From the NCBI RefSeq assembly GCF_017304635.1, contig NZ_JAFKMA010000002.1, positions 186,001 through 250,000 of the forward strand: a stretch of DNA of 64,000 nt, read 5' to 3'. Position numbers and translations under genes: made by a program. Below are positions 1 to 64,000 of this stretch, one piece after another. Under the pieces are notes generated by a model, which was not told the origin of the DNA, ran no database searches, and was given only the letters and a program-made list of their open reading frames with translations. The DNA comes from Sphingomonas sp. (lineage in GTDB: Bacteria > Pseudomonadota > Alphaproteobacteria > Sphingomonadales > Sphingomonadaceae). Positions within the stretch are counted from its first letter, which is position 1. Every line of letters starts with the position of its first letter.

Positions 1-1352
1 CGGTCGGCGTCGGCAAGGCGGTGGTGTCGACGCCCTACGTCCACGCGACCGAGATCCTGGCCGACGATCACGGCGTGCTGGTCGGGTTCGGCGATGTCGA
101 GGCGTTCGCGCGCGAGATTTCGCGGCTGCTCGGTGACGATGCCGCGCGGCGCTCGTTGATGGAACGGGCCTATGCTCGCGGTCGCACGATGATCTGGCCG
201 CGCCTCGCCGAAGCCGGCATGGCGGCGATCGACGGCATCGTCGCGGCGCATCCCCGGCGGATCAAGGCGAGCAACCAGCCCGTCTTTCTCACCCCCAGCA
301 TCGCCGCGGTCGAGCGGATGAGCGACGCGACCGGCATGTTCCAGCACGCGATCCTGTCGGTGCCGGATCGCCGCCACGGTTACTGCATCGACGACAATGT
401 CCGCGCGCTGATGCTGATGACCGCGATCGACGAGCTCGACGAGGACGTCCGCGACAAGTGGATGACGGTCTATGCCGCGTTCGTCCAATATGCGTGGAAC
501 CCCGACGTCCGCCGCTTCCGCAACTTCATGAACTTCGACCGGACCTGGTGCGAGGATCAAGGGTCGGAGGATTCGAACGGCCGCACGTTGTGGGCGCTCG
601 GCGTGACGGCCAAGCGCGCGACCGCGGCCAAGCATCGCGACTGGGCGCTGCGGTTGTTTGACGAGACTGCGAGCATCGCGTTCGACCTCGTCAGCCCGCG
701 CGCGCAGGCGTTCGCGATGCTCGGCGCGGCGGCCATCCTCGGCGCGCATCCGCGCCATCAGCTGGCGTGCAACATCCTCGAACGGTTCGCCAACGACCTG
801 CTCGCCCTGCTCGACGAGGCGCGCCGCCCGGAATGGGAATGGTTCGAGATCGTGCTGGCCTACGACAATGCGCGACTGCCCGAAGCGTTGATCCGCGCCG
901 GCATGGCGCTCAACCGCGACGATCTGCTCCAGGCCGGGCTGTCGACGCTCGACTGGATCGTCGCGCAGCAGACGAGCCCGGAAGGCCGCTTCCGCGCGAT
1001 CGGTACCGAGAGCTTCGGCCGCGCGTACGAAAGCCCGCTGCCGTTCGACCAGCAGCCGCTCGAAGCGCAAGCGACGATCGACGCGTGCGCCGCGGCGTTC
1101 AAGGCGACCGGCGACGCCAAGTGGCAGGCGGAGGCGGACCGCGCCTATCGCTGGTATCTCGGCCAGAACGACCTCGATCTGCCGCTCGCGACCGCGCAGG
1201 ACGGTGGTTGTTTCGACGGCCTGATGCCGCACGGGCTCAACCGCAATCAGGGCGCGGAGTCGATTTTGGCGCTACAATTGGCGTCGTGTGCGATTTCCGC
1301 TCTTGGAAAAGCGGCCGGAACCGTGGCAGGGAGCAGCCGCGCCGTCGCGTAG
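1..1352 (+). CDS. Glycosyltransferase (GT4-like) with C-terminal extension, 5'-truncated by window edge
   Basis: The frame is open from the first bases of the window, so the gene begins upstream and only its last roughly 450 codons are here. The first visible residues (GKAVVSTPY, then HATEIL and GVLVGFGD) look like the nucleotide-sugar binding C-terminal lobe of a GT-B, GT4-type glycosyltransferase. After about residue 85 comes a long alpha-helical extension with motifs such as HGYCIDDN and DQQPLEAQAT, which I recall from about 750-aa bacterial glycosyltransferases with an alpha/alpha-barrel-like tail. The next gene (GH130) starts 50 bp downstream on the same strand, so the two are probably co-transcribed and act on the same mannose-containing glycan. 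Donor and acceptor cannot be told from sequence. Confidence 0.82.
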   Translation, partial: VGVGKAVVSTPYVHATEILADDHGVLVGFGDVEAFAREISRLLGDDAARRSLMERAYARGRTMIWPRLAEAGMAAIDGIVAAHPRRIKASNQPVFLTPSIAAVERMSDATGMFQHAILSVPDRRHGYCIDDNVRALMLMTAIDELDEDVRDKWMTVYAAFVQYAWNPDVRRFRNFMNFDRTWCEDQGSEDSNGRTLWALGVTAKRATAAKHRDWALRLFDETASIAFDLVSPRAQAFAMLGAAAILGAHPRHQLACNILERFANDLLALLDEARRPEWEWFEIVLAYDNARLPEALIRAGMALNRDDLLQAGLSTLDWIVAQQTSPEGRFRAIGTESFGRAYESPLPFDQQPLEAQATIDACAAAFKATGDAKWQAEADRAYRWYLGQNDLDLPLATAQDGGCFDGLMPHGLNRNQGAESILALQLASCAISALGKAAGTVAGSSRAVA

Positions 1353-1402
1353 CAACGACACGCGGCGCCGCTTTGGTCTGAACAACCGGCGGGGTTAGCT
1401 CG

Positions 1403-2689
1403 TTGCTCGATATTGTTACGCACCGCTTGCGGTTGCATGCCGATCCTTCGCGTGTCGTGGTCCGTCCGTTCCATATCGGCTGGGCGCCGGGGGGCGCCTC
1501 GTCCGGCCGCACCGAGCGGCTGGTCGGCGAAGTCCTTGAACTGAGCCCGCAGGAAACGCGCGAGGAGCTCGAGGTCGTGCTCAAGGACTTCGAGGCGCGC
1601 CACTGGCAGACGCGTCGCGTGTTCATGACGCGCTACGACGAGATCGAGCAGATGATGGCGCTCGACGGGCGCGACATCGGGGACGAGAAGCGCCAGTTGA
1701 TCGGCGCCTATTTCTGTCACGAATACAGCTACGCCGCCGCCGCGCTGATGAATCCCAGCGCGGTGCCGCATTACGACCAGTCGGGCATGCCCAAGGGGTC
1801 GATGCGGATCCTGATGTCGCTACGCGCGGTCGGCGAGGGGCACATCTCGTCGGTCGCGTTCCGCGAAGGCATCATCACCGCCAATAACGAGCTGAAGCTC
1901 GCGCCCGAGCCGCCATTCGCCACCGCCGCCGACATGCGCGGGCCGGACGAGGCCGAGGTGCCGGAGGGGCCGGTGACGGTCCACCGCCATCGCGACTCCA
2001 CGCTGTCGGGTACGGTGATCTTCCCAATCACCGCCGCGCAGTCGAAGGGGTTGGAGGACCTCCGCCTCGTTCAGTTCCACCATGACGACGGCTCGGTCGA
2101 ATGGCTCGGCACCTACACGGCGTATAACGGGTCGCAGATTCAATCGGAACTGCTGCGCACGACCGATTTTCGCGGGTTCGACCTGATCCCGATGACGGGA
2201 CCGGCCGCGCGCAACAAGGGGATCGCGCTGTTCCCGCGCAAGGTCGGCGACCGCTATCTCGCGATCGGGCGGCAGGATGGCGAGAACCTGTTCCTGCTCG
2301 ATTCCGACCGCCTGACGCACTGGGAGGAGGGGGTTCGCATCCTCCAGCCGCATTATCCGTGGGAACTGGTCCAGATCGGCAATTGCGGCCCGCCGATCGA
2401 GCTGGACGAGGGCTGGCTGCTGCTGACGCACGGCGTCGGGGCGATGCGCAAATATTCGATCGGCGCGGCGCTGCTCGACAAGGACGATCCGTCGAAGGTG
2501 CTGGGGCGCAGCGTCCACCCGATCCTGGCTGCGGCGGACCAGGACCGCGAGGGATATGTGCCCAACGTGGTCTATTCGTGCGGCGCGATCCGCCACGGCG
2601 ATTGCCTGTTCCTGCCGTACGGCGTCGCCGACAGCTCGGTCGCGTTCGCGTTCGTGCCGATCAAGGGTCTGCTGGAGTCGATGGCGTAG
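1403..2689 (+). CDS. GH130-family glycosidase/phosphorylase
   Basis: A 428-aa protein resembling GH130, whose known members are phosphorolytic or hydrolytic enzymes on beta-mannosides. The N-terminus has the conserved VVVRPFHIGW segment, and GLEDLRLV followed by WLGTYTAYNG fits the GxEDPR region of the family, with Leu where Pro is usual. C-terminal pieces (NCGPPIEL, GWLLLTHGVG, VVYSCGA) match the five-bladed propeller strands around the phosphate or sugar site. The start is TTG, chosen because the conserved domain begins about 20 residues later and no better ATG lies upstream. It follows a glycosyltransferase gene by 50 bp. Whether it is a phosphorylase or a hydrolase cannot be settled here. 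Confidence 0.85.
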   Translation: MLDIVTHRLRLHADPSRVVVRPFHIGWAPGGASSGRTERLVGEVLELSPQETREELEVVLKDFEARHWQTRRVFMTRYDEIEQMMALDGRDIGDEKRQLIGAYFCHEYSYAAAALMNPSAVPHYDQSGMPKGSMRILMSLRAVGEGHISSVAFREGIITANNELKLAPEPPFATAADMRGPDEAEVPEGPVTVHRHRDSTLSGTVIFPITAAQSKGLEDLRLVQFHHDDGSVEWLGTYTAYNGSQIQSELLRTTDFRGFDLIPMTGPAARNKGIALFPRKVGDRYLAIGRQDGENLFLLDSDRLTHWEEGVRILQPHYPWELVQIGNCGPPIELDEGWLLLTHGVGAMRKYSIGAALLDKDDPSKVLGRSVHPILAAADQDREGYVPNVVYSCGAIRHGDCLFLPYGVADSSVAFAFVPIKGLLESMA

Positions 2690-2741
2690 CGGGTGGGCTG
2701 CGCGTCGGCGGGCGTGACGCCGATGGCTTCCGATTTTACCT

Positions 2742-2836
2742 CCACCCCGGCGAAGGCCGGGGCCCAGATGGGGGACGATCGTGATATGCGTTGCGCTCGA
2801 TTTTTCCCAACTGGGCCCCGGCCTTCGCCGGGGTGG
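2742..2836. repeat. Large palindromic intergenic repeat, family A copy 1
   Basis: A perfect 26-bp inverted repeat (arms 2742-2767 and 2811-2836, core ACCCCGGCGAAGGCCGGGG) around a 43-bp spacer, between the converging GH130 and OPT genes. Three other copies lie at 44652-44760, 48076-48180 and 55681-55783. The hairpin could also end transcription from both sides. Confidence 0.9.
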
Positions 2837-2859
2837 GGTCAAACGGGGAAGCCTATGCC

Positions 2860-4878
2860 CTACCGATAGGTCGCGACGCTGTCGTCGCTAGGTCCCTCAG
2901 GTGCGACCGGCGTCCGCTCGACCGTCCCACGCGTCGCGGCGTACAGCCACCACGTCAGCCCGACGAACAACACCAGCCCGATCACCAGCTCCCAGCTCTC
3001 GAACCCGTCGCCGATGAACGGCAACGCGAGCGGCGTGTCCTTGCCGGTGCCGTAGACGATGCCGGCGAAGGCGACGCCCCACAGGCTCTCCCCGACGATC
3101 ATGCCGGTCGCGATCAGTACGCCCATCCGGCGCGCGAACTCGGCGCCGTGACCGCGCTTGTCGGCCCATTTGTCGTACAGCCAGCCTAGGATCGCGCCGA
3201 TCGACACCGGCAGGATCGTCGCCATGCCGAGATAGACGCCGATTCCGACCGCGAGCGGCGGCAGGCGGAGGCGCTTGAGCACGCCCAGCGTCTCGTCCAT
3301 CGCGATGAAGAACAATCCGGCGACCGCCCCCCAGAACAGCATCCGCGCATTGAGCCCGCCGCCCAATACCCCGGTCGCGAGCGACGAGATCAGGTTGGCC
3401 TGCGGTGCGGCGAGCGCGTTCGGCCCGGCGCCCGGCATCCCCGCGAACCCGGCGGTGTCGCGCAGCACTTGCAGCACCGGTGGCACGACGAGTGACCCGA
3501 ACACGACGCCGATGACCAGCGCGACCTGCTGCTTCCACGGTGTCGCGCCGACCAACTGGCCGGTCTTCAAATCCTGGAGGTTGTCGTTGGCGATCGTCGC
3601 GACGCCGAACACGATCCCCGTCACGATCAGCGCATAGGCGACCAAGGCCTGGATCGTCCCCGCCGGCTGGTCGCGTCCGAACAGCCCGACCAGCATCAGC
3701 GACGAAGCCAGCACCGACAGGATGCCGATCCCCGACACCGGCGAATTGGACGCGCCGATCAGCCCGGCCATGTATCCGGTGACCGCCGCGATCATCAGCC
3801 CGATGACGACGATGAACACGATCGCGCCGGCGATCAGCAGCGCCGCCGACGCGGCCAGCGGCCCGCCTGCGATCGTGCTCCACAACAGCCAGGCGGTCGG
3901 GGCCAGGATCGCGAGCGATCCGCCCGCGACGATCCCGATCGGCAAGTCGCGCTCGGTCAGGTCGAGCACCTGGCCGCGTCCGCGCGCGCGGCTCGCCGCC
4001 ATCGCCGAGCGGATGCCGCCGATCACCGGCGCGGCGATCTTGAGCAGGGTCCAGATCGCCGCCACGCCGATCACGCCGGCACCGAAGAAACGAATATCCT
4101 GTTTGAACACGCTCGCGCCCAGCGCCGCGGCGTCGCCGGCGCCGCCCCAGGTAAGCAGCGGCAACAGGATGACATAGGCGGTGATGAGCCCGACCAATTG
4201 CGCGACGCCGACCGACAGCCCGACCAGATGCCCGACGCCGAGCAGCGCGAACGACAGTCCGCCGCCGACCCCGCTGACGCCCGCGCCGACCTTGAACCAG
4301 CGCATGATCTCCGCGGCGGCGAGCTTCAGCTGGGTCAGGATCGCGAACCCGGCCGATGCGACGCTGCCGAGCACGAGCACGCGCAGGCCCGCCGCGCTTT
4401 CCGCTGCGCCCTGCCGGCTCTCGGCGCCGATCGCGAGCACTTCGGCGGCGGCGCGGCCCTCCGGGTAAGGCAGGTCGCCGCCCACCACCAGCGCGCGCCG
4501 CAGCGGGACCGAGAACATCACGCCCAATATGCCGCCGGTCGCGGTGATCCCCGCCGTCGTCCAGAACGGGAAACCCTGCCACCAGCCAATGATGATGAGG
4601 CCGGGCAGCACGAAGATGATCGCTGCCAGCGTCCCGGCCGCGCTCGCGATCGTCTGAACGATGTTGTTCTCCAGGATCGACGAATCCTTGAAGAAGCGCA
4701 GGATCGCCATCGAGATCACCGCCGCCGGGATCGACGTCGCGAAGGTCAACCCGACCTTGAGGCCCAGATAGACGTTCGCCGCCGTGAACAGCAGGGTGAT
4801 GAGTCCGCCGAGCGCGACGCCGCGCAGCGTCAGTTCGGCGATCGGGCGAGTGGAGGCGGCGGCGCTGGCGTTGCTCAT
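2860..4878 (-). CDS. OPT family oligopeptide/metal-chelate transporter
   Basis: A 672-aa polytopic inner-membrane protein. Residues 15-650 hold some 15 or more hydrophobic segments, with the first near ALGGLITLLFTAANVYLG, typical of the oligopeptide transporter (OPT) superfamily that imports peptides or metal chelates by proton symport. I chose the ATG at 4878 because the family N-terminus (few residues before TLRGVALGG) begins there; the open frame upstream overlaps the acetyltransferase gene. The start overlaps the stop of the upstream GNAT gene (ATGA), so the two are translationally coupled. The natural substrate is unknown. The gene converges on GH130 across palindromic repeat A1. Confidence 0.9.
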   Translation of the reverse strand: MSNASAAASTRPIAELTLRGVALGGLITLLFTAANVYLGLKVGLTFATSIPAAVISMAILRFFKDSSILENNIVQTIASAAGTLAAIIFVLPGLIIIGWWQGFPFWTTAGITATGGILGVMFSVPLRRALVVGGDLPYPEGRAAAEVLAIGAESRQGAAESAAGLRVLVLGSVASAGFAILTQLKLAAAEIMRWFKVGAGVSGVGGGLSFALLGVGHLVGLSVGVAQLVGLITAYVILLPLLTWGGAGDAAALGASVFKQDIRFFGAGVIGVAAIWTLLKIAAPVIGGIRSAMAASRARGRGQVLDLTERDLPIGIVAGGSLAILAPTAWLLWSTIAGGPLAASAALLIAGAIVFIVVIGLMIAAVTGYMAGLIGASNSPVSGIGILSVLASSLMLVGLFGRDQPAGTIQALVAYALIVTGIVFGVATIANDNLQDLKTGQLVGATPWKQQVALVIGVVFGSLVVPPVLQVLRDTAGFAGMPGAGPNALAAPQANLISSLATGVLGGGLNARMLFWGAVAGLFFIAMDETLGVLKRLRLPPLAVGIGVYLGMATILPVSIGAILGWLYDKWADKRGHGAEFARRMGVLIATGMIVGESLWGVAFAGIVYGTGKDTPLALPFIGDGFESWELVIGLVLFVGLTWWLYAATRGTVERTPVAPEGPSDDSVATYR

Positions 4879-5540
4879 GCCCGAACCGTGGCACAGTTTG
4901 CCGGGGCAAGCGAGGCCGTGGTGTAGTCGCTGTGCAGCGACCAGCCGAGCGTTTCGTATAGCGCGCGTCCCGCCGGTGTCGCGCACAGCATCGCGTCGGC
5001 GATGCCGCGCGCCGCCGCCTCGCTCGCCAACGCCCGCATGACGATCGAGCCGAACCCGCGCCGCTGATGCACATCGGCCGTGCGGATGCGGTCGAACACG
5101 ACCAGGCCCGGCATCGGCACGATGCGTCCGCGCGCGGCTTCCTCGCCGGTCGGATCGGCAATGGTTGCGAAGACGATCCCGTCTTCCTCGCGGACCGTGA
5201 GCGTAAAGCCGGGCGGCGGCGTGGCGGGTCGATCCAGCATCGCGGCGACCGGCGCGGTCATCATATAGCCGGGCGTCGCGATCTCCCAGCCCGGCGGCAG
5301 GAGCGGGCGGACGGCATCGGCCGGCGCGCAGACCTTGAGGTTGAGCAGCGGCACGTCGATCCGCGCCGCGAGATGGCGGATCGCGGCCGCGTCGAGGTCG
5401 GCGAAGATGTACCGCCCGACCTGCTCGTCGCTCCCGACATGGATGTAGAGCCCGCCGTCGCGCGGCTCGGGCGGTGCCACCCCCCGCGAGATCGCCCATG
5501 CCTGCGCCCAGCGCGCGATCAGATCACGATCGGCGGCCAT
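4875..5540 (-). CDS. GNAT family N-acetyltransferase
   Basis: A 221-aa protein whose C-terminal half is a GNAT fold: QRRGFG at about residues 159-164 is the acetyl-CoA pyrophosphate-binding loop, followed by ALASEAAARG and the terminal LYETLGW strand typical of these enzymes. The N-terminal 100 residues are less conserved and may be a second, degenerate GNAT-like lobe. The ATG at 5540 is preferred over one at 5570 because the latter lies inside a palindromic repeat. The stop overlaps the start of the OPT transporter gene by 4 nt. Substrate unknown. Confidence 0.82.
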   Translation of the reverse strand: MAADRDLIARWAQAWAISRGVAPPEPRDGGLYIHVGSDEQVGRYIFADLDAAAIRHLAARIDVPLLNLKVCAPADAVRPLLPPGWEIATPGYMMTAPVAAMLDRPATPPPGFTLTVREEDGIVFATIADPTGEEAARGRIVPMPGLVVFDRIRTADVHQRRGFGSIVMRALASEAAARGIADAMLCATPAGRALYETLGWSLHSDYTTASLAPANCATVRA

Positions 5541-5546
5541 TATTTC

Positions 5547-5630
5547 GTCACGCCGGATGTGATCCGACATCCCGCTTGTTCCCGCTGCGAGCGTTGGAAG
5601 CGGGACCCCGGATCAAGTCCGGCGTGACGG
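5547..5630. repeat. REP-like palindromic repeat, family B copy 1
   Basis: Outer arms CGTCACGCCGGA and TCCGGCGTGACG flank an inner hairpin with CCCGCTTG and AAGCGGG elements. A related copy is at 58337-58416. It lies between the M20 hydrolase and GNAT genes and could act as an attenuating or RNA-stabilising hairpin. Confidence 0.85.
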
Positions 5631-5654
5631 TAAAGTTCTGACGGCGTGGCGGAC

Positions 5655-6860
5655 TCAACCGAACCCGTTCTCCAGGAACCGCTCGGCGAACGCGCAGTGC
5701 ATCGCGACGCCCTTGGCCATGACCGATTCCTCGATCGTCATCCGCGTGTTGTGGAGCGGCGGGTTGGTCGCGGGGTCGGAGCCGTCGGGCGCCACGCCGA
5801 TGAACGCCATCGCGCCGGGCACTTCGCGCAGCACGTAGCTGAAATCCTCGCCGCCCATGATCGGCGTCGCCATCGGCAGCCACTGGTCGGGCTCGACCGC
5901 CTCCGACACCTCGTGCAGCAAGTCGACCGCGCGCGGGTCGCACATCGTCACCGGATAGCCCTCGTCGATCCGCACCTCGGCGGTCAGGCCGTGGGCCAGC
6001 GCGACATGTTCGGCGACGCGCGTCAGCCCGGCGCGCGCCTTCTCGCGCGTGGCCGCGCTCAGCGTGCGCAGCGTGCCGATCATCTTCACCTCGGACGGCA
6101 CGATATTGTAGGCGGAGCCCGCCTCGATCCTGGTGATCGACAGCACCGCCGGGTCGGTCGCCGGAATCTGGCGCGCGATGAAGGTCGACAGCGCGGTCAC
6201 GATCTCCGCCGCGACCGGGATCGGGTCGAGGCAGTCGTGCGGCATCGCCGCATGGCCACCGGCACCCTTTATCGTGAAGTTCAGCGCGTCGGTCGAGGCG
6301 AGCAGCGGCCCGGGCCGCGTGCGGATGCCGCCTGCGCGCGTGTTCGGGTCGATATGCAGCGCGAACGCGGCGTCGGGCCGCTCGATATCGAGCAGGCCGT
6401 CCTCGATCATGAAGCGCGCGCCGTGATGCCCTTCCTCGCCGGGCTGGAACATGAAGACGATCGTGCCGGGCAGCTTGTCCTTGCGCGCGCACAGGGCGCG
6501 AGCGGCGCCGACCAGCATCGAGCAATGCGAATCGTGGCCGCAGGCATGCATCGCGTTCGGCACCTGGCTGGCGAAGTCGAGCCCGGTCTCTTCCGGCATC
6601 GGCAGCGCGTCCATGTCGCCGCGCAGCAGCACGGTGCGGCCGTTGTCGCCGCCCCCGCGCAGGATCGCGACGAAGCCGGTGGTCGAGGTGGAGGTGTGGA
6701 TTTCGAGCGGCAATCCCTCGAGCGCGGCGCGCAGCTTCGCGGTAGTGCGAGGACATTGGTTGCCGATTTCCGGATCGGCATGGATCGCGCGGCGCAGCGC
6801 GACGATATCGGCAAGCTCGGCCTCGCCGGCGGCAGTCCAGTCGGTGGTGAAGTCGTTCAT
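5655..6860 (-). CDS. M20 family amidohydrolase (hippurate hydrolase-like)
   Basis: A 401-aa metallo-amidohydrolase of the M20D group, which cleaves N-acyl amino acids such as hippurate or N-acetyl amino acids. The metal-binding motifs are present: RGDMDALPM, MHACGHDSH and the GEEGHHGA glutamate region; the lid domain follows with NTRAGGIRTRPGP. The ATG at 6860 has an AAAGG Shine-Dalgarno 8 nt upstream, and this site is buried in a perfect 8-bp inverted repeat (6869-6887) that could act as an operator or mask the ribosome binding site. The exact substrate is not predictable. Confidence 0.9.
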   Translation of the reverse strand: MNDFTTDWTAAGEAELADIVALRRAIHADPEIGNQCPRTTAKLRAALEGLPLEIHTSTSTTGFVAILRGGGDNGRTVLLRGDMDALPMPEETGLDFASQVPNAMHACGHDSHCSMLVGAARALCARKDKLPGTIVFMFQPGEEGHHGARFMIEDGLLDIERPDAAFALHIDPNTRAGGIRTRPGPLLASTDALNFTIKGAGGHAAMPHDCLDPIPVAAEIVTALSTFIARQIPATDPAVLSITRIEAGSAYNIVPSEVKMIGTLRTLSAATREKARAGLTRVAEHVALAHGLTAEVRIDEGYPVTMCDPRAVDLLHEVSEAVEPDQWLPMATPIMGGEDFSYVLREVPGAMAFIGVAPDGSDPATNPPLHNTRMTIEESVMAKGVAMHCAFAERFLENGFG

Positions 6861-6868
6861 CGCGTTAT

Positions 6869-6887
6869 CCTTTGTGTTACACAAAGG
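6869..6887 (-). promoter_or_regulatory. Perfect palindrome overlapping the RBS of the M20 gene
   Basis: CCTTTGTG-TTA-CACAAAGG is an 8-bp perfect dyad with a 3-nt centre, ending 8 nt before the ATG at 6860. The AAAGG ribosome binding site is one arm, so the element could be an RNA hairpin that hides the RBS or a repressor operator. Confidence 0.6.
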
Positions 6888-6970
6888 CTACGCCGGGATC
6901 CGCGCCGGAACAACCCGACGCGCGGCTTCTCCCGGCGCTTTTACGACGCCGGGAGAAGCCGCGACGATCG

Positions 6971-8482
6971 TCAGTTCTTGAACTTGATCGGCACGTAGAT
7001 GCTGCCCTGGCGCACGCGCGTCACGTACAGCAGGACCGACGGCCGGCCCGCCGCCTTGGCCGCCTTGATCTGCGCATCGAACTGCGCGGGCGTCGCGACC
7101 GGCGCGCGATTGACCGCGGAGATGATGTCGCCGCGTTGCAGCTTGCTGCCGGCGTCGCTCGACTGGTCGACGCCGAGCACGACCACACCGCTGATGCTGC
7201 CGGGCTGGATGCCGAGATTGTTGGCGATGCCCGGCGTCAGCGGGGTGACCTGGACGCCGAGCAGATCGCTCGCCGCGCGTACGCCCGGCGTGTCGGGCGT
7301 GTTGTCGCCATCGTCGCCACCGCCGCCACCGGGGACGAGCCCGGCCAGCTCCTCTTCACTCGGCCGCGTGCCGACCGTGACGTTCAGACGCAGCGGCTTG
7401 CCGTCGCGGATGACGTCGAGCCGCGCGATCGAGCCCGGCGCCATGTTGGCGACGAGGTACGACAGATTCTGCTGCGAATTCACTTCCTGGCCGTTGACGG
7501 CGACCACCACGTCGCCCTGCTTCACACCGGCCTTGTCGGCGGCCTGGCCGGGCTCGACCTTGCCGATGATCTCGCCGCGATCCTTGGGGATGCCGAGCGA
7601 GGAGGCGATGTCGTCATCGACCGGCTGGCGGCTGACGCCGAGATAGCCGCGCTGGATCTTGCCGCCCTTCATCATCGTCTCGATGATCGGCTTGGCCGCC
7701 TCCGCGGGGATCGCGAAGCCGATGCCGACCGAGCCTTCCGACGGCGAATAGATCTGCGAGTTGATGCCGATGACGTTGCCGTTCATGTCGAACATCGGGC
7801 CGCCCGAATTGCCCTTGTTGATCGCGGCGTCGGTCTGGATGAAGCGGTCATAGGCGCCGGCGCCGGTCACGCGGTTCAGCGCGGAGATGATGCCGGCGGT
7901 CACGGTGCCGCCCAGCCCGAACGGCTCGCCGATCGCGATCACCCAGTCGCCGACGCGCGCACGCGAGGAGTCGCCGAACTTCACGAACGGCAGGTTGGTC
8001 GCGTCGACCTTCAACAGCGCGAGGTCCGACGACGTGTCGGAGCCGATCACCCGCGCGGTATATTCCTTGCGGTTGAACAACGTGACGGTGATCGATTCGA
8101 CCTTGCCGCGATTGGCCGCGGTGATGACGTGGGCGTTGGTGACGATGTACCCGTCGGGCGAAATGACGAAGCCCGATCCCAGGCTCTGCCCCTCGCGCGT
8201 GATCGGGGCCGAATTGTCGTCGCCGCCACCGAACAGCTGGCTGAGCGGATTGTCCTGCTGGCTGATCTGCACCTTCTGCTTGGTCGAGATGTTGACGACC
8301 GCCGGCTGCAACTTGGCGACCATGTCGGCGAAACTCATCGGCGCGCCGGCGCGGGGGGCGGCGGCGGCGATCGCGCCGGGCTCGTTCTGCGCGGTCTGGG
8401 CATTGGCGGGCAGTTGCAGCGCCAGCGATGTGGCGGCGCCGCCGAGGAGCATGGCAGTGGTGATGGCGTAGGCGTAGCGCAC
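6971..8482 (-). CDS. degP: Periplasmic serine endoprotease, DegP/HtrA (Do family)
   Basis: A 503-aa exported protease-chaperone that degrades or refolds misfolded envelope proteins. An N-terminal signal peptide (about residues 1-29, ending in NAQT) precedes a trypsin-like domain with His118 (TNAHV), Asp153 (SSDLALLKV) and Ser226 (GNSGGP) as catalytic triad. Two PDZ domains follow, at roughly residues 290-380 and 400-495, as in DegP/MucD. It lies downstream of hflK-hflC in the same orientation, 121 bp after hflC, an arrangement I recall from other alphaproteobacteria and one that groups membrane and periplasmic protein quality control. Confidence 0.95.
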   Translation of the reverse strand: MRYAYAITTAMLLGGAATSLALQLPANAQTAQNEPGAIAAAAPRAGAPMSFADMVAKLQPAVVNISTKQKVQISQQDNPLSQLFGGGDDNSAPITREGQSLGSGFVISPDGYIVTNAHVITAANRGKVESITVTLFNRKEYTARVIGSDTSSDLALLKVDATNLPFVKFGDSSRARVGDWVIAIGEPFGLGGTVTAGIISALNRVTGAGAYDRFIQTDAAINKGNSGGPMFDMNGNVIGINSQIYSPSEGSVGIGFAIPAEAAKPIIETMMKGGKIQRGYLGVSRQPVDDDIASSLGIPKDRGEIIGKVEPGQAADKAGVKQGDVVVAVNGQEVNSQQNLSYLVANMAPGSIARLDVIRDGKPLRLNVTVGTRPSEEELAGLVPGGGGGDDGDNTPDTPGVRAASDLLGVQVTPLTPGIANNLGIQPGSISGVVVLGVDQSSDAGSKLQRGDIISAVNRAPVATPAQFDAQIKAAKAAGRPSVLLYVTRVRQGSIYVPIKFKN

Positions 8483-8603
8483 TATGATCGTTCCTCTCGT
8501 CTCGACGAAGCGTCGGTCGCGGCGGGATGTGGCCTTTCGAGGCTGAACGGCGATTGAATATGAACGGATTGCAAGTCGTTGCGACCGTTCATCGCCGTCC
8601 GCG

Positions 8604-9479
8604 TCAGCGCCCGCCGTTCTCGAATTCCTTCAGGTACGAATTGTCGGGGGTCAGGATCAGGTTGGTCGATCCCGCCGGGGCCTTGCCGTTGCCGTCGGGC
8701 AGGAAGGTGGTCTTGTACGACTGCATCGCGCGGTAGAAATCGTAGAAGGCCGGATCCTGGTTGAACGCGTCGGCGTAGATCTTCGCCGCCTGCGCCTGCG
8801 CCTGCGCGCGGATGATCGACGCTTCCTTCTGCCCGTTCGCGCGGATGACGTTGGCTTGCTGCAACCGCGCATTCTTCATCCGCTCGATCGCGGACAGCAA
8901 CGGCGTGCCGTTGGGCAGGTCGGCGTGCTTGATGCGGACGTCGACGATCTCGACGCCATAGGGCGCGGCGATCTGCTGCAACCGCTTCTGGATGTCGTCC
9001 ATCAGCTCGCCGCGCTCGGGGCTGAGCAGCACGCCGAAGTCGCGCTTGCCGAGTTCGTTGCGCAGCGCCGAGCCGAACAATTGTTGCAACGCGCTGGTGA
9101 CGCGCTCCTCCGCCCCCGACGACAGGCCGACCGCCTGAAGCGCGCGAACCGGATTGACGATGCGGAAGCGCGCATAGGCGTCGACCTCGAGCGGGCGCTG
9201 ATCGGTCGACAGCACCGACAGATTGTCGAGATCGACGTCGAGCACGCGCTTGTCGAGCCACACGATGCGGTCGAAGAACGGCATGCGGAACAGCAGCCCG
9301 GTGCCGCTGCTGCCGAGTGGCTGGCCCGGCTGGTAGCTGTTGACGGTCAGGATCGGCTTTTCGAGCCGGACGATGACGCCCTGCCGCGTTTCCGGCACGA
9401 TCGACACGCTGCTCGCGATCAGGATCAGCGCGATCAGCCCGAACACGGCGAGCGACACGGGATTGCGAAGCCAGGCCAT
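8604..9479 (-). CDS. hflC: FtsH protease regulator HflC
   Basis: A 291-aa membrane-anchored SPFH/Band 7 protein. One transmembrane helix at about residues 9-27 is followed by the SPFH domain (VDAYARFRIVNPVRA) and a coiled-coil rich in Ala/Gln (IIRAQAQAQAAKIYADAF) that is diagnostic of HflC. With HflK it forms a periplasmic cage that modulates the FtsH protease. Its ATG overlaps the hflK stop codon by one base (TGATG), which means coupled translation. Confidence 0.95.
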   Translation of the reverse strand: MAWLRNPVSLAVFGLIALILIASSVSIVPETRQGVIVRLEKPILTVNSYQPGQPLGSSGTGLLFRMPFFDRIVWLDKRVLDVDLDNLSVLSTDQRPLEVDAYARFRIVNPVRALQAVGLSSGAEERVTSALQQLFGSALRNELGKRDFGVLLSPERGELMDDIQKRLQQIAAPYGVEIVDVRIKHADLPNGTPLLSAIERMKNARLQQANVIRANGQKEASIIRAQAQAQAAKIYADAFNQDPAFYDFYRAMQSYKTTFLPDGNGKAPAGSTNLILTPDNSYLKEFENGGR

Positions 9480-10591
9480 CAGCGGGCTCCCCCCTGCGAC
9501 GCATCGGGCGCCTTGATGCCGCCCGGCACCAACGGGAGCAACGGCGATATGCCGCGCGGCTCGACGATGGTCTTGTTCGTGTTTTGCAGGATCTGTTCCA
9601 TCGTCTCGTAATACATGCGGCGGCGCGTCACGTCGGGCGCGACCTTGTATTGCGCGTAGACCAGGTTGAACGCCTGCGCTTCGCCCTGCGCGACCGCGAC
9701 CACCTGTTGTGCCCACAATTGCGCCTGGGTGATGTTCGACTGATATTCCTGCTGCGCGACGGAGACTTGCTTGAACGCCTCCATCGCCTGGCTCGGCGCG
9801 CTGGCGTTGTTGAGCGCGACCCCGACGATGCTGATGCCAGACTGGTAATCGTCGAGGATCTTCTGCATCGCGGCGGTGACCTGAGTCTCGATCGCGCCCT
9901 TGCCGCGGCCGATCACTTCGTCGAGCGAGGTGTTGGCAACGACCGCGCGGATCGCGCTTTCCGCCGCGGCCTTGACCGTCTCGTCCGGGTTCTTGAGCTC
10001 GAATACATATTGCTGCGGATCGACGATCCGCCAGCGCACCGTGTAGCCCAGGTCGACCAGATACTGGTCGCCGGTCAGCACCAGGTTGGGGCCGCCGTTT
10101 TCGGGGAAGTTGAAGTTGCGGATCGAATTGACGTCGATCACGCGAACGGCCGCGATCGGGGCGGGCGCGGTGAAGCTCCAGCCCGGTTGCAGCGTACCCG
10201 AATAGCGGCCGAAATAGGTAACGACGCCCTGTTCCTGCGGGCCGATCACGTGAACGCTGGTCAGGATAATCCACAATCCGACCAGCGCGCCGACCGCCGC
10301 CAGCCACAATGCGCGGGCATTGCCACCGCCGGGGAAGCGGAAGCCGGTGCCGAACCCCTTGCCGCCGCCACCGCCGCCGCCCCGCGTGCGGCGCAGGAAC
10401 TCGTCGAGCGAGGTCGGCCGGGCCGGGCGGCCGCGCGGCGCTCCCGGTGGTTGCTCCCACGGATTGCGCGGGCCGGCGGCATCGTCGCCGGGCTTGTCGC
10501 TGCCCCCGTCGTCACCGCCGCCGCCCCAGGGGCTGTTCGGCTTGGCCATCAGGAACGGGGGAAGGCGCCACCCGGCGCGAGAGGTCGTCAT
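9479..10591 (-). CDS. hflK: FtsH protease regulator HflK
   Basis: SPFH-domain partner of HflC. The N-terminus has the Gly-rich HflK signature (PWGGGGDDGG, then RGGGGGGGKGFG), one transmembrane helix (ALWLAAVGALVGLWIILT), the SPFH domain with GPQEQGVVTYFGRY, and an Ala/Gln-rich coiled coil. I chose the ATG at 10591 because AAGGG lies 5 nt upstream. The ATG at 10549, directly before AKPNSPWGGG, looks like the usual family N-terminus but has no clear ribosome binding site, so the start stays open. The gene is divergent from the Mrp-type ATPase, whose ATG is 73 bp away. Confidence 0.93.
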   Translation of the reverse strand: MTTSRAGWRLPPFLMAKPNSPWGGGGDDGGSDKPGDDAAGPRNPWEQPPGAPRGRPARPTSLDEFLRRTRGGGGGGGKGFGTGFRFPGGGNARALWLAAVGALVGLWIILTSVHVIGPQEQGVVTYFGRYSGTLQPGWSFTAPAPIAAVRVIDVNSIRNFNFPENGGPNLVLTGDQYLVDLGYTVRWRIVDPQQYVFELKNPDETVKAAAESAIRAVVANTSLDEVIGRGKGAIETQVTAAMQKILDDYQSGISIVGVALNNASAPSQAMEAFKQVSVAQQEYQSNITQAQLWAQQVVAVAQGEAQAFNLVYAQYKVAPDVTRRRMYYETMEQILQNTNKTIVEPRGISPLLPLVPGGIKAPDASQGGAR

Positions 10592-10663
10592 GCGAGCCCT
10601 TATAGGTACGCGTCGGCGGAAAAACAGTGGCAAGCGGACGCGGCGTCTCTATCTGGCGCAACG

Positions 10664-11623
10664 ATGAGCGAAGGGACGATCGAGAAGCGGCTTGCCGCAG
10701 TGTCGGGTGGCCGGGCGACGGCGCGGCGCGAGGGCGCGCGGATCAGCGTGATTCTCGACGTGACCGGCCTGGACGCGACCGCGCGCGATGCGCTGGCCGA
10801 CCAGGTGCGCGCGGCGGCGCTGGCCGAACCCGGCATCGCCGAAGCGCGCGTCGCGATGACCAGCGAACGGGTCGGCCGCCGGCTGATCGCGGTGGCGAGC
10901 GGCAAGGGTGGCGTCGGCAAGTCGACCGTCGCCGCCAACCTGGCCGTCGCGCTGGCGAAGGGCGGGCGCACGGTGGGGCTGGTCGATGCCGACATTTACG
11001 GTCCCTCGCAGCCGACGTTGATGGGGGTCGAGGGATCGAAGCCGCAGGCGCGTGACAAGACGATGATCCCGGTCGCGACCCCGCACGGCGTGCCGATCCT
11101 GTCGATGGGGCAACTGGTCGCACCGGGCCAGGCGATCGCCTGGCGCGGGCCGATGGCGGCGAGCGCGCTCGGGCAATTGATCGAGGGCGACTGGGGTGCC
11201 GCCGACACGCTGGTGGTCGACATGCCGCCGGGCACTGGCGACGTACAGCTGACGATGATCCAGAAATACAAGCCGGCGGGGGCGGTGATCGTCTCGACGC
11301 CGCAGGACCTGGCGCTGATCGATGCCCGCCGCGCGATCGACCTGTTCGCCAAGGCCGGGGTGCCGGTGATCGGGCTGGTCGAGAACATGGCGGGCTATGC
11401 CTGCCCGCATTGCGGCGAAGTGTCCGATCCGTTCGGGCAGGGCGGGGCGGAAGCGGCGGCGGCGGAACTCGGCGTGCCGTTCCTCGGCCGCGTGCCGCTG
11501 GCGATGGCGATCCGCGCGGCGTCGGATGCCGGCACCCCGCCCGCCGCGGGGAACGCGCCCGAGGCGGCGGCGTTCGGGGAGATTGCGGGCAAGGTCGCGG
11601 CGTGGCTTACCGCCGGCAGGTAA
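10664..11623 (+). CDS. apbC: Mrp/NBP35 (ApbC) family Fe-S cluster carrier ATPase
   Basis: A 319-aa P-loop ATPase that carries Fe-S clusters to apoproteins in the cytosol. The first 70 residues are a short MIP18-like (DUF59) region. The deviant Walker A is GKGGVGKST (residues 80-88), the Mrp signature VVDMPPGTGD is at about 184-193, and Cys247 and Cys250 (CPHC) are the bridging cluster ligands at the dimer interface. The ATG at 10664 is the only start that gives the normal length. A palindromic repeat follows directly. The symbols mrp and apbC are both in use. Confidence 0.93.
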   Translation: MSEGTIEKRLAAVSGGRATARREGARISVILDVTGLDATARDALADQVRAAALAEPGIAEARVAMTSERVGRRLIAVASGKGGVGKSTVAANLAVALAKGGRTVGLVDADIYGPSQPTLMGVEGSKPQARDKTMIPVATPHGVPILSMGQLVAPGQAIAWRGPMAASALGQLIEGDWGAADTLVVDMPPGTGDVQLTMIQKYKPAGAVIVSTPQDLALIDARRAIDLFAKAGVPVIGLVENMAGYACPHCGEVSDPFGQGGAEAAAAELGVPFLGRVPLAMAIRAASDAGTPPAAGNAPEAAAFGEIAGKVAAWLTAGR

Positions 11624-11625
11624 CT

Positions 11626-11709
11626 CCGTGCTCCTGCGAAAGCAGGAGCCCAGGGTTACCGGCGCTATCGCCCTTGGCTCTGGACTCCTGCTTTCGCAGG
11701 AGCACGGGT
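11626..11709. repeat. Palindromic intergenic repeat, family C copy 1
   Basis: Inverted arms CTCCTGCGAAAGCAGGAG and CTCCTGCTTTCGCAGGAG, each itself a hairpin, flank a spacer with CCCAGGGTTAC. Copy 2 is at 44552-44632 and shares the start of the spacer. It begins 3 nt after the apbC stop codon and may serve as its 3' end. Confidence 0.85.
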
Positions 11710-11726
11710 GAGACGTGGAGATTGAT

Positions 11727-12158
11727 ATGCCCCTGACCGCCGATGCCGATATTCGCGACCTCCTGGCCAGCGCCCGAACCATCGCGATGGTCGGCGCATC
11801 CGACCGCCCAGACCGCCCGAGCTACGGCGTGATGGCGATGTTGCAGCGGCACGGCTATCGCGTGATTCCGGTCAACCCGCAGATCACCGGCGAGCATCTC
11901 CACGGCGAGTTCGTCTATCGCGACCTCGACCAGATCGGCTTGGCCGTCGACATCGTCGATATCTTCCGCCGGCCGCAAGCCGCGGGCGAGGCGGTCGATG
12001 CCGCGATCGCGGCGGGGGCGAAAGCGGTGTGGATGCAATTGGGCGTCATCAATCACGAAGCGGCGGCGCGCGCCGAGGCGGCCGGGCTGACGGTGGTGAT
12101 GGACCGCTGTCCGGCGATCGACATTCCGCGCCTCGGCGTGCCGCGCATCACCGACTGA
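11727..12158 (+). CDS. CoA-binding domain protein (YccU family)
   Basis: A 143-aa single-domain Rossmann-fold protein of the CoA-binding (YccU) family, resembling the CoA-binding lobe of succinyl-CoA synthetase. Motifs include TIAMVGASDRPDRPSYGVM for the nucleotide loop, VIPVNP, and KAVWMQLGV near residue 105. GGAG 6 nt upstream selects the ATG at 11727. Its cellular role is not established in the family. Confidence 0.88.
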   Translation: MPLTADADIRDLLASARTIAMVGASDRPDRPSYGVMAMLQRHGYRVIPVNPQITGEHLHGEFVYRDLDQIGLAVDIVDIFRRPQAAGEAVDAAIAAGAKAVWMQLGVINHEAAARAEAAGLTVVMDRCPAIDIPRLGVPRITD

Positions 12159-12211
12159 CGCGAAAATGCCGCATTCGGGTGTCACGTCGGGCGTCGGCGA
12201 CGGAGACGGGA

Positions 12212-12562
12212 ATGCTCTGGTTGATGGCGATGGGATGGCAGGCGGCGGCGGACGTCGATACCGCCATGGCGCATTACCGGGCGCTGACGCGCGCGACGAT
12301 CGAATGCCCGCACGGCCATGCCGACGATGTCGTGGTCTGCCAACGACGCGACGCCGATCGCTGGCGGGTGCCGCTGGTCGAGCTCGACCTCAGCGATCCC
12401 CGCAACGAGCCGGTGATGTCCGAGCGTGAGCGCCTGCTCGCGCGGACCAACAATTGCCGGGAGAAGTCGACCTTCCTCGTCGGCTGCGGCAAGGCCGGTA
12501 TCGGTGTCAGTACCGCGAGCGGCGTCAAGCTGCTCGGCGAGCGACGGCCGCTCGCGCCATGA
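12212..12562 (+). CDS. Hypothetical secreted protein with VVC motif
   Basis: A 116-aa protein with a short hydrophobic N-terminus that may be a signal sequence. It has four Cys (about residues 33, 43, 83, 91) and the segment DDVVVCQRRDADRWRVPL. This resembles a short IVVCG-R-D-RYR-P motif that I recall from many small exported sphingomonad proteins of unknown function. Its stop codon overlaps the next start (ATGA), so the two genes form a pair. Confidence 0.6.
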   Translation: MLWLMAMGWQAAADVDTAMAHYRALTRATIECPHGHADDVVVCQRRDADRWRVPLVELDLSDPRNEPVMSERERLLARTNNCREKSTFLVGCGKAGIGVSTASGVKLLGERRPLAP

Positions 12563-12993
12563 TCCTGTTCGCGCTCCTCCTCCAGTCCGCGACGACCGCG
12601 ACGCCGCCGGTGCCGGAGAAATTCTCGATCCTCGTTCCCGTTACCGACGAGCCGTGCACGCGTCGTCCGGGCAAGGATGCTAACGGGCAGGACGTCATCG
12701 TCTGCGGCAACCCGCTGCCGTCGCAGACCGTGCCCAACGCGGCCGATATCGTGCCCGACGGTCCGACCCCGTCCAATCGCTTCCAGACCGGCAGCGGCGC
12801 GTTGGCGGCGCAGGGAACGCCGTGCCCGATCAGCCGCAGCTGTATCGTCGGCTTCGGGCCGCCGGTCATGCCGATCCTGAAAGGCGCGGCGGACCTGGCC
12901 AAGCGTGCCTTTGCCAAGAAGCCCGACAAGACCGGCCGCGTGCCGATCGACCTGAGCGACGACAATCCGCCGAAAGGTCGGATCGACCCGTAG
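12559..12993 (+). CDS. Hypothetical secreted protein, coupled to upstream gene
   Basis: A 144-aa protein with a hydrophobic N-terminus (MILFALLLQSATTA) suited to export. It carries QDVIVCGNPLP, a variant of the VVC motif of the gene before it, and four Cys in all (including EPCTRR and SRSCIVG), suggesting disulfides in the periplasm. The ATG overlaps the preceding TGA by 4 nt. No family function is known to me. Confidence 0.6.
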   Translation: MILFALLLQSATTATPPVPEKFSILVPVTDEPCTRRPGKDANGQDVIVCGNPLPSQTVPNAADIVPDGPTPSNRFQTGSGALAAQGTPCPISRSCIVGFGPPVMPILKGAADLAKRAFAKKPDKTGRVPIDLSDDNPPKGRIDP

Positions 12994-13069
12994 TTCGGCC
13001 CCGATCCACGCAACCGCTTCGCGCCATGTGCGTTGAGGCGAAAGCGGGGACAAAACAGGGTCTTGGCCG

Positions 13070-13327
13070 ATGCTTTCTCCACTTTTGGCCGCGATGGTCG
13101 GCGCCGCCGCGACGTTCAACTACAGCCTTCCGCCCGCGCGCAGCGCCGCTCCCGGCCCGCGCAAATGCAACGCGGCCTGCGCGCGCCGCTATCGCATCCA
13201 GGCGGCAAGCGACGACACGCCGTCGTTCAAATATCGCGCGCTCGCCGACGACGGCACCAAGTGCAACGTCGTCGGCGCGAAGCTCTGCACGACGGACGGC
13301 CGCCGCATCTGGCGAGCGGATTATTGA
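13070..13327 (+). CDS. Small hypothetical exported protein
   Basis: An 85-aa open frame with a possible signal peptide (residues 1-16) and four Cys in the mature part (KCNAACARR, TKCNVV, KLCTTDG). It follows two other small Cys-containing exported proteins and ends just before the convergent homoserine dehydrogenase gene. There is no strong ribosome binding site; the call rests on composition and context. Confidence 0.45.
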   Translation: MLSPLLAAMVGAAATFNYSLPPARSAAPGPRKCNAACARRYRIQAASDDTPSFKYRALADDGTKCNVVGAKLCTTDGRRIWRADY

Positions 13328-13336
13328 GTACAGACC

Positions 13337-14626
13337 CTAGAGGATGTGCATCCATAGCGGGTCGCCGGCAAGGCTCGACGATCCGCGCAGCTTCTCGAGC
13401 GCATGGGCGACCGCGCACTCCGGCCCCTCATGCGTGACGATCGCGACGAGCACGCTGCCGTCCGGGTTGGCGCCGCGCTGCATCAGCCGCTCGATCGACA
13501 CGCCGGCATCGCGCATCGCCGCGGCGATCTCCGCCAGAACGCCGACGCGATCGGCGACCATGAAGCGCAGATATGCCCGCCCGCGGCGATCGCCGCTGTC
13601 GGCGGGGTCGAGCTGCGACAGGCTGGCGGCGGGCATCGCGTAGGGCGGGCCGAACTCGCCGCGCGCGATGTCGATCAGGTCGGCGACCACCGCGCTGGCG
13701 GTCGGGCCGTCGCCCGCCCCGGCACCCTGGAACAACAGCCGACCGACGAAATTGCCCTCCGCCACCACCGCGTTGATCGCGCCGGTCACGTGCGCGAGCG
13801 GATGGTCGGCCGGGACGAGGTGCGGGTGGACTCGCTGGAACAGGCCGCTGGCGCCGGCCTCCGCCACGCCGAGCAGGCGCACGCGATAGCCCATCGCGGC
13901 GGCCTCGGCGATGTCGGCGGCCAAGATCGGGCGGATGCCCCCGGTCGCGACAGCTTCGAAGGCCGGGGCCGTCCCGAACGCCAGGCTGGCGAGGATCGCG
14001 AGCTTGTGCGCGGCGTCGACGCCGTCGATGTCGAACGACGGATCGGCCTCGGCAAAGCCCAGCGCCTGCGCTTCGGCCAGCACGTCGGCGAAGTCGCGCC
14101 CTTCCGCCTCCATCTTGCTCAGGATGAAATTGCAGGTGCCGTTGAGGATGCCGTAGACGCGGTCGAGCCGGTTGGCGGCGGCGCCTTCGCGCAAACCCTT
14201 GATGACCGGCACGCCGCCCGCCACGGCGGCCTCGAACTTCAGCGCCAGGTCACCGCCTTCCGCCGCCGTCGCCAGCTCGAATCCGTGATGCGCGATCATC
14301 GCCTTGTTGGCGGTGACCAGGCTCTTGCCCGCCGCCAGCGTCGCGCGGGCGAGCGCCAGTGCCGGGCCGTCGGCGCCGCCGATCAGCTCGACCACGACGT
14401 CGGCATCGTCGCGGCCGGCCAGCGATCCGGTATCGTCGACCCAGGCGAAACGGCCGATATCGACGCCGCGATCCTTCGTCCGGTCGCGCGCGGACACCGC
14501 GACGATCTCGATCGGACGCCCGGCGCGCCGCGCGATCAGCTCGCCGTTGGTATCGAGCAGGCGGATCACGCCGGCGCCCACGGTGCCGAGCCCGGCAAGC
14601 GCTACACGAAGGGGTTGGTCGGTCAT
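13337..14626 (-). CDS. hom: Homoserine dehydrogenase
   Basis: A 429-aa enzyme reducing aspartate semialdehyde to homoserine in threonine, methionine and isoleucine synthesis. Residues 12-17 (GLGTVG) are the dinucleotide-binding loop; LVTANKAMIAHHG and GVPVIKGLREG are family motifs, and DIDGVDAAHKLAILASLAFG marks the substrate site. The C-terminal 80 residues (VADRVGVLAEIAAAMRDAGVS) are an ACT domain, so feedback inhibition, typically by threonine, is expected. The ATG at 14626 (MTDQPLRVAL) gives the usual N-terminus. Confidence 0.96.
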   Translation of the reverse strand: MTDQPLRVALAGLGTVGAGVIRLLDTNGELIARRAGRPIEIVAVSARDRTKDRGVDIGRFAWVDDTGSLAGRDDADVVVELIGGADGPALALARATLAAGKSLVTANKAMIAHHGFELATAAEGGDLALKFEAAVAGGVPVIKGLREGAAANRLDRVYGILNGTCNFILSKMEAEGRDFADVLAEAQALGFAEADPSFDIDGVDAAHKLAILASLAFGTAPAFEAVATGGIRPILAADIAEAAAMGYRVRLLGVAEAGASGLFQRVHPHLVPADHPLAHVTGAINAVVAEGNFVGRLLFQGAGAGDGPTASAVVADLIDIARGEFGPPYAMPAASLSQLDPADSGDRRGRAYLRFMVADRVGVLAEIAAAMRDAGVSIERLMQRGANPDGSVLVAIVTHEGPECAVAHALEKLRGSSSLAGDPLWMHIL

Positions 14627-14668
14627 CGGCACGAGCGCGTAACGACGCTCACGCAAAAGTCCACCGCC

Positions 14669-15034
14669 TCAGATCGACGTGGCGGCGAACCCCAGCGCTT
14701 TCGCGACCGCCGCCCGGCGCAGCACGACGCTCGACGGGCCCGGGACGCGCGATCCGGCGAGACAGCTGGCAAACACCGGGTCGAGCCGGCGCGCGGCGGC
14801 GCTGGCATCGTCGGATCCGGCCGGCGCGCGGACGAACGCGACGCTGGTGGTGCGGTCGTGCCCGACGACGCAGCGACCGACCCCGGCCCATTGCCGCATC
14901 AGGTCGTCGCGCTGGCCGAGCGCAGGTCCGTGCGACGCGAACTGGTCGGATTGCAGGTCGAGCGCCGGCGTCGCGAACGCCGATGCGCCGAACAGGCAGG
15001 TTGCCGCCGCCACCGCGAACAAGGTCGTCTTCAT
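14669..15034 (-). CDS. Hypothetical exported protein
   Basis: A 121-aa protein with a clear signal peptide (KTTLFAVAAATCLFGASAFA). The mature part has two Cys and no motif I can name; VVLRRAAVAKALGFAAT is close to the C-terminus. A purine-rich GGAGGGGGCG immediately before the ATG is a strong ribosome binding site. It lies alone between the hom gene and the 2OG oxygenase gene. Confidence 0.65.
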   Translation of the reverse strand: MKTTLFAVAAATCLFGASAFATPALDLQSDQFASHGPALGQRDDLMRQWAGVGRCVVGHDRTTSVAFVRAPAGSDDASAAARRLDPVFASCLAGSRVPGPSSVVLRRAAVAKALGFAATSI

Positions 15035-15081
15035 CGCCCCCTCCGACCCAAACCGGTCCGTCGCGCGGTTTACCCCGCCGC

Positions 15082-16035
15082 TCAGGCTTTCACCAGCCCG
15101 ATTTCGACGAGCCGTTCGTGGAGATAGTCGTGCGCCGTGATCGGGGTCGGATAATGGTTCGGATTGTCCGCCGTGATCGTGCCGGGCAGCGTCTCGATCA
15201 CGAACTCGGGGTTCGGATGGAGGAAGAACGGCATCGAATAGCGCGAGAAGCCGCGCCGTTCGGGCGGCGGGTTGACGACGCGGTGTGTGGTCGAGGGCAG
15301 GACGTGGTTGGTCAGGCGTTGCAGCATGTCGCCGACATTGACCACCAATGCACCCTCCGGCGGCCGGATCGCCAGCCATTGGCCGTCGCGGTCGAGCAGT
15401 TCGAGCCCGGCTTCTTCGGCGCCCAGCAGCAAGGTGATGAGGTTGATGTCCTCGTGCGCGCCCGCCCGGACACCCTCGGCATCGGCCGGGATCGGCGGAT
15501 AATGGAGCAGCCGCAGGATCGAATTGCCGTGATCGACGACGGTATCGAAATAGCGCGGATCGAGCTTCAAGTGCCGCGCGATTGCCGACAACAGGCGCAG
15601 CCCCGCGCTGTCGAACGCATTCCACAGATCGGTCAGCGCCTGCTGGAATGCGACCGGCCGCGTCGGCCAGACATTGGGCATCATCGTCGCCGCAGCCGGA
15701 TGCCCCGCCGGCAAGTCGCGGCCGACGTGCCAGAATTCCTTGAGGTCGACGTGTTTGGCGTCCTTGGCGATCTCGGTCTTGAACGGCGTGTAGCCGCGCT
15801 GGCCGCCGAGCGCCTTGTCGTAATAGCCCTGCTTCTCCTCGACCGGCAGCGCGAAGAACTGCTCGGTCAGCGACCAGGCGCGATCGATCAGGTCCTGCGG
15901 GATGCCATGATCGGCGATCACCGCGAAGCCGAAGCGTTCGAACGATCCGCCGAACGCGGCGGCGAAGGCGTCCGGGTCGCGCGCCTCGTCGGCGAGGCTG
16001 AGCGTGGGGACCTGGGCGGAAGGCGTGTCGAGCAT
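15082..16035 (-). CDS. 2OG-Fe(II) oxygenase, isopenicillin N synthase family
   Basis: A 317-aa non-haem iron dioxygenase. The N-terminal half is the DIOX_N region (FGFAVIADHGIPQDLIDRAW) and the C-terminal half the jelly-roll with the iron ligands HED (AHEDINLITLL) and a distal His (STTHRVVNP), followed by RYSMPFF, where Arg and Ser bind 2-oxoglutarate. Substrates of bacterial stand-alone members are mostly unknown. The ATG at 16035 is favoured by GGA about 7 nt upstream; one at 16059 is the alternative. Confidence 0.9.
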   Translation of the reverse strand: MLDTPSAQVPTLSLADEARDPDAFAAAFGGSFERFGFAVIADHGIPQDLIDRAWSLTEQFFALPVEEKQGYYDKALGGQRGYTPFKTEIAKDAKHVDLKEFWHVGRDLPAGHPAAATMMPNVWPTRPVAFQQALTDLWNAFDSAGLRLLSAIARHLKLDPRYFDTVVDHGNSILRLLHYPPIPADAEGVRAGAHEDINLITLLLGAEEAGLELLDRDGQWLAIRPPEGALVVNVGDMLQRLTNHVLPSTTHRVVNPPPERRGFSRYSMPFFLHPNPEFVIETLPGTITADNPNHYPTPITAHDYLHERLVEIGLVKA

Positions 16036-16199
16036 GGGTTCGTCCGATATCTGAAGCATGTATCGCCGCTGGATAGACCCTTGCCGGGGTTCGCACCACC
16101 CCGACGCGACATGCGGGATCGCCACCGCGCGAAAGTCGGGCAGCGGAAATTTCGGCAGCGGGGGTGACCGATCGGGGCCGCTCGGGCATTGGAGGCGCC

Positions 16200-17429
16200 A
16201 TGCCGTCGCCCGCGCCTGCTTCGTCGAGCACCGACACCGCGCCGATCCGCTTCGTCGAGTTCGTCGCGCTGATCGCGGCGTTGATGGCGGTCGGGGCGCT
16301 CGGCACCGACGCGATGCTGCCCGCGCTGCCCGACATCGGCCGCGACCTCAACGCGGCGGCGCAGGACCTGCCGATCGTCATCGCGATCTATTCTGGGTCG
16401 TTCGGGGCGGCGCAATTGTTCTATGGCCCGCTCGCCGATCGCTATGGGCGGCGGCCGGTGCTGATCGGCGCGCTGGCCGGCTACGTGCTGATGAACGTGC
16501 TGTGCGCGGCGGCGGGCAGCTTTCACCTGCTGCTGCTCGCGCGCGTGTTCGCCGGCGTGTCGATCGCGGCGACGCGGGTGGTGACGATCGCGCTGATCCG
16601 CGACTGTTATTCGGGCCGGGCGATGGCCAGGGTGAGCAGCCTGGCGGTGATGACCTTCATGGTCTTCCCGATCATCGCGCCGTCGATCGGGCAGGGCGTG
16701 CTGCTGATCGGGTCGTGGCGGCTGATCTTCAACGGCATCGCGCTGGTCAGCACGCTGATCGCGGCATGGTTCGCCCTCCGCATGCCGGAGACGCTGCCGC
16801 GTGAGCGGCGCGTGCCGCTCGAGTGGCGGCGATTGGCCGCGAACTGGCGCTTCACGCTGCGCGATCGCCAGTCGGTCGGCTATTCGGCGGCGGTGGTCGG
16901 GCTGCAAGGCGCGCTGTTCGGCTATATCACCAGCATCCAGCCGATCGTTGCCGACGTGTTCCACCAGCCGCAGCGGCTGGGGATCGTGTTCGCCGCGTGC
17001 GCCGGCACGATGATGGTCGGCAACCTCCTCAATTCCCGCATCGTGATGTGGTTGGGGATGCGGCGCATCTCGCATTGGGCGATGACCGTCTTGATCGTGG
17101 TCGCCGCGATCAGCCTGACGATCGAGAAGACGGGTCTCGAAACGCTGCCGCTGTTCGTAGTGACGCAGGCGGTGACGCTGATGTGCTTCGGGCTCGCCGC
17201 CTCGAACTGCTCGGCGATGGCGATGGAGCATATGGGGGCGATCGCGGGGACGGCGTCGAGCCTGCAAGGGTTCTTCGTCACGACCGGCGGCGCGATCATC
17301 GGCGGGCTGGTCGGGCGCGCGTTCGACGGCACGACGCTGCCGCTGCACCTGACCTTCCTGACCGCGGGCGTCGTCGCGCTGACGCTGGCGGCGATCGTCG
17401 AGCGTGGGCGGCTCTACCGTCCGACCTGA
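16200..17429 (+). CDS. MFS drug-resistance transporter, Bcr/CflA type
   Basis: A 409-aa, 12-helix inner-membrane exporter. GTDAMLPALPDIGRDL in helix 1 and the loop DRYGRRPVL between helices 2 and 3 are the Bcr/CflA and major facilitator signatures; RVFAGVSIAATRVV marks helix 4. Known members export drugs or small metabolites by proton antiport. A perfect GGAGG ribosome binding site sits 4 nt before the ATG at 16200. It is divergent from the oxygenase gene. Confidence 0.9.
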   Translation: MPSPAPASSSTDTAPIRFVEFVALIAALMAVGALGTDAMLPALPDIGRDLNAAAQDLPIVIAIYSGSFGAAQLFYGPLADRYGRRPVLIGALAGYVLMNVLCAAAGSFHLLLLARVFAGVSIAATRVVTIALIRDCYSGRAMARVSSLAVMTFMVFPIIAPSIGQGVLLIGSWRLIFNGIALVSTLIAAWFALRMPETLPRERRVPLEWRRLAANWRFTLRDRQSVGYSAAVVGLQGALFGYITSIQPIVADVFHQPQRLGIVFAACAGTMMVGNLLNSRIVMWLGMRRISHWAMTVLIVVAAISLTIEKTGLETLPLFVVTQAVTLMCFGLAASNCSAMAMEHMGAIAGTASSLQGFFVTTGGAIIGGLVGRAFDGTTLPLHLTFLTAGVVALTLAAIVERGRLYRPT

Positions 17430-17454
17430 CTTTCGACGCTTCGTCGCACGGCGC

Positions 17455-17480
17455 GGAACCTAGCGCCGCCGATCGCCGTT
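17455..17480 (+). promoter_or_regulatory. EcfG-type general stress response promoter
   Basis: GGAAC (17455-17459) and CGTT (17477-17480) are separated by 17 nt, the arrangement recognised by EcfG sigma factors of the alphaproteobacterial general stress response. It lies 34 nt upstream of the acidic protein gene at 17515. Confidence 0.65.
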
Positions 17481-17514
17481 CGCTCGGGTGACACGTCAAT
17501 CAGGAGAGACGAGG

Positions 17515-17844
17515 ATGGGCGGTTATCAAGTGCACAGCCACGGCACGGGCGACGACGGTTACGACGAGGAAGGCTATGACGAGAGCCAGCGCGCCGAAAT
17601 CCTGGAGGCGACGCGCGACGGCCCGACCGACGGCAACCTCATCACCGACCTGCAACCCGATCTAGGCGACGATCCCGAAAATGACGACGTCACGATGAAC
17701 GGCGACGATGTCGGCGAGGAAGACGACGACGCCGGCCAGACCGCGACCGCGATCGACGAGGACGAGGTGCAGGACGAACTCGACGACGACAGCGTCGGGA
17801 ACGACGAACTGACCGACGCCGACGACGAGGCGCTCAACCCCTGA
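17515..17844 (+). CDS. Highly acidic hypothetical protein, probably stress-induced
   Basis: A 109-aa protein made largely of Asp and Glu (for example DDVGEEDDDAG and QDELDDDSVGNDELTDADDE), with no hydrophobic segment and no Cys, so likely soluble and disordered. AGGAGAGACGAGG before the ATG is a good ribosome binding site. An EcfG-type promoter 34 nt upstream suggests it belongs to the general stress regulon. I know no function for it. Confidence 0.75.
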   Translation: MGGYQVHSHGTGDDGYDEEGYDESQRAEILEATRDGPTDGNLITDLQPDLGDDPENDDVTMNGDDVGEEDDDAGQTATAIDEDEVQDELDDDSVGNDELTDADDEALNP

Positions 17845-17918
17845 GGGCGCCGGTACCGGTGATTGCGAGGCATCCCTTCGCAGCCTAGGCTGACGGCCTG
17901 GATCGTGGGGGGATTGCC

Positions 17919-18509
17919 ATGCCGAGGGATGCGCGGGTCGATGCCTATATCGCCGGCAAGGCGGCGTTCGCGCGCCCGATCCTGATCCACCTGCGCGACC
18001 TCGTCCATGCGACCGTGCCGGCGATCGAGGAAGCGATCAAATGGTCGATGCCGGCCTTCCTGTATCGCGGGCGGCCGGTCGCCAACATGGCGGCGTTCAA
18101 GCAGCATGCGGGCTTCGGCTTCTGGAACCGGCAGGCGATGCCGACCGGGCAGGAAGGCGAGGGGATGGGGCAGTTCGGCCGGCTGACGTCGCTCGCCGAC
18201 CTGCCCGCGGACGCGGTGATCGCGGCCATGCTGAGGGAGGCCGTCGCCGCGATCGACGGCGGGACGGTGCCGAAGCGCGCGGCGCGTGCCGCCAAGCCCG
18301 AGGCGGCGGTGCCGCCGGCTTTGGCCGAGGCGCTGGCGCAGGACGCGCTGGCGACCGCGACCTGGCAGGGATTTCCGCCCGGTTGCCGCTGCGAATATTG
18401 CGAGTGGGTCGGCGACGCCAAGCGTGACGACACTCGCGCCCGGGTCGCGCAGACCATCGCCCAGCTGCGCGAGGGGAAGCGGCACAACTGGCGATATGCC
18501 GGCTGCTGA
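17919..18509 (+). CDS. YdeI/OmpD-associated family protein (DUF1801)
   Basis: A 196-aa protein. The N-terminal 115 residues match the DUF1801/YdhG fold (HATVPAIEEAIKWSMPAFLYRGRP, GFGFWN), and the C-terminus ends with a Lys/Arg-rich helix and EGKRHNWRYAGC, like the bacteriocin-protection YdeI family. A Cys pair (CRCEYC) near residue 168 is a local feature I do not know from the family. The biochemical role is unknown. Confidence 0.8.
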   Translation: MPRDARVDAYIAGKAAFARPILIHLRDLVHATVPAIEEAIKWSMPAFLYRGRPVANMAAFKQHAGFGFWNRQAMPTGQEGEGMGQFGRLTSLADLPADAVIAAMLREAVAAIDGGTVPKRAARAAKPEAAVPPALAEALAQDALATATWQGFPPGCRCEYCEWVGDAKRDDTRARVAQTIAQLREGKRHNWRYAGC

Positions 18510-18830
18510 TGCGCGGAAAGTGGCGAAGGTTGCGCGGACGAGGGCATCGACCGAGCCGGCTCCTCGCCGGGTCCGGCGGGTCGCCGGGCGGCCGTGAGGC
18601 GGTAGGCACCGGCAAGTGTCGGAAGTTGGCGCGATAGCCCGAAAACGGGATGAAAATGTGCGCAGCGCGGTCAGACCAGCCCGTTTGTTGGATTCTCGAC
18701 CCCGGCAAAGTGCACGCCGACGTCGACGCGATCGCCACGCCCGACCCGCGCGTAACCGTCACCCGGCACGTCGCTTGCAGACCGGCCGCAGAAATGGCAT
18801 GTTATCTCATATCGCAATAGGAGGATGCCG
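18510..18830. other. Intergenic region without a convincing gene
   Basis: About 320 bp between the YdeI-like and exbD genes. It is GC-rich and its open frames are short and Arg-rich, with no start signal or recognisable domain. Just before exbD is the AT-rich stretch ATGTTATCTCATATCGC, which could be promoter or operator DNA, but it is not a full match to a known site. Confidence 0.5.
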
Positions 18831-19238
18831 ATGTCCGCTCGTCCCGCCCCTGAACCGATGGCCGCGATCAACATCACGCCGCTGATCGACGTCCTGCTCG
18901 TCCTCCTCATCATGTTCATCATGACCATTCCGGCGATGACTCACACGGTCGCGATCGACCTGCCGACGAGCCAGCCGGCCACGCCGTTGCCGCAGCAACG
19001 CCACCTCCTCGCGATCGGGCCATCGGGCGCGCTGACGCTCGACGGCGGGGCCATCGCCGCAAGCGCCTTGCCCGCGCGGCTCGCCGCGATCGCCGACGAG
19101 CCCGGCGGCATGCTGACGCTCGATGCCGATGCCGGCGCGCGTTACGAAGCGGTCGATCGCGTGCTCGGCGCGGTGAAGCGGGCCGGGGTCACGCGGCTGG
19201 GCTTCGCCGACAATGCGCGGTTCGCCGGCACGTTCTGA
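18831..19238 (+). CDS. exbD: ExbD/TolR-type biopolymer transport protein
   Basis: A 135-aa inner-membrane protein. One transmembrane helix (LIDVLLVLLIMFIMTIPAM, about residues 18-36) begins with the conserved ITPLIDV Asp that carries protons in ExbD/TolR; the remainder is the periplasmic domain (KRAGVTRLGF at the end). It should work with an ExbB-like channel to energise TonB or a similar partner, but no exbB or tonB is adjacent, so it is an orphan here. AGGAGG lies 6 nt upstream of this ATG and directly abuts an in-frame ATG at 18825. Confidence 0.88.
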   Translation: MSARPAPEPMAAINITPLIDVLLVLLIMFIMTIPAMTHTVAIDLPTSQPATPLPQQRHLLAIGPSGALTLDGGAIAASALPARLAAIADEPGGMLTLDADAGARYEAVDRVLGAVKRAGVTRLGFADNARFAGTF

Positions 19239-19310
19239 ACCGGACGCCGAGGGAACGGGGCGGCGGGCGAGGCGTTCATCGCGCCAACCCCCACCGATTC
19301 GAGAGCCATC

Positions 19311-19985
19311 TTGCGTCCTTCGCTCGCCGCCGCTGCCATATCCGCCATCGCCGTCGCGTCGCTGATCGGCGGCTGTGCCCCGCCGGCGGCGACCACCAAC
19401 ACCGCGACCGACCTCAACGCCGCCGCCGAACGTGGGCAGGCGAATGTCGACGATTATGCCGCGCAGACCGCGCAGCGCCGGACGCCCGCGCCGTCCCCGT
19501 CCGCCACCCCGCGCCACGAGGTGCCGCTCGCGCCGGCCGATCCCGGCCAGCCCGGCGGCCTGCCAGACGACCGCACGCCGGTGTCGGAAGCGCCGTTTAC
19601 CCCCGACAGTGCGCAGGGCGCGGCAAACGTCGTCCAGACCTATTATGCGCTGATCAGCGAGAAGAAGTACCGCCAGGCCTGGGCGCTGTGGCGCGGCCAG
19701 GGTTCGGCGAGCGGCCAGTCCGCCGATGGCTTCGCCGCCGAGTTCGGGCGCTTCCGCAAATACCACGCCAATGTCGGCGCGCCGGGCCGCATCGATGCCG
19801 GCGCCGGCCAGCGCTACGTCAGCGTGCCGGTACAGGTCTACGCCCGGCGCAGCGACGGCAGCCCGGCCTATTGGCGCGGCACCGTCGTGCTCCACCGCGC
19901 CGGCGACATCGACGGCGCGACGGCCGAGCAGAAAGCGTGGCGGATCGAGTCGATCGACCTGAAGCCGGCGCCCGGCAAGAGCTGA
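19311..19985 (+). CDS. Hypothetical lipoprotein
   Basis: A 224-aa protein with a lipoprotein signal peptide (ASLIGGC, lipidated Cys at about residue 22), a Pro/Ala-rich linker to about residue 100, then a folded domain with VVQTYYALISEKKYRQAW, which looks NTF2-like, and YWRGTVVLHRAG. The start is TTG with GAGAG upstream; no ATG would include the lipobox. It follows exbD by 72 bp and may be co-transcribed. Confidence 0.7.
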   Translation: MRPSLAAAAISAIAVASLIGGCAPPAATTNTATDLNAAAERGQANVDDYAAQTAQRRTPAPSPSATPRHEVPLAPADPGQPGGLPDDRTPVSEAPFTPDSAQGAANVVQTYYALISEKKYRQAWALWRGQGSASGQSADGFAAEFGRFRKYHANVGAPGRIDAGAGQRYVSVPVQVYARRSDGSPAYWRGTVVLHRAGDIDGATAEQKAWRIESIDLKPAPGKS

Positions 19986-20007
19986 CGGCCGCGCCCGCCG
20001 CGCGCCG

Positions 20008-20523
20008 TCAATCCTCCCGCGTGCGCCCGCTGATCTCGCCGTCGGCGAAGCGCTCGGTATGCACCACCACGACGATCCGCCCCGCGCGCAGGCCGTTGAC
20101 CAGCCCCTCGAAATCGAGCGGCGCGTTCATCGCCTTCACCTGCGCGGCGAAATCGAGGTTGCGCGCCGCCAGCTGGAACCCGCCGCGCGTCGCGCGATAG
20201 CTCGCCCCGGACGGCGCCCCGATCGCGGCGTCGCAATCGTCCGGCCCGCGGCAATCGTTGAGCGTCACCGGGCCGATCGGCTTTGCGATCCACGCCTTGC
20301 TCAACTGGTCGGGCGCGATGCCGGACACGTCGGCCTCGATCGACACGCGCCGGCTCGACGTATCGACGCGCACCGTCGCGCGGCCGCCGGCGGGCGAGTT
20401 GGTCAGCGTCGGCCCCGCCGTCCCGCCGAGCACGGCGCGGAAGGTGTAGGTCTTGGCGGCCAGCGGCGAAGCGGAGAGCGCGACGAGCGGCGCAAGGCCA
20501 GCGAGGACGAGGCGTGGGGTCAT
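20008..20523 (-). CDS. CHRD domain-containing exported protein
   Basis: A 171-aa protein with a signal peptide (residues 1-23, ending SPLAAKT) and one CHRD domain, a beta-rich fold first defined in chordin and found in exported bacterial proteins. It shows TFRAVLGG, an A-DVSGIAP strand, and the terminal HTERFADGEISGRT, close to the usual HT--F--GEIRG ending. The two Cys in NDCRGPDDCD probably form a disulfide. It converges on the lipoprotein gene. Confidence 0.82.
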   Translation of the reverse strand: MTPRLVLAGLAPLVALSASPLAAKTYTFRAVLGGTAGPTLTNSPAGGRATVRVDTSSRRVSIEADVSGIAPDQLSKAWIAKPIGPVTLNDCRGPDDCDAAIGAPSGASYRATRGGFQLAARNLDFAAQVKAMNAPLDFEGLVNGLRAGRIVVVVHTERFADGEISGRTRED

Positions 20524-20729
20524 GCGGCGCTGGCTAGGGGGTCGTGGCTGACTGCAGGATGAAGCGCCGAAGTATACTGACGTCCACGATGTCGCTCGAT
20601 TGGCGCGCGGGGCCAAACTTGACAAACTTGACGGGAGTAGCGGGTTGCAACGGCCGGGGAGGCCGACGCGGCATAGGGGACAGGGGCGAGGGCGCGGCGG
20701 CATGTCGGAAATATATAGCTGGGGTCGGG

Positions 20730-20861
20730 TCAGTAGGAAAACGATCGGCGATCGGCGGTGAAGCCGTCGTGGCGGCGGACGATCGGGACGGGGCGATAAT
20801 CGGCGCGTTGCGCGGGATCGGCCGGATTGATGTCGCGCGGCGCGGCGAGCCTGGTTGCCAT
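20730..20861 (-). CDS. Small 43-aa hypothetical protein
   Basis: A 43-codon frame beginning MATRLAAPRD and ending RRSFSY, with AAGGAG 8 nt before the ATG at 20861. Composition (Arg, Asp, Pro, Tyr) looks coding, with no hydrophobic segment. It sits between the CHRD gene and the AT-rich islet. No family known to me. Confidence 0.55.
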   Translation of the reverse strand: MATRLAAPRDINPADPAQRADYRPVPIVRRHDGFTADRRSFSY

Positions 20862-20889
20862 GACGATGCTCCTTGGTTGGGAGCGGGGT

Positions 20890-20992
20890 CAGGCTTCGGG
20901 CAGCGGATTAGCGATAGCCAATCCGCGATTGGCTGCGCCGAACCCAAAGCGCTGCCGGCGGGTCGGCAATGCCGAACTCGGCCGAAGGCGCG
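20890..20992. repeat. Palindromic repeat at the left edge of the AT-rich islet (family D-like)
   Basis: Contains GCGGATT-AGCGATAGCC-AATCCGC and further short inverted GC-rich segments such as GCCGAACTCGGC. It resembles the element on the other side of the islet at 21866-21966 in style, not base for base. Confidence 0.5.
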
Positions 20993-21006
20993 GATTCGGT
21001 CTACGC

Positions 21007-21788
21007 CTAAGTTAATCCCTCAATTCCGTAGCAGTCGTATATAATTATTCGCTTAAGGCGCCCATCCTCATACATAATCTTTTTAAATAGTATATTCACT
21101 GTGGCCCAGTGTTTTCAATATATTGAGTTAAATAACGGGATAGATTAGGCACCGTTCTACCTGTTGCTCCCTTATCTACTCTAAATGGAATTGTTCGTCC
21201 GAGGTCTAGGAAAAACACTCTACCATATTTTGAATTAGCGTTTAGAGCGGCAACAGATACATCTTGCTTACTGGTTCCTTATTCAAAAACCTCCTCCCTG
21301 AGATAGGCTTTTGTTTTTTTGTTAAAATCAACAAGAAGCTGCTTTCCAGTTTTTATAGAAATATTCTGTTCTGGATGGTCAATCCAAGAATGGCCACGCA
21401 ACAATGATGGGGATGTGGCTTCCGCGAGTGCCTCTAAATCGCCGTCGCGGAATATGTGGTCTCCAACTACAAGATCGCCTTTGCTGCCACTTCCGGTTGC
21501 CCGCTTCCAAGTTGCTTTAAGAATGTCGTAAAACAGATTTCCAGCGGCGCCGGAAGCCAGTACACCTCCTACTGTCAGAATTACGTCTAGACTCCCAGGA
21601 CGGGTTTCCTGAAAAAACAGACGTAGCCGATCGTCGTATGGCTGGCGCTGCCTGACAACGCCGGTGACGGCATAGTGAGCTACTAAAGTTGCTGCGTGAG
21701 CAAGGCCGGCTAGTGATTCCAGACCATCGTTAGCCTCTACGTGGTGACGTCGCGCTTCTAAGCCCGTAAATTTAATCTCGATTGCCAT
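21007..21788 (-). pseudogene. Decayed AT-rich gene (DUF7946-like), one nonsense codon and one frameshift
   Basis: From the ATG at 21788 (AIEIKFTGLEARRHHVEAND) the frame runs 169 codons to a TAA at 21279-21281. The same frame then continues with GTSKQDVSVAALNAN, GRVFFLDLGRTIPF and NLSRYLTQYIENTG to a TGA at 21096-21098. Restoring one missing G in the GGG at about 21105 leads on through TVNILFKKI and RLKRIIIYDCYG to TAG at 21007. The repaired protein would be 260 aa and, by memory, fits the DUF7946 family along its length. The gene is AT-rich and uses codons rare here (TTA, ATA, AGA), indicating horizontal origin. The 169-aa upstream part (21279-21788) could still be translated. Function unknown. 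Confidence 0.75.
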
Positions 21789-21865
21789 AGAACCCTCTAA
21801 GCGAAGACTGTATGGACATCACAATAATATCAAGCTGAAGAATTAGTTCAAAATGGATCAACGCC

Positions 21866-21966
21866 GCGGGAGTAAATCCCGCGTCGTCGGTCGGCGCTGG
21901 CGGCGCCGCCGGCTGGTCGCGCCTCTTGGCGGGGATTAGCTTGCGCTAATCCCGCGCCCGGCGCGA
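21866..21966. repeat. Palindromic repeat, family D, right edge of islet
   Basis: Hairpins CGCGGGAGTAAATCCCGCG, GGCGCTGGCGGCGCC and GGGATTAGCTTGCGCTAATCCC in series. The first resembles the hairpin at 61322-61344 beside rplA, which has the same AGTAAAT loop. It ends at the nrdB stop codon and may end nrdB transcription. Confidence 0.7.
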
Positions 21967-21967
21967 C

Positions 21968-23035
21968 TTACTCCGCCGCAATCCCAGCCTTAGCGAACAT
22001 ATCTCCCTCGCTCGCTTCGCCCTCGCCCGCATCCTCGTTCGCGGCCTTGCCCGCCTTCGCCTTCTGGCGCTTGTCGAACGAGTCCCACACTTCGTTCCAC
22101 TGGCCCTTGGTCGCGGCCTTCGAATATTCGGTCGCGCGCTGTTCGAAGAAGTTGGCGTGCTCGACGCCGTTCAGCAGCGGGCTGAGCCAGGGCAGGGGGT
22201 GTTCGTCGATCATGTAGATCGGCTTCATCCCGAGCTGCCCCAGCCGCCAGTCGGCGATGTAGCGGATGTACTTCTTGATCTCCTTCGGGCTCATGCCGTT
22301 GACCGGCCCCATCTCGAACGCCAGGTCGATGAAATTGTCCTCCAGCCGGACGGTCGTCTGGCACACGTCGGCGATGTCGTCCTTCACCGCCTTGGTCAGG
22401 CAGTTGCGCTCCTTGCAGAAGGTGTGGAACAGCCGCGTGATCCCCTCGCAATGCAGCGTCTCGTCGCGGACCGACCACGACACGATCTGGCCCATGCCCT
22501 TCATCTTGTTGAAGCGCGGGAAGTTCATCAGCATCGCAAACGACGCGAACAGTTGCAGCCCCTCGGTAAAGCCGCCGAACATGGCGAGCGTGCGCGCGAT
22601 GTCCTGGTCGTTGTCGACGCCGAACTGCTGCAGGTAGTCGTGCTTGTCCTTCAGCTCGGCATATTCGAGGAAGGCGCCGTATTCGCTCTCCGGCATGCCG
22701 ATCGTGTCGAGCAGGTGGCTGTACGCGGCGATGTGGACCGTCTCCATGTTGCTGAACGCGGTCAGCATCATCTTGATCTCGGTCGGCTTGAACACGCGGC
22801 CGTATTTGTCGTGGTAGCAATCCTGCACCTCGACATCGGCCTGGGTGAAGAAGCGGAAGATCTGGGTCAGCAGGTTGCGCTCGTGGTCGGAGAGCTTCTG
22901 CGCCCAGTCGCGGCAATCCTCGCCCAGCGGCACTTCCTCCGGCAACCAGTGGAGCTGCTGCTGACGCTTCCAGAATTCGAACGCCCAGGGGTATTCGAAC
23001 GGCTTGTACTGCTTGCGGGCTTCGAGAAGGGACAT
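21968..23035 (-). CDS. nrdB: Class I ribonucleotide reductase, beta subunit
   Basis: A 355-aa R2 protein, the radical-generating subunit that pairs with NrdA to make deoxyribonucleotides. Expected di-iron ligands are visible: Asp67 (TQADVEV), Glu98 and His101 (METVH), with later Glu/His pairs in FTEGLQ and RDETLHCEG; Tyr105 is placed for the stable tyrosyl radical. The C-terminal 40 residues are Ala/Glu/Lys-rich (AGEGEASEGDMFAK) and end in a tail that may dock on NrdA. nrdA is 1.4 kb upstream rather than adjacent. Confidence 0.95.
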   Translation of the reverse strand: MSLLEARKQYKPFEYPWAFEFWKRQQQLHWLPEEVPLGEDCRDWAQKLSDHERNLLTQIFRFFTQADVEVQDCYHDKYGRVFKPTEIKMMLTAFSNMETVHIAAYSHLLDTIGMPESEYGAFLEYAELKDKHDYLQQFGVDNDQDIARTLAMFGGFTEGLQLFASFAMLMNFPRFNKMKGMGQIVSWSVRDETLHCEGITRLFHTFCKERNCLTKAVKDDIADVCQTTVRLEDNFIDLAFEMGPVNGMSPKEIKKYIRYIADWRLGQLGMKPIYMIDEHPLPWLSPLLNGVEHANFFEQRATEYSKAATKGQWNEVWDSFDKRQKAKAGKAANEDAGEGEASEGDMFAKAGIAAE

Positions 23036-23052
23036 GGGTTAGCCTTTCAGAC

Positions 23053-23241
23053 TCAACGGTCAAAGAAATGGAGCGCGATCATCAGCACGCCGAGCAGCAT
23101 GATGATGATCGCGTAGATGCGACGCGTACGCGTACGCGTGACGGCGGGACGATCCCCGTCCCGTCGCCCGACCGACCACAGGACAAAGCCGAGGAAGACG
23201 AAGGCGCCACCGGGCAGCAATATGCGGAGGATGTCGATCAC
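23053..23241 (-). CDS. Small two-helix membrane protein
   Basis: A 62-aa protein with two predicted membrane helices (LLPGGAFVFLGFVLWSV and AIIIMLLGVLMIALHFF) separated by a basic loop (RRDGDRPAVTRTRTRR). The GTG start overlaps the stop of the preceding small membrane gene (GTGA), so they are coupled. It lies 17 bp before nrdB, so it may be read with it. No function known. Confidence 0.65.
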   Translation of the reverse strand: MIDILRILLPGGAFVFLGFVLWSVGRRDGDRPAVTRTRTRRIYAIIIMLLGVLMIALHFFDR

Positions 23242-23432
23242 GACCCCGCCTCCCAGTTCGCCATCGACCAGGCCGAGAAAGCGAGCGTCAGCGCCAGCAC
23301 GATCAGCATCGTCGCCGCGATCCGCCGGGCATAGACCGCGCCCTCGCTCCGCGCCGGCCGCCCCGCGACCACCGCGCCGGCGATGCCGACCACCGCCGCG
23401 ACCGCGTACATGATGAGCGGGGCGCGGCTCAT
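23238..23432 (-). CDS. Small two-helix membrane protein
   Basis: A 64-aa protein with two hydrophobic helices (IMYAVAAVVGIAGAVVAG and ATMLIVLALTLAFSAWSM). A GAGGTGGGTGGC stretch provides the ribosome binding site for the ATG at 23432. It overlaps the next small membrane gene by 4 nt and belongs to the run leading into nrdB. No function known. Confidence 0.6.
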   Translation of the reverse strand: MSRAPLIMYAVAAVVGIAGAVVAGRPARSEGAVYARRIAATMLIVLALTLAFSAWSMANWEAGS

Positions 23433-23439
23433 GCCACCC

Positions 23440-23545
23440 ACCTCGCACGCGCCACGCCGTCGGACAGGACGGCTACGCCGGCCTGCCGCCCGCCGTGGCG
23501 AGTGGCGGATTTGCTCGCGCAAATCCGCCTCCGCCCGCGCCATGA
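23440..23545. repeat. GC-rich palindromic repeat (family D-like)
   Basis: Includes GCCGTC-GGACAG-GACGGC and GGCGGATTTGCTCGCGCAAATCCGCC, a perfect 11-bp stem with a 4-nt loop. It shares the CGTCGGAC word with the repeats at 61322 and 62953. Confidence 0.6.
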
Positions 23546-23605
23546 AACCACTCGCCGTTCGCTGCGTTTCGCCCCCGGAACCGTTAACCTTTCAGGAGCG
23601 ACAGC

Positions 23606-23869
23606 ATGGCCGACCTCAGTCAGATCAAGGAACATATGGAAGTCATCGGCGCCGACGGTGTCCATGTCGGCACCGTCGACAAGGTCGAGGGCGACCGCAT
23701 CAAGCTGACCAAGCAGGATTCGGGCGCCGACGTCGAGGAAGGGCAGGGCGCGCATGCCGGGCACCATCACTTCATCTCGGGCGGGCTCGTCGCCGGGGTG
23801 GAAGGCGACCAGGTGCGGCTGTCGGCCAATGCCGACGTCGCGGTGACATTCGAGGAAGAAGAGGCGTAA
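23606..23869 (+). CDS. DUF2171 domain protein
   Basis: An 87-aa soluble protein matching DUF2171, a small PRC-barrel-like beta fold: MEVIGADGVHVGTVDKVEGDRIKLTK in the N-terminal half and GLVAGVEGDQVRLS in the C-terminal half, with HAGHHHF between. AGGAG lies 8 nt upstream of the ATG. Its role is unknown. It stands alone on the plus strand between the nrdB run and a DUF559 gene and is followed by a clear terminator. Confidence 0.85.
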   Translation: MADLSQIKEHMEVIGADGVHVGTVDKVEGDRIKLTKQDSGADVEEGQGAHAGHHHFISGGLVAGVEGDQVRLSANADVAVTFEEEEA

Positions 23870-23914
23870 GCCTTCGGCCCGCGCGGAGCGGCAACGCCGC
23901 GCGACGGCTGAGCG

Positions 23915-23952
23915 AACCCCGGCCGCGGCAACGCGGTCCGGGGTTTCGTTTT
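23915..23952 (+). terminator. Rho-independent terminator after the DUF2171 gene
   Basis: Stem AACCCCGG / CCGGGGTT with an inner CGCGG/ACGCG region, followed by TCGTTTT. Confidence 0.75.
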
Positions 23953-23955
23953 GCC

Positions 23956-24024
23956 CTAATCCCTCTCCCCCTGTGGGAGAGGGAGGGAGCGCCGCAGGCG
24001 CGGAAGGGTGAGGGGGTCGCTCAA
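23956..24024 (+). repeat. CCCTCTCCC hairpin repeat, left copy flanking the DUF559 gene
   Basis: CCCTCTCCC-CCTGTG-GGAGAGGG followed by a GC-rich hairpin (GCGCCGCAGGCGC) and AAGGGTGAGGGGG. The copy at 24406-24446 has the same elements in opposite orientation. Confidence 0.85.
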
Positions 24025-24359
24025 CCATGAAGGACGTCCCTTCGCCCAGGCAATGCGTCCGAGATTGCGTCGATCACGCCATCGATATTTGTCATCACAT
24101 CGTTGTTCCAGAAACGGATGACGCGATAGCCCTCGCTGTTGAGGAAAGCCGTTCGCCGGTCGTCGCGGTCACGACGTTCCGCGTGCGTGGCGTCATCGAT
24201 CTCCACGATCAGGCGCGCGCCATGCGCGCAGAAATCGGCGTGGTAAGGACCGAAGGGTACCTGGCGCCGAAATCTTGCCTCGGGGAAGGTCGTTCGCAAT
24301 GCCGACCAAATCAGGCGCTCGGGTGAACCGGCGTCCCGACGAAGTTGGCGCGACCGCAT
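24021..24359 (-). CDS. DUF559 (Vsr-like) endonuclease-domain protein
   Basis: A 112-aa protein of the DUF559 family, related to very-short-patch repair and restriction-type nucleases. The core is FRRQVPFGPYHADF, LIVEIDDATH and RVIRFWNNDVM; Asp42, Glu53 and Asp55/His59 are candidate catalytic residues. The frame also extends upstream to 24470, but that extension (SPSPLVGEGRVRG) is simply the translated flanking repeat, so I start at 24359 (MRSRQLRRDAG). Inverted hairpin repeats lie on both sides, the left one ending at the stop codon. Biochemical activity of the family is, as far as I know, unproven. Confidence 0.8.
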   Translation of the reverse strand: MRSRQLRRDAGSPERLIWSALRTTFPEARFRRQVPFGPYHADFCAHGARLIVEIDDATHAERRDRDDRRTAFLNSEGYRVIRFWNNDVMTNIDGVIDAISDALPGRRDVLHG

Positions 24360-24405
24360 AACGGTTGCGGCGGGCAGCAGCTGGCGCTTGGTAAGGCCGT
24401 CCGCA

Positions 24406-24446
24406 TTCCCCCTCACCCTTCCCTCTCCCACGAGGGGAGAGGGAGA
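24406..24446 (-). repeat. CCCTCTCCC hairpin repeat, right (inverted) copy flanking the DUF559 gene
   Basis: CCCCCTCACCCTT then CCCTCTCCC-ACGAG-GGGAGAGGG, the reverse-oriented counterpart of 23956-24024 without the GC-rich middle hairpin. Confidence 0.85.
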
Positions 24447-24471
24447 TTCATGGCTGCCTAGCTCTCCCACC

Positions 24472-26421
24472 TCACTGACAAGCCAAGCACTCGTCGTAAT
24501 CCGTGCTCTCGCCCAGCGAGAATTTCGGCGCGTCGATCGTGTTGTCGGCCTCGACGCCGCCCTGGCCCTCGCTCCCGGCGAACCCGGCGCGCTGCACCGA
24601 TTTTGAGCGAAGGTAATAGAGCGACTTGATCCCCAGTTCCCACGCGCGGAAGTGGAGCATCAGCAGGTCCCACTTCTCGACATCGGCCGGGATGAACAGG
24701 TTCAGGCTGGTCGACTGGTCGATGAACGGCGTGCGGTCGGCCTGGAGCTCGATCAGCCAGCGCTGGTCGATCTCGAAGCTGGTCTTGTAGCAGTCCTTTT
24801 CCTCCTGGCTCAGGAAGTCGAGGTGCTGGACCGAGCCGCCATGCTCCAGGATCGAGTTCCACACCGCGTCGCTGTTCTTCGACTTCTCGATGAAGATCTT
24901 CTCGAGATACGGGTTCTTGACCGAGAAGCTGCCCGACAGCGTCTTGTGCGTGTAGATGTTGGCCGGGATCGGCTCGATGCAGGCCGAGGTGCCGCCGCAG
25001 ATGATGCTGATCGACGCGGTCGGCGCGATCGCCATCTTGCACGAAAAGCGCTCCATCACCCCGCGATCGTGCGCGTCGGGGCAGGGGCCGCGCTCGACCG
25101 CCAGCGCCATCGACGCGGCGTCGGCCTGCGCCTTGATGTGCTTGAACATCTTGAGGTTCCACGACTTCGCCATCGCGCCCTCGAACGCGAGCCCGCGCGC
25201 CTGGAGAAACGAGTGGAAGCCCATGACGCCGAGGCCGACCGACCGCTCGCGCATCGCCGAATACGCGGCGCGCTCCATCCCCGGCTCGGCGCGGTCGATA
25301 TAGTCCTGCAACACGTTGTCGAGGAAGCGCATCACGTCCTCGATGAAGCCGTCGGCCTTGTGCCACTGGTCCCAGGTCTCGAGGTTGAGCGACGACAGGC
25401 AGCAGACCGCGGTACGATCGTTGCCGAGATGGTCCTTGCCGGTCGGCAGCGTGATCTCGCTGCACAGGTTCGAGGTCGAGACCTTCAGGCCCAGCTCGCG
25501 ATGATGCCTGGGCATCGTCGAGTTCACGTGGTCGGCGAAGATGATGTAGGGCTCGCCGGTCGCGAGGCGCGTTTCGACCAGCTTCTGGAACAGCGCGCGG
25601 GCGTCGACCTTGCCGCGCTCCGACTGGTCCTTGGGGCTGCGCAGGATCCACTCGCGACCGTCGCGGACGGCCTCCATGAACGCGTCGGGGATCAGCACGC
25701 CGTGGTGCAGGTTCAGCGCCTTGCGGTTGAAGTCGCCGCTGGGTTTGCGGATTTCGAGGAACTCCTCGATCTCCGGATGGCTGATGTCGAGGTAGCAGGC
25801 GGCCGACCCGCGGCGGAGGCTGCCCTGGCTGATCGCGAGCGTCAGGCTGTCCATCACGCGGACGAACGGAATGATGCCGCTGGTCTTGCCGTTTAGCCCG
25901 ACCGGCTCGCCGATCCCGCGGACATTGCCCCAATAGGTGCCGATGCCGCCGCCGCGCGACGCCAGCCAGACATTCTCGTTCCAGGTGTCGACGATGCCGT
26001 TCAGGCTGTCGGGCACCGAGTTGAGGAAGCACGAGATCGGCAGGCCGCGCCCGGTGCCGCCGTTCGACAGAACGGGCGTCGCCGGCATGAACCACAATTG
26101 CGAGATGTAGTCGTAGATGCGCTGCGCATGCGCCGCGTCGTCGGCGTAAGCGGAGGCCACGCGGACGAACAGGTCCTGATACGATTCGCCCGGCAGCAGG
26201 TAGCGGTCGTTGAGCGTTTCCTTGCCGAAATCGGTCAGCAGCGCGTCGCGCGAATGGTCGACCTCCAGCGCATAGGGCTGCGGCGCGACGCTGCGCGAAT
26301 CGCGCTCCATGGCCGGTGCCTTGGCCGCGCTCGCGACGGCGCCGGCCATCGCTTGAGTGGCCGCTTCGATCGCATCCGTCGCCATGGTCTCGCTCGTTCC
26401 TTCGATATCTCTGAAATCCAT
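24472..26421 (-). CDS. nrdA: Class I ribonucleotide reductase, alpha subunit
   Basis: A 649-aa catalytic R1 subunit converting NDPs to dNDPs with NrdB. The active-site motifs are present: PATPVLSNGGTGRGLPISCF (first redox Cys), NLCSEITLP (thiyl radical Cys and Glu) and the C-terminal ECLACQ pair that shuttles electrons from thioredoxin or glutaredoxin. The N-terminal 60 residues are Ala-rich and low in complexity, with no clear ATP-cone, so the usual activity site may be absent. The start could be 26421 or the adjacent ATG at 26424; AGGGGCG precedes them. Confidence 0.95.
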   Translation of the reverse strand: MDFRDIEGTSETMATDAIEAATQAMAGAVASAAKAPAMERDSRSVAPQPYALEVDHSRDALLTDFGKETLNDRYLLPGESYQDLFVRVASAYADDAAHAQRIYDYISQLWFMPATPVLSNGGTGRGLPISCFLNSVPDSLNGIVDTWNENVWLASRGGGIGTYWGNVRGIGEPVGLNGKTSGIIPFVRVMDSLTLAISQGSLRRGSAACYLDISHPEIEEFLEIRKPSGDFNRKALNLHHGVLIPDAFMEAVRDGREWILRSPKDQSERGKVDARALFQKLVETRLATGEPYIIFADHVNSTMPRHHRELGLKVSTSNLCSEITLPTGKDHLGNDRTAVCCLSSLNLETWDQWHKADGFIEDVMRFLDNVLQDYIDRAEPGMERAAYSAMRERSVGLGVMGFHSFLQARGLAFEGAMAKSWNLKMFKHIKAQADAASMALAVERGPCPDAHDRGVMERFSCKMAIAPTASISIICGGTSACIEPIPANIYTHKTLSGSFSVKNPYLEKIFIEKSKNSDAVWNSILEHGGSVQHLDFLSQEEKDCYKTSFEIDQRWLIELQADRTPFIDQSTSLNLFIPADVEKWDLLMLHFRAWELGIKSLYYLRSKSVQRAGFAGSEGQGGVEADNTIDAPKFSLGESTDYDECLACQ

Positions 26422-26911
26422 CATCGCCCCTGCCGTCCCTCTCGTACCGTTCGACTCGGGAGCGAACTCCCATGCTACCATTTGCGGTCCGGGCGGCGAG
26501 AACAAAAATAGTCCACAGCCTGTGCATCAAGGACGCGTGGAGCCGTCCTGCGAATATGGTATCGCAGTCGGCAATCCACCAGTACTTGGGTCCGCCCCCG
26601 AACCTGACCGCAACAGATTGTGCCGAACCGCCGCTCGACGCAATATGCTAAATGACATTTCAGGGACTCGGTTCGTCGCTAATTTGAATCGCTTCGTCAT
26701 GGGGTCGGAAGCGGCGACAGGGCGCGACGCGCGGACTTCCGCGGGGTTCGCGAAACGCAAGCGAGAAGGCGCGAAAACGCGAAAAATTTTCGGCCGGCGG
26801 ACCGTGCCGATCAACCGGTTGTGGTCGGGTTAGACCTTGGTCGAATTTTCGGGCGGGGATTGTCCGACTGCAGCCTCTGCATTACATTGTCATACACGAA
26901 AGAGGTGGCAA
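26422..26911. other. 490-bp intergenic region upstream of nrdA
   Basis: No convincing gene; open frames here have no start signal or domain. Near nrdA it holds the dyad CACAG-C-CTGTG (26514-26524), about 95 nt before the start, a possible regulatory site but not an NrdR-box match. The part at 26755-26800 (GCGCGAAAACGCGAAAAAT) is a short AT/GC-mixed repeat-like stretch. Confidence 0.5.
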
Positions 26912-27175
26912 ATGGCGACGAACGCATTGGTACAGGCCCGCATCGATTCGGAGGTCAAGGACGAGGCGGCGGCCGTGCTGAAAGGCATGGGGCTGACGTT
27001 GTCGGATGCGATGCGGCTGCTGCTGGTGAAGGTCGCGCGCGAAAAGACCCTGCCGTTCGATGTCCGCACGCCGAATGCCGGCACGCGCGAGGCGATGACT
27101 GAACTCGATGCCGGCAAAGGCGTGCGTCACGAAACGCTCGATTCGCTGATGGCCGACCTGCGTGCGGACGATTGA
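26912..27175 (+). CDS. RelB/DinJ family antitoxin
   Basis: An 87-aa antitoxin. The N-terminal 50 residues (ALVQARIDSEVKDEAAAVLKGMGLTLSDAMRLLL) form the ribbon-helix-helix DNA-binding fold of RelB/DinJ; the C-terminal part should wrap the toxin. GAGGTGG upstream of ATG 26912 is the ribosome binding site. The toxin gene starts 14 nt before this one ends. Expected to autorepress with the toxin. Confidence 0.92.
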   Translation: MATNALVQARIDSEVKDEAAAVLKGMGLTLSDAMRLLLVKVAREKTLPFDVRTPNAGTREAMTELDAGKGVRHETLDSLMADLRADD

Positions 27176-27443
27176 GCGCTCGACGCGGTTCAAGCGCGAC
27201 GTCAAGCGAGAGTTGAAGGGGCGTCACCGCACGACGCTGGAGGCCGATCTGGTCGCGGTCCTGTCCGCGTTATTGGCCGACCAGCCGCTCGATCCGCGAT
27301 ACAAGGATCATGCGCTGACCGGCGACTGGGTCGGGTACCGCGACTGCCACATCAAGCCCGACCTGGTGCTGATCTATGCGAAGCCGGACGACGACGTGTT
27401 ACGGCTCGCGCGTCTCGGATCGCACAGCGAGGTGTTCGACTAA
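27162..27443 (+). CDS. YafQ-type mRNA interferase toxin
   Basis: A 93-aa RelE-superfamily toxin of the YafQ subgroup, which cuts mRNA in the ribosome. His50, His63, Asp67 and His88 match in number and spacing the catalytic His50, His63, Asp67 and His87 of E. coli YafQ. The start is GTG at 27162, overlapping the antitoxin by 14 nt. The stop overlaps the convergent GGDEF/EAL gene by 4 nt. All key residues are present, so the toxin is probably active. Confidence 0.92.
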   Translation: MRTIERSTRFKRDVKRELKGRHRTTLEADLVAVLSALLADQPLDPRYKDHALTGDWVGYRDCHIKPDLVLIYAKPDDDVLRLARLGSHSEVFD

Positions 27444-30082
27444 CCCGCCCTGCGCAATTGCGTCCTTGCCGGGACGGCGTTCAGGCGTTCCAGATTGAAA
27501 TATTGCGCGAACTCGAGCCCCGCGCGGCCGTCCTTGGCCCAGCGTACCGTCGCGGGGAACATCTGGCCTTCGAGCAGTTCGATCATCACGTCGACGCCGC
27601 CCGGTTCGCTCGGGAATTCGATGCCGTCGATCATCGCGCCGGTCGACGAGATGTTGCGGATGCGCACCTCGCCCTGCGCGGTGCCGAGGTCGAGCATCGC
27701 CGAGCGCAGCATCGTCGCGCGGGGGCTACGGCTGACCTTGTAGCCCTGCGCGGTCGCCTGGCCGCCCGCCGCCTGGAGCTGGCGCACCACTTCCTCGCTG
27801 CGCGCGGCTTTGCCGTAGACATAGCCCTGGATGTGGCTGCACCCGAGTTCGCGGATCAGCTCGACCTCGTCGTGATGCTCGACGCCCTCGGCGGTGGTTT
27901 CCATGAACAGGGTGTCGGCCAGCGTCACGATCGCCTTGATGATCGCGGCGTTGCGGTTGCCCGGGGCGGCGGCGCCGCGCACGAAGCTCTGGTCGATCTT
28001 GATCTTGTCGAACGGCGCCTTCTTCAGATAGCCGAGCGAGGAATAGCCGGTGCCGAAATCGTCGAGCGCCAGGCGGACGCCGAGTCCCTTCAGCGACTTG
28101 AACATCGCTTCCGAATGGCCGGTGTCGTTGACGAACACGCTTTCGGTGATCTCGAGCTCGAGCCGCTCCGGCGCCAGGCCAGAATTGGCGAGCGCGGACG
28201 TGACGATCGCGGGCAGCGCCGGGTTGGCGAACTGGATCGGCGAGACGTTGACCGCGACGCGCACCTCGCGCGGCCAGCTTGCCGCCTCGCGCGTGGCGGT
28301 GCGCAGCACCCATTCGCCGATCGATTCGATCAGCCCCGATTCCTCGGCGACGGGCACGAACTCGGCCGGACTGATGCTGCCGCGGGTCGGGTGGTCCCAG
28401 CGGATCAGCGCCTCGTAGCCGACGATCCGCGCCTCCGCGGTCGAGACGACCGGCTGGTAGGCGACGTGGAACTGGTCGCTGATGAGCGCGAGGCGCAGGT
28501 CGTCCTCGAGCTGCTTGCGAGTCTTCGCGCCCTCCAGCAATTCCTCGCGGAAGAAACGGTGGATGCCGCGGCCGTCGCCCTTGGCCGCGTACATCGCGAT
28601 GTCGGCATTGCGCGTCAGCGTTTCCGGGTCCTGGCCGTCCTCGGGCGCGATGGCGATGCCGATCGACGCGCCGATCGAGATCGTCGAGCCCTCGATATAA
28701 TAAGGCTGCGACAGCGACGCGATGATCGCCGCGGCGAGCTCGCCGAGCTGGTCGCGATTGCCGACGCCGGGCAGCACCACCTCGAACTCGTCGCCGCCCA
28801 GCCGCCCGATCAGCCCGTTCTCCCCGACCGACCGTTCGAGCCGTTGCGCGACCTGCTTGAGCAGCGCGTCGCCAACCTGGTGGCCGAGCGTGTCGTTGAC
28901 CGCCTTGAACCGGTCGAGATCGAGCAGCAGCAGCGCGACCGTGGTGTTGCCGCTGCCGGTCGATGACAGCATCTGCTCCAGCCCCATCTTGAGCCGCTGG
29001 CGGTTGGCGAGCCCGGTCAGGCCGTCGAACAACGCTAGGCGGTTGATCTCCGCCTCCGAGCGGCGGCGCTCGGTCAAATCGCGGCCCGACCCGACGAACC
29101 CCTGGTAGCGGCCCTGTTCGTCGAGCAGCGGCCGGCCCGAGATCGACCACCAGCGATCGACGCCGTCCACGCTCGCCGGGCAGACCGAATAATCGGAGAA
29201 GGACGTGCGGGTCGACAGATGGAAGTTGAGCGTGCGTTCGGTCTCGACCGATTCGGCGTCCATCCGGAACGTGTCGATCAGCCGCCCGCCGAGCGGGGTG
29301 ACGCCGGCGCGGACGAACTCGCGCCCGACCTTGGCCGACAGATAGGTGAGGTAGCCGAGCCGGTCGGTCTGCCAGAACCAGCCATCGCCATGTTCCTCGA
29401 CCTCGCGGACGAGTTGCTCGGCGAGGCGGCCGGCGCTGGTGCTGACGCTGCGCTGCTGCTCCGTCGCCTGGTCGCCGCGCGCGAGGCGCAGGGTCGCGGC
29501 GACGAGGCCGCCCAGCGCCAGCACCGCGACCAGCGAGGCGAACGAAAACCCGGAGCGCAGCACGACGATCGCGACCAGGGTCGCGGCATAGCTGAGCGTC
29601 GCGGCGCGCACCGGATAGATCGCGATCGCGGTGACGACGATCGCCGCCACCACCGCGACGATCCCGGTGAATTGCTGATAGCCGATCGGTCCGCTCGCCA
29701 GCAGCGGGAGCAGCGCCATCAGCCCGGCGCCGATGATCGCGGCGGCCAGCGCCAGCATCCGCGTCTGCAAGTGTGTCGACACGATCTCGCCGCGCCGGGT
29801 CCACAGCAGCAGCAGGACGAACGGCGACGCGATCGCCACCGCCGCGCCGCCGGGCAGGGCCCCGCCGGTGCCGCCGCCGCCGGCGCGCAGGATCGCCGCC
29901 ACGGTCAGCGGTGCGATCAGCTGGATCAGCATGACGAACGGCCAGGCGGTCGCCAGCTCGCGGAACCGTTCGAGCCGGCTCTCGGTCACTTCGGGCGCGC
30001 TGTCGGCCGCGACCCCCAGCGCGCTCCACAGGGAAAATTCGGGGGTGGAGGAAAGCGAGAGACTGCGACGCTGACGATTCAT
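27440..30082 (-). CDS. Membrane GGDEF-EAL protein with PAS and PilZ domains
   Basis: An 880-aa cyclic-di-GMP enzyme. Order: a membrane region of about six helices (45-195), PAS (about 225-335), GGDEF domain with intact GGDEF at 429-433, EAL domain with YEALIRW at about 556-562 and DDFGTGYSSL, then a C-terminal PilZ domain (about 785-870) with an Arg-rich entry (RSPRATMLR) and NISSTG in place of the usual DxSxxG. Both catalytic motifs look intact, so it may make, degrade or switch between the two. The ATG at 30082 is the first with a normal length. An 18-bp palindrome lies between it and the divergent GST gene. Confidence 0.92.
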   Translation of the reverse strand: MNRQRRSLSLSSTPEFSLWSALGVAADSAPEVTESRLERFRELATAWPFVMLIQLIAPLTVAAILRAGGGGTGGALPGGAAVAIASPFVLLLLWTRRGEIVSTHLQTRMLALAAAIIGAGLMALLPLLASGPIGYQQFTGIVAVVAAIVVTAIAIYPVRAATLSYAATLVAIVVLRSGFSFASLVAVLALGGLVAATLRLARGDQATEQQRSVSTSAGRLAEQLVREVEEHGDGWFWQTDRLGYLTYLSAKVGREFVRAGVTPLGGRLIDTFRMDAESVETERTLNFHLSTRTSFSDYSVCPASVDGVDRWWSISGRPLLDEQGRYQGFVGSGRDLTERRRSEAEINRLALFDGLTGLANRQRLKMGLEQMLSSTGSGNTTVALLLLDLDRFKAVNDTLGHQVGDALLKQVAQRLERSVGENGLIGRLGGDEFEVVLPGVGNRDQLGELAAAIIASLSQPYYIEGSTISIGASIGIAIAPEDGQDPETLTRNADIAMYAAKGDGRGIHRFFREELLEGAKTRKQLEDDLRLALISDQFHVAYQPVVSTAEARIVGYEALIRWDHPTRGSISPAEFVPVAEESGLIESIGEWVLRTATREAASWPREVRVAVNVSPIQFANPALPAIVTSALANSGLAPERLELEITESVFVNDTGHSEAMFKSLKGLGVRLALDDFGTGYSSLGYLKKAPFDKIKIDQSFVRGAAAPGNRNAAIIKAIVTLADTLFMETTAEGVEHHDEVELIRELGCSHIQGYVYGKAARSEEVVRQLQAAGGQATAQGYKVSRSPRATMLRSAMLDLGTAQGEVRIRNISSTGAMIDGIEFPSEPGGVDVMIELLEGQMFPATVRWAKDGRAGLEFAQYFNLERLNAVPARTQLRRAG

Positions 30083-30130
30083 GACGCTGCCGATACGGAG
30101 CACCGCTTAGAAATGTGTTACGGAGATGCC

Positions 30131-30148
30131 GTCCGGCGCGCGCCGGAC
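30131..30148. promoter_or_regulatory. 18-bp perfect palindrome in a divergent promoter region
   Basis: GTCCGGCGCGCGCCGGAC, between the divergent GGDEF/EAL and GST genes. It may be an operator for both or a simple GC-rich hairpin. Confidence 0.35.
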
Positions 30149-30176
30149 GCTCATTCTAGCCAAAACGGGTAGCCCG

Positions 30177-30836
30177 ATGACGCTCAGCCTCTATGCCCAC
30201 CCGCTGTCCTCCTACTGCCAGAAGGCGGAGATGGCGTTCTACGAGAACGATACGCCGTTCGATCTCAAGATGCTCGACGGCAGCGAGCCGGTGTGGAGCG
30301 CGTTCACCTCGCTGTGGCCGATCGGCAAGTTCCCGATCCTGACCGACGGCGACGGTCCCGGCGCCCGGGTCGTGACCGAAGCGACGATCATCATCGAATA
30401 TCTCGACGCGCGCTATCCCGGCGCGATTCGGTTCATCCCTGACGACAAGGCGGCGGCGGTCGAAGTGCGGCAACTCGACCGCTTCTTCGACAATTACGTC
30501 AACGGCCCGCAACAGCGTATCGTCGGCATCGCGATCCAGCGCGATCAGGGTGACGAGGCGAAGCTGCGCGGCCAGCTGGAGACGGCGTATCGCTGGCTCG
30601 ACGCGTGGCTGGCGGACCGCGAATGGGCGGCGGGCGGGGCCTTCAGCGTGGCCGACTGCGCCGCGGCGCCGGCGTTGCTCTATGCCGACTGGACGCATGC
30701 GATCCCGCGCGAGCATGCGAACCTGTGGGCCTATCGCGACCGGTTGCTGGCGCGGCCCAGCTATGCCCGCGCGCTCGACGAGGCGCGGCCCTATCGCCAC
30801 ATGTTCCCGCTGGGGGCGCCGGAGGGGCGGGATTGA
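30177..30836 (+). CDS. Glutathione S-transferase family protein
   Basis: A 219-aa protein with a thioredoxin-like N-terminal domain (SLYAHPLSSYCQKAEMAFYEN) and an all-alpha C-terminal domain (GGAFSVADCAAAPALLYADW, the conserved N-capping box and core of GSTs). The Ser/Tyr/Cys cluster at residues 9-11 holds the candidate glutathione-activating residue. VVTEATIIIEYLDARYP follows the family pattern. Substrate unknown. The ATG at 30177 gives the standard N-terminus. Confidence 0.92.
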   Translation: MTLSLYAHPLSSYCQKAEMAFYENDTPFDLKMLDGSEPVWSAFTSLWPIGKFPILTDGDGPGARVVTEATIIIEYLDARYPGAIRFIPDDKAAAVEVRQLDRFFDNYVNGPQQRIVGIAIQRDQGDEAKLRGQLETAYRWLDAWLADREWAAGGAFSVADCAAAPALLYADWTHAIPREHANLWAYRDRLLARPSYARALDEARPYRHMFPLGAPEGRD

Positions 30837-30861
30837 GGGGATCGAGGGTGTGTCCCCGGCG

Positions 30862-31557
30862 CTAGTCGCGCCCGATCAATTGTCCGGCGCGGGCCGTCGC
30901 GGCGCGCGTGTCGCCGGCCAGCTTCTTCACTTCGTTGGCGACCACCGCGAAGCCGCGCCCGGCATCGCCGGCGCGCGCCGCCTCGATCGTCGCGTTGAGC
31001 GCGAGCAGGTTGGTCTGGTGCGCGATCTGGCCGATCGCATCGACGATCGTCGAGACGCGGCTGAGCGTTTCGCGCAGTTCCGCGTGCCGCGCGCTGGCCT
31101 CGGCGCGCAGTCCCTCGACCTCGTCGAGCCGGCTGCGCACTTCCCGCTCCAGCGCGACCTGGCCGCTCACGTCGCTGGCGAACTTGACGACCTTCAACGG
31201 GCGGCCGGCATCGTCGAAAATGGGGTTGTAGGTCGCCTGGATCCAGACCTCGCGTCCGCCGCGCGCCAGCCGGCAATACCGCCCGGCGTCGTATTCGCCG
31301 CGACCGAGCTTGGTCCAGAACGCGTGATAGTCGAGCGATTGCGCGTAGGCGGCGTCGCAGAAGAGCCGGTGGTGCCGACCGACGATCTCGTCCTCGCGAT
31401 AGCCGAACAGCCGGCAGAAATTGGCGTTGGCGGCGAGCACGTGCCCGGCCAGATCGAACTCGATGATCGCCTGCGACCGGTCGATCGCCGCCATACGGCC
31501 GACGACCTCGGCGTGGCTCGACACCATCGGCAGGTCGCCGTCCAGATACATTCCCAT
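30862..31557 (-). CDS. Soluble PAS-MCP signalling protein
   Basis: A 231-aa protein without any membrane segment. Residues about 20-130 are a PAS domain ([43 protein letters not shown], the aerotaxis-type PAS_3 pattern). Residues 135-230 are a short coiled coil ending in the MCP hairpin tip region ([23 protein letters not shown] and [13 protein letters not shown]). It is much shorter than membrane chemoreceptors and lacks HAMP and most methylation helices. Likely a cytoplasmic redox or small-molecule sensor. The alternative start is 31551. Confidence 0.85.
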
Positions 31558-31682
31558 CACACGCGCTCCCCAGCAGCGGGAACGTTCTAATCGGCCACGA
31601 TAAAAGGATCGGTAAACGCGTCGCCAACCCATGTTGAACGGACCGTTGCGGCGACCCGCGGCTGGTCCTAGGGGGCGGGGCC

Positions 31683-33197
31683 ATGACGACCATCATCCGC
31701 GAAGCCGATCTGATCGAGAGCGTCGCCGACGCGCTCCAGTTCATCTCCTACTATCACCCGATGGATTACATCCGCGCGCTGGGAGCGGCGTACGAGGCGG
31801 AAGCGTCGCCCGCGGCGAAGGACGCGATCGCGCAGATCCTGACCAACAGCCGGATGTGCGCGGAGGGGCATCGCCCGATCTGCCAGGATACCGGCATCGT
31901 CACGGTGTTCGTCAAATGGGGCCAGGACTGCCGGCTGGAGAGCGATAGGTCGTTGCAGGAGGTCGTCGATGAGGGCGTGCGCCGCGCCTACCTCCACCCG
32001 GAAAACAAGCTGCGCGCCTCGATCCTCGCCGATCCCGCCTTCACGCGCCGCAATACGAAGGACAACACGCCGAGCGTGCTCCATGTCGAGATGGTGCCGG
32101 GCACCACGGTCTCGGTCGATGTCGCGGCGAAGGGCGGGGGCTCCGAGAACAAGTCCAAGTTCAAGATGATGAACCCCAGCGATTCGATCGTCGACTGGGT
32201 GCTGGAGATGGTGCCGCAGATGGGCGCGGGCTGGTGCCCGCCCGGCATGCTGGGGATCGGCATCGGCGGCACCGCGGAAAAGGCGATGCTGCTGGCGAAG
32301 GAATCGCTGATGGGCGCGATCGACATGAGCCAGTTGAAGGCGCGGGGGCCGAAAACCGACGTCGAGGCGCTGCGCATCGAGCTGTACGACAAGGTCAATG
32401 CGCTCGGCATCGGGGCGCAGGGGCTGGGGGGGCTATCCACCATCCTCGACGTCAAGATCCTCGACTGGCCGACCCATGCCGCGTCGAAGCCGGTCGCGAT
32501 GATCCCCAATTGCGCCGCGACCCGCCACGCGCATTTCACGCTCGACGGCTCCGGCCCGGCCTATCTCGAAGCGCCGAAACTGGACGAATGGCCCGACGTC
32601 GACTGGACGCCCGACCAGGCGGCGATCCGCGTCGATCTCGACACGCTGACGCCCGCGGTGGTGCGGTCGTGGAAGCAGGGCGACCGGCTGCTGCTCAACG
32701 GCAAGATGCTGACCGGCCGCGACGCCGCGCACAAGCGGATCGCCGACATGCTGGCCAAGGGCGAGACGCTGCCGGTCGTGTTCGCCGGCCGCGTCATCTA
32801 TTATGTCGGCCCGGTCGATCCGGTCGGCGAGGAAGTGGTCGGCCCGGCCGGCCCGACCACCGCGACCCGAATGGACAAATTCACCCGCATGATGCTCGAC
32901 CAGGGCCTGCTGGCGATGGTCGGCAAGGCCGAGCGCGGCCCGGCAGCGGTCGAGGCGATCAAGGATGCGAAGTCGGCGTATTTGATGGCGGTGGGCGGTG
33001 CCGCCTACCTGGTCGCGCGCGCGATCAAGGGCTCCAAGGTCGTGGGGTTCGCTGACCTGGGCATGGAAGCGATCTACGAGTTCGAGGTGCAGGACTTCCC
33101 GGTCACCGTCGCGGTCGACAGCGACGGCAACAACGTCCACCACCTCGCCCCGCTGGTCTGGCGCGAGCGGATCGCGAAAGAGAGGTTGCTGGCCTGA
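31683..33197 (+). CDS. Fumarate hydratase class I (Fe-S)
   Basis: A 504-aa iron-sulfur fumarase catalysing fumarate to malate in the TCA cycle. The three cluster Cys are visible: Cys67 (RPICQDTG), Cys185 (GWCPPG) and Cys277 (IPNCAATRH). The C-terminal domain begins near residue 330 with [19 protein letters not shown]. Its stop codon overlaps the next start (TGATG). Oxygen-sensitive in known members. Confidence 0.95.
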
Positions 33198-34360
33198 TGG
33201 CCCGCACGCTGCGCATCATCGGGGCGGTGGTGTTGTGGATCGTGGTCGTCGTGTGCCTGGCCGCGGCGATCGTGCCGCATTTCCTCGACGCGCGATATTA
33301 TCGTGGGCCGGTCAGCGACCATTTCGACGGCGAGCGCTTCTTCAACCCCGATGGCGACGACGATACCGTGTCGGTCGGCCGGAGCGGCGGGGTCGTCGCG
33401 CGCTACGTGTTCGGCAATGACGGGCGGCCGGCCTGGCCCGACCATGTCGCGGTCGCAGAGGCCAAGCCGCCGGCCCGGGTCGACGGCGAGCGCATGCTGG
33501 TGACGTGGATCGGCCATTCGAGCGTGCTGGTGCAGACCGCCGGGCTCAACATCCTGACCGATCCCGTGTGGAGCGACACCGCCGGCCCGTTCGGCGTCGG
33601 CCCACGCCGCGTCGCGGCGCCGGGGGTGCGGTTCGCCGACCTGCCAAAGATCGACCTGATCCTCGTCAGCCACGATCATTACGATCACATGGACCTCGCG
33701 ACGCTGAAGCGGCTGTGGCAGCGCGACCGGCCGGCGATCGTCACCAGCCTGGGCAACGACAGCGTGATCGGCGCGGCCGGCGTTCTGGCGCAGGCGCGCG
33801 ACTGGGGCGGGGCGGTCGCGGTACGGCCGGGGGTCGACGTCATCGTCAATCGCGGTCATCATTGGGACAGCCGCTGGTTCGCCGATCGCAACCGGGCGCT
33901 GTGGTCGAGCTTCATCGTGAAGCTGCCGAGCGGCGGCAATCTGTTCTTCGCGGGCGATACCGGGGCGGGCGACCTGAAATGGGCCGATAAGGCCGCGAGT
34001 TACGGCCCGATCCGGCTCGCGCTGATCCCGATCGGTGCGTTCCGCTTCGCCGCCGGACAGATGGCATCGGGCAGCCATATCGGCCCGGTCGATGCGGTCG
34101 AGGTCTATCGCCGGCTCGGTGCGGCGCGCGCGATCGGCGTGCATTGGGGCACGTTCCGGCTGTCCTACGAAGCGCGCGACACGCCGCCGCGGATGCTGGG
34201 GCTGGCGCAAGCGTGCACTGGACAGAGCGGCTTTGCGACCGTGCCGATCGGCGTCACGGTGTCGGTCCCGACCTATGCCCCGCCGCCATCCCGCGCCGCG
34301 ATGTCGCGCGACGCATTGCTGCACTGTCTCGACGCGCGGGGCGGTGGCGCGCTGCGATAG
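33197..34360 (+). CDS. MBL-fold metallohydrolase, membrane-anchored (NAPE-PLD-like)
   Basis: A 387-aa protein with an N-terminal transmembrane helix (about residues 8-26) and a metallo-beta-lactamase domain. His159, His161, Asp163 and His164 (SHDHYDHMD) are the dinuclear metal motif, with WIGHSSVLVQ upstream and GVHWGTF near the C-terminus. This arrangement resembles the bacterial relatives of N-acyl phosphatidylethanolamine phospholipase D and UlaG. Substrate unknown. The ATG overlaps the fumarase stop by 1 nt. Confidence 0.9.
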   Translation: MARTLRIIGAVVLWIVVVVCLAAAIVPHFLDARYYRGPVSDHFDGERFFNPDGDDDTVSVGRSGGVVARYVFGNDGRPAWPDHVAVAEAKPPARVDGERMLVTWIGHSSVLVQTAGLNILTDPVWSDTAGPFGVGPRRVAAPGVRFADLPKIDLILVSHDHYDHMDLATLKRLWQRDRPAIVTSLGNDSVIGAAGVLAQARDWGGAVAVRPGVDVIVNRGHHWDSRWFADRNRALWSSFIVKLPSGGNLFFAGDTGAGDLKWADKAASYGPIRLALIPIGAFRFAAGQMASGSHIGPVDAVEVYRRLGAARAIGVHWGTFRLSYEARDTPPRMLGLAQACTGQSGFATVPIGVTVSVPTYAPPPSRAAMSRDALLHCLDARGGGALR

Positions 34361-34372
34361 GAGGAGGATGCC

Positions 34373-34834
34373 ATGCTGGCCCTGATGCTCGGTCTGATGA
34401 ATGCCGCCGCCGCGCCACAGCCCGCCACGGCAAAGGTCGTGTGCGAGGTCGGGCGGGCGGCGCTGCGCGACACCTGGCCGGCGCGCGTCGCCGATGCCGC
34501 CAAACGCGACACCACCAATTATGTCGATGTCGAGCATCGCCTGTTCGCGGCTTGCCCGATGCTCCGCGCCGAGGTGCCGGCGGGCTACACCATCGCCGAT
34601 GCCGACGCCTGGGCGCGGGCCAGCGTGCATGTGCCGGTGCAGGGGCGGCAGGTCGACCCTGCCTTCATCGCCTGGATCGACGTTCCGAACGTGGCTGCGG
34701 ACGGCAAGTCGGCGACCGTCCAGGTCGGCTACGACTGCACCGGCCTGTGCGGCGGCGGCGCGCTGTTTCGCTACGTCCGCACACCGCAGGGCTGGCGCCG
34801 CGACGGCCAGCCGCTGTCGCAATGGGTGTCGTAG
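34373..34834 (+). CDS. Hypothetical exported protein
   Basis: A 153-aa protein with a signal peptide (LALMLGLMNAAAA). The mature protein has four Cys, including the C-x3-C in DCTGLCGGG, and a DGQPLSQW end. AGGAGG before the ATG is a strong ribosome binding site, and the gene begins 12 bp after the MBL-fold gene, so it is likely in the same operon. No family recognised. Confidence 0.7.
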   Translation: MLALMLGLMNAAAAPQPATAKVVCEVGRAALRDTWPARVADAAKRDTTNYVDVEHRLFAACPMLRAEVPAGYTIADADAWARASVHVPVQGRQVDPAFIAWIDVPNVAADGKSATVQVGYDCTGLCGGGALFRYVRTPQGWRRDGQPLSQWVS

Positions 34835-34852
34835 CCCGGCGCCGCGCCCGCC

Positions 34853-36628
34853 TCAGGGCTCCAGCCCGAACCGTCGCGCGCGTTCGCTAAGGGTCGGGTT
34901 GATCGCCAGCGCCGCGGCGCGGTCGGCCTTCGCCTTGTCCGCCTGGCCCAGCTTCGCCTCGGTGATGCCGCGCGCGTAGAGCGACCACGCCTCGCGCGGG
35001 TTCGCCGCCAGCGCCGCGTCGTAATCGGCCAGCGCCAGCGCCAGTTCGCCCCGCCGCAACCGGATCAGCGCGCGGCTGTCGAGGAAGGCGGCGTTCTTCG
35101 GCGCCATCCTCACCGCGGCGTTGCAATCGGCCAGCGCCTTGTCGAGCTCGCGATTGAGTTGGCCCCGCGCCCAGCACCGTCCGTTCAGCGCCGCCATCCG
35201 GCCCGCATCCTCCGGATGACCCTTCAGCCACAGGTCGTAATTGGTCAGCGCCGGCTCGGGCTGGCCGAGCTCGTCGTACATCGCCGCCAGCGCGAAGCGA
35301 CGGTCGGACGACGGAGCGAGCACGCCGTCGGCCGCCTTCACGTCGGCCAGCGCGCCGTCGCGGTCGCGCGCGCGCAGCCGGATGCCGGCCCGGGTGAAGC
35401 GCGCATCGACATCGCCGGGCATCAGCGCGATCGCCTTGTCGAGGTCGGTCAGCCCCTCGTCACGCTGGCGGTTGGCGAGGTGCGCGGTCGCGCGCTGATA
35501 GTAATAGCGGCCCTCGCCCGGCGCCATCGCGATCGCCTTGTCGAAATCGGCCAGCGCGTCGGTCAGGCGGTGGTTGGACATCAGCGCCGCACCGCGCCGG
35601 CTGAATTCCTCCGCGGTCTTGGGATCGGCCGCCTTGTCGGTCAGGTCCATCAGCTTGCCGTCGCTGGTATAGGCGTGCTTGGGCGACAGGCCGAACACCG
35701 GGCCGCCTTCGTAGGTCACGAACATCACATGGTTGGCGTTCGACACGAACAGGCGGTGGGTCAGGAAGAAATCGGCGCCGATCAGCATGTCGGCATTGCC
35801 CAGCTCGGTATCGCCAATGCGGATCCTGGGATGGCTGATCGCTTCCCCGCCGACATCGATCTTGTCGAACGTCGCGAGCCAGGTGCTGACGTGGTGCGAG
35901 CCAAGCCCGGTGCTGTAGCCGTCGGGCTCGACCCCGGGGGAGGCGGGGGTGACGCCGGCACGCTTGGCGGCGGCGAGCGTCATCAGCGAGCTGACCGCGC
36001 CGCTGTCGAACATCGCGGTCACCTTGACGCCGTTGACCAGCACCGTCGCCAGCGTGTGCGGGTGGAAGCGGCTCTCTGGCTCGCCGATCAGCGGCAGCAT
36101 CGTCACCGGCTTGTCCTGCGCCCAATAGGCAAGGCCGACATGCCCGCACCGTGTCGTCTTCATCAGCCGCACCATGCCGTGCGGAAAATCATATTCGATG
36201 TCGGCCAGCCCGAGGATGTTCTGGCCGAGCAGCCCGGTCTGCCCCGTATCGGTGCCGCCGACGACGAAATCGACCTTGGGTACTTTCAGCCCGGCGAGTG
36301 AGAAGCTGTTGGTGACGGTGTAGCCGGCCGAGGATTCGCCGCCGATCCCCTTGACGTAGAAGCCGAGCGGCAACAGGTCGACGCGCAGCCCGTATTCGGT
36401 CGCCGCGGCGCGCGAGATCGTGCTGTAGAACGCGCCGCTGTCGAGGATGAAGCGCGCGTCCCTGTCGCCGAACTTCGCCGCGACCATCGCGCGCCGGCCA
36501 ACCATCGTCACCGGCAACACCGCCATCTGCTCGACCTTGCAGCCATTGGCGGGCGGGGGTGGCGGCGGGGGCGGCGGTGCCGGCATCGCCCCACCCAGAA
36601 CCATCGCCAGCAACCCGATCGCGCTCAT
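34853..36628 (-). CDS. Exported retropepsin-like aspartic protease with TPR repeats
   Basis: A 591-aa protein with a signal peptide, a run of nine prolines (about residues 18-26), and two retropepsin-like lobes in one chain: Asp63 in LDSGAF and Asp208 in FDSGAV. Two D-S-G motifs in tandem would let a single chain form a complete aspartic protease site. From about residue 360 on there are at least six TPR-like repeats (KAIAMAPGEGRYYYQRATAHL, ALADYDAALAANPREAWSLYARG). GGGGGAAG precedes the ATG at 36628. Target proteins are unknown. Confidence 0.85.
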   Translation of the reverse strand: MSAIGLLAMVLGGAMPAPPPPPPPPPANGCKVEQMAVLPVTMVGRRAMVAAKFGDRDARFILDSGAFYSTISRAAATEYGLRVDLLPLGFYVKGIGGESSAGYTVTNSFSLAGLKVPKVDFVVGGTDTGQTGLLGQNILGLADIEYDFPHGMVRLMKTTRCGHVGLAYWAQDKPVTMLPLIGEPESRFHPHTLATVLVNGVKVTAMFDSGAVSSLMTLAAAKRAGVTPASPGVEPDGYSTGLGSHHVSTWLATFDKIDVGGEAISHPRIRIGDTELGNADMLIGADFFLTHRLFVSNANHVMFVTYEGGPVFGLSPKHAYTSDGKLMDLTDKAADPKTAEEFSRRGAALMSNHRLTDALADFDKAIAMAPGEGRYYYQRATAHLANRQRDEGLTDLDKAIALMPGDVDARFTRAGIRLRARDRDGALADVKAADGVLAPSSDRRFALAAMYDELGQPEPALTNYDLWLKGHPEDAGRMAALNGRCWARGQLNRELDKALADCNAAVRMAPKNAAFLDSRALIRLRRGELALALADYDAALAANPREAWSLYARGITEAKLGQADKAKADRAAALAINPTLSERARRFGLEP

Positions 36629-37007
36629 GACTTCCCCCTCGATGATCGGGCAGCGTCGGCCCGGCGACTCTCGTGTCCGCGACGATGATCCGATTCCGAT
36701 CGCCGCGCCAGCAGAGAAATCGCGCGATCCCATCGGCGACAATTGTTACGCGAAACTTACGCCCAGGTATTGGCGAGGGGACTTGTTATGCGCACCGAAG
36801 AGATGGTGGTGGTCGCCCGCAAATATCGGGCCATCGAAAGACTGGGTCTCCGCTTCCGGGCCATGCGGCATGCGGATCTTTACGCGTCGGCAACTGGCGG
36901 CGTCGGCGTGGCGTGGACGGGCCAGGACGCGATATCGTCGTCCATGTCGGAGACGACAGATGTGGCAGGACGGGCCGCGGCGGACGTCCGCGGCCCGTCT
37001 CTCGGAC
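36629..37007. other. Intergenic region between the protease and TonB receptor genes
   Basis: A plus-strand frame at 36788-37033 (81 aa, MRTEEMVVVARKYRA) has GAGGGG upstream of its ATG but overlaps the receptor terminator and stop, so I do not count it as a gene. Nothing else is seen apart from the hairpin at 36969. Confidence 0.4.
36969..36999 (-). terminator. Strong hairpin 3' of the TonB receptor gene
   Basis: GACGGGCCGCGG / CCGCGGCCCGTC, a 12-bp perfect stem with a 7-nt loop just after the receptor stop at 37008. It has no T-run, so it may stabilise the 3' end rather than terminate by itself. Confidence 0.65.
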
Positions 37008-39383
37008 TCAGCGGAACGAGCCGCTCAGGCTGACCCCGAACACGCGCGGATCGTTGTAGATGCCGGCGCGGTAGTTCGAGGTGTCGATCACCCCGATCAG
37101 GTTCTTGCGGTTGGTCAGGTTGCGCACGAACGCGGCGATTTCGTACTTGCCGAACGCATAGCCGATCTTGCCGCCCAGTTCGTAATTGCCGTCCGCATTG
37201 TATTCGACCGAGCGATACAGCACGAAGTTGGTCTTGCCCTGCAGGTTGAAGTCGCCGGCCACGAACAGCTTGCTGTCGCCGCCCAGCGGAAGGTCGTATC
37301 GCGCGCTGACGTTGACGTTGTAATCGGGGGCGTTCGGGAACGGGTTGCCGTTGATGTTGGCGTAATAGTTGTTGCCGATCCGCACCGTCGGGTTGAGCAC
37401 CGTTTCCGACAGCACGCCGCCCGCCGCACCGACCTGCGCATAGACGCTGGGCGCGTTGATCTCGGTGTGCAGCAGGCTGAGGCCGACGTTCACGTGGAAA
37501 TTGTCGACCGGGCGCGCTTCCAGCTCGAACTCGGCGCCGTAGCCCTTGCCCTTGTTGCCGTTGAACAGCACGCCGTTGCCGTTGCTGTCGTTGCCGTTCA
37601 GCTGGATGTTGTCGATGTTGTAGTAGAAGCCGGCGATGTTCACGTGGACGCGATCGTCGGCGAAAGCGGTCTTGATCCCGGCCTCGTAGCTGGTGTTCTT
37701 TTCCGAGTTCGCGGTCGAATACGCGGAGGCGAACACCGCCGAGCGGCCCTGCACGGTCGGCCCGCGGAAGCCGCGCGCGTATCGGGCGTAGACGCTGACG
37801 TTGCGGTCGAGCTTGTAGAGCAGGCTGGCATCCCAGCTCGGCTGGGTGTCCGACAGGCGGCAATATTGCGCCGTGCCGCAGGCGTAGGACGAGGTCGGAG
37901 CGGTCGCCGGCACGCTGAGCGTCGCGAAATTCGGATGGAGCAGCAGGTTGGTGCTCTTGGTGTCGTTGGTGATGCGCACGCCGCCGGTCGCGGTCAGGCG
38001 ATCGGTCAGGTCGTAGCTGATCTGGCCGAACGCCGCCCAGCTGGTGTTGACGTTGCGCAGCAGCACGTAGTTGTTCGGGTTCGGCGTGGTGCCGAGCACG
38101 TTGCTGGTCAGGAAGAACGAGCGCTGGTCGAACTCGGTGCGGTCGCGCGCGTCGAAATAGATGCCGCCGACCTGCCACTTGAACGGGCCCGTGTCGGGGC
38201 TCGCCAGACGCACTTCCTCACTCCACTGGTCGAGCCCGCGCAGACGGCCTTGCGACTGGCCGCAGCCGACCGAGCAGATGTTGGGGGAAACGCCGCCGAA
38301 ATTGGCCGCCGCGCCGCCGTCGGTGTCGCCGCGGCTATAGCCCGAGGCGTGTTCCCACGCGGTGATCGAGGTCAGCGTCGCGCCGCCGAAGTCGTAATCG
38401 GCCTTCAGCGACACGCCGTGCGTCTTGTACGCCTGCGGATTATTCTGCGCTTCGTCATAAGCGACGACCGAGCGATCGAACGAGGCCGGGACGGCATTGG
38501 TGCCGGGGATGATCGACCCGCGATAGAAGATCGAGGCGGTGCCGCTATAGTCGCGGAGATGACCCGACAGGCGCAAGCTGAACTTGTCGCTCGGCTTGGC
38601 CAGGATCTGGAGACGCAGGTCGCGTTCGGTGAACCGGCCCATCACGTCCTTGCCCGGCACGGTGCCGTCGTCGGACGGGCCGGTATAGGTGTTGCTGATC
38701 CAGTTGTCGCGATGCTGGTACAGACCCGACAGGCGGAAGCTCAGGCTGCCGTCGCTGGTCAGCGGACCGCCGACGCCCAGGTCGGCGTTGACGCTGTTGT
38801 AGCTGCCATAGCTCAGCGTGCCCTGGCCGGCCCAGGTCGCGGTCGGCTGCGCGGTGTCGAACTTGACGATGCCGGCGGTGGTGTTGCGGCCGAACAGCGA
38901 GCCCTGCGGACCCTTCAGCACTTCGACCTGCGCGATGTCGAACGCCGGATTCGACTTCAGCACGACATGCTCCTCGACTACGTCGTCCTGGATGATCGAC
39001 ACCGGCTGCGATGCGCCGAGATAGAAGTCGATGTTGCCGAGACCGCGGATGTAGAAGCGTGGGAAAATGCGGCCGGTGGTCGATTCGACGTAGAGGCTCG
39101 GCACCTTACCGCTGAGCGACAGCAGCGTGTCGGCGCCCGACGACTGGAAGTCCTTCAGCGCGTCCGGACGGAGCACCGACACCGCGACCGGCACGTTGAT
39201 CGTGTTCTCGGTGCGGCGCTGCGCGGTCACGACGATGGTGTTCTGATCGTCCTGCGGCGCGTCGACCGTTGCGGGTGGCGCGTCCTGCGGCGCGGGCGCG
39301 GCGGTCTGCGCGGTGGCGACCGGCATGGTGGCGATGGAGGCCGCCCCGACGAGGAGCAGCGCGACGAACTTCTGGTGCTTCAT
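37008..39383 (-). CDS. TonB-dependent outer-membrane receptor
   Basis: A 791-aa receptor with a signal peptide (residues 1-26, ending VATAQ), a disordered Pro-rich stretch, a TonB box-like NTIVVTAQRR, a plug domain (about 55-170, VSIIQDD, EVLKGPQGSLFGRNTTAG) and a 22-stranded barrel ending in DPRVFGVSLSGSF with a C-terminal aromatic strand. It belongs to the large carbohydrate/aromatic-type CirA-like group common in sphingomonads, so the ligand cannot be named; the neighbours give no hint. The ATG at 39383 gives the signal peptide. Confidence 0.95.
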   Translation of the reverse strand: MKHQKFVALLLVGAASIATMPVATAQTAAPAPQDAPPATVDAPQDDQNTIVVTAQRRTENTINVPVAVSVLRPDALKDFQSSGADTLLSLSGKVPSLYVESTTGRIFPRFYIRGLGNIDFYLGASQPVSIIQDDVVEEHVVLKSNPAFDIAQVEVLKGPQGSLFGRNTTAGIVKFDTAQPTATWAGQGTLSYGSYNSVNADLGVGGPLTSDGSLSFRLSGLYQHRDNWISNTYTGPSDDGTVPGKDVMGRFTERDLRLQILAKPSDKFSLRLSGHLRDYSGTASIFYRGSIIPGTNAVPASFDRSVVAYDEAQNNPQAYKTHGVSLKADYDFGGATLTSITAWEHASGYSRGDTDGGAAANFGGVSPNICSVGCGQSQGRLRGLDQWSEEVRLASPDTGPFKWQVGGIYFDARDRTEFDQRSFFLTSNVLGTTPNPNNYVLLRNVNTSWAAFGQISYDLTDRLTATGGVRITNDTKSTNLLLHPNFATLSVPATAPTSSYACGTAQYCRLSDTQPSWDASLLYKLDRNVSVYARYARGFRGPTVQGRSAVFASAYSTANSEKNTSYEAGIKTAFADDRVHVNIAGFYYNIDNIQLNGNDSNGNGVLFNGNKGKGYGAEFELEARPVDNFHVNVGLSLLHTEINAPSVYAQVGAAGGVLSETVLNPTVRIGNNYYANINGNPFPNAPDYNVNVSARYDLPLGGDSKLFVAGDFNLQGKTNFVLYRSVEYNADGNYELGGKIGYAFGKYEIAAFVRNLTNRKNLIGVIDTSNYRAGIYNDPRVFGVSLSGSFR

Positions 39384-39597
39384 GTGACGATGGCCCTTTT
39401 GCAGGAGGCGCCGGATTATTGTGCGGCGCGGCATTACGACCGCGCCCCTGCTCGCGAAATGTGACGGCATTGCGACATATTTCACGTCGCGCCGGACCAC
39501 GTCCAACTAATCTAGAGTGTTGTAACTGCGCCACATCGCGACGGCTGCTTGGCCCTCCGTCCGCACCCTGCTAGCACCGTCGGTCAGGGGAGCAGGC

Positions 39598-40056
39598 ATG
39601 GCGGGCAGAGTGGGGCGGGGGCCCCTGTACGAGACCAGTATCGAGCGGGTCGGGCTCGCGATCGGCGCGGGCGGGGCGATGGGCGGCGCGATCGCGACGT
39701 TGCTGCTCGCGTTTGCGGGCGGATATTCGCTGGGCACGATGGTGAGTGCGCTGGTGATCGGTGCGCTGTTGACCGCGCTCGGCGTGACGGCGCTGGCGGC
39801 GATCCCCTGGGCGTTGCTCCACGCGAGCGGGCGGCGCGGGCCGGTCGCGGCGGCGGCGGTCGGCGCGGTGATCGGGTTCGTGCTGTTCCTGAGCGGGCAG
39901 ACCTACGGCTTCGGCTTTTCGCCCGCGCCGGCGATGGATGCGGGGACGTGGCTCTATCGCTGGGCGAGCGGCATCGCGACCAGCCTGGTGATGGCGGCGA
40001 TGGCGGCCGGTGTCGCCGTCGTGATGTGGCGCGTCGCGTATCGGCGGGTGGGGTGA
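39598..40056 (+). CDS. Hypothetical four-helix membrane protein
   Basis: A 152-aa protein with about four membrane helices (AIGAGGAMGGAIATLLLAFA, ALVIGALLTALGVTALAAI, VAAAAVGAVIGFVLFLSG, SLVMAAMAAGVAVVMW). AGGGGAGCAGG before the ATG is the ribosome binding site. No recognisable family; it is divergent from the TonB receptor gene. Confidence 0.7.
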   Translation: MAGRVGRGPLYETSIERVGLAIGAGGAMGGAIATLLLAFAGGYSLGTMVSALVIGALLTALGVTALAAIPWALLHASGRRGPVAAAAVGAVIGFVLFLSGQTYGFGFSPAPAMDAGTWLYRWASGIATSLVMAAMAAGVAVVMWRVAYRRVG

Positions 40057-40130
40057 CGAGCGAGCGTCGATAAGCCGGCGGCGGAACTGCCGCCCGGACT
40101 GCCGGGCAATACCCGACCGGACAAATCGCC

Positions 40131-40159
40131 GCCGGCGCGCCCGTCTTGCGCGCGCCGGT
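40131..40159 (-). terminator. Hairpin 3' of the DUF3617 gene
   Basis: Inverted arms GCCGGCGCGC and GCGCGCCGGT (one mismatch) 10 bp after the DUF3617 stop codon, followed on the minus strand by CGATTTG. A possible terminator. Confidence 0.4.
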
Positions 40160-40168
40160 GGCGATCGA

Positions 40169-40681
40169 TCACATCGGACCGGAGCCCGCGGGCGGCGTGA
40201 TGTCGCCGGGCTTGCAGTCGCCGGTGCGCTGCATCTGCATGCGCAGCTTCATCGACATCGGCGCCTTGCCGCCCGGGGGCGTCGTCTCGGTCTGCATCGT
40301 CAGGTCCTGCGACGTCGCGGTGATCGAGCCGTCGGCGGTGACCTTCGACTGCGTTCCGTTCTTGGTGCACACGCCCGAGACGTGGATGCCGGAGGAATTG
40401 ACCTCCTGCCGGTCGAACTTGCAGTCGCCGCCCTGGGTGATGCCCTTGGTCGGGTCGCTCTTCGCCGACGCTTCCGGCGTGATGCAGATCGACATGTTGC
40501 TCATCGACGCGAACATCGGGCCCATCATCGCCTTCACCTTGTCGGCGTCGGGACCCTGCGCGTCGACCAGCTCCATCTTCATCGACCAGCTGCCCGGTTG
40601 CGGCTTGGGCGGCGGGCCGGGCTTGGCGCAGCCGGCCAGCAGGGTCGCGGCCGCGGCGGCGGCGATCGTCAGAGTGCGCAT
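40169..40681 (-). CDS. DUF3617 family lipoprotein
   Basis: A 170-aa lipoprotein: lipobox LLAGC with Cys18, then a DUF3617-like domain in which a PGSWSMKMEL strand begins the conserved part, ICITPEAS and GDCKFDRQEV carry the paired Cys, and TPPGGKAPMSMKLRMQMQRTGDC ends it. The family is known in proteobacterial envelopes but without function. It is divergent from uvrB, whose start is 153 bp away. Confidence 0.85.
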   Translation of the reverse strand: MRTLTIAAAAAATLLAGCAKPGPPPKPQPGSWSMKMELVDAQGPDADKVKAMMGPMFASMSNMSICITPEASAKSDPTKGITQGGDCKFDRQEVNSSGIHVSGVCTKNGTQSKVTADGSITATSQDLTMQTETTPPGGKAPMSMKLRMQMQRTGDCKPGDITPPAGSGPM

Positions 40682-40834
40682 GGTGATTCCTCCCTGTGTC
40701 GCGACCCGGCGAGGATCGCGAAATCCCGCCCAGCATAGGGCCGGTCGCGGCGGGCGTCGACTCGCTTGCGCCGGAATAATCGCCCGCCGTTCCGGTGCGT
40801 TGAACTCGCCCCCGCGTTCGCCATATGTACGCTC

Positions 40835-43042
<2,208 letters not shown>

Positions 43043-43057
43043 AAACCCTCGCGCTGC

Positions 43058-43423
43058 CTAGCCGATCGACAGGCTCTGCCGTTCCGCGCCGTAATAGCTG
43101 GCGACGCGGTCGGCATAGTCCTGGTCGAAGGCGGGGGGCTTGCCGGACCAGCTCGGGCCGCCTTCGAGCGCCTTGGGGTCGATCGCGGTCACATAGCCGT
43201 CGCCGGCGGGGTCGTAGGTCAGCAGCGTGATCGGCACCGGGTAATAGGCGCCGCCGACGCCGAGGAACCCGCCCAGGCTTAGCACCGCATAGAGCGCGCG
43301 CGCCGAGCGCTTGTGGACCATGAAGCCGTAGACCGACCCCAGCGAGCGGCCGTCGCGATCGCGCACCTTCATCGTCTCGGTCAGCGTCGCCCCGATCAGC
43401 GGCGCGGGCAGATGGTCGCTCAA
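43058..43423 (-). CDS. PRC-barrel domain protein
   Basis: A 121-aa protein matching the PRC-barrel fold (PLIGATLTETMKVRDRDGRSLGSVYGFMV, then LYAVLSLGGFLGVGGAYYPVPITLL). I start it at the TTG at 43423, since AAGGA lies 7 nt upstream and the family domain starts 10 residues later; the longer frame from an ATG at 43522 would leave only 9 bp to the divergent lipoprotein gene. Related proteins are small, possibly RNA- or protein-interacting. Confidence 0.75.
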   Translation of the reverse strand: MSDHLPAPLIGATLTETMKVRDRDGRSLGSVYGFMVHKRSARALYAVLSLGGFLGVGGAYYPVPITLLTYDPAGDGYVTAIDPKALEGGPSWSGKPPAFDQDYADRVASYYGAERQSLSIG

Positions 43424-43531
43424 CGGTCGTTCCTTACGCAGGTTAGGCGCGGGCGTGAAGCGCGTCGCCCGCCCAAGTTGTTCCGCCGCTTTCGCCTTGA
43501 GCGCCGGCGCGGGCGCGGCCATGGTCGCGCG

Positions 43532-44038
43532 ATGCGTGCCGTCCTCGCTCTCTCGATCGCTGTCGTGACTCTCGCCGGGTGCGTCGCGCCGCCGGCCCCG
43601 GTCGCACCGCCGCGTGTCGTCGTCGCGCCGCCGCCAGTCCCGGTCGTCGCGCCGGTCCCGCCGCCGCTCGCCGCCGACTGGAACGACTGGCCGTTCACGC
43701 CGGGGGATTGGCGCTATTTGCAGCAGCCGGGCGCGACGGTCGGGCGGTTCGAGACGGCGGGGCAGGCGGCGCTGACGCTGATCTGCGACCGCTTCACGCG
43801 GCTGGTGCGGCTGACCGGGATCGCGCCCGCGCCGGCGACGATTCGCACGACCAGCCTGACGCGTGTCGTTGCGCCGGGGACGGGCGAGCCGGCCCTGGTG
43901 TTCGCCGCCAACGACCCCCTGCTCGACGCCATCGCGTTCAGTCGCGGGCGGTTCGTGGTCGAGCAGGCCGGCCGCGCGCCGCTGGTGCTACGCCCCTATG
44001 CCGAGATCGGCCGCGTGATCGAGGATTGCCGCGGATAG
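43532..44038 (+). CDS. Hypothetical lipoprotein
   Basis: A 168-aa lipoprotein with lipobox LAGC (Cys17) followed by a Val/Pro-rich stretch (APPAPVAPPRVVVAPPPVPV) and a domain with WPFTPGDWRYL and IGRVIEDCRG at the end. No family known. Divergent from the PRC-barrel gene. Confidence 0.75.
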   Translation: MRAVLALSIAVVTLAGCVAPPAPVAPPRVVVAPPPVPVVAPVPPPLAADWNDWPFTPGDWRYLQQPGATVGRFETAGQAALTLICDRFTRLVRLTGIAPAPATIRTTSLTRVVAPGTGEPALVFAANDPLLDAIAFSRGRFVVEQAGRAPLVLRPYAEIGRVIEDCRG

Positions 44039-44080
44039 CTTTGGGCGGCCGGCGCGTTCAGGCGGGCGAGGAGATCGCGC

Positions 44081-44230
44081 ATGATCCGCAAGCTCGCATC
44101 GGGCGAATACCGCATCTATTCGCGCCACAAGGACGACGAGACCGGCAAGCGCCGCAACCTCGGCACGTTCGACACCAAGGCCGCGGCGCAGCAGCACGAG
44201 CGCGAAATCCAGTATTTCAAGCACCACTGA
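44081..44230 (+). CDS. Small conserved basic protein (49 aa)
   Basis: A 49-aa protein starting MIRKLASGEYRIYSRHKD and ending EREIQYFKHH, with the pattern GKRRNLGTFDTKAAAQQHE, which I recall from many alphaproteobacteria. GGCGAGGAG lies 9 nt upstream of the ATG at 44081. It resembles a DNA-binding integrase-arm (AP2-like) domain in its short beta strands and TFDTKAAA helix. It is 25 bp before the DUF3175 gene, its usual neighbour. Confidence 0.75.
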   Translation: MIRKLASGEYRIYSRHKDDETGKRRNLGTFDTKAAAQQHEREIQYFKHH

Positions 44231-44255
44231 CGCACCGCCCGCGAAAGGACCCGCC

Positions 44256-44528
44256 ATGCCCGCCAGGCACTGGTCGCAGGACGTGACCGACCATTCCGAC
44301 GCGCTCGACCTTGCCAGGGACGTGTTCACGCGCGACGACCCCAAATCGATCGCGGCGTCGCTGAAGCGATCGGCCGAGCACAGCAAGCGCCGCAAGGGCA
44401 CGCCGTTCCAGTCGGCGATGTCGATGCTGACCTTCTACATCAACCGCGCGGGGAAGGATCTGCCGGCGGCGCGCAGGAAGGTGCTGGAACAGGCGAAGGT
44501 GGAGCTGCGCGCGGCGTTCGGGCGGTAG
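44256..44528 (+). CDS. DUF3175 domain protein
   Basis: A 90-aa protein matching DUF3175 (KHWSQxV start, RHWSQDVTDHSDALDLARDVF, and SIAASLKRSAEHSKRRKGTPFQSAMSMLTFYINRAGKDL). It is basic, small and soluble. It follows a 49-aa basic protein and may be co-transcribed with it. No known function. A cluster of two repeats follows immediately. Confidence 0.85.
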   Translation: MPARHWSQDVTDHSDALDLARDVFTRDDPKSIAASLKRSAEHSKRRKGTPFQSAMSMLTFYINRAGKDLPAARRKVLEQAKVELRAAFGR

Positions 44529-44551
44529 CGGCGGGGGCACTCTCGTTGCCG

Positions 44552-44632
44552 TTCTCCTGCGAAAGCAGGAGCCCAGGGTTACGGGCGGCGTCGCCTGCCG
44601 CTCTGGGTTCCTGCTTTCGCAGGAACACGGGT
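44552..44632. repeat. Palindromic intergenic repeat, family C copy 2
   Basis: Arms TTCTCCTGCGAAAGCAGGAG and TTCCTGCTTTCGCAGGAA with an inner CCCAGGGTTAC as in copy 1 (11626-11709). Confidence 0.85.
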
Positions 44633-44651
44633 AAAGGGAGCGTCGAGTCTT

Positions 44652-44760
44652 TCTCCCCACCCCGGCGGACGCCGGGGTCCAGTCGGGAGACGATCGTGAA
44701 ATGCGTTGCGCCTTGGTACCACCGCCATTCCGACTGGGCCCCGGCGTTCGCCGGGGAGGG
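44652..44760. repeat. Large palindromic intergenic repeat, family A copy 2
   Basis: Imperfect arms built on CCCCGGCGGACGCCGGGGTC and GGCCCCGGCGTTCGCCGGGG. The spacer segment GACGATCGTGAAATGCGTTG is nearly the same as in copy 1 (GACGATCGTGATATGCGTTG). It sits 19 bp after family C copy 2. Confidence 0.9.
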
Positions 44761-44999
44761 ACTATGGGGAAAGCTGGTCGGCGAAAGATAAATATGCTCC
44801 GCCGCAGCACGGAAAGCTGCTTGCGCGCACCCTCTATTCGCGACGTCCGGAAAACCCCCGGCCGACCCCGGCCAAGGCGAAAGAGAATCGTCGAAATCCC
44901 GGTGCATTACAAGTCTTGAAATGTCGGCCCGGGCGATTCACATTCCCCTCGTGTCCAACGCTGGGCACGGTGTTTCAACAAGCGAAAGGAGGTGATCCG

Positions 45000-45056
45000 A
45001 TGTCTCATGGTTCAGCAATGGGGTCGGTTCAGTTCGTTCGGGGGACGCGCCGCTAA
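45000..45056 (+). CDS. 18-codon mini-ORF behind an extended Shine-Dalgarno
   Basis: ATG at 45000, TAA at 45054-45056; peptide MSHGSAMGSVQFVRGTRR. The core GGAGG lies 7 nt upstream of the ATG and is part of the 13-nt match to the anti-SD. Basic C-terminus. Possibly a leader peptide or small effector. Confidence 0.6.
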   Translation: MSHGSAMGSVQFVRGTRR

Positions 45057-45223
45057 AAGTCCGCCGGATCGCCGCGGGAGGTATCCTCCTCCAAGCAACG
45101 CCGCGATCCACAGGAACGGGCAGCTCTGCTGCCCCGACCCGGATGGCGATTTCCGAAGGGAAATCGCAAGCGGTCCGCATGGTCCTCCGGGCTGGAGCTT
45201 CCGGCCGCTGACCATGTCAGGAG

Positions 45224-45266
45224 GTTGTCGGGGTGCCGAGAGGCCCCCGGCAGCCTCTTTTCATTT
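45224..45266 (+). terminator. Rho-independent terminator of the RNA unit
   Basis: GTTGTCGGGG / CCCCGGCAGC, a 10-bp stem (with G-U pairs), followed by CTCTTTTCATTT. Confidence 0.75.
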
Positions 45267-45328
45267 CGGGCGGCGCCTTTAATTCCCGGGCCTTTTTAAT
45301 TTTCGGGCGATGCGCCAATAGCCGCCGC

Positions 45329-47083
45329 GTGCCCGACCTTCACATCCCGCATCGTGCTTTGACCCCGCTGGCATGGTTCCGCCGGCGGTTCCGCGTCAGC
45401 GAATTCTGGTTCATCGCGCTGGCGATCGTGGTCGGGGCGATGGCCGGGCTGGCGACGGTCGGCCTGGGGCTCGCCGCGCGCGGGTTGCAGCAGCTGGTGT
45501 TTGGCCTGCACGGCGAGCGGTTGAGCCTGGCCGTCAAGCTGAGCCCGGTCGAGCTCGCCATGCTGCCCGTGGGTGGGCTCGTGCTCGCCGGCTTCTCGCT
45601 GCTGGTCCGGTCGCGCCGGCGGACGTTCGTCGACGCGGTGGAGGCCAATGCGCTGCACGGCGGCCGCATGTCGATGACCGACAGCCTCATCATCGGCGCG
45701 CAGAACGCCATCTCCAACGGGTTCGGCGCGTCGGTCGGGCTGGAGGCGGGCTATGCGCAGCTCGGCGGGGCGGCGGGGTCGGTCGTCGGGCTGGCGCTCG
45801 GCACGCGGCGCGGCGACCTGCGCACCTTGGTCGGGGCGGGATCGGGCGCGGCCGTCGCGGCGGCGTTCGGCGCGCCGCTGGCAGGTGCGTTCTACGCGTT
45901 CGAGATCGTGCTGGGCGCGTACACGCCCGCGGCGATCGCGCCGGTCGTGGCGGCGTCATTGGCCGGGGCTTTGGTCGCGCACCTGATGGGCATGCCGCCA
46001 TACGCGATCGAAGCGGTCAATTCGGCGCTCGCGGTGCCGGGCGATCATTACGTGCTCTACAGCCTGCTGGGCGCGGTCTGCGCGATGATCGCGATCGCGC
46101 TGATGCGGACGGTGACCGCGGTCGAGGCGGGGACGCGGCGGCTCGGCCTGCCGGTCTGGGCGCGGCCGGCGGTCGGCGGCCTGCTGCTGGTGCCGATGGC
46201 GGCGTGGTCGCCGCAGGTGCTGTCCGGGGGGCATGGCGCGCTGGGGAGCGATCTCGCGATCACCACGTCGCTCAGCTTCCTGGCGCTGATCCTGGTGGGC
46301 AAGTCGCTGGCGTCCGCGATCACGATCGGGTTCGGGTTTCGCGGCGGGCTGTTTTTCGCGTCGCTGTTCATCGGGACGCTGACCGGGCATTTGTTCGCCG
46401 GCGTGGTGGCGCAGATCGCGGGGTACCAGATCCTGCCGTCGGGCGACGCGGCGCTGGTCGGGATGGCGGCGATGGCCGTCGCGGTGATCGGCGCGCCGCT
46501 GACGATGGCGATGCTGGTGTTCGAGACGACCGAGAGCTTCCTGCTGACTGGCGCGGTGCTGGCGGCGTCGTTGATCGCGTCGACCATCGTGCGCGAAGGG
46601 TTCGGCTACAGCTTCTCGACCTGGCGGCTGCACTTGCGCGGTGAAACGATCAAGAGCGCGCGCGATGTCGGCTGGGTGCGGTTGCTGACCGCCGGGCGGA
46701 TGATGCGGCGCGAGGTCAATGCGATCGCCGCGTCGGCCAGCGTCGCGGAGTTCTGCCGCCGCTTTCCGCTGGGCGCGGTCAGCCGCGTAGTGCTGACCGA
46801 CGACGGCGGCGACTATGCCGGGATCGTCGCGCCGGCGATCGTCTATGCGGAAGGACTGGCGGCCGATGCGACGATCGGCGAGCTCGCACGCGCGCCGCTG
46901 TCCCCGCTCGCGCCCGACGCCAATATCGTCGAGGTGATGGAGACGTTCGACAGCGTCCAGGCGGACGAGCTGGCCGTGGTCGGCCCCGACGGCGCGGTGA
47001 TCGGCACCCTGTCGGAAAAGTTCGTGCGCAAACGCTATGCCGAGGAACTCGAAAAGGCGCAGCGCGACCTGTTCGGGGAATAG
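45329..47083 (+). CDS. ClC-type chloride channel/transporter with CBS domains
   Basis: A 584-aa membrane protein. The ClC core (residues 20-430) shows GFGASVGLEAGYAQLGG in place of the common GREGP loop, GSGAAVAAAFGAPLAGAFYAFE, and GFGFRGGLFFASLFIG for the C-terminal selectivity loop. The last 130 residues contain two CBS domains (IVEVMETFDSVQADELAVVGPDGAVIG), which could bind adenine nucleotides. The GTG at 45329 gives the normal N-terminus; upstream codons run into the RNA terminator. Confidence 0.9.
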   Translation: MPDLHIPHRALTPLAWFRRRFRVSEFWFIALAIVVGAMAGLATVGLGLAARGLQQLVFGLHGERLSLAVKLSPVELAMLPVGGLVLAGFSLLVRSRRRTFVDAVEANALHGGRMSMTDSLIIGAQNAISNGFGASVGLEAGYAQLGGAAGSVVGLALGTRRGDLRTLVGAGSGAAVAAAFGAPLAGAFYAFEIVLGAYTPAAIAPVVAASLAGALVAHLMGMPPYAIEAVNSALAVPGDHYVLYSLLGAVCAMIAIALMRTVTAVEAGTRRLGLPVWARPAVGGLLLVPMAAWSPQVLSGGHGALGSDLAITTSLSFLALILVGKSLASAITIGFGFRGGLFFASLFIGTLTGHLFAGVVAQIAGYQILPSGDAALVGMAAMAVAVIGAPLTMAMLVFETTESFLLTGAVLAASLIASTIVREGFGYSFSTWRLHLRGETIKSARDVGWVRLLTAGRMMRREVNAIAASASVAEFCRRFPLGAVSRVVLTDDGGDYAGIVAPAIVYAEGLAADATIGELARAPLSPLAPDANIVEVMETFDSVQADELAVVGPDGAVIGTLSEKFVRKRYAEELEKAQRDLFGE

Positions 47084-47090
47084 CGCCGGG

Positions 47091-47483
47091 CTAGCGGCGG
47101 AACCGCCGCGCCAGCGACGCCTGCCACACGATCAGCAGTGGCACGACGCCGAGCTCCATCGCGAAACCGAAGACGTGGCCGGCGCTCGGCGGCCCTACCG
47201 CGATCAGCGAGACCAGCCGTGCGAGACCGCCGCACACCACCAGCGCGCCGAGCAGGCGGAAGCGCGGACCCTTGCGCTCGATCCCCGGCACGCACGTCGC
47301 GAACGCCACGCCGACCGCGAAGAAGATGCCCGAAATGTAGCGGAAATGGCTGTCGAGATCGACCGGCACGTCGTGCGGATGGCCGAGGAAATGCGGCCCG
47401 CGCAGGATGCTTTCCCCGCCGATCGTCAGCGGCACCAGGCACGCGATCGCGACGACGACCTGCAACAGGCGTTTCTCGATCAC
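47091..47483 (-). CDS. DUF4345 domain membrane protein
   Basis: A 130-aa membrane protein with about four helices, matching DUF4345 (LDSHFRYISGIFFAVGVAFA, LLGALVVCGGLARLVSL). The GTG start at 47483 overlaps the stop of the DUF2721 gene (GTGA). No function known for the family. Confidence 0.85.
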   Translation of the reverse strand: MIEKRLLQVVVAIACLVPLTIGGESILRGPHFLGHPHDVPVDLDSHFRYISGIFFAVGVAFATCVPGIERKGPRFRLLGALVVCGGLARLVSLIAVGPPSAGHVFGFAMELGVVPLLIVWQASLARRFRR

Positions 47484-47938
47484 CGGCGGTCCTGCTCGAG
47501 CAGTTCGGCGCGGACGTGGATCGCGTGGATCGAAGTGCGCACCTCGACGATGAAGCTGATGAGCGCCGCGATCAGCAGCGTCATCGCCAGGATGAACGCG
47601 ACCGCGACGGTCGGTCCGATATGGAGCGCGGCGAGCTCGGCGATGAACAGCATCGCGACGACCAGGCAGGTCATCACCGCGCTCGACACCGCCATCAGCA
47701 GGGCGGCGTTGATGATCGAGATGCGGCGGTCGAGCAGCCGCAATTCCCAGACGTGGCGGTCATGCTCCGGCCCGGTCGAGCGCGGATGCAGCGCCTCCAG
47801 CGCGCGGGCGCGATCGATCACGCGCGACAGCCGCCCGGCGAGCACGTTGATGAGCGCGCCGATGCCGGTCAGCATGAACACCGGCGCCAGCGACAGCTGG
47901 ATGGTCTGGGCGATGGTCGAGACGGCGTTGACTTCCAT
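47480..47938 (-). CDS. DUF2721 domain membrane protein
   Basis: A 152-aa protein with three membrane helices matching DUF2721 (TIQLSLAPVFMLTGIGALINVLAGRLSRVIDRAR at the start and a long central loop RSTGPEHDRHVWELRLL). Function unknown. It overlaps the DUF4345 gene by 4 nt, so both are made together. Confidence 0.85.
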   Translation of the reverse strand: MEVNAVSTIAQTIQLSLAPVFMLTGIGALINVLAGRLSRVIDRARALEALHPRSTGPEHDRHVWELRLLDRRISIINAALLMAVSSAVMTCLVVAMLFIAELAALHIGPTVAVAFILAMTLLIAALISFIVEVRTSIHAIHVRAELLEQDRR

Positions 47939-48075
47939 GGGGCGCCACCATGGCGTCGCCCGCGCGATTAGGGAAGCGGGAGGAGTGGGGGTGGGCTCGA
48001 ATGAGCGGTCGCGACGGTCGAACGAACGGCCGGTGGGCGAGAGAACGCGAAGATGGCGTTCCCCGTCTTTTTTGT

Positions 48076-48180
48076 CTCCCCGGCGAAGGCCGGGGTCCAG
48101 TCGCGAGACGCCGATCGGTGAGCGTATCGAGTCGTCACATCTGCCTTCCCGACTGGGCCCCGGCTTTCGCCGGGGTGGGA
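48076..48180. repeat. Large palindromic intergenic repeat, family A copy 3
   Basis: Arms CCCCGGCGAAGGCCGGGGTC and GGCCCCGGCTTTCGCCGGGG. The interior differs from copies 1 and 2. Confidence 0.9.
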
Positions 48181-48321
48181 ATGAAGGGGAGGGGGACGCT
48201 CGCCACCGCCGTTGCCTGGCATGCTTGGGAGGATGCAGCGAGCAGGAGCCGCTCCGGATCATCGCCACTGCGCACCCGACCGACACACCGCTTGGTAACG
48301 CCTGTCGGATAGAGCGGCGGT

Positions 48322-49410
48322 ATGAACAAGCCGATGGCCCTGACCGATTTCACCCGCCTGCCGCCGGTGGCGCGCGCGGCGGCGTTCGACGGGTTGCCGG
48401 CGCTGATCGATCCGGTCGCGGAAAACGGTCCGGCGAGCCACGCTTTCCTGCGCCGGCAATGGTTTGCGGCGGCGACGGCGGCCTACGGCCAGCGCGCACG
48501 GACATTGATCGTCGAACATTTCGGCGAGCCGGTGATCGCGCTGCCGTTCGCGCCGTTCGGGCCGACGCCGCTGCGGCTGGCGGCGGTACCCGGTTGTTAC
48601 TGGCCGTTTCGCGGCTTCCCGGCGGCGACGATCGCCGACGACCGTGCGTTCGACGTGCTTGCCGACGCGCTGGCGCACGAAGTCAACGGCTTGCGGATCG
48701 GCCCGGTTTATGACGGCGATCCGGCGGCGAGCGCGCTGATCGCGGCCGCGCGGCGGCGGGGCTGGGTCGCGATCGACCGCTTCGTCGCGGACAGCTTCCT
48801 GCTCGACATGGCGGCGGCGCGGACCGAGGGGCCGTTCCCGCGCGCCTCGACGCTGAAGAAGAACCGCTTCCACGAAAAGCATCTGGCGACGCACGGCGCG
48901 CTCGACTGGCGTTTTCTCACCGGCGCGGAGCTGGCGGAGGGCGGGTTCGACGCGATGGCGAGAATCGAGGAAAAGAGCTGGATCGCCGCGCGCACCGACG
49001 GTCGCGATGCCAAGTTCACGCGGACCGGACATGGCGCGTTCTGGCGGCAGGCGGCAACCGATCCGGTGATCGCGGCCCAGCTTTGGGCGGCGGTGCTGAC
49101 GATCGATGGCGAACCTGCGGCCTTCTCGTTCGACATCAATTGCGGCGCGGTGAAATACGCGATCGCCAACAGCTACGACCCGCGCGTCGCCAAGCATTCG
49201 CCCGGCAAATTGCTCTATTATCGCAACCTCGTCCGGGCGCAGGACGACGGCATCGCGACGGTCGATTGGGGCGCGGGCGACAGCGGCTACAAGCAGGTCA
49301 TCGGCGCGGAGAAGGGGCCGGCGATCCGCGACTGGCTGTTGCTGCGCCCGGGCATGGCGGCGCTGGCGGGGCGGATGCTACGGGGCGTGTGGCGGCGGTC
49401 GGGGCAGTAG
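48322..49410 (+). CDS. BioF2-like GNAT-fold acyltransferase (FemAB-related)
   Basis: A 362-aa protein with two GNAT-like lobes typical of the BioF2-like/CelD group. The second lobe contains RIEEKSWIAARTDG and the conserved end TVDWGAGDSGYKQVIGA, and it has AAFSFDINCGAVKYAIANSYDP for the acyl-CoA pocket. Such proteins are linked to cell-envelope or polysaccharide modification. The start at 48322 (MNKPMAL) could instead be the ATG at 48334. Confidence 0.82.
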   Translation: MNKPMALTDFTRLPPVARAAAFDGLPALIDPVAENGPASHAFLRRQWFAAATAAYGQRARTLIVEHFGEPVIALPFAPFGPTPLRLAAVPGCYWPFRGFPAATIADDRAFDVLADALAHEVNGLRIGPVYDGDPAASALIAAARRRGWVAIDRFVADSFLLDMAAARTEGPFPRASTLKKNRFHEKHLATHGALDWRFLTGAELAEGGFDAMARIEEKSWIAARTDGRDAKFTRTGHGAFWRQAATDPVIAAQLWAAVLTIDGEPAAFSFDINCGAVKYAIANSYDPRVAKHSPGKLLYYRNLVRAQDDGIATVDWGAGDSGYKQVIGAEKGPAIRDWLLLRPGMAALAGRMLRGVWRRSGQ

Positions 49411-49443
49411 CGCGGGGTTATTAACGGTTCGCGGGACTCACCG

Positions 49444-50265
49444 TCAGGTGTCGGCGTCCCACGTCACCGCAAAGCCTTCGTTCGCCGCGCCGTCGATCAT
49501 CGCCTTGACCGCGCGCGCGAGGGTCTCGGGGGATAGCTCGTCCGCCCCTTCGAGGCGGAACGTCACCGACCGTGCATCGGCGTCGGCGATCGCGAGGCTG
49601 AGGGGTTCGGCGGGTTCGCTCGCGGGCTCCGCCGCCGGTACGCCGACCCCATCGAGCATCCGCATCACCTCGTCCGGGGGATAAGGCGGCTGGCCGTCGC
49701 CTGCCCGCGCCTGTTGCGCGCGCGCGACCTGCCGAGCGGTCGCCAGAAGGACCGGCGCAATCGGGCTCGCCAGCCGCTCGGCCAGCGCGGTCGCCGAATC
49801 GGGCGGGACCGTGCCGGCGAACGCCGCGGTGACGTCCGCCGGCAACACCGCCGCCAGCGCCAGCGCCGCCGCCCCGTCATCGTCGACCAGCTCGACCTCG
49901 ACCAGCAGCCGCAAATCGGGATCGTCCTCGCGCAGCTGGCGGATCGCGGCGAACGTTTCCGCGCCGTCGATCGCCTCATACTCGAACAGCTCGTCGTCGA
50001 ACACCGGCCGCACCGTCACTGCGCCGCGCTGGCCGTCGCGCAGGATCGCATCGCACGCCGCGCGGGTCGGCGGCACGCGGCCGAGTTGCGGCCACAGTCG
50101 GACGCGCGCCGGGTCGACATCGAACGCGGTCGTCGGCCCGGCGACGGTTTCCGTAGCGTCAATCGGTGCCGTCGCCGGCACGGGCTTGATCGTGTCGACC
50201 TCGGCGGTACGTTCGGCGCGGCGCAGCAGGCTGGCGAAGCTCGGCTTTGAACGGCGCGCGATCAT
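49444..50265 (-). CDS. Hypothetical protein, weak ParB/RepB-like N-terminal region
   Basis: A 273-aa soluble protein. The segment FDVDPARVRLWPQLGRV and the following IAAIRQLREDD-like stretch resemble the start of ParB/RepB partition proteins in memory, but no HTH domain follows and the C-terminal third (DARSVTFRLEGADELSPETLARAV) is unlike them. The gene is in the stretch next to mucR and shares an FNR-type site in the intergenic region. Function unknown. Confidence 0.55.
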   Translation of the reverse strand: MIARRSKPSFASLLRRAERTAEVDTIKPVPATAPIDATETVAGPTTAFDVDPARVRLWPQLGRVPPTRAACDAILRDGQRGAVTVRPVFDDELFEYEAIDGAETFAAIRQLREDDPDLRLLVEVELVDDDGAAALALAAVLPADVTAAFAGTVPPDSATALAERLASPIAPVLLATARQVARAQQARAGDGQPPYPPDEVMRMLDGVGVPAAEPASEPAEPLSLAIADADARSVTFRLEGADELSPETLARAVKAMIDGAANEGFAVTWDADT

Positions 50266-50369
50266 GCCCGCGACGATACCCGACATTCGGATGCGGGAAC
50301 AGCCAAATACCGTTTCGCGCAACCAACGACCGCGCCATTAGTCGCCGCCAAGAACATAGACAATTGAGA

Positions 50370-50383
50370 TTGATTTGCATCAA
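50370..50383. promoter_or_regulatory. FNR/FixK-type palindrome in a divergent promoter region
   Basis: TTGAT-TTGC-ATCAA, a perfect match to the TTGAT-N4-ATCAA site of FNR/FixK/Anr regulators. It lies 147 bp before the mucR start and 105 bp before the start of the hypothetical gene on the other strand. Confidence 0.6.
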
Positions 50384-50529
50384 GGCGCAAGGGCTGGCGC
50401 ATATCGGGTAGCGGGAAGTGTTCGACTTGCGACAATAAACATACTCCAAAATCGATTTTTCGGTGCGATAGTGATTGACGCGGCACTTGAATGGCGCTTT
50501 GGCGGATGAGCATTTCTGGGGAGTGCATC

Positions 50530-50973
50530 ATGACCGACAATATTTCCGAACTAAGTCCTGTTGAAATCGCCGCCGAGTTGACTGCCGCTTGGCTGGCCAA
50601 TCCGAATACCCGCGCGACCGCCGAAGATGCACTGGCATTCTTCGCTTCGATGCGCGGTGCGATCGAGCCGACTGCTGCGACCATGGGCACCGAAGACGGC
50701 GAACCGACCGCGCACGAACCGGCCGTCAGCGTCCGCAAGTCGCTGGCGTCGCGCGACCACATCGTCAGCCTGATCGACGGCAAGCCGTACCGCACGCTGC
50801 GCCGGCATTTGTCGACCCACGGCCTGACGCCCGAGCAGTATCGCGAGCGCTACAATCTGAAGTCGGACTATCCGATGGTCGCGCCGACCTATAGCGAGCA
50901 GCGCCGCGACATGGCGAAGAAGATCGGCCTCGGCCGCAAGCCCGGCCAGAAGCGCCCGGCGCGCGAGAAGTAA
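50530..50973 (+). CDS. MucR/Ros-type transcriptional regulator without the zinc Cys
   Basis: A 147-aa regulator. The C-terminal half has the Ros/MucR pattern (IDGKPYRTLRRHLSTHGLTPEQYRERYNL, then SDYPMVAPTYSEQRRDMAKKIGLGRK). The first zinc ligand, normally Cys in I-x-C-L-E-D-G-K, is Ser80 here, while Asp83, His93 and His97 remain. Members lacking the Cys are known in the family, so it may fold without zinc. MucR proteins repress many genes including exopolysaccharide and motility genes. A terminator follows. Confidence 0.88.
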   Translation: MTDNISELSPVEIAAELTAAWLANPNTRATAEDALAFFASMRGAIEPTAATMGTEDGEPTAHEPAVSVRKSLASRDHIVSLIDGKPYRTLRRHLSTHGLTPEQYRERYNLKSDYPMVAPTYSEQRRDMAKKIGLGRKPGQKRPAREK

Positions 50974-50991
50974 GGCCCGATCTTACTCCGG

Positions 50992-51025
50992 ACGGCCCGG
51001 CCGCGCACCCGCGCGGGCGGGCCGT
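50992..51025 (+). terminator. Rho-independent terminator after mucR-like gene
   Basis: ACGGCCCGGCCGCG / CCGCGCGGGCGGGCCGT (with short bulge) followed by TCTGCGTTT. Confidence 0.7.
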
Positions 51026-51146
51026 TCTGCGTTTGGGGCGTGCGCGATCGGCGGATTCGCGAGAATGGACCGATCACCCGTCGCTTCGGTGTTGTATTCG
51101 AGCGCAACACCTGATTAGGAAGCGGGGAGAGATCGGGGACGCGACG

Positions 51147-52058
51147 ATGGATGCTTTGCGGCTGGACGGGGTGGTCAAGCGCTTCGGCGAATTGACGGCG
51201 GTCGACGACCTCAGCTTCGCGGTCGCGCCGGGCGAGGTGTTCGGCTTCCTGGGCGGGAACGGCGCCGGCAAGACGACCTCGCTGCGGATGGTGCTCGACA
51301 TCCTGCGTCCCGACGCCGGCAGCATCTCCGTCCTCGGCCGCGCGCCGGGACGCGCGAACAGCGCCGGGCTGGGCTTCCTGCCCGAAGAGCGCGGGCTGTA
51401 TCGGTCGATGACCGCGATCGAGACGATCGTTTATTTCGGCCGGCTGAAGGGGATGACCGCGACGGCGGCGCGTGCCGAGGGCGATACGCTGCTCGACCGG
51501 TTCGGGCTCGGCGGGTTCGCCAAGACGTCGGTCGACAAATTGTCGAAGGGCATGGCGCAGAAGGTCCAGCTGGCGACCGCCGTCGTCAACCGGCCGCGCT
51601 TGCTGATCCTCGACGAACCGTTCTCCGGGCTCGATCCGGTCAACCAGGGCCTGCTCGAGGACGAGATCGTGCGCGCGGCGAAGGACGGCGCGGCGGTCGT
51701 GTTCTCGACGCACGTGATGCAGCATGCCGAGCGGCTGTGCGACCGGTTGCTGCTGCTCGCGCGCGGGCGCAAATTGTTCGAGGGCACGCAGGAAGCGGCG
51801 CGCGCGACCCTGCCGGCGCGCCTGTTGCTCGAGGCCAAGGCGTCGCCCACGGCGTTGCCCGGCGTCGCGGAAGCGCGCCAGACCGGGACGGCGGGCGCGT
51901 GGCAGGAATGGGAGGTCGGCCTGACCCCCGGGGCCGACCCCGGCGACCTGCTCGACCATTGCACCGCGACCGGGTTCGCGCTCCATCGCTTCGAGCAGCA
52001 GCGGCCGAGCCTGCACGAAGTCTTCCTGCACATCGTCGGCGGCGCGGAGGGGCGTTAA
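51147..52058 (+). CDS. ABC transporter ATP-binding protein (NatA-like)
   Basis: A 303-aa ABC ATPase. Walker A GGNGAGKT is at 36-43, the signature LSKGMAQK, Walker B LLILDEPFSGLD follows, and the C-terminal 70 residues form an accessory domain (HRFEQQRPSLHEVFLHIVGG) typical of NatA. It pairs with the permease that starts 2 nt downstream, forming a transporter of the sodium-efflux or drug-export type. The ATG at 51147 is chosen by domain position. Confidence 0.93.
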   Translation: MDALRLDGVVKRFGELTAVDDLSFAVAPGEVFGFLGGNGAGKTTSLRMVLDILRPDAGSISVLGRAPGRANSAGLGFLPEERGLYRSMTAIETIVYFGRLKGMTATAARAEGDTLLDRFGLGGFAKTSVDKLSKGMAQKVQLATAVVNRPRLLILDEPFSGLDPVNQGLLEDEIVRAAKDGAAVVFSTHVMQHAERLCDRLLLLARGRKLFEGTQEAARATLPARLLLEAKASPTALPGVAEARQTGTAGAWQEWEVGLTPGADPGDLLDHCTATGFALHRFEQQRPSLHEVFLHIVGGAEGR

Positions 52059-52059
52059 C

Positions 52060-53547
52060 ATGATCCAGCACATCCGCCTCGTCGCCGCGCGCGAGTTCCG
52101 CCAGGTCGCGATGACACGCAGCTTCTGGCTGACACTCTTGATCCTGCCGCTGGTGTTCGCGCTGGGGCCGCTCGCGTCGCGCTTCATGGACAAGTCCGAC
52201 ACCGACACGGTGATGGTGATCGACCAGGCCGGCGGGTCAGCGGGCGCGGCGATCCGCCAGCGCGTCGAACTCGACGGCCAGCGCGCGACGCTCGACGCGC
52301 TGGCGCGCTACGTCCGCCGTCACGATCTGCAACGCGCCGACCCGTCGGCGCCCTGGGCGCAGGGCGATCACTGGTTCGGCGATGCCGAGGTCGCGCGCTT
52401 CGTCGCGAGCGGCGGCCTGCCCACGGCGCGCGCCGCGATCGCGCGCGTCTCGCCGAAGAACGCGGAAGCGTTCGATGCGCCCGATCCCGATTATCGCGTG
52501 GTCGACACGCCGCCGGCGCTGGCGACCGCCGCGCCCGCCACGCTCGATCAGGCGCTCGAACCCTATCTGCGCCCGGGCGACAAGAGCAACCGCAAGCCAG
52601 TCGATTATGTCATCCTGATCCCGCACGATTTCGGCCCGTCGCCGGCGATCCGCGTCTGGGCGAACGGGGCGCCGCGCGGCTCGCTGATGGCGATGCTGCA
52701 AGGCGTGCTGACCCCCGATCTGCGCACGCGGTTCCTGGCCGGCGCGGGTACGCCGGCGGCGACCGCGCAGGCCGCCAACGCGGTCGCGCCGGCGATCCAG
52801 GTGACGACGCCGCCGCCCGGCAGCGGGCGCGAGCGGATGCTGATCCGATCGATCCTGCCGCTCGCCTGCGCCTACATCCTGCTGATGTCGCTGGTGCTGT
52901 CGGGCAGCTGGATGCTGCAAGGCACGGTCGAGGAACGCAGCAACGAGCTGCTGGAGACGGTGCTCGCCTGCATTTCGCCGAGCGAGCTGATGTACGGCAA
53001 GCTCGCCGGCACGGTCGCGATCGGGCTGTCGATGATTCTGACCTGGGCGGCATGCGGCGCGTTCGCGGCCTATGCCACGCACGGCGCGATCGCCGACGTG
53101 ATCCGTCCCGCGCTGGAGCCGGTGTCGTCGCTCGGCAGCGTGCTGACGATCCTCTATTTCTTCGTCGCCGGCTACATGATGGTGGCGATGATCTTCCTGG
53201 TGATCGGCGCGGTCAGCAACTCGATGCGCGACGCGCAAGGCTATCTGATGCCGGTGATCCTGCTCATCATGATGCCGTTTACGTTGCTGGTGCAGGCCGT
53301 GCTGCGCGGGGCGGGGGGCACGGCGGTCGAGGTGCTGACCTGGGTTCCGTTATGGTCGCCGTTCACCGTGCTCGCGCGGCTCGGCACCGGCATTCCGACC
53401 TGGGAAGTCGTGGGGTCGGGCGTGGTGCTGGCGGCGTTCGTGGTGATCGAGATCCTGCTGCTCGGCCGCGTGTTTCGGGCCAGCCTGCTCAACGAAGGAC
53501 GCCGGAGCCTGCCGGAGATGCTCAAGCTGATGCGCCAGCCGGGCTAA
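52060..53547 (+). CDS. ABC transporter permease (NatB-like)
   Basis: A 495-aa permease. A first helix (SFWLTLLILPLVFALGPLAS) is followed by a large periplasmic domain (about 45-255) and a bundle of five or more helices near the C-terminus (CAYILLMSLVLSGSWML, ILYFFVAGYMMVAMIFLVIGAV). This is the ABC-2 type topology of NatB. GAGGGGCG precedes the ATG, which begins 2 nt after the ATPase stop. Substrate probably Na+ or a xenobiotic, but not provable. Confidence 0.92.
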   Translation: MIQHIRLVAAREFRQVAMTRSFWLTLLILPLVFALGPLASRFMDKSDTDTVMVIDQAGGSAGAAIRQRVELDGQRATLDALARYVRRHDLQRADPSAPWAQGDHWFGDAEVARFVASGGLPTARAAIARVSPKNAEAFDAPDPDYRVVDTPPALATAAPATLDQALEPYLRPGDKSNRKPVDYVILIPHDFGPSPAIRVWANGAPRGSLMAMLQGVLTPDLRTRFLAGAGTPAATAQAANAVAPAIQVTTPPPGSGRERMLIRSILPLACAYILLMSLVLSGSWMLQGTVEERSNELLETVLACISPSELMYGKLAGTVAIGLSMILTWAACGAFAAYATHGAIADVIRPALEPVSSLGSVLTILYFFVAGYMMVAMIFLVIGAVSNSMRDAQGYLMPVILLIMMPFTLLVQAVLRGAGGTAVEVLTWVPLWSPFTVLARLGTGIPTWEVVGSGVVLAAFVVIEILLLGRVFRASLLNEGRRSLPEMLKLMRQPG

Positions 53548-53641
53548 ACGACGTTCGCGATCGGGCCGCGTGCTGCCCGATTGGAACCGCCGCCGCGCGA
53601 ATGTGTCTTTGTCTCCAAGACGGATATGTGTGGGGACGACA

Positions 53642-55645
53642 TTGCCTGACCGCAGGGCACAACGCATCGCGACGAGGGGAGAGATCGGCGCCCTGCTCGC
53701 GGAACTCGACGAGCGATCGCCGCTCGGGCCGATGACCGGCTGGTCGTCGGCGCTGCTGTCGGCGGTCGACCTGATGCTGTCGTCGCGGGCGGAGATCGTG
53801 TTGTTTTGGGGCGGCCATTTCTGCGCGCTCTACAACGAAGCCTATGCGCCGACGATCGGCAACAAGCATCCCCACGTCCTCGGCCAGCCGGCGCCGGAGG
53901 GGTGGAAGGAATTGTGGACCGACCTCGGCCCGTTGCTGACCGGCGTGCGCGACAGCGGCGAGACGTATCATGCCAAGGACCGCGCCTTTTATATCGAACG
54001 CAGCGACGGCGGCGGCGAGGAAGTGTTTTTCGACATCTCCTATTCGCCGGTGTTCGACGATGACGGGTCGGTCGGCGGGGTGCTGTGCATCGTCAGCGAG
54101 ACCACGGCGCGCGTCGTCGCCCAGCGCGAGGCGGTGGCCGATCGCAACCGGCTGTGGACGATCGCGCGCGATCCGTTCCTGATCGCCGACCGCGACGGGA
54201 AATGGCTGAATGCCAGCCCGGCCTGGACCGACATCCTCGGCTGGACCTCCGACCAGTTGCTCGGCCGCACGTCCGAATGGATGGAGCATCCCGACGACGT
54301 CGCGATCACGCGCGCCGAGATCGACGACCTCGCGGGCGGCGAAGCGACGCTGCGGTTCGAGAACCGGTTCCGCGACAGCAGCGGCGATTATCACTGGTTC
54401 AGCTGGACGGCGGTACCGCACGGCGACCTGCTCTATTGCGTCGCGCGCGACATCACGGCGGAAAAGACCGCGAGCGAGGCGTTGCGCGCGACCGAGGAAG
54501 CGCTGCGCCAGTCGCAGAAGATGGAGACGGTCGGCCAGCTGACCGGCGGCGTCGCGCACGATTTCAACAATCTGTTGCAGGTGGTTACCGGCAACCTCGA
54601 CATCATCCAGCGCAACCTGGGCGAGGATCAGCCGCGGCTGGTGCGCGCGGCGCGTAACGCCATGTCGGGGGCGGAGCGGGCCGCCGTGCTGACGCAGCGC
54701 CTGCTCGCGTTTTCGCGCCGCCAGCCGCTCGCGCCGCGGCGGCTCGAACCCAACCGCCTGATCGCCGACATGGCGGAGATGATGCACCGCGCGCTGGGCG
54801 AGACGATCGACTTCGCGTTCGTTCAGGCGGCGCGATTGTGGCCGATCGAGATCGACGCCAACCAGCTGGAGAATGCGCTGCTCAACCTGGCGGTCAACGC
54901 GCGCGACGCGATGCCGGAGGGCGGGCGGCTGACGATCGAGACCGCCAACTGCCACCTCGACACCGATTATGCCGCGCGCGAGGCGGAGGTGCGGCCGGGC
55001 CAATACGTCCTGATCGCCGTGTCCGACACCGGCGAGGGGATGGACCGCGCCACCGCCGACCGCGCGTTCGAACCGTTCTTCACCACCAAGGAAGTCGGCC
55101 GCGGCACCGGGCTCGGCCTGTCGATGGTCTATGGCTTCGTCAAGCAATCGGGCGGGCACGTCCGCATCTATTCGGAATGCGGTCACGGCACGACGATCAA
55201 GATCTACCTGCCGCGCAGCGACGGCGCGACGGCGAAGGCCGCGGCGACGACGGCGCCCGAACCGCTGCCCAAGAGCGAGAACGAGACGATCCTGGTGTGC
55301 GAGGACGATGAGGACGTCCGGGCGTTCACCACCGAGGCGCTGGCCGATCTCGGCTATGCAGTGCTCGCCGCCGCTGATGGGCCCGGCGCGCTCGACCTCG
55401 TGCGGCGGCATGCCGATGCGATCGACCTGCTGTTCACCGACGTCGTGCTGCCCGGCGGCATGACCGGCGCCGTGCTCGCCGAACGCGCGCGCACGGTGAA
55501 GCCCGACCTGCGCGTGCTGTTCACGTCAGGCTATGCGCGCAACGCGATCGTCCATCACGGTCGGCTCGATGCGGGAGTGGAGCTGTTGCCGAAGCCGTTC
55601 ACGTATACGGACCTGGCGCGGCGGTTGCGCGCGATGCTGGATTGA
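53642..55645 (+). CDS. Hybrid histidine kinase with two PAS-type sensors and a receiver
   Basis: A 667-aa soluble sensor kinase. An N-terminal GAF/PAS-like region (about 20-150, GETYHAKDRAFYI), then a PAS_3 domain (about 165-280), a phosphoacceptor region with His306 (GGVAHDFNNLL), the ATPase domain with GRGTGLGLSMVYGFVKQSGGH as the G2 box, and a C-terminal receiver with Asp600 (LLFTDVVLPGG). No membrane helix. TTG at 53642 has GGGGA upstream, and GTG at 53630 is an alternative. The response regulator partner is not adjacent. Confidence 0.88.
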   Translation: MPDRRAQRIATRGEIGALLAELDERSPLGPMTGWSSALLSAVDLMLSSRAEIVLFWGGHFCALYNEAYAPTIGNKHPHVLGQPAPEGWKELWTDLGPLLTGVRDSGETYHAKDRAFYIERSDGGGEEVFFDISYSPVFDDDGSVGGVLCIVSETTARVVAQREAVADRNRLWTIARDPFLIADRDGKWLNASPAWTDILGWTSDQLLGRTSEWMEHPDDVAITRAEIDDLAGGEATLRFENRFRDSSGDYHWFSWTAVPHGDLLYCVARDITAEKTASEALRATEEALRQSQKMETVGQLTGGVAHDFNNLLQVVTGNLDIIQRNLGEDQPRLVRAARNAMSGAERAAVLTQRLLAFSRRQPLAPRRLEPNRLIADMAEMMHRALGETIDFAFVQAARLWPIEIDANQLENALLNLAVNARDAMPEGGRLTIETANCHLDTDYAAREAEVRPGQYVLIAVSDTGEGMDRATADRAFEPFFTTKEVGRGTGLGLSMVYGFVKQSGGHVRIYSECGHGTTIKIYLPRSDGATAKAAATTAPEPLPKSENETILVCEDDEDVRAFTTEALADLGYAVLAAADGPGALDLVRRHADAIDLLFTDVVLPGGMTGAVLAERARTVKPDLRVLFTSGYARNAIVHHGRLDAGVELLPKPFTYTDLARRLRAMLD

Positions 55646-55680
55646 CCAACGACCCTGACGCACAACAATCAAACAGGCCG

Positions 55681-55783
55681 CCACCCCGGCGAAGGCCGGG
55701 GTCCAGTTCCGAACCGTCAGTAGTTCGCGTCGCGCGCAATTATCACTGTTTCCCTCCTGGGCCCCGGTGTTCGCCGGGGTGAG
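55681..55783. repeat. Large palindromic intergenic repeat, family A copy 4
   Basis: Arms CCACCCCGGCGAAGGCCGGG and CCCCGGTGTTCGCCGGGGTG with a 50-nt interior unlike copies 1 and 2. Between the kinase and trmB genes. Confidence 0.9.
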
Positions 55784-55812
55784 GTTTTTCCGCAGGATGG
55801 AGCTTCACCGCC

Positions 55813-56493
55813 TCACACTCGCCCGTAGCGGAAATACCACACCTCGTGCCCCTGCCGCCGCGCCTTGCGCTCGTACCGCGTCTCGGGCCAGTCCGCCGGG
55901 CGCGTCAGGAAATCCCGCGCATCGCGCGCCAGCCATTCGAAATCGCGACGGCGGTTCATTACCATCATCGACCAGCGGCAATAGGTCGGATCGTCGGTGC
56001 CGAGCCGGAACTCCCCGCCGGGCTTCAGCTTGCGCGCGATCAGATCGAGCGGGCCGTCATTGACCATCCGCCGCTTGGCGTGCCGCGCCTTGGGCCAGGG
56101 GTCGGGGTGGAGCAGATAGAGCCGCGACAGGCTGGCGTCGGGCAAGCGCTCCAGCACTTCCAGCGCATCGCCCATGTGCAGCCGCACGTTGCTGAGGCCG
56201 CCGTCGCGAATGTGGCCGAGCGCGCCGACGACGCCGTTCAGGAACGGCTCGCAGCCGATGAAACCGTGATCGGGCCGCATCGCCGCCTGCCCCGCCAGAT
56301 GCTCGCCCGCGCCGAAGCCGATCTCCACCTCCAGCGGGAGCTCGTCGCCGAACAGGACGCGCGCATCGAGCGGCCCCTGCTCGGGCACCGCCACGTCGGG
56401 CAGCAGTTCCTCGACGAGCGCCGCCTGGCCCTGGCGCAATTTGTGGCCCTGGCGGCGGCCGTACAGGCGGCGGATGGTGGTGGGATCGTTCAT
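55813..56493 (-). CDS. trmB: tRNA (guanine-N7)-methyltransferase
   Basis: A 226-aa enzyme making m7G46 in tRNA. The SAM-binding loop is GFGAGEH at 59-65; the family signature PDPWPKARHAKRR and the later GTDDPTYCRW are intact. The C-terminal TRYERKARRQGHEVWYFRY is also typical. The ATG at 56493 gives the usual length. It converges with the kinase gene across repeat A4. Confidence 0.95.
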   Translation of the reverse strand: MNDPTTIRRLYGRRQGHKLRQGQAALVEELLPDVAVPEQGPLDARVLFGDELPLEVEIGFGAGEHLAGQAAMRPDHGFIGCEPFLNGVVGALGHIRDGGLSNVRLHMGDALEVLERLPDASLSRLYLLHPDPWPKARHAKRRMVNDGPLDLIARKLKPGGEFRLGTDDPTYCRWSMMVMNRRRDFEWLARDARDFLTRPADWPETRYERKARRQGHEVWYFRYGRV

Positions 56494-56599
56494 CGCCCGC
56501 GCGGCTAGCAAAGTCGGCCGCGTCGCGCCACTTGCGCCCCCGCGACAGGCGTCTACCATCGCGCCGAATGTGGATTGCTCGCTAGCAAGGGGAAGCGAC

Positions 56600-57481
56600 A
56601 TGGCCGACGACAAGGTGGACGTCACGCGGGACTGGGCCGCATCGCAGGGGCAGAAGGCCGCGGCCGGGCGGCTCCGCCTGTTCGCGGGGCTGGCCTGGGC
56701 CGTCGCGATCGCGGGAGAGATTGCCGGCGTCGTCCTGCTCTACAAGCACAAGTTCGACCATGGCAATCTCGGCCTGCTGATCGGCATCCTGGTCGGGATC
56801 GCGGTGTTCGCGATCGCCGGCAACCTGTTGTGGAAGGCCGCAAACAAGCAGGATCCGGCGCGCGAGTCGGACCCCGCCAAATTCTTCTTCCAGAACCAGC
56901 TGGGCGCGATCGTCACGCTGATCGCGTTCGTGCCGCTGGTCGTCCTGATCTTCATGGACAAGGACATGGACCCGAAGAACAAGAAGATCGCGGGCGGCGT
57001 CGGCGCGGTGCTGGCGGTGATCGCGGCGCTGATCGGGGTCAGCTATCACCCGCCCTCGGTCGAGCAATATACCAAGGACATGAATAGCTGCGCCGCGCAG
57101 ATCAAGGCCGGCCAGCCGACCACCGCCTGCTCGCCCGAGGTGGCCGCGCAAGCGCAGGACATCGCGCGCGACACCAGCACCGTGGCGGACGCGACCAAGG
57201 ACGCCGCGCACCCGGCGGGACAAGACGTCGTCTACTGGATCGCGCCGGAGAACGGCGCCAAGACCGCTTCGACGCCGCACGTCTTCCACCTGTGCGAGGG
57301 CGTCAGCCCGCTCAAGGGCAAGACCGTCAACCACGGCTCGGTCACCGAAGCCTATGGCGAGAACGCGACGCGCATCACCAAGCAGATCGCGATGGAACAG
57401 AAGCAGTGCGGCTTCGGCGCGGCGAGTGCGGCGACCGGGGCCGCGCCGGTCGCGACGCCGGTGAGTGGAAACGGCATGTAA
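56600..57481 (+). CDS. Hypothetical multi-helix membrane protein
   Basis: A 293-aa protein with four helices in the first half (LFAGLAWAVAIAGEIAGVVLL, GLLIGILVGIAVFAIAGNLLW, GAIVTLIAFVPLVVLIFM, AGGVGAVLAVIAALIGVSY) and a soluble C-terminal half containing Cys at about 169, 180, 235 and 273 (NSCAA, TTACSPE, HLCEG, KQCGFG) that may form disulfides outside the membrane. AAGGGGAAG precedes the ATG. No family recognised. Confidence 0.75.
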   Translation: MADDKVDVTRDWAASQGQKAAAGRLRLFAGLAWAVAIAGEIAGVVLLYKHKFDHGNLGLLIGILVGIAVFAIAGNLLWKAANKQDPARESDPAKFFFQNQLGAIVTLIAFVPLVVLIFMDKDMDPKNKKIAGGVGAVLAVIAALIGVSYHPPSVEQYTKDMNSCAAQIKAGQPTTACSPEVAAQAQDIARDTSTVADATKDAAHPAGQDVVYWIAPENGAKTASTPHVFHLCEGVSPLKGKTVNHGSVTEAYGENATRITKQIAMEQKQCGFGAASAATGAAPVATPVSGNGM

Positions 57482-57539
57482 GCTGGCGCGGTTCGGCTGA
57501 AGGATAAGGTGGGAGCGGGTTGGGGCCGCCCGCTCCGCC

Positions 57540-57800
57540 TCAGCCCTCGTCCTGCCGTTCGACGATTTCCATGAAGTCCCGCGCGGCGTCGCGGTCGGCG
57601 GGGTCCGCGAACGCCACGTCGAGGCCGGGGGCGACGCCGAGCATGTGCATCAGCGTCCATAGTGCAAAGCGGCGGGGGCGGTCGCGCTCCAGGCCGAATT
57701 CGACGCGCATGCGTTCGGTGCCCGCCGCGAACGCGGCCGGGGTCAGGGTCGCGAGGTCGGCGGTGCCGAAATAGTGGCGGAGGCGATCGTCGAGGTCCAT
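57540..57800 (-). CDS. Small conserved hypothetical protein
   Basis: An 86-aa soluble protein (MDLDDRLRHYFGT, RMRVEFGLERDRPRRFALWTLMHMLG, DRDAARDFMEIVER). It looks helical and well composed and lies 7 bp after the DUF188 gene on the same strand, so likely in one operon. No known family. Confidence 0.7.
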   Translation of the reverse strand: MDLDDRLRHYFGTADLATLTPAAFAAGTERMRVEFGLERDRPRRFALWTLMHMLGVAPGLDVAFADPADRDAARDFMEIVERQDEG

Positions 57801-57807
57801 GCCCCGC

Positions 57808-58275
57808 TTATCGCGCGCGGACCAGCGCGGTGTCGAGCGCCTGGAGGAAGCGCGAGCGATCGGCTTTCGAGAACGCCGCGGGCCCGCCGAGCTGGTCGCC
57901 GCTGGCGCGCAGGTCGGCCATGATCGCGCGCGTTGCGATGGCCGCGCCGATCGAGCTGGTCGTGAACGGCTTGCCGGTCGGCGCGATCGCCTGCGCGCCC
58001 GCTTTCAGGACGCGATCGGCGAGCAGGATGTCGGCGGTCACCACGACCGCGCCGGGGCCGGCATTGTCCGCGATCCAGTCGTCGGCGGCGTCGAAGCCGT
58101 CGCCGACCACGATGCGGTTGAGCAGCGGGTGTTGCGGCACGCGCAGGTGGCTGTTGCTGACGATCCAGACGGGGACCTCGAGGCGCCAGGCGACCTTGTA
58201 GACCTCGTCCTTGACCGGACAGGCGTCGGCGTCGACCAGGATGCGGCGGCCGGTGGCGGTCGGGGTTTCAGTCAT
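57808..58275 (-). CDS. YaiI/YqxD family protein (DUF188)
   Basis: A 155-aa PIN-like protein of the DUF188 family. RILVDADACPVKDEVYKVA and the acidic DGFDAADDWI, VVTADILLADRVL follow the family pattern, with Asp residues that could bind metal as in nucleases. No activity is proven. Followed by the 86-aa gene. Confidence 0.88.
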   Translation of the reverse strand: MTETPTATGRRILVDADACPVKDEVYKVAWRLEVPVWIVSNSHLRVPQHPLLNRIVVGDGFDAADDWIADNAGPGAVVVTADILLADRVLKAGAQAIAPTGKPFTTSSIGAAIATRAIMADLRASGDQLGGPAAFSKADRSRFLQALDTALVRAR

Positions 58276-58336
58276 ATCGCCACCCTACCATTTTTCGCCG
58301 GGGAGGTCGTGAGGTTGGGACTCAATCTTCCTCGCT

Positions 58337-58416
58337 CGTCACCCCGGCCTTGAGCCGGGTCCCACTTCTGCTTCCGTCGTTGAAAAGCGGGATCCCGCAC
58401 CGAGGCCGGGGTGACG
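58337..58416. repeat. REP-like palindromic repeat, family B copy 2
   Basis: Outer arms CGTCACCCCGGCCT and AGGCCGGGGTGACG with an inner GCGGGATCCCGC. Related to 5547-5630. It lies between the DUF188 and helicase genes. Confidence 0.85.
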
Positions 58417-58439
58417 ATGCCGCAAGCGGGTGGGCGATA

Positions 58440-60179
58440 TCACGCCCGCGGGGGGCGGGGGCCTTTGCGGAACACCTTCTGCGCGCGGTTGCGGGTCGGC
58501 GGCCCTTGGCGGCGCGGCGCCTGATCTTGCCGCCCCGTCGGGGTCGCGCGGTGGAGTTGCGCGCGCGCCGGGGCGGCGCTGGGGCCGTCGACCGGCTCGA
58601 TCCGCACGCCGCTATCGTCCTCGCCGTCCGCCCCCGCGCTCTTGGTCACCGCGGTCCAGAAGCGGTTGGCGAGCGCGCGCGGAATCTGGAAGCCGGTCTC
58701 GTTCGCCTGGATGCGGATCGCGCCGACCTCGTTCTTGGTGATGCCGCCGCGGCGACAGATCAGCGGCAGGATCCAGCGCGGATCGGCATTCTGGCGGCGG
58801 CCGACGTTCATTCGGAACCACACCGTGTCCTCGAACCCGCTGCGGTGGTGCGCCTTCGGCCCTTCCGGCACGCGGTCGATCATCTCCTCGGGCTGGGGCA
58901 GCGAGGCGCGGTGCGCGTGGACCAAGGCGGCGGCGATCTCCTGCGGCGATTTCGCCTTGAGTAGCTCCTCGGCGATCACCCAGTCGTCGGCATCGGGCTC
59001 GACCGGCTCGCTCAGCGCCGCCAGCAGCCGCTCGCGATCCTTCGCGCGGATGTCGTCGGCGGTCGGCACCGGCAGCCACGCAACGTCGATCCGCGCGCCG
59101 CGCAGCATCATCTCGACGCGCTTGCGGCGGGGATAGGGGACGATCAGGACGGCCGTGCCCTTCTTGCCCGCGCGCCCGGTGCGGCCGGAGCGATGCTGCA
59201 ACGTCTCGGCATCGCGTGGCAGCTCGACATGGACGACCAGGCTCAGCGTCGGCAGGTCGATGCCGCGCGCCGCGACGTCGGTCGCGACGCAGACCCGCGC
59301 ACGGCGATCGCGCAGCGCCTGCAACGCGTGGTTGCGCTCGCTCTGCGAATGCTCGCCCGACAGCGCCACCGCGGCGAACCCGCGCTCGACCAGGCTGGCG
59401 TGGAGGTGGCGGACATTGTCGCGGGTCGCGCAGAACAGCATCGCCGTCTCCGCCTCGTGGAAGCGCAGCAGGTTGATAACGGCATGCTCGATATCGGCCG
59501 GGGCGACGGTCACCGCCTGGTAGGCGATGTCGCCGTGCCCGCGATCCTCGCCGACGGTGGAAATGCGCAAGGCGTCGCGCTGGTATTTCTTCGCCAGCGC
59601 GACGATCGGCTTGGGCATCGTCGCGGAGAAGAGGAGCGTGCGGCGCTCGGCGGGGGTCGCGTCGAGCAGGGTCTCGAGGTCCTCGCGGAAGCCCATGTCG
59701 AGCATCTCGTCGGCTTCGTCGAGCACCGCAACCTTCACCGCCGACAAATCGAGCGCGCCGCGTTCGAGGTGATCGCGCAGGCGACCCGGCGTGCCGACGA
59801 CGATATGCGCGCCGTGGCTCAGGTTGCGGCGCTCGCGGCTCGGGTCCATCCCACCGACGCAAGTGACGATCCGCGCCCCGGCCTTGCCGTACAGCCACGC
59901 CAGTTCCTTCGCGACCTGCAAGGCGAGCTCGCGGGTCGGAGCGATCGCCAGCGCGAGCGGCGCGGTGGGGGAGGGCGGCGTCTGCCCCTTGTGGAGCAGT
60001 TCGTCGGCCATCGCGATGCCGAACGCGACGGTCTTGCCCGAGCCGGTCTGCGCGGAGACGAGCAGGTCGCGACCCTTGGCGGTGTCCTCGCCGACCTGTT
60101 GCTGGACCGGGGTGAGCGCGGGATAGCCCTTGGCGGCGATGGCCTCGGCCAGGACGGGGGGCAGGTGTGAAAAGGGCAT
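58440..60179 (-). CDS. DEAD-box RNA helicase (DbpA/DeaD-like)
   Basis: A 579-aa RNA helicase. Motifs: AQTGSGKT (43-50), PTRELALQV, VVGTPGRL, LDEADEML, SATMP, and HRSGRTGRAGKKG in the second RecA lobe. Residues about 430-520 form a DbpA-type RNA-binding domain (CRRGGITKNEVGAIRIQANETGFQIP), followed by a basic Arg/Pro/Gln-rich tail. The ATG at 60179 has the normal N-terminus; 60197 is an alternative. Likely acts in ribosome assembly or cold stress. Confidence 0.93.
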   Translation of the reverse strand: MPFSHLPPVLAEAIAAKGYPALTPVQQQVGEDTAKGRDLLVSAQTGSGKTVAFGIAMADELLHKGQTPPSPTAPLALAIAPTRELALQVAKELAWLYGKAGARIVTCVGGMDPSRERRNLSHGAHIVVGTPGRLRDHLERGALDLSAVKVAVLDEADEMLDMGFREDLETLLDATPAERRTLLFSATMPKPIVALAKKYQRDALRISTVGEDRGHGDIAYQAVTVAPADIEHAVINLLRFHEAETAMLFCATRDNVRHLHASLVERGFAAVALSGEHSQSERNHALQALRDRRARVCVATDVAARGIDLPTLSLVVHVELPRDAETLQHRSGRTGRAGKKGTAVLIVPYPRRKRVEMMLRGARIDVAWLPVPTADDIRAKDRERLLAALSEPVEPDADDWVIAEELLKAKSPQEIAAALVHAHRASLPQPEEMIDRVPEGPKAHHRSGFEDTVWFRMNVGRRQNADPRWILPLICRRGGITKNEVGAIRIQANETGFQIPRALANRFWTAVTKSAGADGEDDSGVRIEPVDGPSAAPARAQLHRATPTGRQDQAPRRQGPPTRNRAQKVFRKGPRPPRA

Positions 60180-60411
60180 GGTGTCTCGAACGGGCATGGC
60201 GTCGGCGCGGCATGGGTGCCGGCCGGTAACGCGGTGGTTTTGGGGATTGCCGCGCGCCCTACGCCTTTTTTGCGGGTTTGGCAAAGGCGTGGTGGTGGGC
60301 GCGCCTCGGTTCGTCATTGCTGCGCCACAATCGCAATGACGGCACGACGCCGGTTGCAGGCGTCTCGGGTCGTTCCCACCTTTCGCGTCTCCTCAATCGA
60401 AAGGTTTCCCC

Positions 60412-61269
60412 ATGCCGTTCCCCACCGATCCCGTCTGGTTCATCACCGGTTGCTCGACCGGGTTCGGGCGCGAGCTGGCGAAGCTGGTGCTGGCGCGTGG
60501 CTGGCGCGCCGTCGTGACCGCGCGGGGCACGGATCGCGTCGCCGATCTGGTCGCGCTGGTGCCCGACCGTGCGCTGGCGGTCGACCTCGACGTCGCCGAT
60601 CAGGGCCAGATCGACGCGGCGGTGGCGGCGGCGACCGCGCGGTTCGGGCGGATCGACGTGCTCGTTAACAATGCCGGCTATGGCTACCAGAGTTCGGTCG
60701 AGGAGGGCGAGGACGCTGAGATCCGCGCCCAGTTCGAAGCCAACGTGTTCGGCCTGTTCGCGATGACTCGAGCGGTGCTGCCGGTGATGCGCGGGCAAAA
60801 GAGCGGGGCGATCGTTAACATCACGTCGATCGGCGGCCTGACCGGGTTCGCCTCGTCGGGCTATTATTCGGCGACCAAGCATGCGGTGGAGGGTTGGTCG
60901 GAATCGTTGCGAGCGGAGGTCGCGCCGCTCGGCATTGCGGTGACGTGCGTCGAGCCGGGACCGTTCCGCACAGACTGGGCCGGCCGCTCGCTGCATCAGA
61001 CCAAGAGCCGCATCGCCGACTATGCCGCCACGGCGCAGGCGCGGATGGACACGACCAGCGGCTATTCGGGGCAACAGCCGGGCGACCCCGTCCGCGCGGG
61101 CGAAGCGATGATCGCCGCCGTCACGCGCGCCGACCCGCCGCACCAGTTGGTGCTCGGCAAGTTCGCGTACGACACGGCGACCACGCTGTATCGGAAGCGG
61201 CTGACGGCGATCGAAGCGGATCGCGAGCTGAGCCTCGGCGCGGACTTCCCGGAAATGGCGAACGCCTGA
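60412..61269 (+). CDS. Short-chain dehydrogenase/reductase (SDR)
   Basis: A 285-aa classical SDR. TGCSTGFG (12-19) is the dinucleotide loop, NNAG (86-89), Ser139 and the YSATK pair (Tyr152, Lys156) complete the catalytic site. VEPGPFRTDW follows as usual. Substrate unknown. A terminator follows at once. Confidence 0.92.
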   Translation: MPFPTDPVWFITGCSTGFGRELAKLVLARGWRAVVTARGTDRVADLVALVPDRALAVDLDVADQGQIDAAVAAATARFGRIDVLVNNAGYGYQSSVEEGEDAEIRAQFEANVFGLFAMTRAVLPVMRGQKSGAIVNITSIGGLTGFASSGYYSATKHAVEGWSESLRAEVAPLGIAVTCVEPGPFRTDWAGRSLHQTKSRIADYAATAQARMDTTSGYSGQQPGDPVRAGEAMIAAVTRADPPHQLVLGKFAYDTATTLYRKRLTAIEADRELSLGADFPEMANA

Positions 61270-61274
61270 CGCGA

Positions 61275-61312
61275 AACGGGCCGGGTGTCGCCACCCGGCC
61301 CGTTTTGTGTTT
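61275..61312 (+). terminator. Rho-independent terminator after SDR gene
   Basis: AACGGGCCGGGTG-TCG-CCACCCGGCCCGTT followed by TTGTGTTT. A 13-bp perfect stem. Confidence 0.85.
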
Positions 61313-61321
61313 GCTTAGGCC

Positions 61322-61410
61322 GGCACGGGAGTAAATCCCGTGCCGTCGGACGCTGGCTTTGCCAGCGCCGGCCGGCCTTCGGTATGCGCGAGCAGCGCTC
61401 GCGCACCGCG
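61322..61410. repeat. Palindromic repeat, family D, 3' of rplA
   Basis: Hairpins GGCACGGG-AGTAAAT-CCCGTGCC, then GACGCTGGC-TTT-GCCAGCGCC and GCGCGAGCAGCGCTCGCGC. Related to 21866-21966 and 62953-63060. It lies just downstream of the L1 stop. Confidence 0.75.
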
Positions 61411-61417
61411 TCTCAGC

Positions 61418-62113
61418 TTACGCTGCGCCGCTCACCTCGGCCGTATCCACCTTGATCCCCGGGCCCATGGTCGAGCTCAGCGCGACCTTCTTGACGTACT
61501 TGCCCTTGGCGCCCGACGGCTTGGCCTTGACCACCGCATCGACCAGCGCGTCGAAGTTCGCGCGCAGATCCTCGGCCGGGAACGACGCCTTGCCGATGCC
61601 CGAATGGATGATGCCGGCCTTTTCGACGCGATATTCGATCTGGCCGCCCTTGGCCGCCTTCACCGCGCCGGCGACGTCCATCGTGACGGTGCCGAGCTTC
61701 GGGTTCGGCATCAGACCCTTCGGACCCAGCACCTTGCCGAGACGGCCGACGACGCCCATCATGTCCGGGGTCGCGATGCAGCGGTCGAAATCGATCGTGC
61801 CGCCCTGGACCGTCTCCATCAGGTCCTCGGCCCCGACGACGTCGGCGCCAGCGGCGCGCGCCTCATCGGCCTTCGCGCCCTTGGCGAACACGCCGACACG
61901 GACGGTTTTGCCGGTGCCTTTTGGTAAGGTCACAACACCGCGGACCATCTGGTCGGCATGGCGGGGGTCGACGCCGAGGTTCAGCGCGACTTCGATCGTC
62001 TCGTCGAACTTCGAGGTGGCGCCCGCCTTGGCCAGCGCGATCGCTTCGTCGACGCCGTGCAGCTTCTCGCGGTCGATCGTCACGGCCTTCTGCTTCTTGC
62101 TCACGAATGCCAT
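61418..62113 (-). CDS. rplA: 50S ribosomal protein L1
   Basis: A 231-aa ribosomal protein. The two-domain L1 fold with [21 protein letters not shown] at the start, [20 protein letters not shown], and the rRNA-binding [13 protein letters not shown] and [11 protein letters not shown] near the end. It starts 4 bp after rplK. In other bacteria L1 represses its own operon by binding the leader. No leader site is evident here. Confidence 0.98.
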
Positions 62114-62117
62114 GATC

Positions 62118-62549
62118 TCAGCCCTCCACCACTTCGAGGCCCATCGCGCGGGCGGAGCCTTCGATGATCTTGGTCGCAGCCTCGATGTCGTTGGCGTTCA
62201 GGTCCTTCATCTTCGCCTCGGCGATCGCCGACAGCGCCGAGCGCTTGATCTTGCCCGCGCTGACCTTGCCCGGCTCCTTCGAGCCCGACTTCAGGTTCGC
62301 CGCCTTCTTGATGAGGAAGGTCGCCGGCGGCGTCTTCGTCACGAACGAGAAGCTGCGGTCGGCATAGACGGTGATGACGGTCGGGATCGGCGCGCCCTTT
62401 TCCATGTCGCCGGTCGCGGCGTTGAACGCCTTGCAGAATTCCATGATGTTGACGCCGCGCTGACCCAGCGCCGGGCCGATCGGCGGCGACGGGTTGGCGG
62501 CGCCGGCGGGCACCTGTAGCTTGATATAGCCGGTAATCTTCTTTGCCAT
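62118..62549 (-). CDS. rplK: 50S ribosomal protein L11
   Basis: A 143-aa ribosomal protein. The N-terminal domain begins [14 protein letters not shown] and has [23 protein letters not shown]; the C-terminal domain ends with [12 protein letters not shown]. Both domains are intact. It is upstream of rplA by 4 bp in the standard order. The usual nusG and secE genes are not directly upstream. Confidence 0.98.
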
Positions 62550-62693
62550 TTTTCACTCTTTTCCAAGTTTAGCGGTCCGGACGAGCGCGAACGCTCTCCC
62601 GCAAGTTCCACAGCGATAGCTTTGGAAGCGCGCGCCGATAGCCGAACCCGGCCGCCATTGCAATGTAGGAAGCCGCTTGCGACGAAAATGCGC

Positions 62694-62951
62694 ATGGCCA
62701 GACCGTTTTCGCGCGACCAGGCGCTCCAGAACCGCACCTTCCTGCGCGAATTGCGGCGCACCGGCAACGTGCGTCTCGCCGCTCGTCTCGCAGGGATGAA
62801 GTACGGCACGATGCAGCATCGCCGCGCGACGCATCCGGCGTTTGCGCTGGCGTGGGAGACGGCGGTCGCCTTCGCGCAGGCGCGGTTGCAGGGGGAGGGG
62901 TTGCGGGGGCCGGTGGCGGGGAAGGGGGTGGTGGCAAGTAACGGGTCGTAG
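62694..62951 (+). CDS. Small HTH-like protein, related to the next gene
   Basis: An 85-aa protein with a segment LRRTGNVRLAARLAGMKYGT, HRRATHPAFALAWETAVAF that aligns with the N-terminal part of the next gene (LGVTCNVRLAAAAAGAAVAA, RRRRRDPGFAREWRLALERG). This looks like a helix-turn-helix, similar to phage terminase small subunits in memory. The C-terminus ends in a low-complexity Gly-rich tail. It is divergent from rplK. The alternative ATG is at 62688. It may be a truncated paralogue. Confidence 0.6.
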   Translation: MARPFSRDQALQNRTFLRELRRTGNVRLAARLAGMKYGTMQHRRATHPAFALAWETAVAFAQARLQGEGLRGPVAGKGVVASNGS

Positions 62952-62952
62952 G

Positions 62953-63060
62953 GGCCGCCAGCGGCGAAGCCGCTGTCGTCGGACGGAGCAGCTGCGCTGC
63001 TCGCCGGCCGGCCGTCCTCCGTCTCGCGAGCAGCTGCGCTGCCCGTGTGCGGCGCTACGC
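62953..63060. repeat. Palindromic repeat, family D-like, between the two HTH genes
   Basis: Contains CAGCGGCGAAGCCGCTG, CGTCGGAC, GAGCAGCTGCGCTGCTC and GCGAGCAGCTGCGCTGC. It overlaps the GTG start proposed for the next gene. Confidence 0.6.
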
Positions 63061-63758
63061 TGCGGACGGCTGGCGGCGAACCGGTCGTCACCCGCCGCAA
63101 CGACGGCAAGCTCCAGATGCGCGCCGCCCAGCCCGGCAAGCTGACGCGCCAGTGCGAGCAGGTGTTCCTCGCGACCCTCGGCGTCACCTGCAACGTCCGC
63201 CTCGCCGCCGCCGCGGCCGGGGCGGCGGTCGCGGCCTTCTATCGCCGGCGGCGGCGCGATCCCGGCTTCGCGCGCGAGTGGCGGCTGGCGCTGGAGCGGG
63301 GGTACGAAGCGCTGGAGATGGCGCTGCTCGACGCCGGGTCGGTGCATAGCCACGAACATGACGACTGGCGCCACAACGAGCCGCCGCCCATGCCGCCGAT
63401 GACCGCCAACCAGGCGTTGCAGCTCATGTACCTCCACCAGAAGGAAGCCCGCCTGCTCGCCGAGCCGCCGCATCTGCGCCGTCGTCGCGGCGAGACCAGC
63501 GACATGTGGTCGTTCCGTGTCGCCGCGATGACCGAGGAAGCGCGCCGCCGCGAGCGCGAGAAGTTCGAGATCGCCGAAGCCGCGCGTCGGGCGGACGGCA
63601 AGTCGACCTGGAAGGATTACCTCTCCACCTCGCCCAGGCTCGCCCAGATCGGCGGGATGACCCCGCTGGAAGCGACAAAGGCGATGTACGACGACAGCCG
63701 CGCGTTGTTCGGGGGCTGGCGGCTGGGGGATATGGCGGACGACGCCGATGACGGGTAA
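63045..63758 (+). CDS. HTH-containing hypothetical protein (terminase small subunit-like)
   Basis: A 237-aa protein. Residues about 30-85 carry the HTH-like segment shared with the upstream gene (NVRLAAAAAG, FYRRRRRDPGFAREW), and the C-terminal 150 residues are rich in Arg, Glu and Ala with conserved-looking HEHDDWRHNEPPPMPPMT and QLMYLHQKEARLL. The GTG start at 63045 lies inside a repeat, so the true start may be further on or lost. It may bind DNA; a phage origin is possible but no other phage gene is visible. Confidence 0.6.
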   Translation: MCGATLRTAGGEPVVTRRNDGKLQMRAAQPGKLTRQCEQVFLATLGVTCNVRLAAAAAGAAVAAFYRRRRRDPGFAREWRLALERGYEALEMALLDAGSVHSHEHDDWRHNEPPPMPPMTANQALQLMYLHQKEARLLAEPPHLRRRRGETSDMWSFRVAAMTEEARRREREKFEIAEAARRADGKSTWKDYLSTSPRLAQIGGMTPLEATKAMYDDSRALFGGWRLGDMADDADDG

Positions 63759-63783
63759 CGACCCAACTGCGGTCGCCGCGCGA

Positions 63784-64000
63784 TCAGCCAACCCTGTAGC
63801 CGTCAACACCTCTGATCGGCATCGGTGTGAACGTTAGCTTTCCGCCCTTTGACGTGGGCCATGCTTTTCGAAGCGCCTCATTGACGAGAATTATGTTTTT
63901 ACCTGCCGACAGCTTCGTGGCGTAATAAACGCATGGCCCGATAACCTTCGGATGCATCCTAGAAGGGACCCCGATTAACTGGACGATCGCGTCTCCAAAA
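63784..64000 (-). CDS. 3' part of a class III nucleotidyl cyclase-like gene, cut by window edge
   Basis: An open minus-strand frame of 71 codons running off the right edge, ending with TGA at 63784-63786. The visible residues include GDAIVQLIG, PSRMHPKVIGPCVYYATKL, NIILVNEAL and the final IRGVDGYRVG, which resemble the end of an adenylate/guanylate cyclase catalytic domain (the G-x-x-V-x-x-A-x-x-L helix and the KG-V strand). The stretch is more AT-rich than its neighbours. The start and the rest lie outside. Confidence 0.5.
   Translation of the reverse strand, partial: FGDAIVQLIGVPSRMHPKVIGPCVYYATKLSAGKNIILVNEALRKAWPTSKGGKLTFTPMPIRGVDGYRVG

Follow-up and report, generated by a model that had tools for sequence, protein, structure and literature searches.

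Among described RNAs, the closest to the locus analysed here is Rfam family RF01867 (CC2171), and CC2171 was reportedly described by Landt in 2008 as an expressed small RNA in Caulobacter. Another point of comparison is provided by hok-type mRNAs, which undergo fold-back inhibition, the 3' end pairing back to the start of the coding region. In the accessible text of the papers concerned, RF01867 is listed among Mesorhizobium small RNA candidates as MH_s33, reads having been obtained for 34 of 35 candidates and only MH_s6 having none (PMC5596092), and it appears among families with one additional covarying base pair (PMC11701678). It is not named in the accessible portions of PMC5988900, PMC11005374, PMC12559287, PMC10117765 and PMC3927594. 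A literature search that left subscription papers mostly outside found no paper on the function or the open reading frame (ORF) of RF01867, and nothing to the point on sphingomonad small RNAs. Also relevant, as far as the accessible sections of the sources go, are two formerly predicted Caulobacter non-coding RNAs that are in fact translated (PMC4117421), and rnTrpL of Sinorhizobium, a leaderless attenuator RNA of trpE with a functional peptide, peTrpL (PMC10117765).

In the window, i.e. the whole 64,000-nt stretch of Sphingomonas sp. DNA that was analysed, sequence comparison shows positions 44951-45266 to constitute a stand-alone structured RNA gene of about 300 nt, with the following features:

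44916-44944, + strand: possible promoter, weak, assigned by eye (TTGAAA at 44916-44921, 17 nt, CACATT at 44939-44944)
44951-44968, + strand: 5' UTR hairpin GTGTCCA-ACGC-TGGGCAC (computed fold)
44976-44984, + strand: leader CAACAAGCG, of the CAACAA type recurring class-wide
44984-44998, + strand: GAAAGGAGGTGATCC, 15 nt complementary to the 16S rRNA 3' tail and spaced from the ATG as a Shine-Dalgarno (SD) sequence would be (sequence match)
45000-45056, + strand: 18-codon ORF MSHGSAMGSVQFVRGTRR plus stop, its length kept and its peptide apparently not (ORF list and comparison)
45006-45016, + strand: predicted 5' arm of the closing stem P1, codons 3-6, CATGGT(T)CAGC (pairing comparison and fold)
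45076-45090, + strand: genus hairpin GGGAGG-TAT-CCTCCT, including a CCTCC named in an earlier note on this DNA (genus comparison)
45118-45134, + strand: perfect hairpin GGGCAGC-TCT-GCTGCCC (sequence and fold)
45146-45167, + strand: perfect hairpin GCGATTTCC-GAAG-GGAAATCGC (sequence and fold)
45178-45184, + strand: CATGGTC, second local partner for the P1 3' arm, found only in the genus among the sequences read (genus comparison and folds)
45190-45206, + strand: hairpin GGCTGGA-GCT-TCCGGCC (genus comparison and fold)
45207-45216, + strand: predicted P1 3' arm GCTGACCATG, immediately ahead of the terminator (pairing comparison and model alignment)
45219-45266, + strand: intrinsic terminator with T-rich tail, end of the RNA (sequence and class alignment)

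Genus sequences were gathered not with the conserved core but with a 431-nt query, and this query matched 98 of 101 genomes; 90 sequences were used and seven added later, and the last of the 98 genomes (L378) ends at a contig end ahead of the core, leaving 97 complete copies. A consensus scan of this stretch of the window found no promoter; clearer -10-like sequences, e.g. CCTATAGT and CATACT, occur in some class members. At the site of the 5' UTR hairpin, 88 of 89 genus sequences had a hairpin of at least five pairs, formed by 72 distinct pairs of arms, a count made without a chance control, and the transcript probably starts near 44951-44968. The several perfect hairpins and the closing terminator with its T-run, which the earlier note had described, are present as listed. 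Furthermore, the RNA stretch folds better than its shuffled versions (z = -5.4). A consensus scan for the terminator alone did no better than chance (1 found vs. 0.7 expected). Class alignment A1 comprises 49 of 70 sequences plus L131, a duplicate of L045, the 21 other sequences, 7 of them with a divergent core, having been excluded by eye; in it all 10 of 10 terminator pairs were changed on both sides, A1 pair counts leaning to the canonical type. A hairpin of at least five pairs ahead of the CAAC motif (the 45076-45090 site) was found by a strict search in 54 of 89 genus sequences, with 17 arm variants. Behind this TAT-loop hairpin, genus relatives keep a second TCAACG-type segment (AAGCAACG at 45093-45100 here) which resembles the CAACAA leader. 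Elsewhere in the window, at 44540-44760 and about 47968-48353, we noticed by eye the palindromes TCCTGCGAAAGCAGGA and CCCCGGCGnnCGCCGGGG, repeated between genes and apparently dispersed.

The earlier note had been unable to place the RNA in a known family and had proposed an Rfam search as a check. At the Rfam cut-offs this search gave no match in the window. With an open threshold the best match was RF01867, mostly over the 5' core, with 29.3 bits (E 2.2e-4 and 9.8e-5) against a gathering score of 75 bits, which the window RNA does not reach. There is thus no strong match, yet there is a kinship that places the RNA beside RF01867. The RF01867 cut-off was reached by 12 of 20 given loci, none of them among the 6 from the RNA's own genus and family; own-family loci score 27-69 bits. 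We also built a covariance model, R1, from 50 sequences, all outside the own family. Across the 64-kb window R1 returned a single match up to E 10, the full model aligning at 44971-45266 (37.3 bits, E 9.5e-9) and taking in both P1 and the terminator. Among 38 further loci from the own family and divergent class members, 37 had E < 1e-6, five of these matches spanning only 43-67 nt of the 5' core. The own-family loci L088-L090, which possess a CATTGTC/GACAATG-like stem, reach 73-94 bits under R1 and 66-69 bits under Rfam.

Closer comparison with CC2171 reveals the same 5' core, CAACAA..GAAAGGAGGUGAUCC.RUGUCUCAU, with its CAACAA leader; a closing stem corresponding to that between codons 3-5 and GACAAUG, which can form in the window RNA with other bases (CATGGTTCAGC/GCTGACCATG, where CC2171 has CATTGTC/GACAATG); and a terminator directly behind the 3' arm of this stem. 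Unlike CC2171, the window RNA is about 300 rather than 159 nt long, its ORF has 18 codons rather than mostly 21-28, it has additional hairpins, and its 3' arm can pair with a second segment. We regard it as almost certainly homologous to CC2171, and on these alignments it is best described as a divergent, enlarged branch of RF01867, not a member by Rfam's rule.

RNAs of this type were identified across the class. With up to two mismatches, AAAGGAGGTGATCCNRTGTCTCAT was found in 52 of 385 class genomes (reversed control 0), and in a phylum sample of 299 an exact shorter core occurred in 47 of the 86 own-class genomes and in none of the 213 others. Within the order, the core with one mismatch was present in 57 of 64 own-family genomes and in 0 of 83 of other families (reversed control 3 of 147). 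When named genomes were scanned for the canonical core, at least 120 loci were found, in Methylobacterium, Bosea, Microvirga, Brevundimonas, Roseiarcus, Rhodospirillales and others; among the matches listed, one metagenome-assembled genome (MAG) is labelled Ramlibacter, outside the class, none is labelled Sphingomonadaceae, and several are labelled only Alphaproteobacteria or Proteobacteria. Class loci share a recurring architecture of CAACAA leader, 16S complement, ORF, variable middle, GACAATGGAAGG-type segment and terminator. The constancy of the core outside the genus is no evidence in itself, because the search that retrieved these loci relied on that core; it did not use the P1 partner, ORF length or terminator. 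Class-wide, under strict filters and at E <= 0.001, R1 matched in 63 of 241 genomes, the window copy scoring 34.9 bits over 67 nt only, and the 178 genomes with no match indicate that the RNA is not universal. A canonical CC2171-type copy (up to two mismatches) was found in 41 of 151 genus genomes, the window's own genome having none, and two genomes (G895 and G898) carry two canonical copies each. Eleven canonical genus copies score 61.7-83.5 bits with Rfam, 2 of the 11 lying above the cut-off, and among the 23 that were read (L231-L253) the ORF has 24 codons in 21 and 23 codons in two. A phage collection searched with one canonical copy gave no match.

The feature that had first drawn attention to this locus was a 13-nt exact reverse complement of the 16S 3' end, which the earlier note called far longer than an ordinary SD. 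The match is even longer: the 13-mer, AAGGAGGTGATCC at 44986-44998, is the inner part of a 15-nt complement, GAAAGGAGGTGATCC, to the 16S 3' tail GGATCACCTCCTTTC(T). The 13-mer is the sole exact match in the window, where up to two mismatches give 2 matches against a chance mean of 0.86, and exact GAAAGGAGGTGATCC occurs once in the 3.18-Mb assembly, its six other matches having two mismatches and a reversed control pattern giving 1 match. In other lineages the complement extends to as many as 17 nt. A fragment of a 16S gene was considered and rejected, since the match is only 15 nt and is followed by an ORF. The genome's own 16S gene was not found in its 99.9% complete, 7-contig assembly with an rRNA model and 3'-end patterns; masking or withheld stretches are the likely reason, because a 3'-end pattern ending ahead of the tail likewise matched no more than 25 of 199 genomes in the family; in the class it matched 29 of 190. 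Read onward from this pattern, the tail GGATCACCTCCTTTC followed in 30 of 30 own-family loci and 25 of 30 class loci, the remaining five class loci differing from it by one or two bases. A pattern containing the tail itself matched 10 places in 9 of 96 genomes, which proves only that such tails exist.

The computed duplex of SD and 16S tail amounts to -30.6 kcal/mol, compared with a best value of -21.9 and a median of -12.2 over the 146 mechanical ORF starts of the window. Values range from -30.6 to -35.2 kcal/mol and reach -27.6 kcal/mol in canonical second copies. Among 18,278 28-nt stretches on both strands, the two best 16S duplexes sit at this site, with others within about 2 kcal/mol; duplex energy alone is therefore not unique, and the uninterrupted match is.

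Conservation continues from the SD into the ORF. All 90 genus sequences and the 7 added later share an identical 36-nt stretch from GCGAAAGG to codon 6, codons 1-6 being invariant (90 of 90), and the 18-codon ORF that the earlier note had placed behind the SD keeps exactly this length in all 97 complete genus copies (90 of 90 and 7 of 7). Its stop codon in the 90 sequences is TAA in 48, TGA in 32 and TAG in 10. Elsewhere the ORF usually has 21-28 codons, likewise with no codon-position bias. Codons 17-27 contain the first stop of frame 0 in 59 of 60 own-family sequences (12 and 23 of 60 in the other frames) and in 132 of 141 distinct sequences outside the own family (18 and 22 in the other frames); these sequences are related and do not represent independent trials, and the kind of stop codon changes while its place stays. 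The earlier note had stated that absence of conserved ORF or stems in related genomes would count against it; ORF length and core are kept, and P1 covaries class-wide, as described below.

The encoded peptide presents a different picture. Substitutions at codon positions 1, 2 and 3 of the genus ORF number 23/16/18, with 15 synonymous and 33 non-synonymous changes between nearest neighbours, and an earlier subset of 30 genus loci gave 8/12/4. Corresponding counts are 30/35/22 for own-family ORFs, 150/174/160 for ORFs outside the own family (94 synonymous, 172 not) and 48/57/44 for canonical second copies (19 synonymous, 55 not). Eighteen-codon windows of a control gene, uvrB by our reading of its translation and covered by the 10 of 30 loci that extend into it, gave 21/20/100 by the identical procedure (81 synonymous, 22 not), and a smaller control, a DUF3175-like gene at 4 of 30 loci, gave a three-window total of 8/11/30. 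The four ORF sets thus show no sign of purifying selection on amino acids, in contrast to the third-position excess of uvrB, within the limits set by short ORFs and nearest-neighbour pairs that are not fully independent. Synonymous changes made up 94 of the 266 single-base codon changes of the mixed set, a slight excess over the 27% expected. RNA constraint acts on the first codons and may extend to further ones, and such constraint on third positions could mask some peptide selection. Over 179 distinct peptides, the grand average of hydropathy (GRAVY) has a median of -0.2 and a highest value of 0.98, and no common chemistry was found. Taken together, these comparisons suggest that the openness and length of the ORF are kept while its amino acids drift. 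At L033, L036 and L316 (Azospirillum thermophilum, 1519-1695), we observed by eye the same SD and a similar start, followed by a signal-peptide-like ORF of 56-58 codons, which in Azospirillum is annotated as a hypothetical protein, as if the leader had been joined to a real small protein.

The earlier note had proposed a long-range pairing between CCTCCTCC (45085-45092) and the AAGGAGG of the SD. CCTCCTCC is present; this pairing is not conserved, at least 7 contiguous pairs of the middle region with the SD being possible in only 17 of 89 genus sequences, and CCTCCTCC is better read as an arm of the local hairpin with loop TAT. The idea of a long-range pairing holds in a different form: the conserved interaction is P1, in which ORF codons 3-6 (45006-45016) can pair with GCTGACCATG (45207-45216). 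From 220 loci, one had no stop within the stretch and 27 of the other 219 had no terminator by rule, and 188 distinct sequences entered the pairing test. Among own-family RNAs in which a terminator was called, 49 of 49 could pair over 7 nt (92% when 3' parts were dealt anew), as could 92% of 108 RNAs from the scan of named genomes (dealt anew, also 92%); the dealt control is equally high in these two sets because the P1 arms hardly vary there. The only informative set comprises 31 class sequences, in which 48% pair over 7 nt compared with 18% dealt anew. Sixteen sequences have other codons 3-5, and 10 of them pair by at least 6, a number reached in 1 of 500 shuffles (mean 3.96, sd 1.49). In A1, P1 is 96.2% paired and two of its seven pairs have changed on both sides, again with the lean of these counts to the canonical type. 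Together, these results show that P1 covaries across the class. Automatic folding of A1 returned only the terminator and a trivial SD hairpin, and not P1; no clear helix emerged when pairs were scanned for in the middle region, and we claim no internal helices for the class.

Within the genus, the 3' arm of P1 has two possible partners. Folds of the window RNA place the local pairing of 45178-45184 with 45210-45216 at -162.5 kcal/mol and P1 at -161.3 kcal/mol, a difference of 1.2, and a CATGGT lies within 50 nt upstream of the P1 3' arm in 87 of 89 genus sequences, one of the 90 having no 3' anchor by rule. The mean computed probability of P1 is 0.21 in the genus, 0.41 in the own family and 0.61-0.65 elsewhere, and the genus value argues against P1 dominating the fold of the naked RNA in the genus. 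On average the SD is only 32-46% unpaired in computed folds, so that an open SD is not secured by folding. As in hok-type mRNAs, the 3' end of the window RNA is predicted to pair back to the start of the ORF and could compete with translation; unlike theirs, the peptides of window-type RNAs are not hydrophobic (median GRAVY -0.2). A type I toxin mRNA was rejected on this peptide side only.

Several explanations were weighed for an RNA with these properties. That it serves as a cis-acting leader or attenuator of a downstream gene is very improbable. Its leader-peptide-like size and the terminator behind the ORF would suit such a role, as would one own-family branch in which a downstream ORF cluster is common to 22 of 30 loci. 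Upstream neighbours are common within the own family, one cluster of mechanical ORFs (wrong frames included) occurring at 56 of 60 loci. Class loci cover 1.5 kb on each side, and among the 25 largest ORF clusters listed none represents a neighbour common across the class, the largest outside the own family covering 18 of about 159 loci. In the genus several genes occur as the downstream neighbour, ClC among them, which supports the independence from the ClC gene asserted in the earlier note, and a leader of ClC or of another gene was rejected. A 14-locus cluster at Microvirga loci such as L115, on the opposite strand upstream, consists of a neighbour whose N-terminus reads like peptide chain release factor 3, which would be a translation gene, possibly there by chance. 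It also seems improbable that the RNA is an mRNA for a functional small peptide (MSHG.../MSHCH...) produced at very high level through the strong SD. Such a role would account for an ORF kept open, for first codons alike across the class and for a TWIVAS-like segment recurring in many lineages; it is opposed by the missing third-position excess in four data sets that is present in uvrB treated alike and by peptides that share no common chemistry (median GRAVY -0.2), and the TWIVAS-like stretch may itself be an RNA hairpin, an impression gained by eye only for a region in which the pair scan showed no clear helix. Compared with rnTrpL/peTrpL, which in the accessible text of PMC10117765 is likewise a small alphaproteobacterial RNA containing a very short ORF, of the dual-function or leader-derived type, the window RNA differs in its extreme SD, in the common downstream gene that was not found and in showing no detectable peptide constraint.

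An ordinary trans-acting small RNA, whose 5' core and 3' segment pair with target mRNAs (with Hfq) and whose SD and ORF are a by-product or a protection from decay, is a less probable but serious candidate. The CAACAA leader could presumably bind Hfq, the gene stands alone with its own terminator, and the family is filed as a small RNA in Rfam and, in the accessible part of PMC5596092, as a Mesorhizobium candidate with reads. However, an RNA that is not translated would need neither a 16S complement correctly spaced from a start codon nor a stop whose distance is kept while its codon changes. A pure ribosome decoy, i.e. an abundant RNA that ties up 30S subunits through its 15-17-nt duplex, for example in stationary phase, would exploit a computed duplex (-30.6 to -35.2 kcal/mol) stronger than those of all 146 ORF starts of the window, but would have no need for an ORF of fixed length or for a stem with the segment ahead of the terminator; we consider it rather unlikely. 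From the options of the earlier note, a dual-function or a ribosome-titrating RNA remain live, and a cis-acting leader is unlikely, as no class-wide downstream gene was found among the clusters listed.

The explanation that we favour, with somewhat less than even confidence, is that of a translation-gated or ribosome-sensing RNA in which translation is selected and the peptide is not. P1 starts 6 nt past the first base of the start codon, which is inside the usual initiation footprint. The strong SD would let 30S subunits bind and initiate despite first codons locked in P1; the initiating ribosome would have to melt P1, cross the folded ORF and leave at a fixed point. The RNA would thereby be either loaded with ribosomes or in its closed fold, and it might read out, and perhaps draw on, the available free 30S subunits or translation capacity. 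In the genus, where the P1 3' arm has its second well-kept partner at 45178-45184, the opened RNA could take a second fold of nearly equal computed energy. Candidate outputs may include titration of 30S subunits, RNA stability or exposure of a base-pairing site. Presumably, ribosomes initiate at this ORF, P1 and the initiation footprint exclude each other, and the cell makes use of this.

Extended to its relatives, this reading would describe an ancient alphaproteobacterial family in which the act of translation is conserved and the RNA serves as a reporter or buffer of free 30S subunits, its lock having become a two-partner switch in the genus, a possibility that we put forward only tentatively. 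RF01867 is at present carried as a non-coding small RNA; if the proposal is true, the family would provide a natural example in which to test regulation by nothing but ribosome traffic, with Caulobacter, Methylobacterium and Sphingomonas as tractable hosts for RNAs of its type, and would illustrate how such RNAs escape both protein annotation and the Rfam cut-offs.
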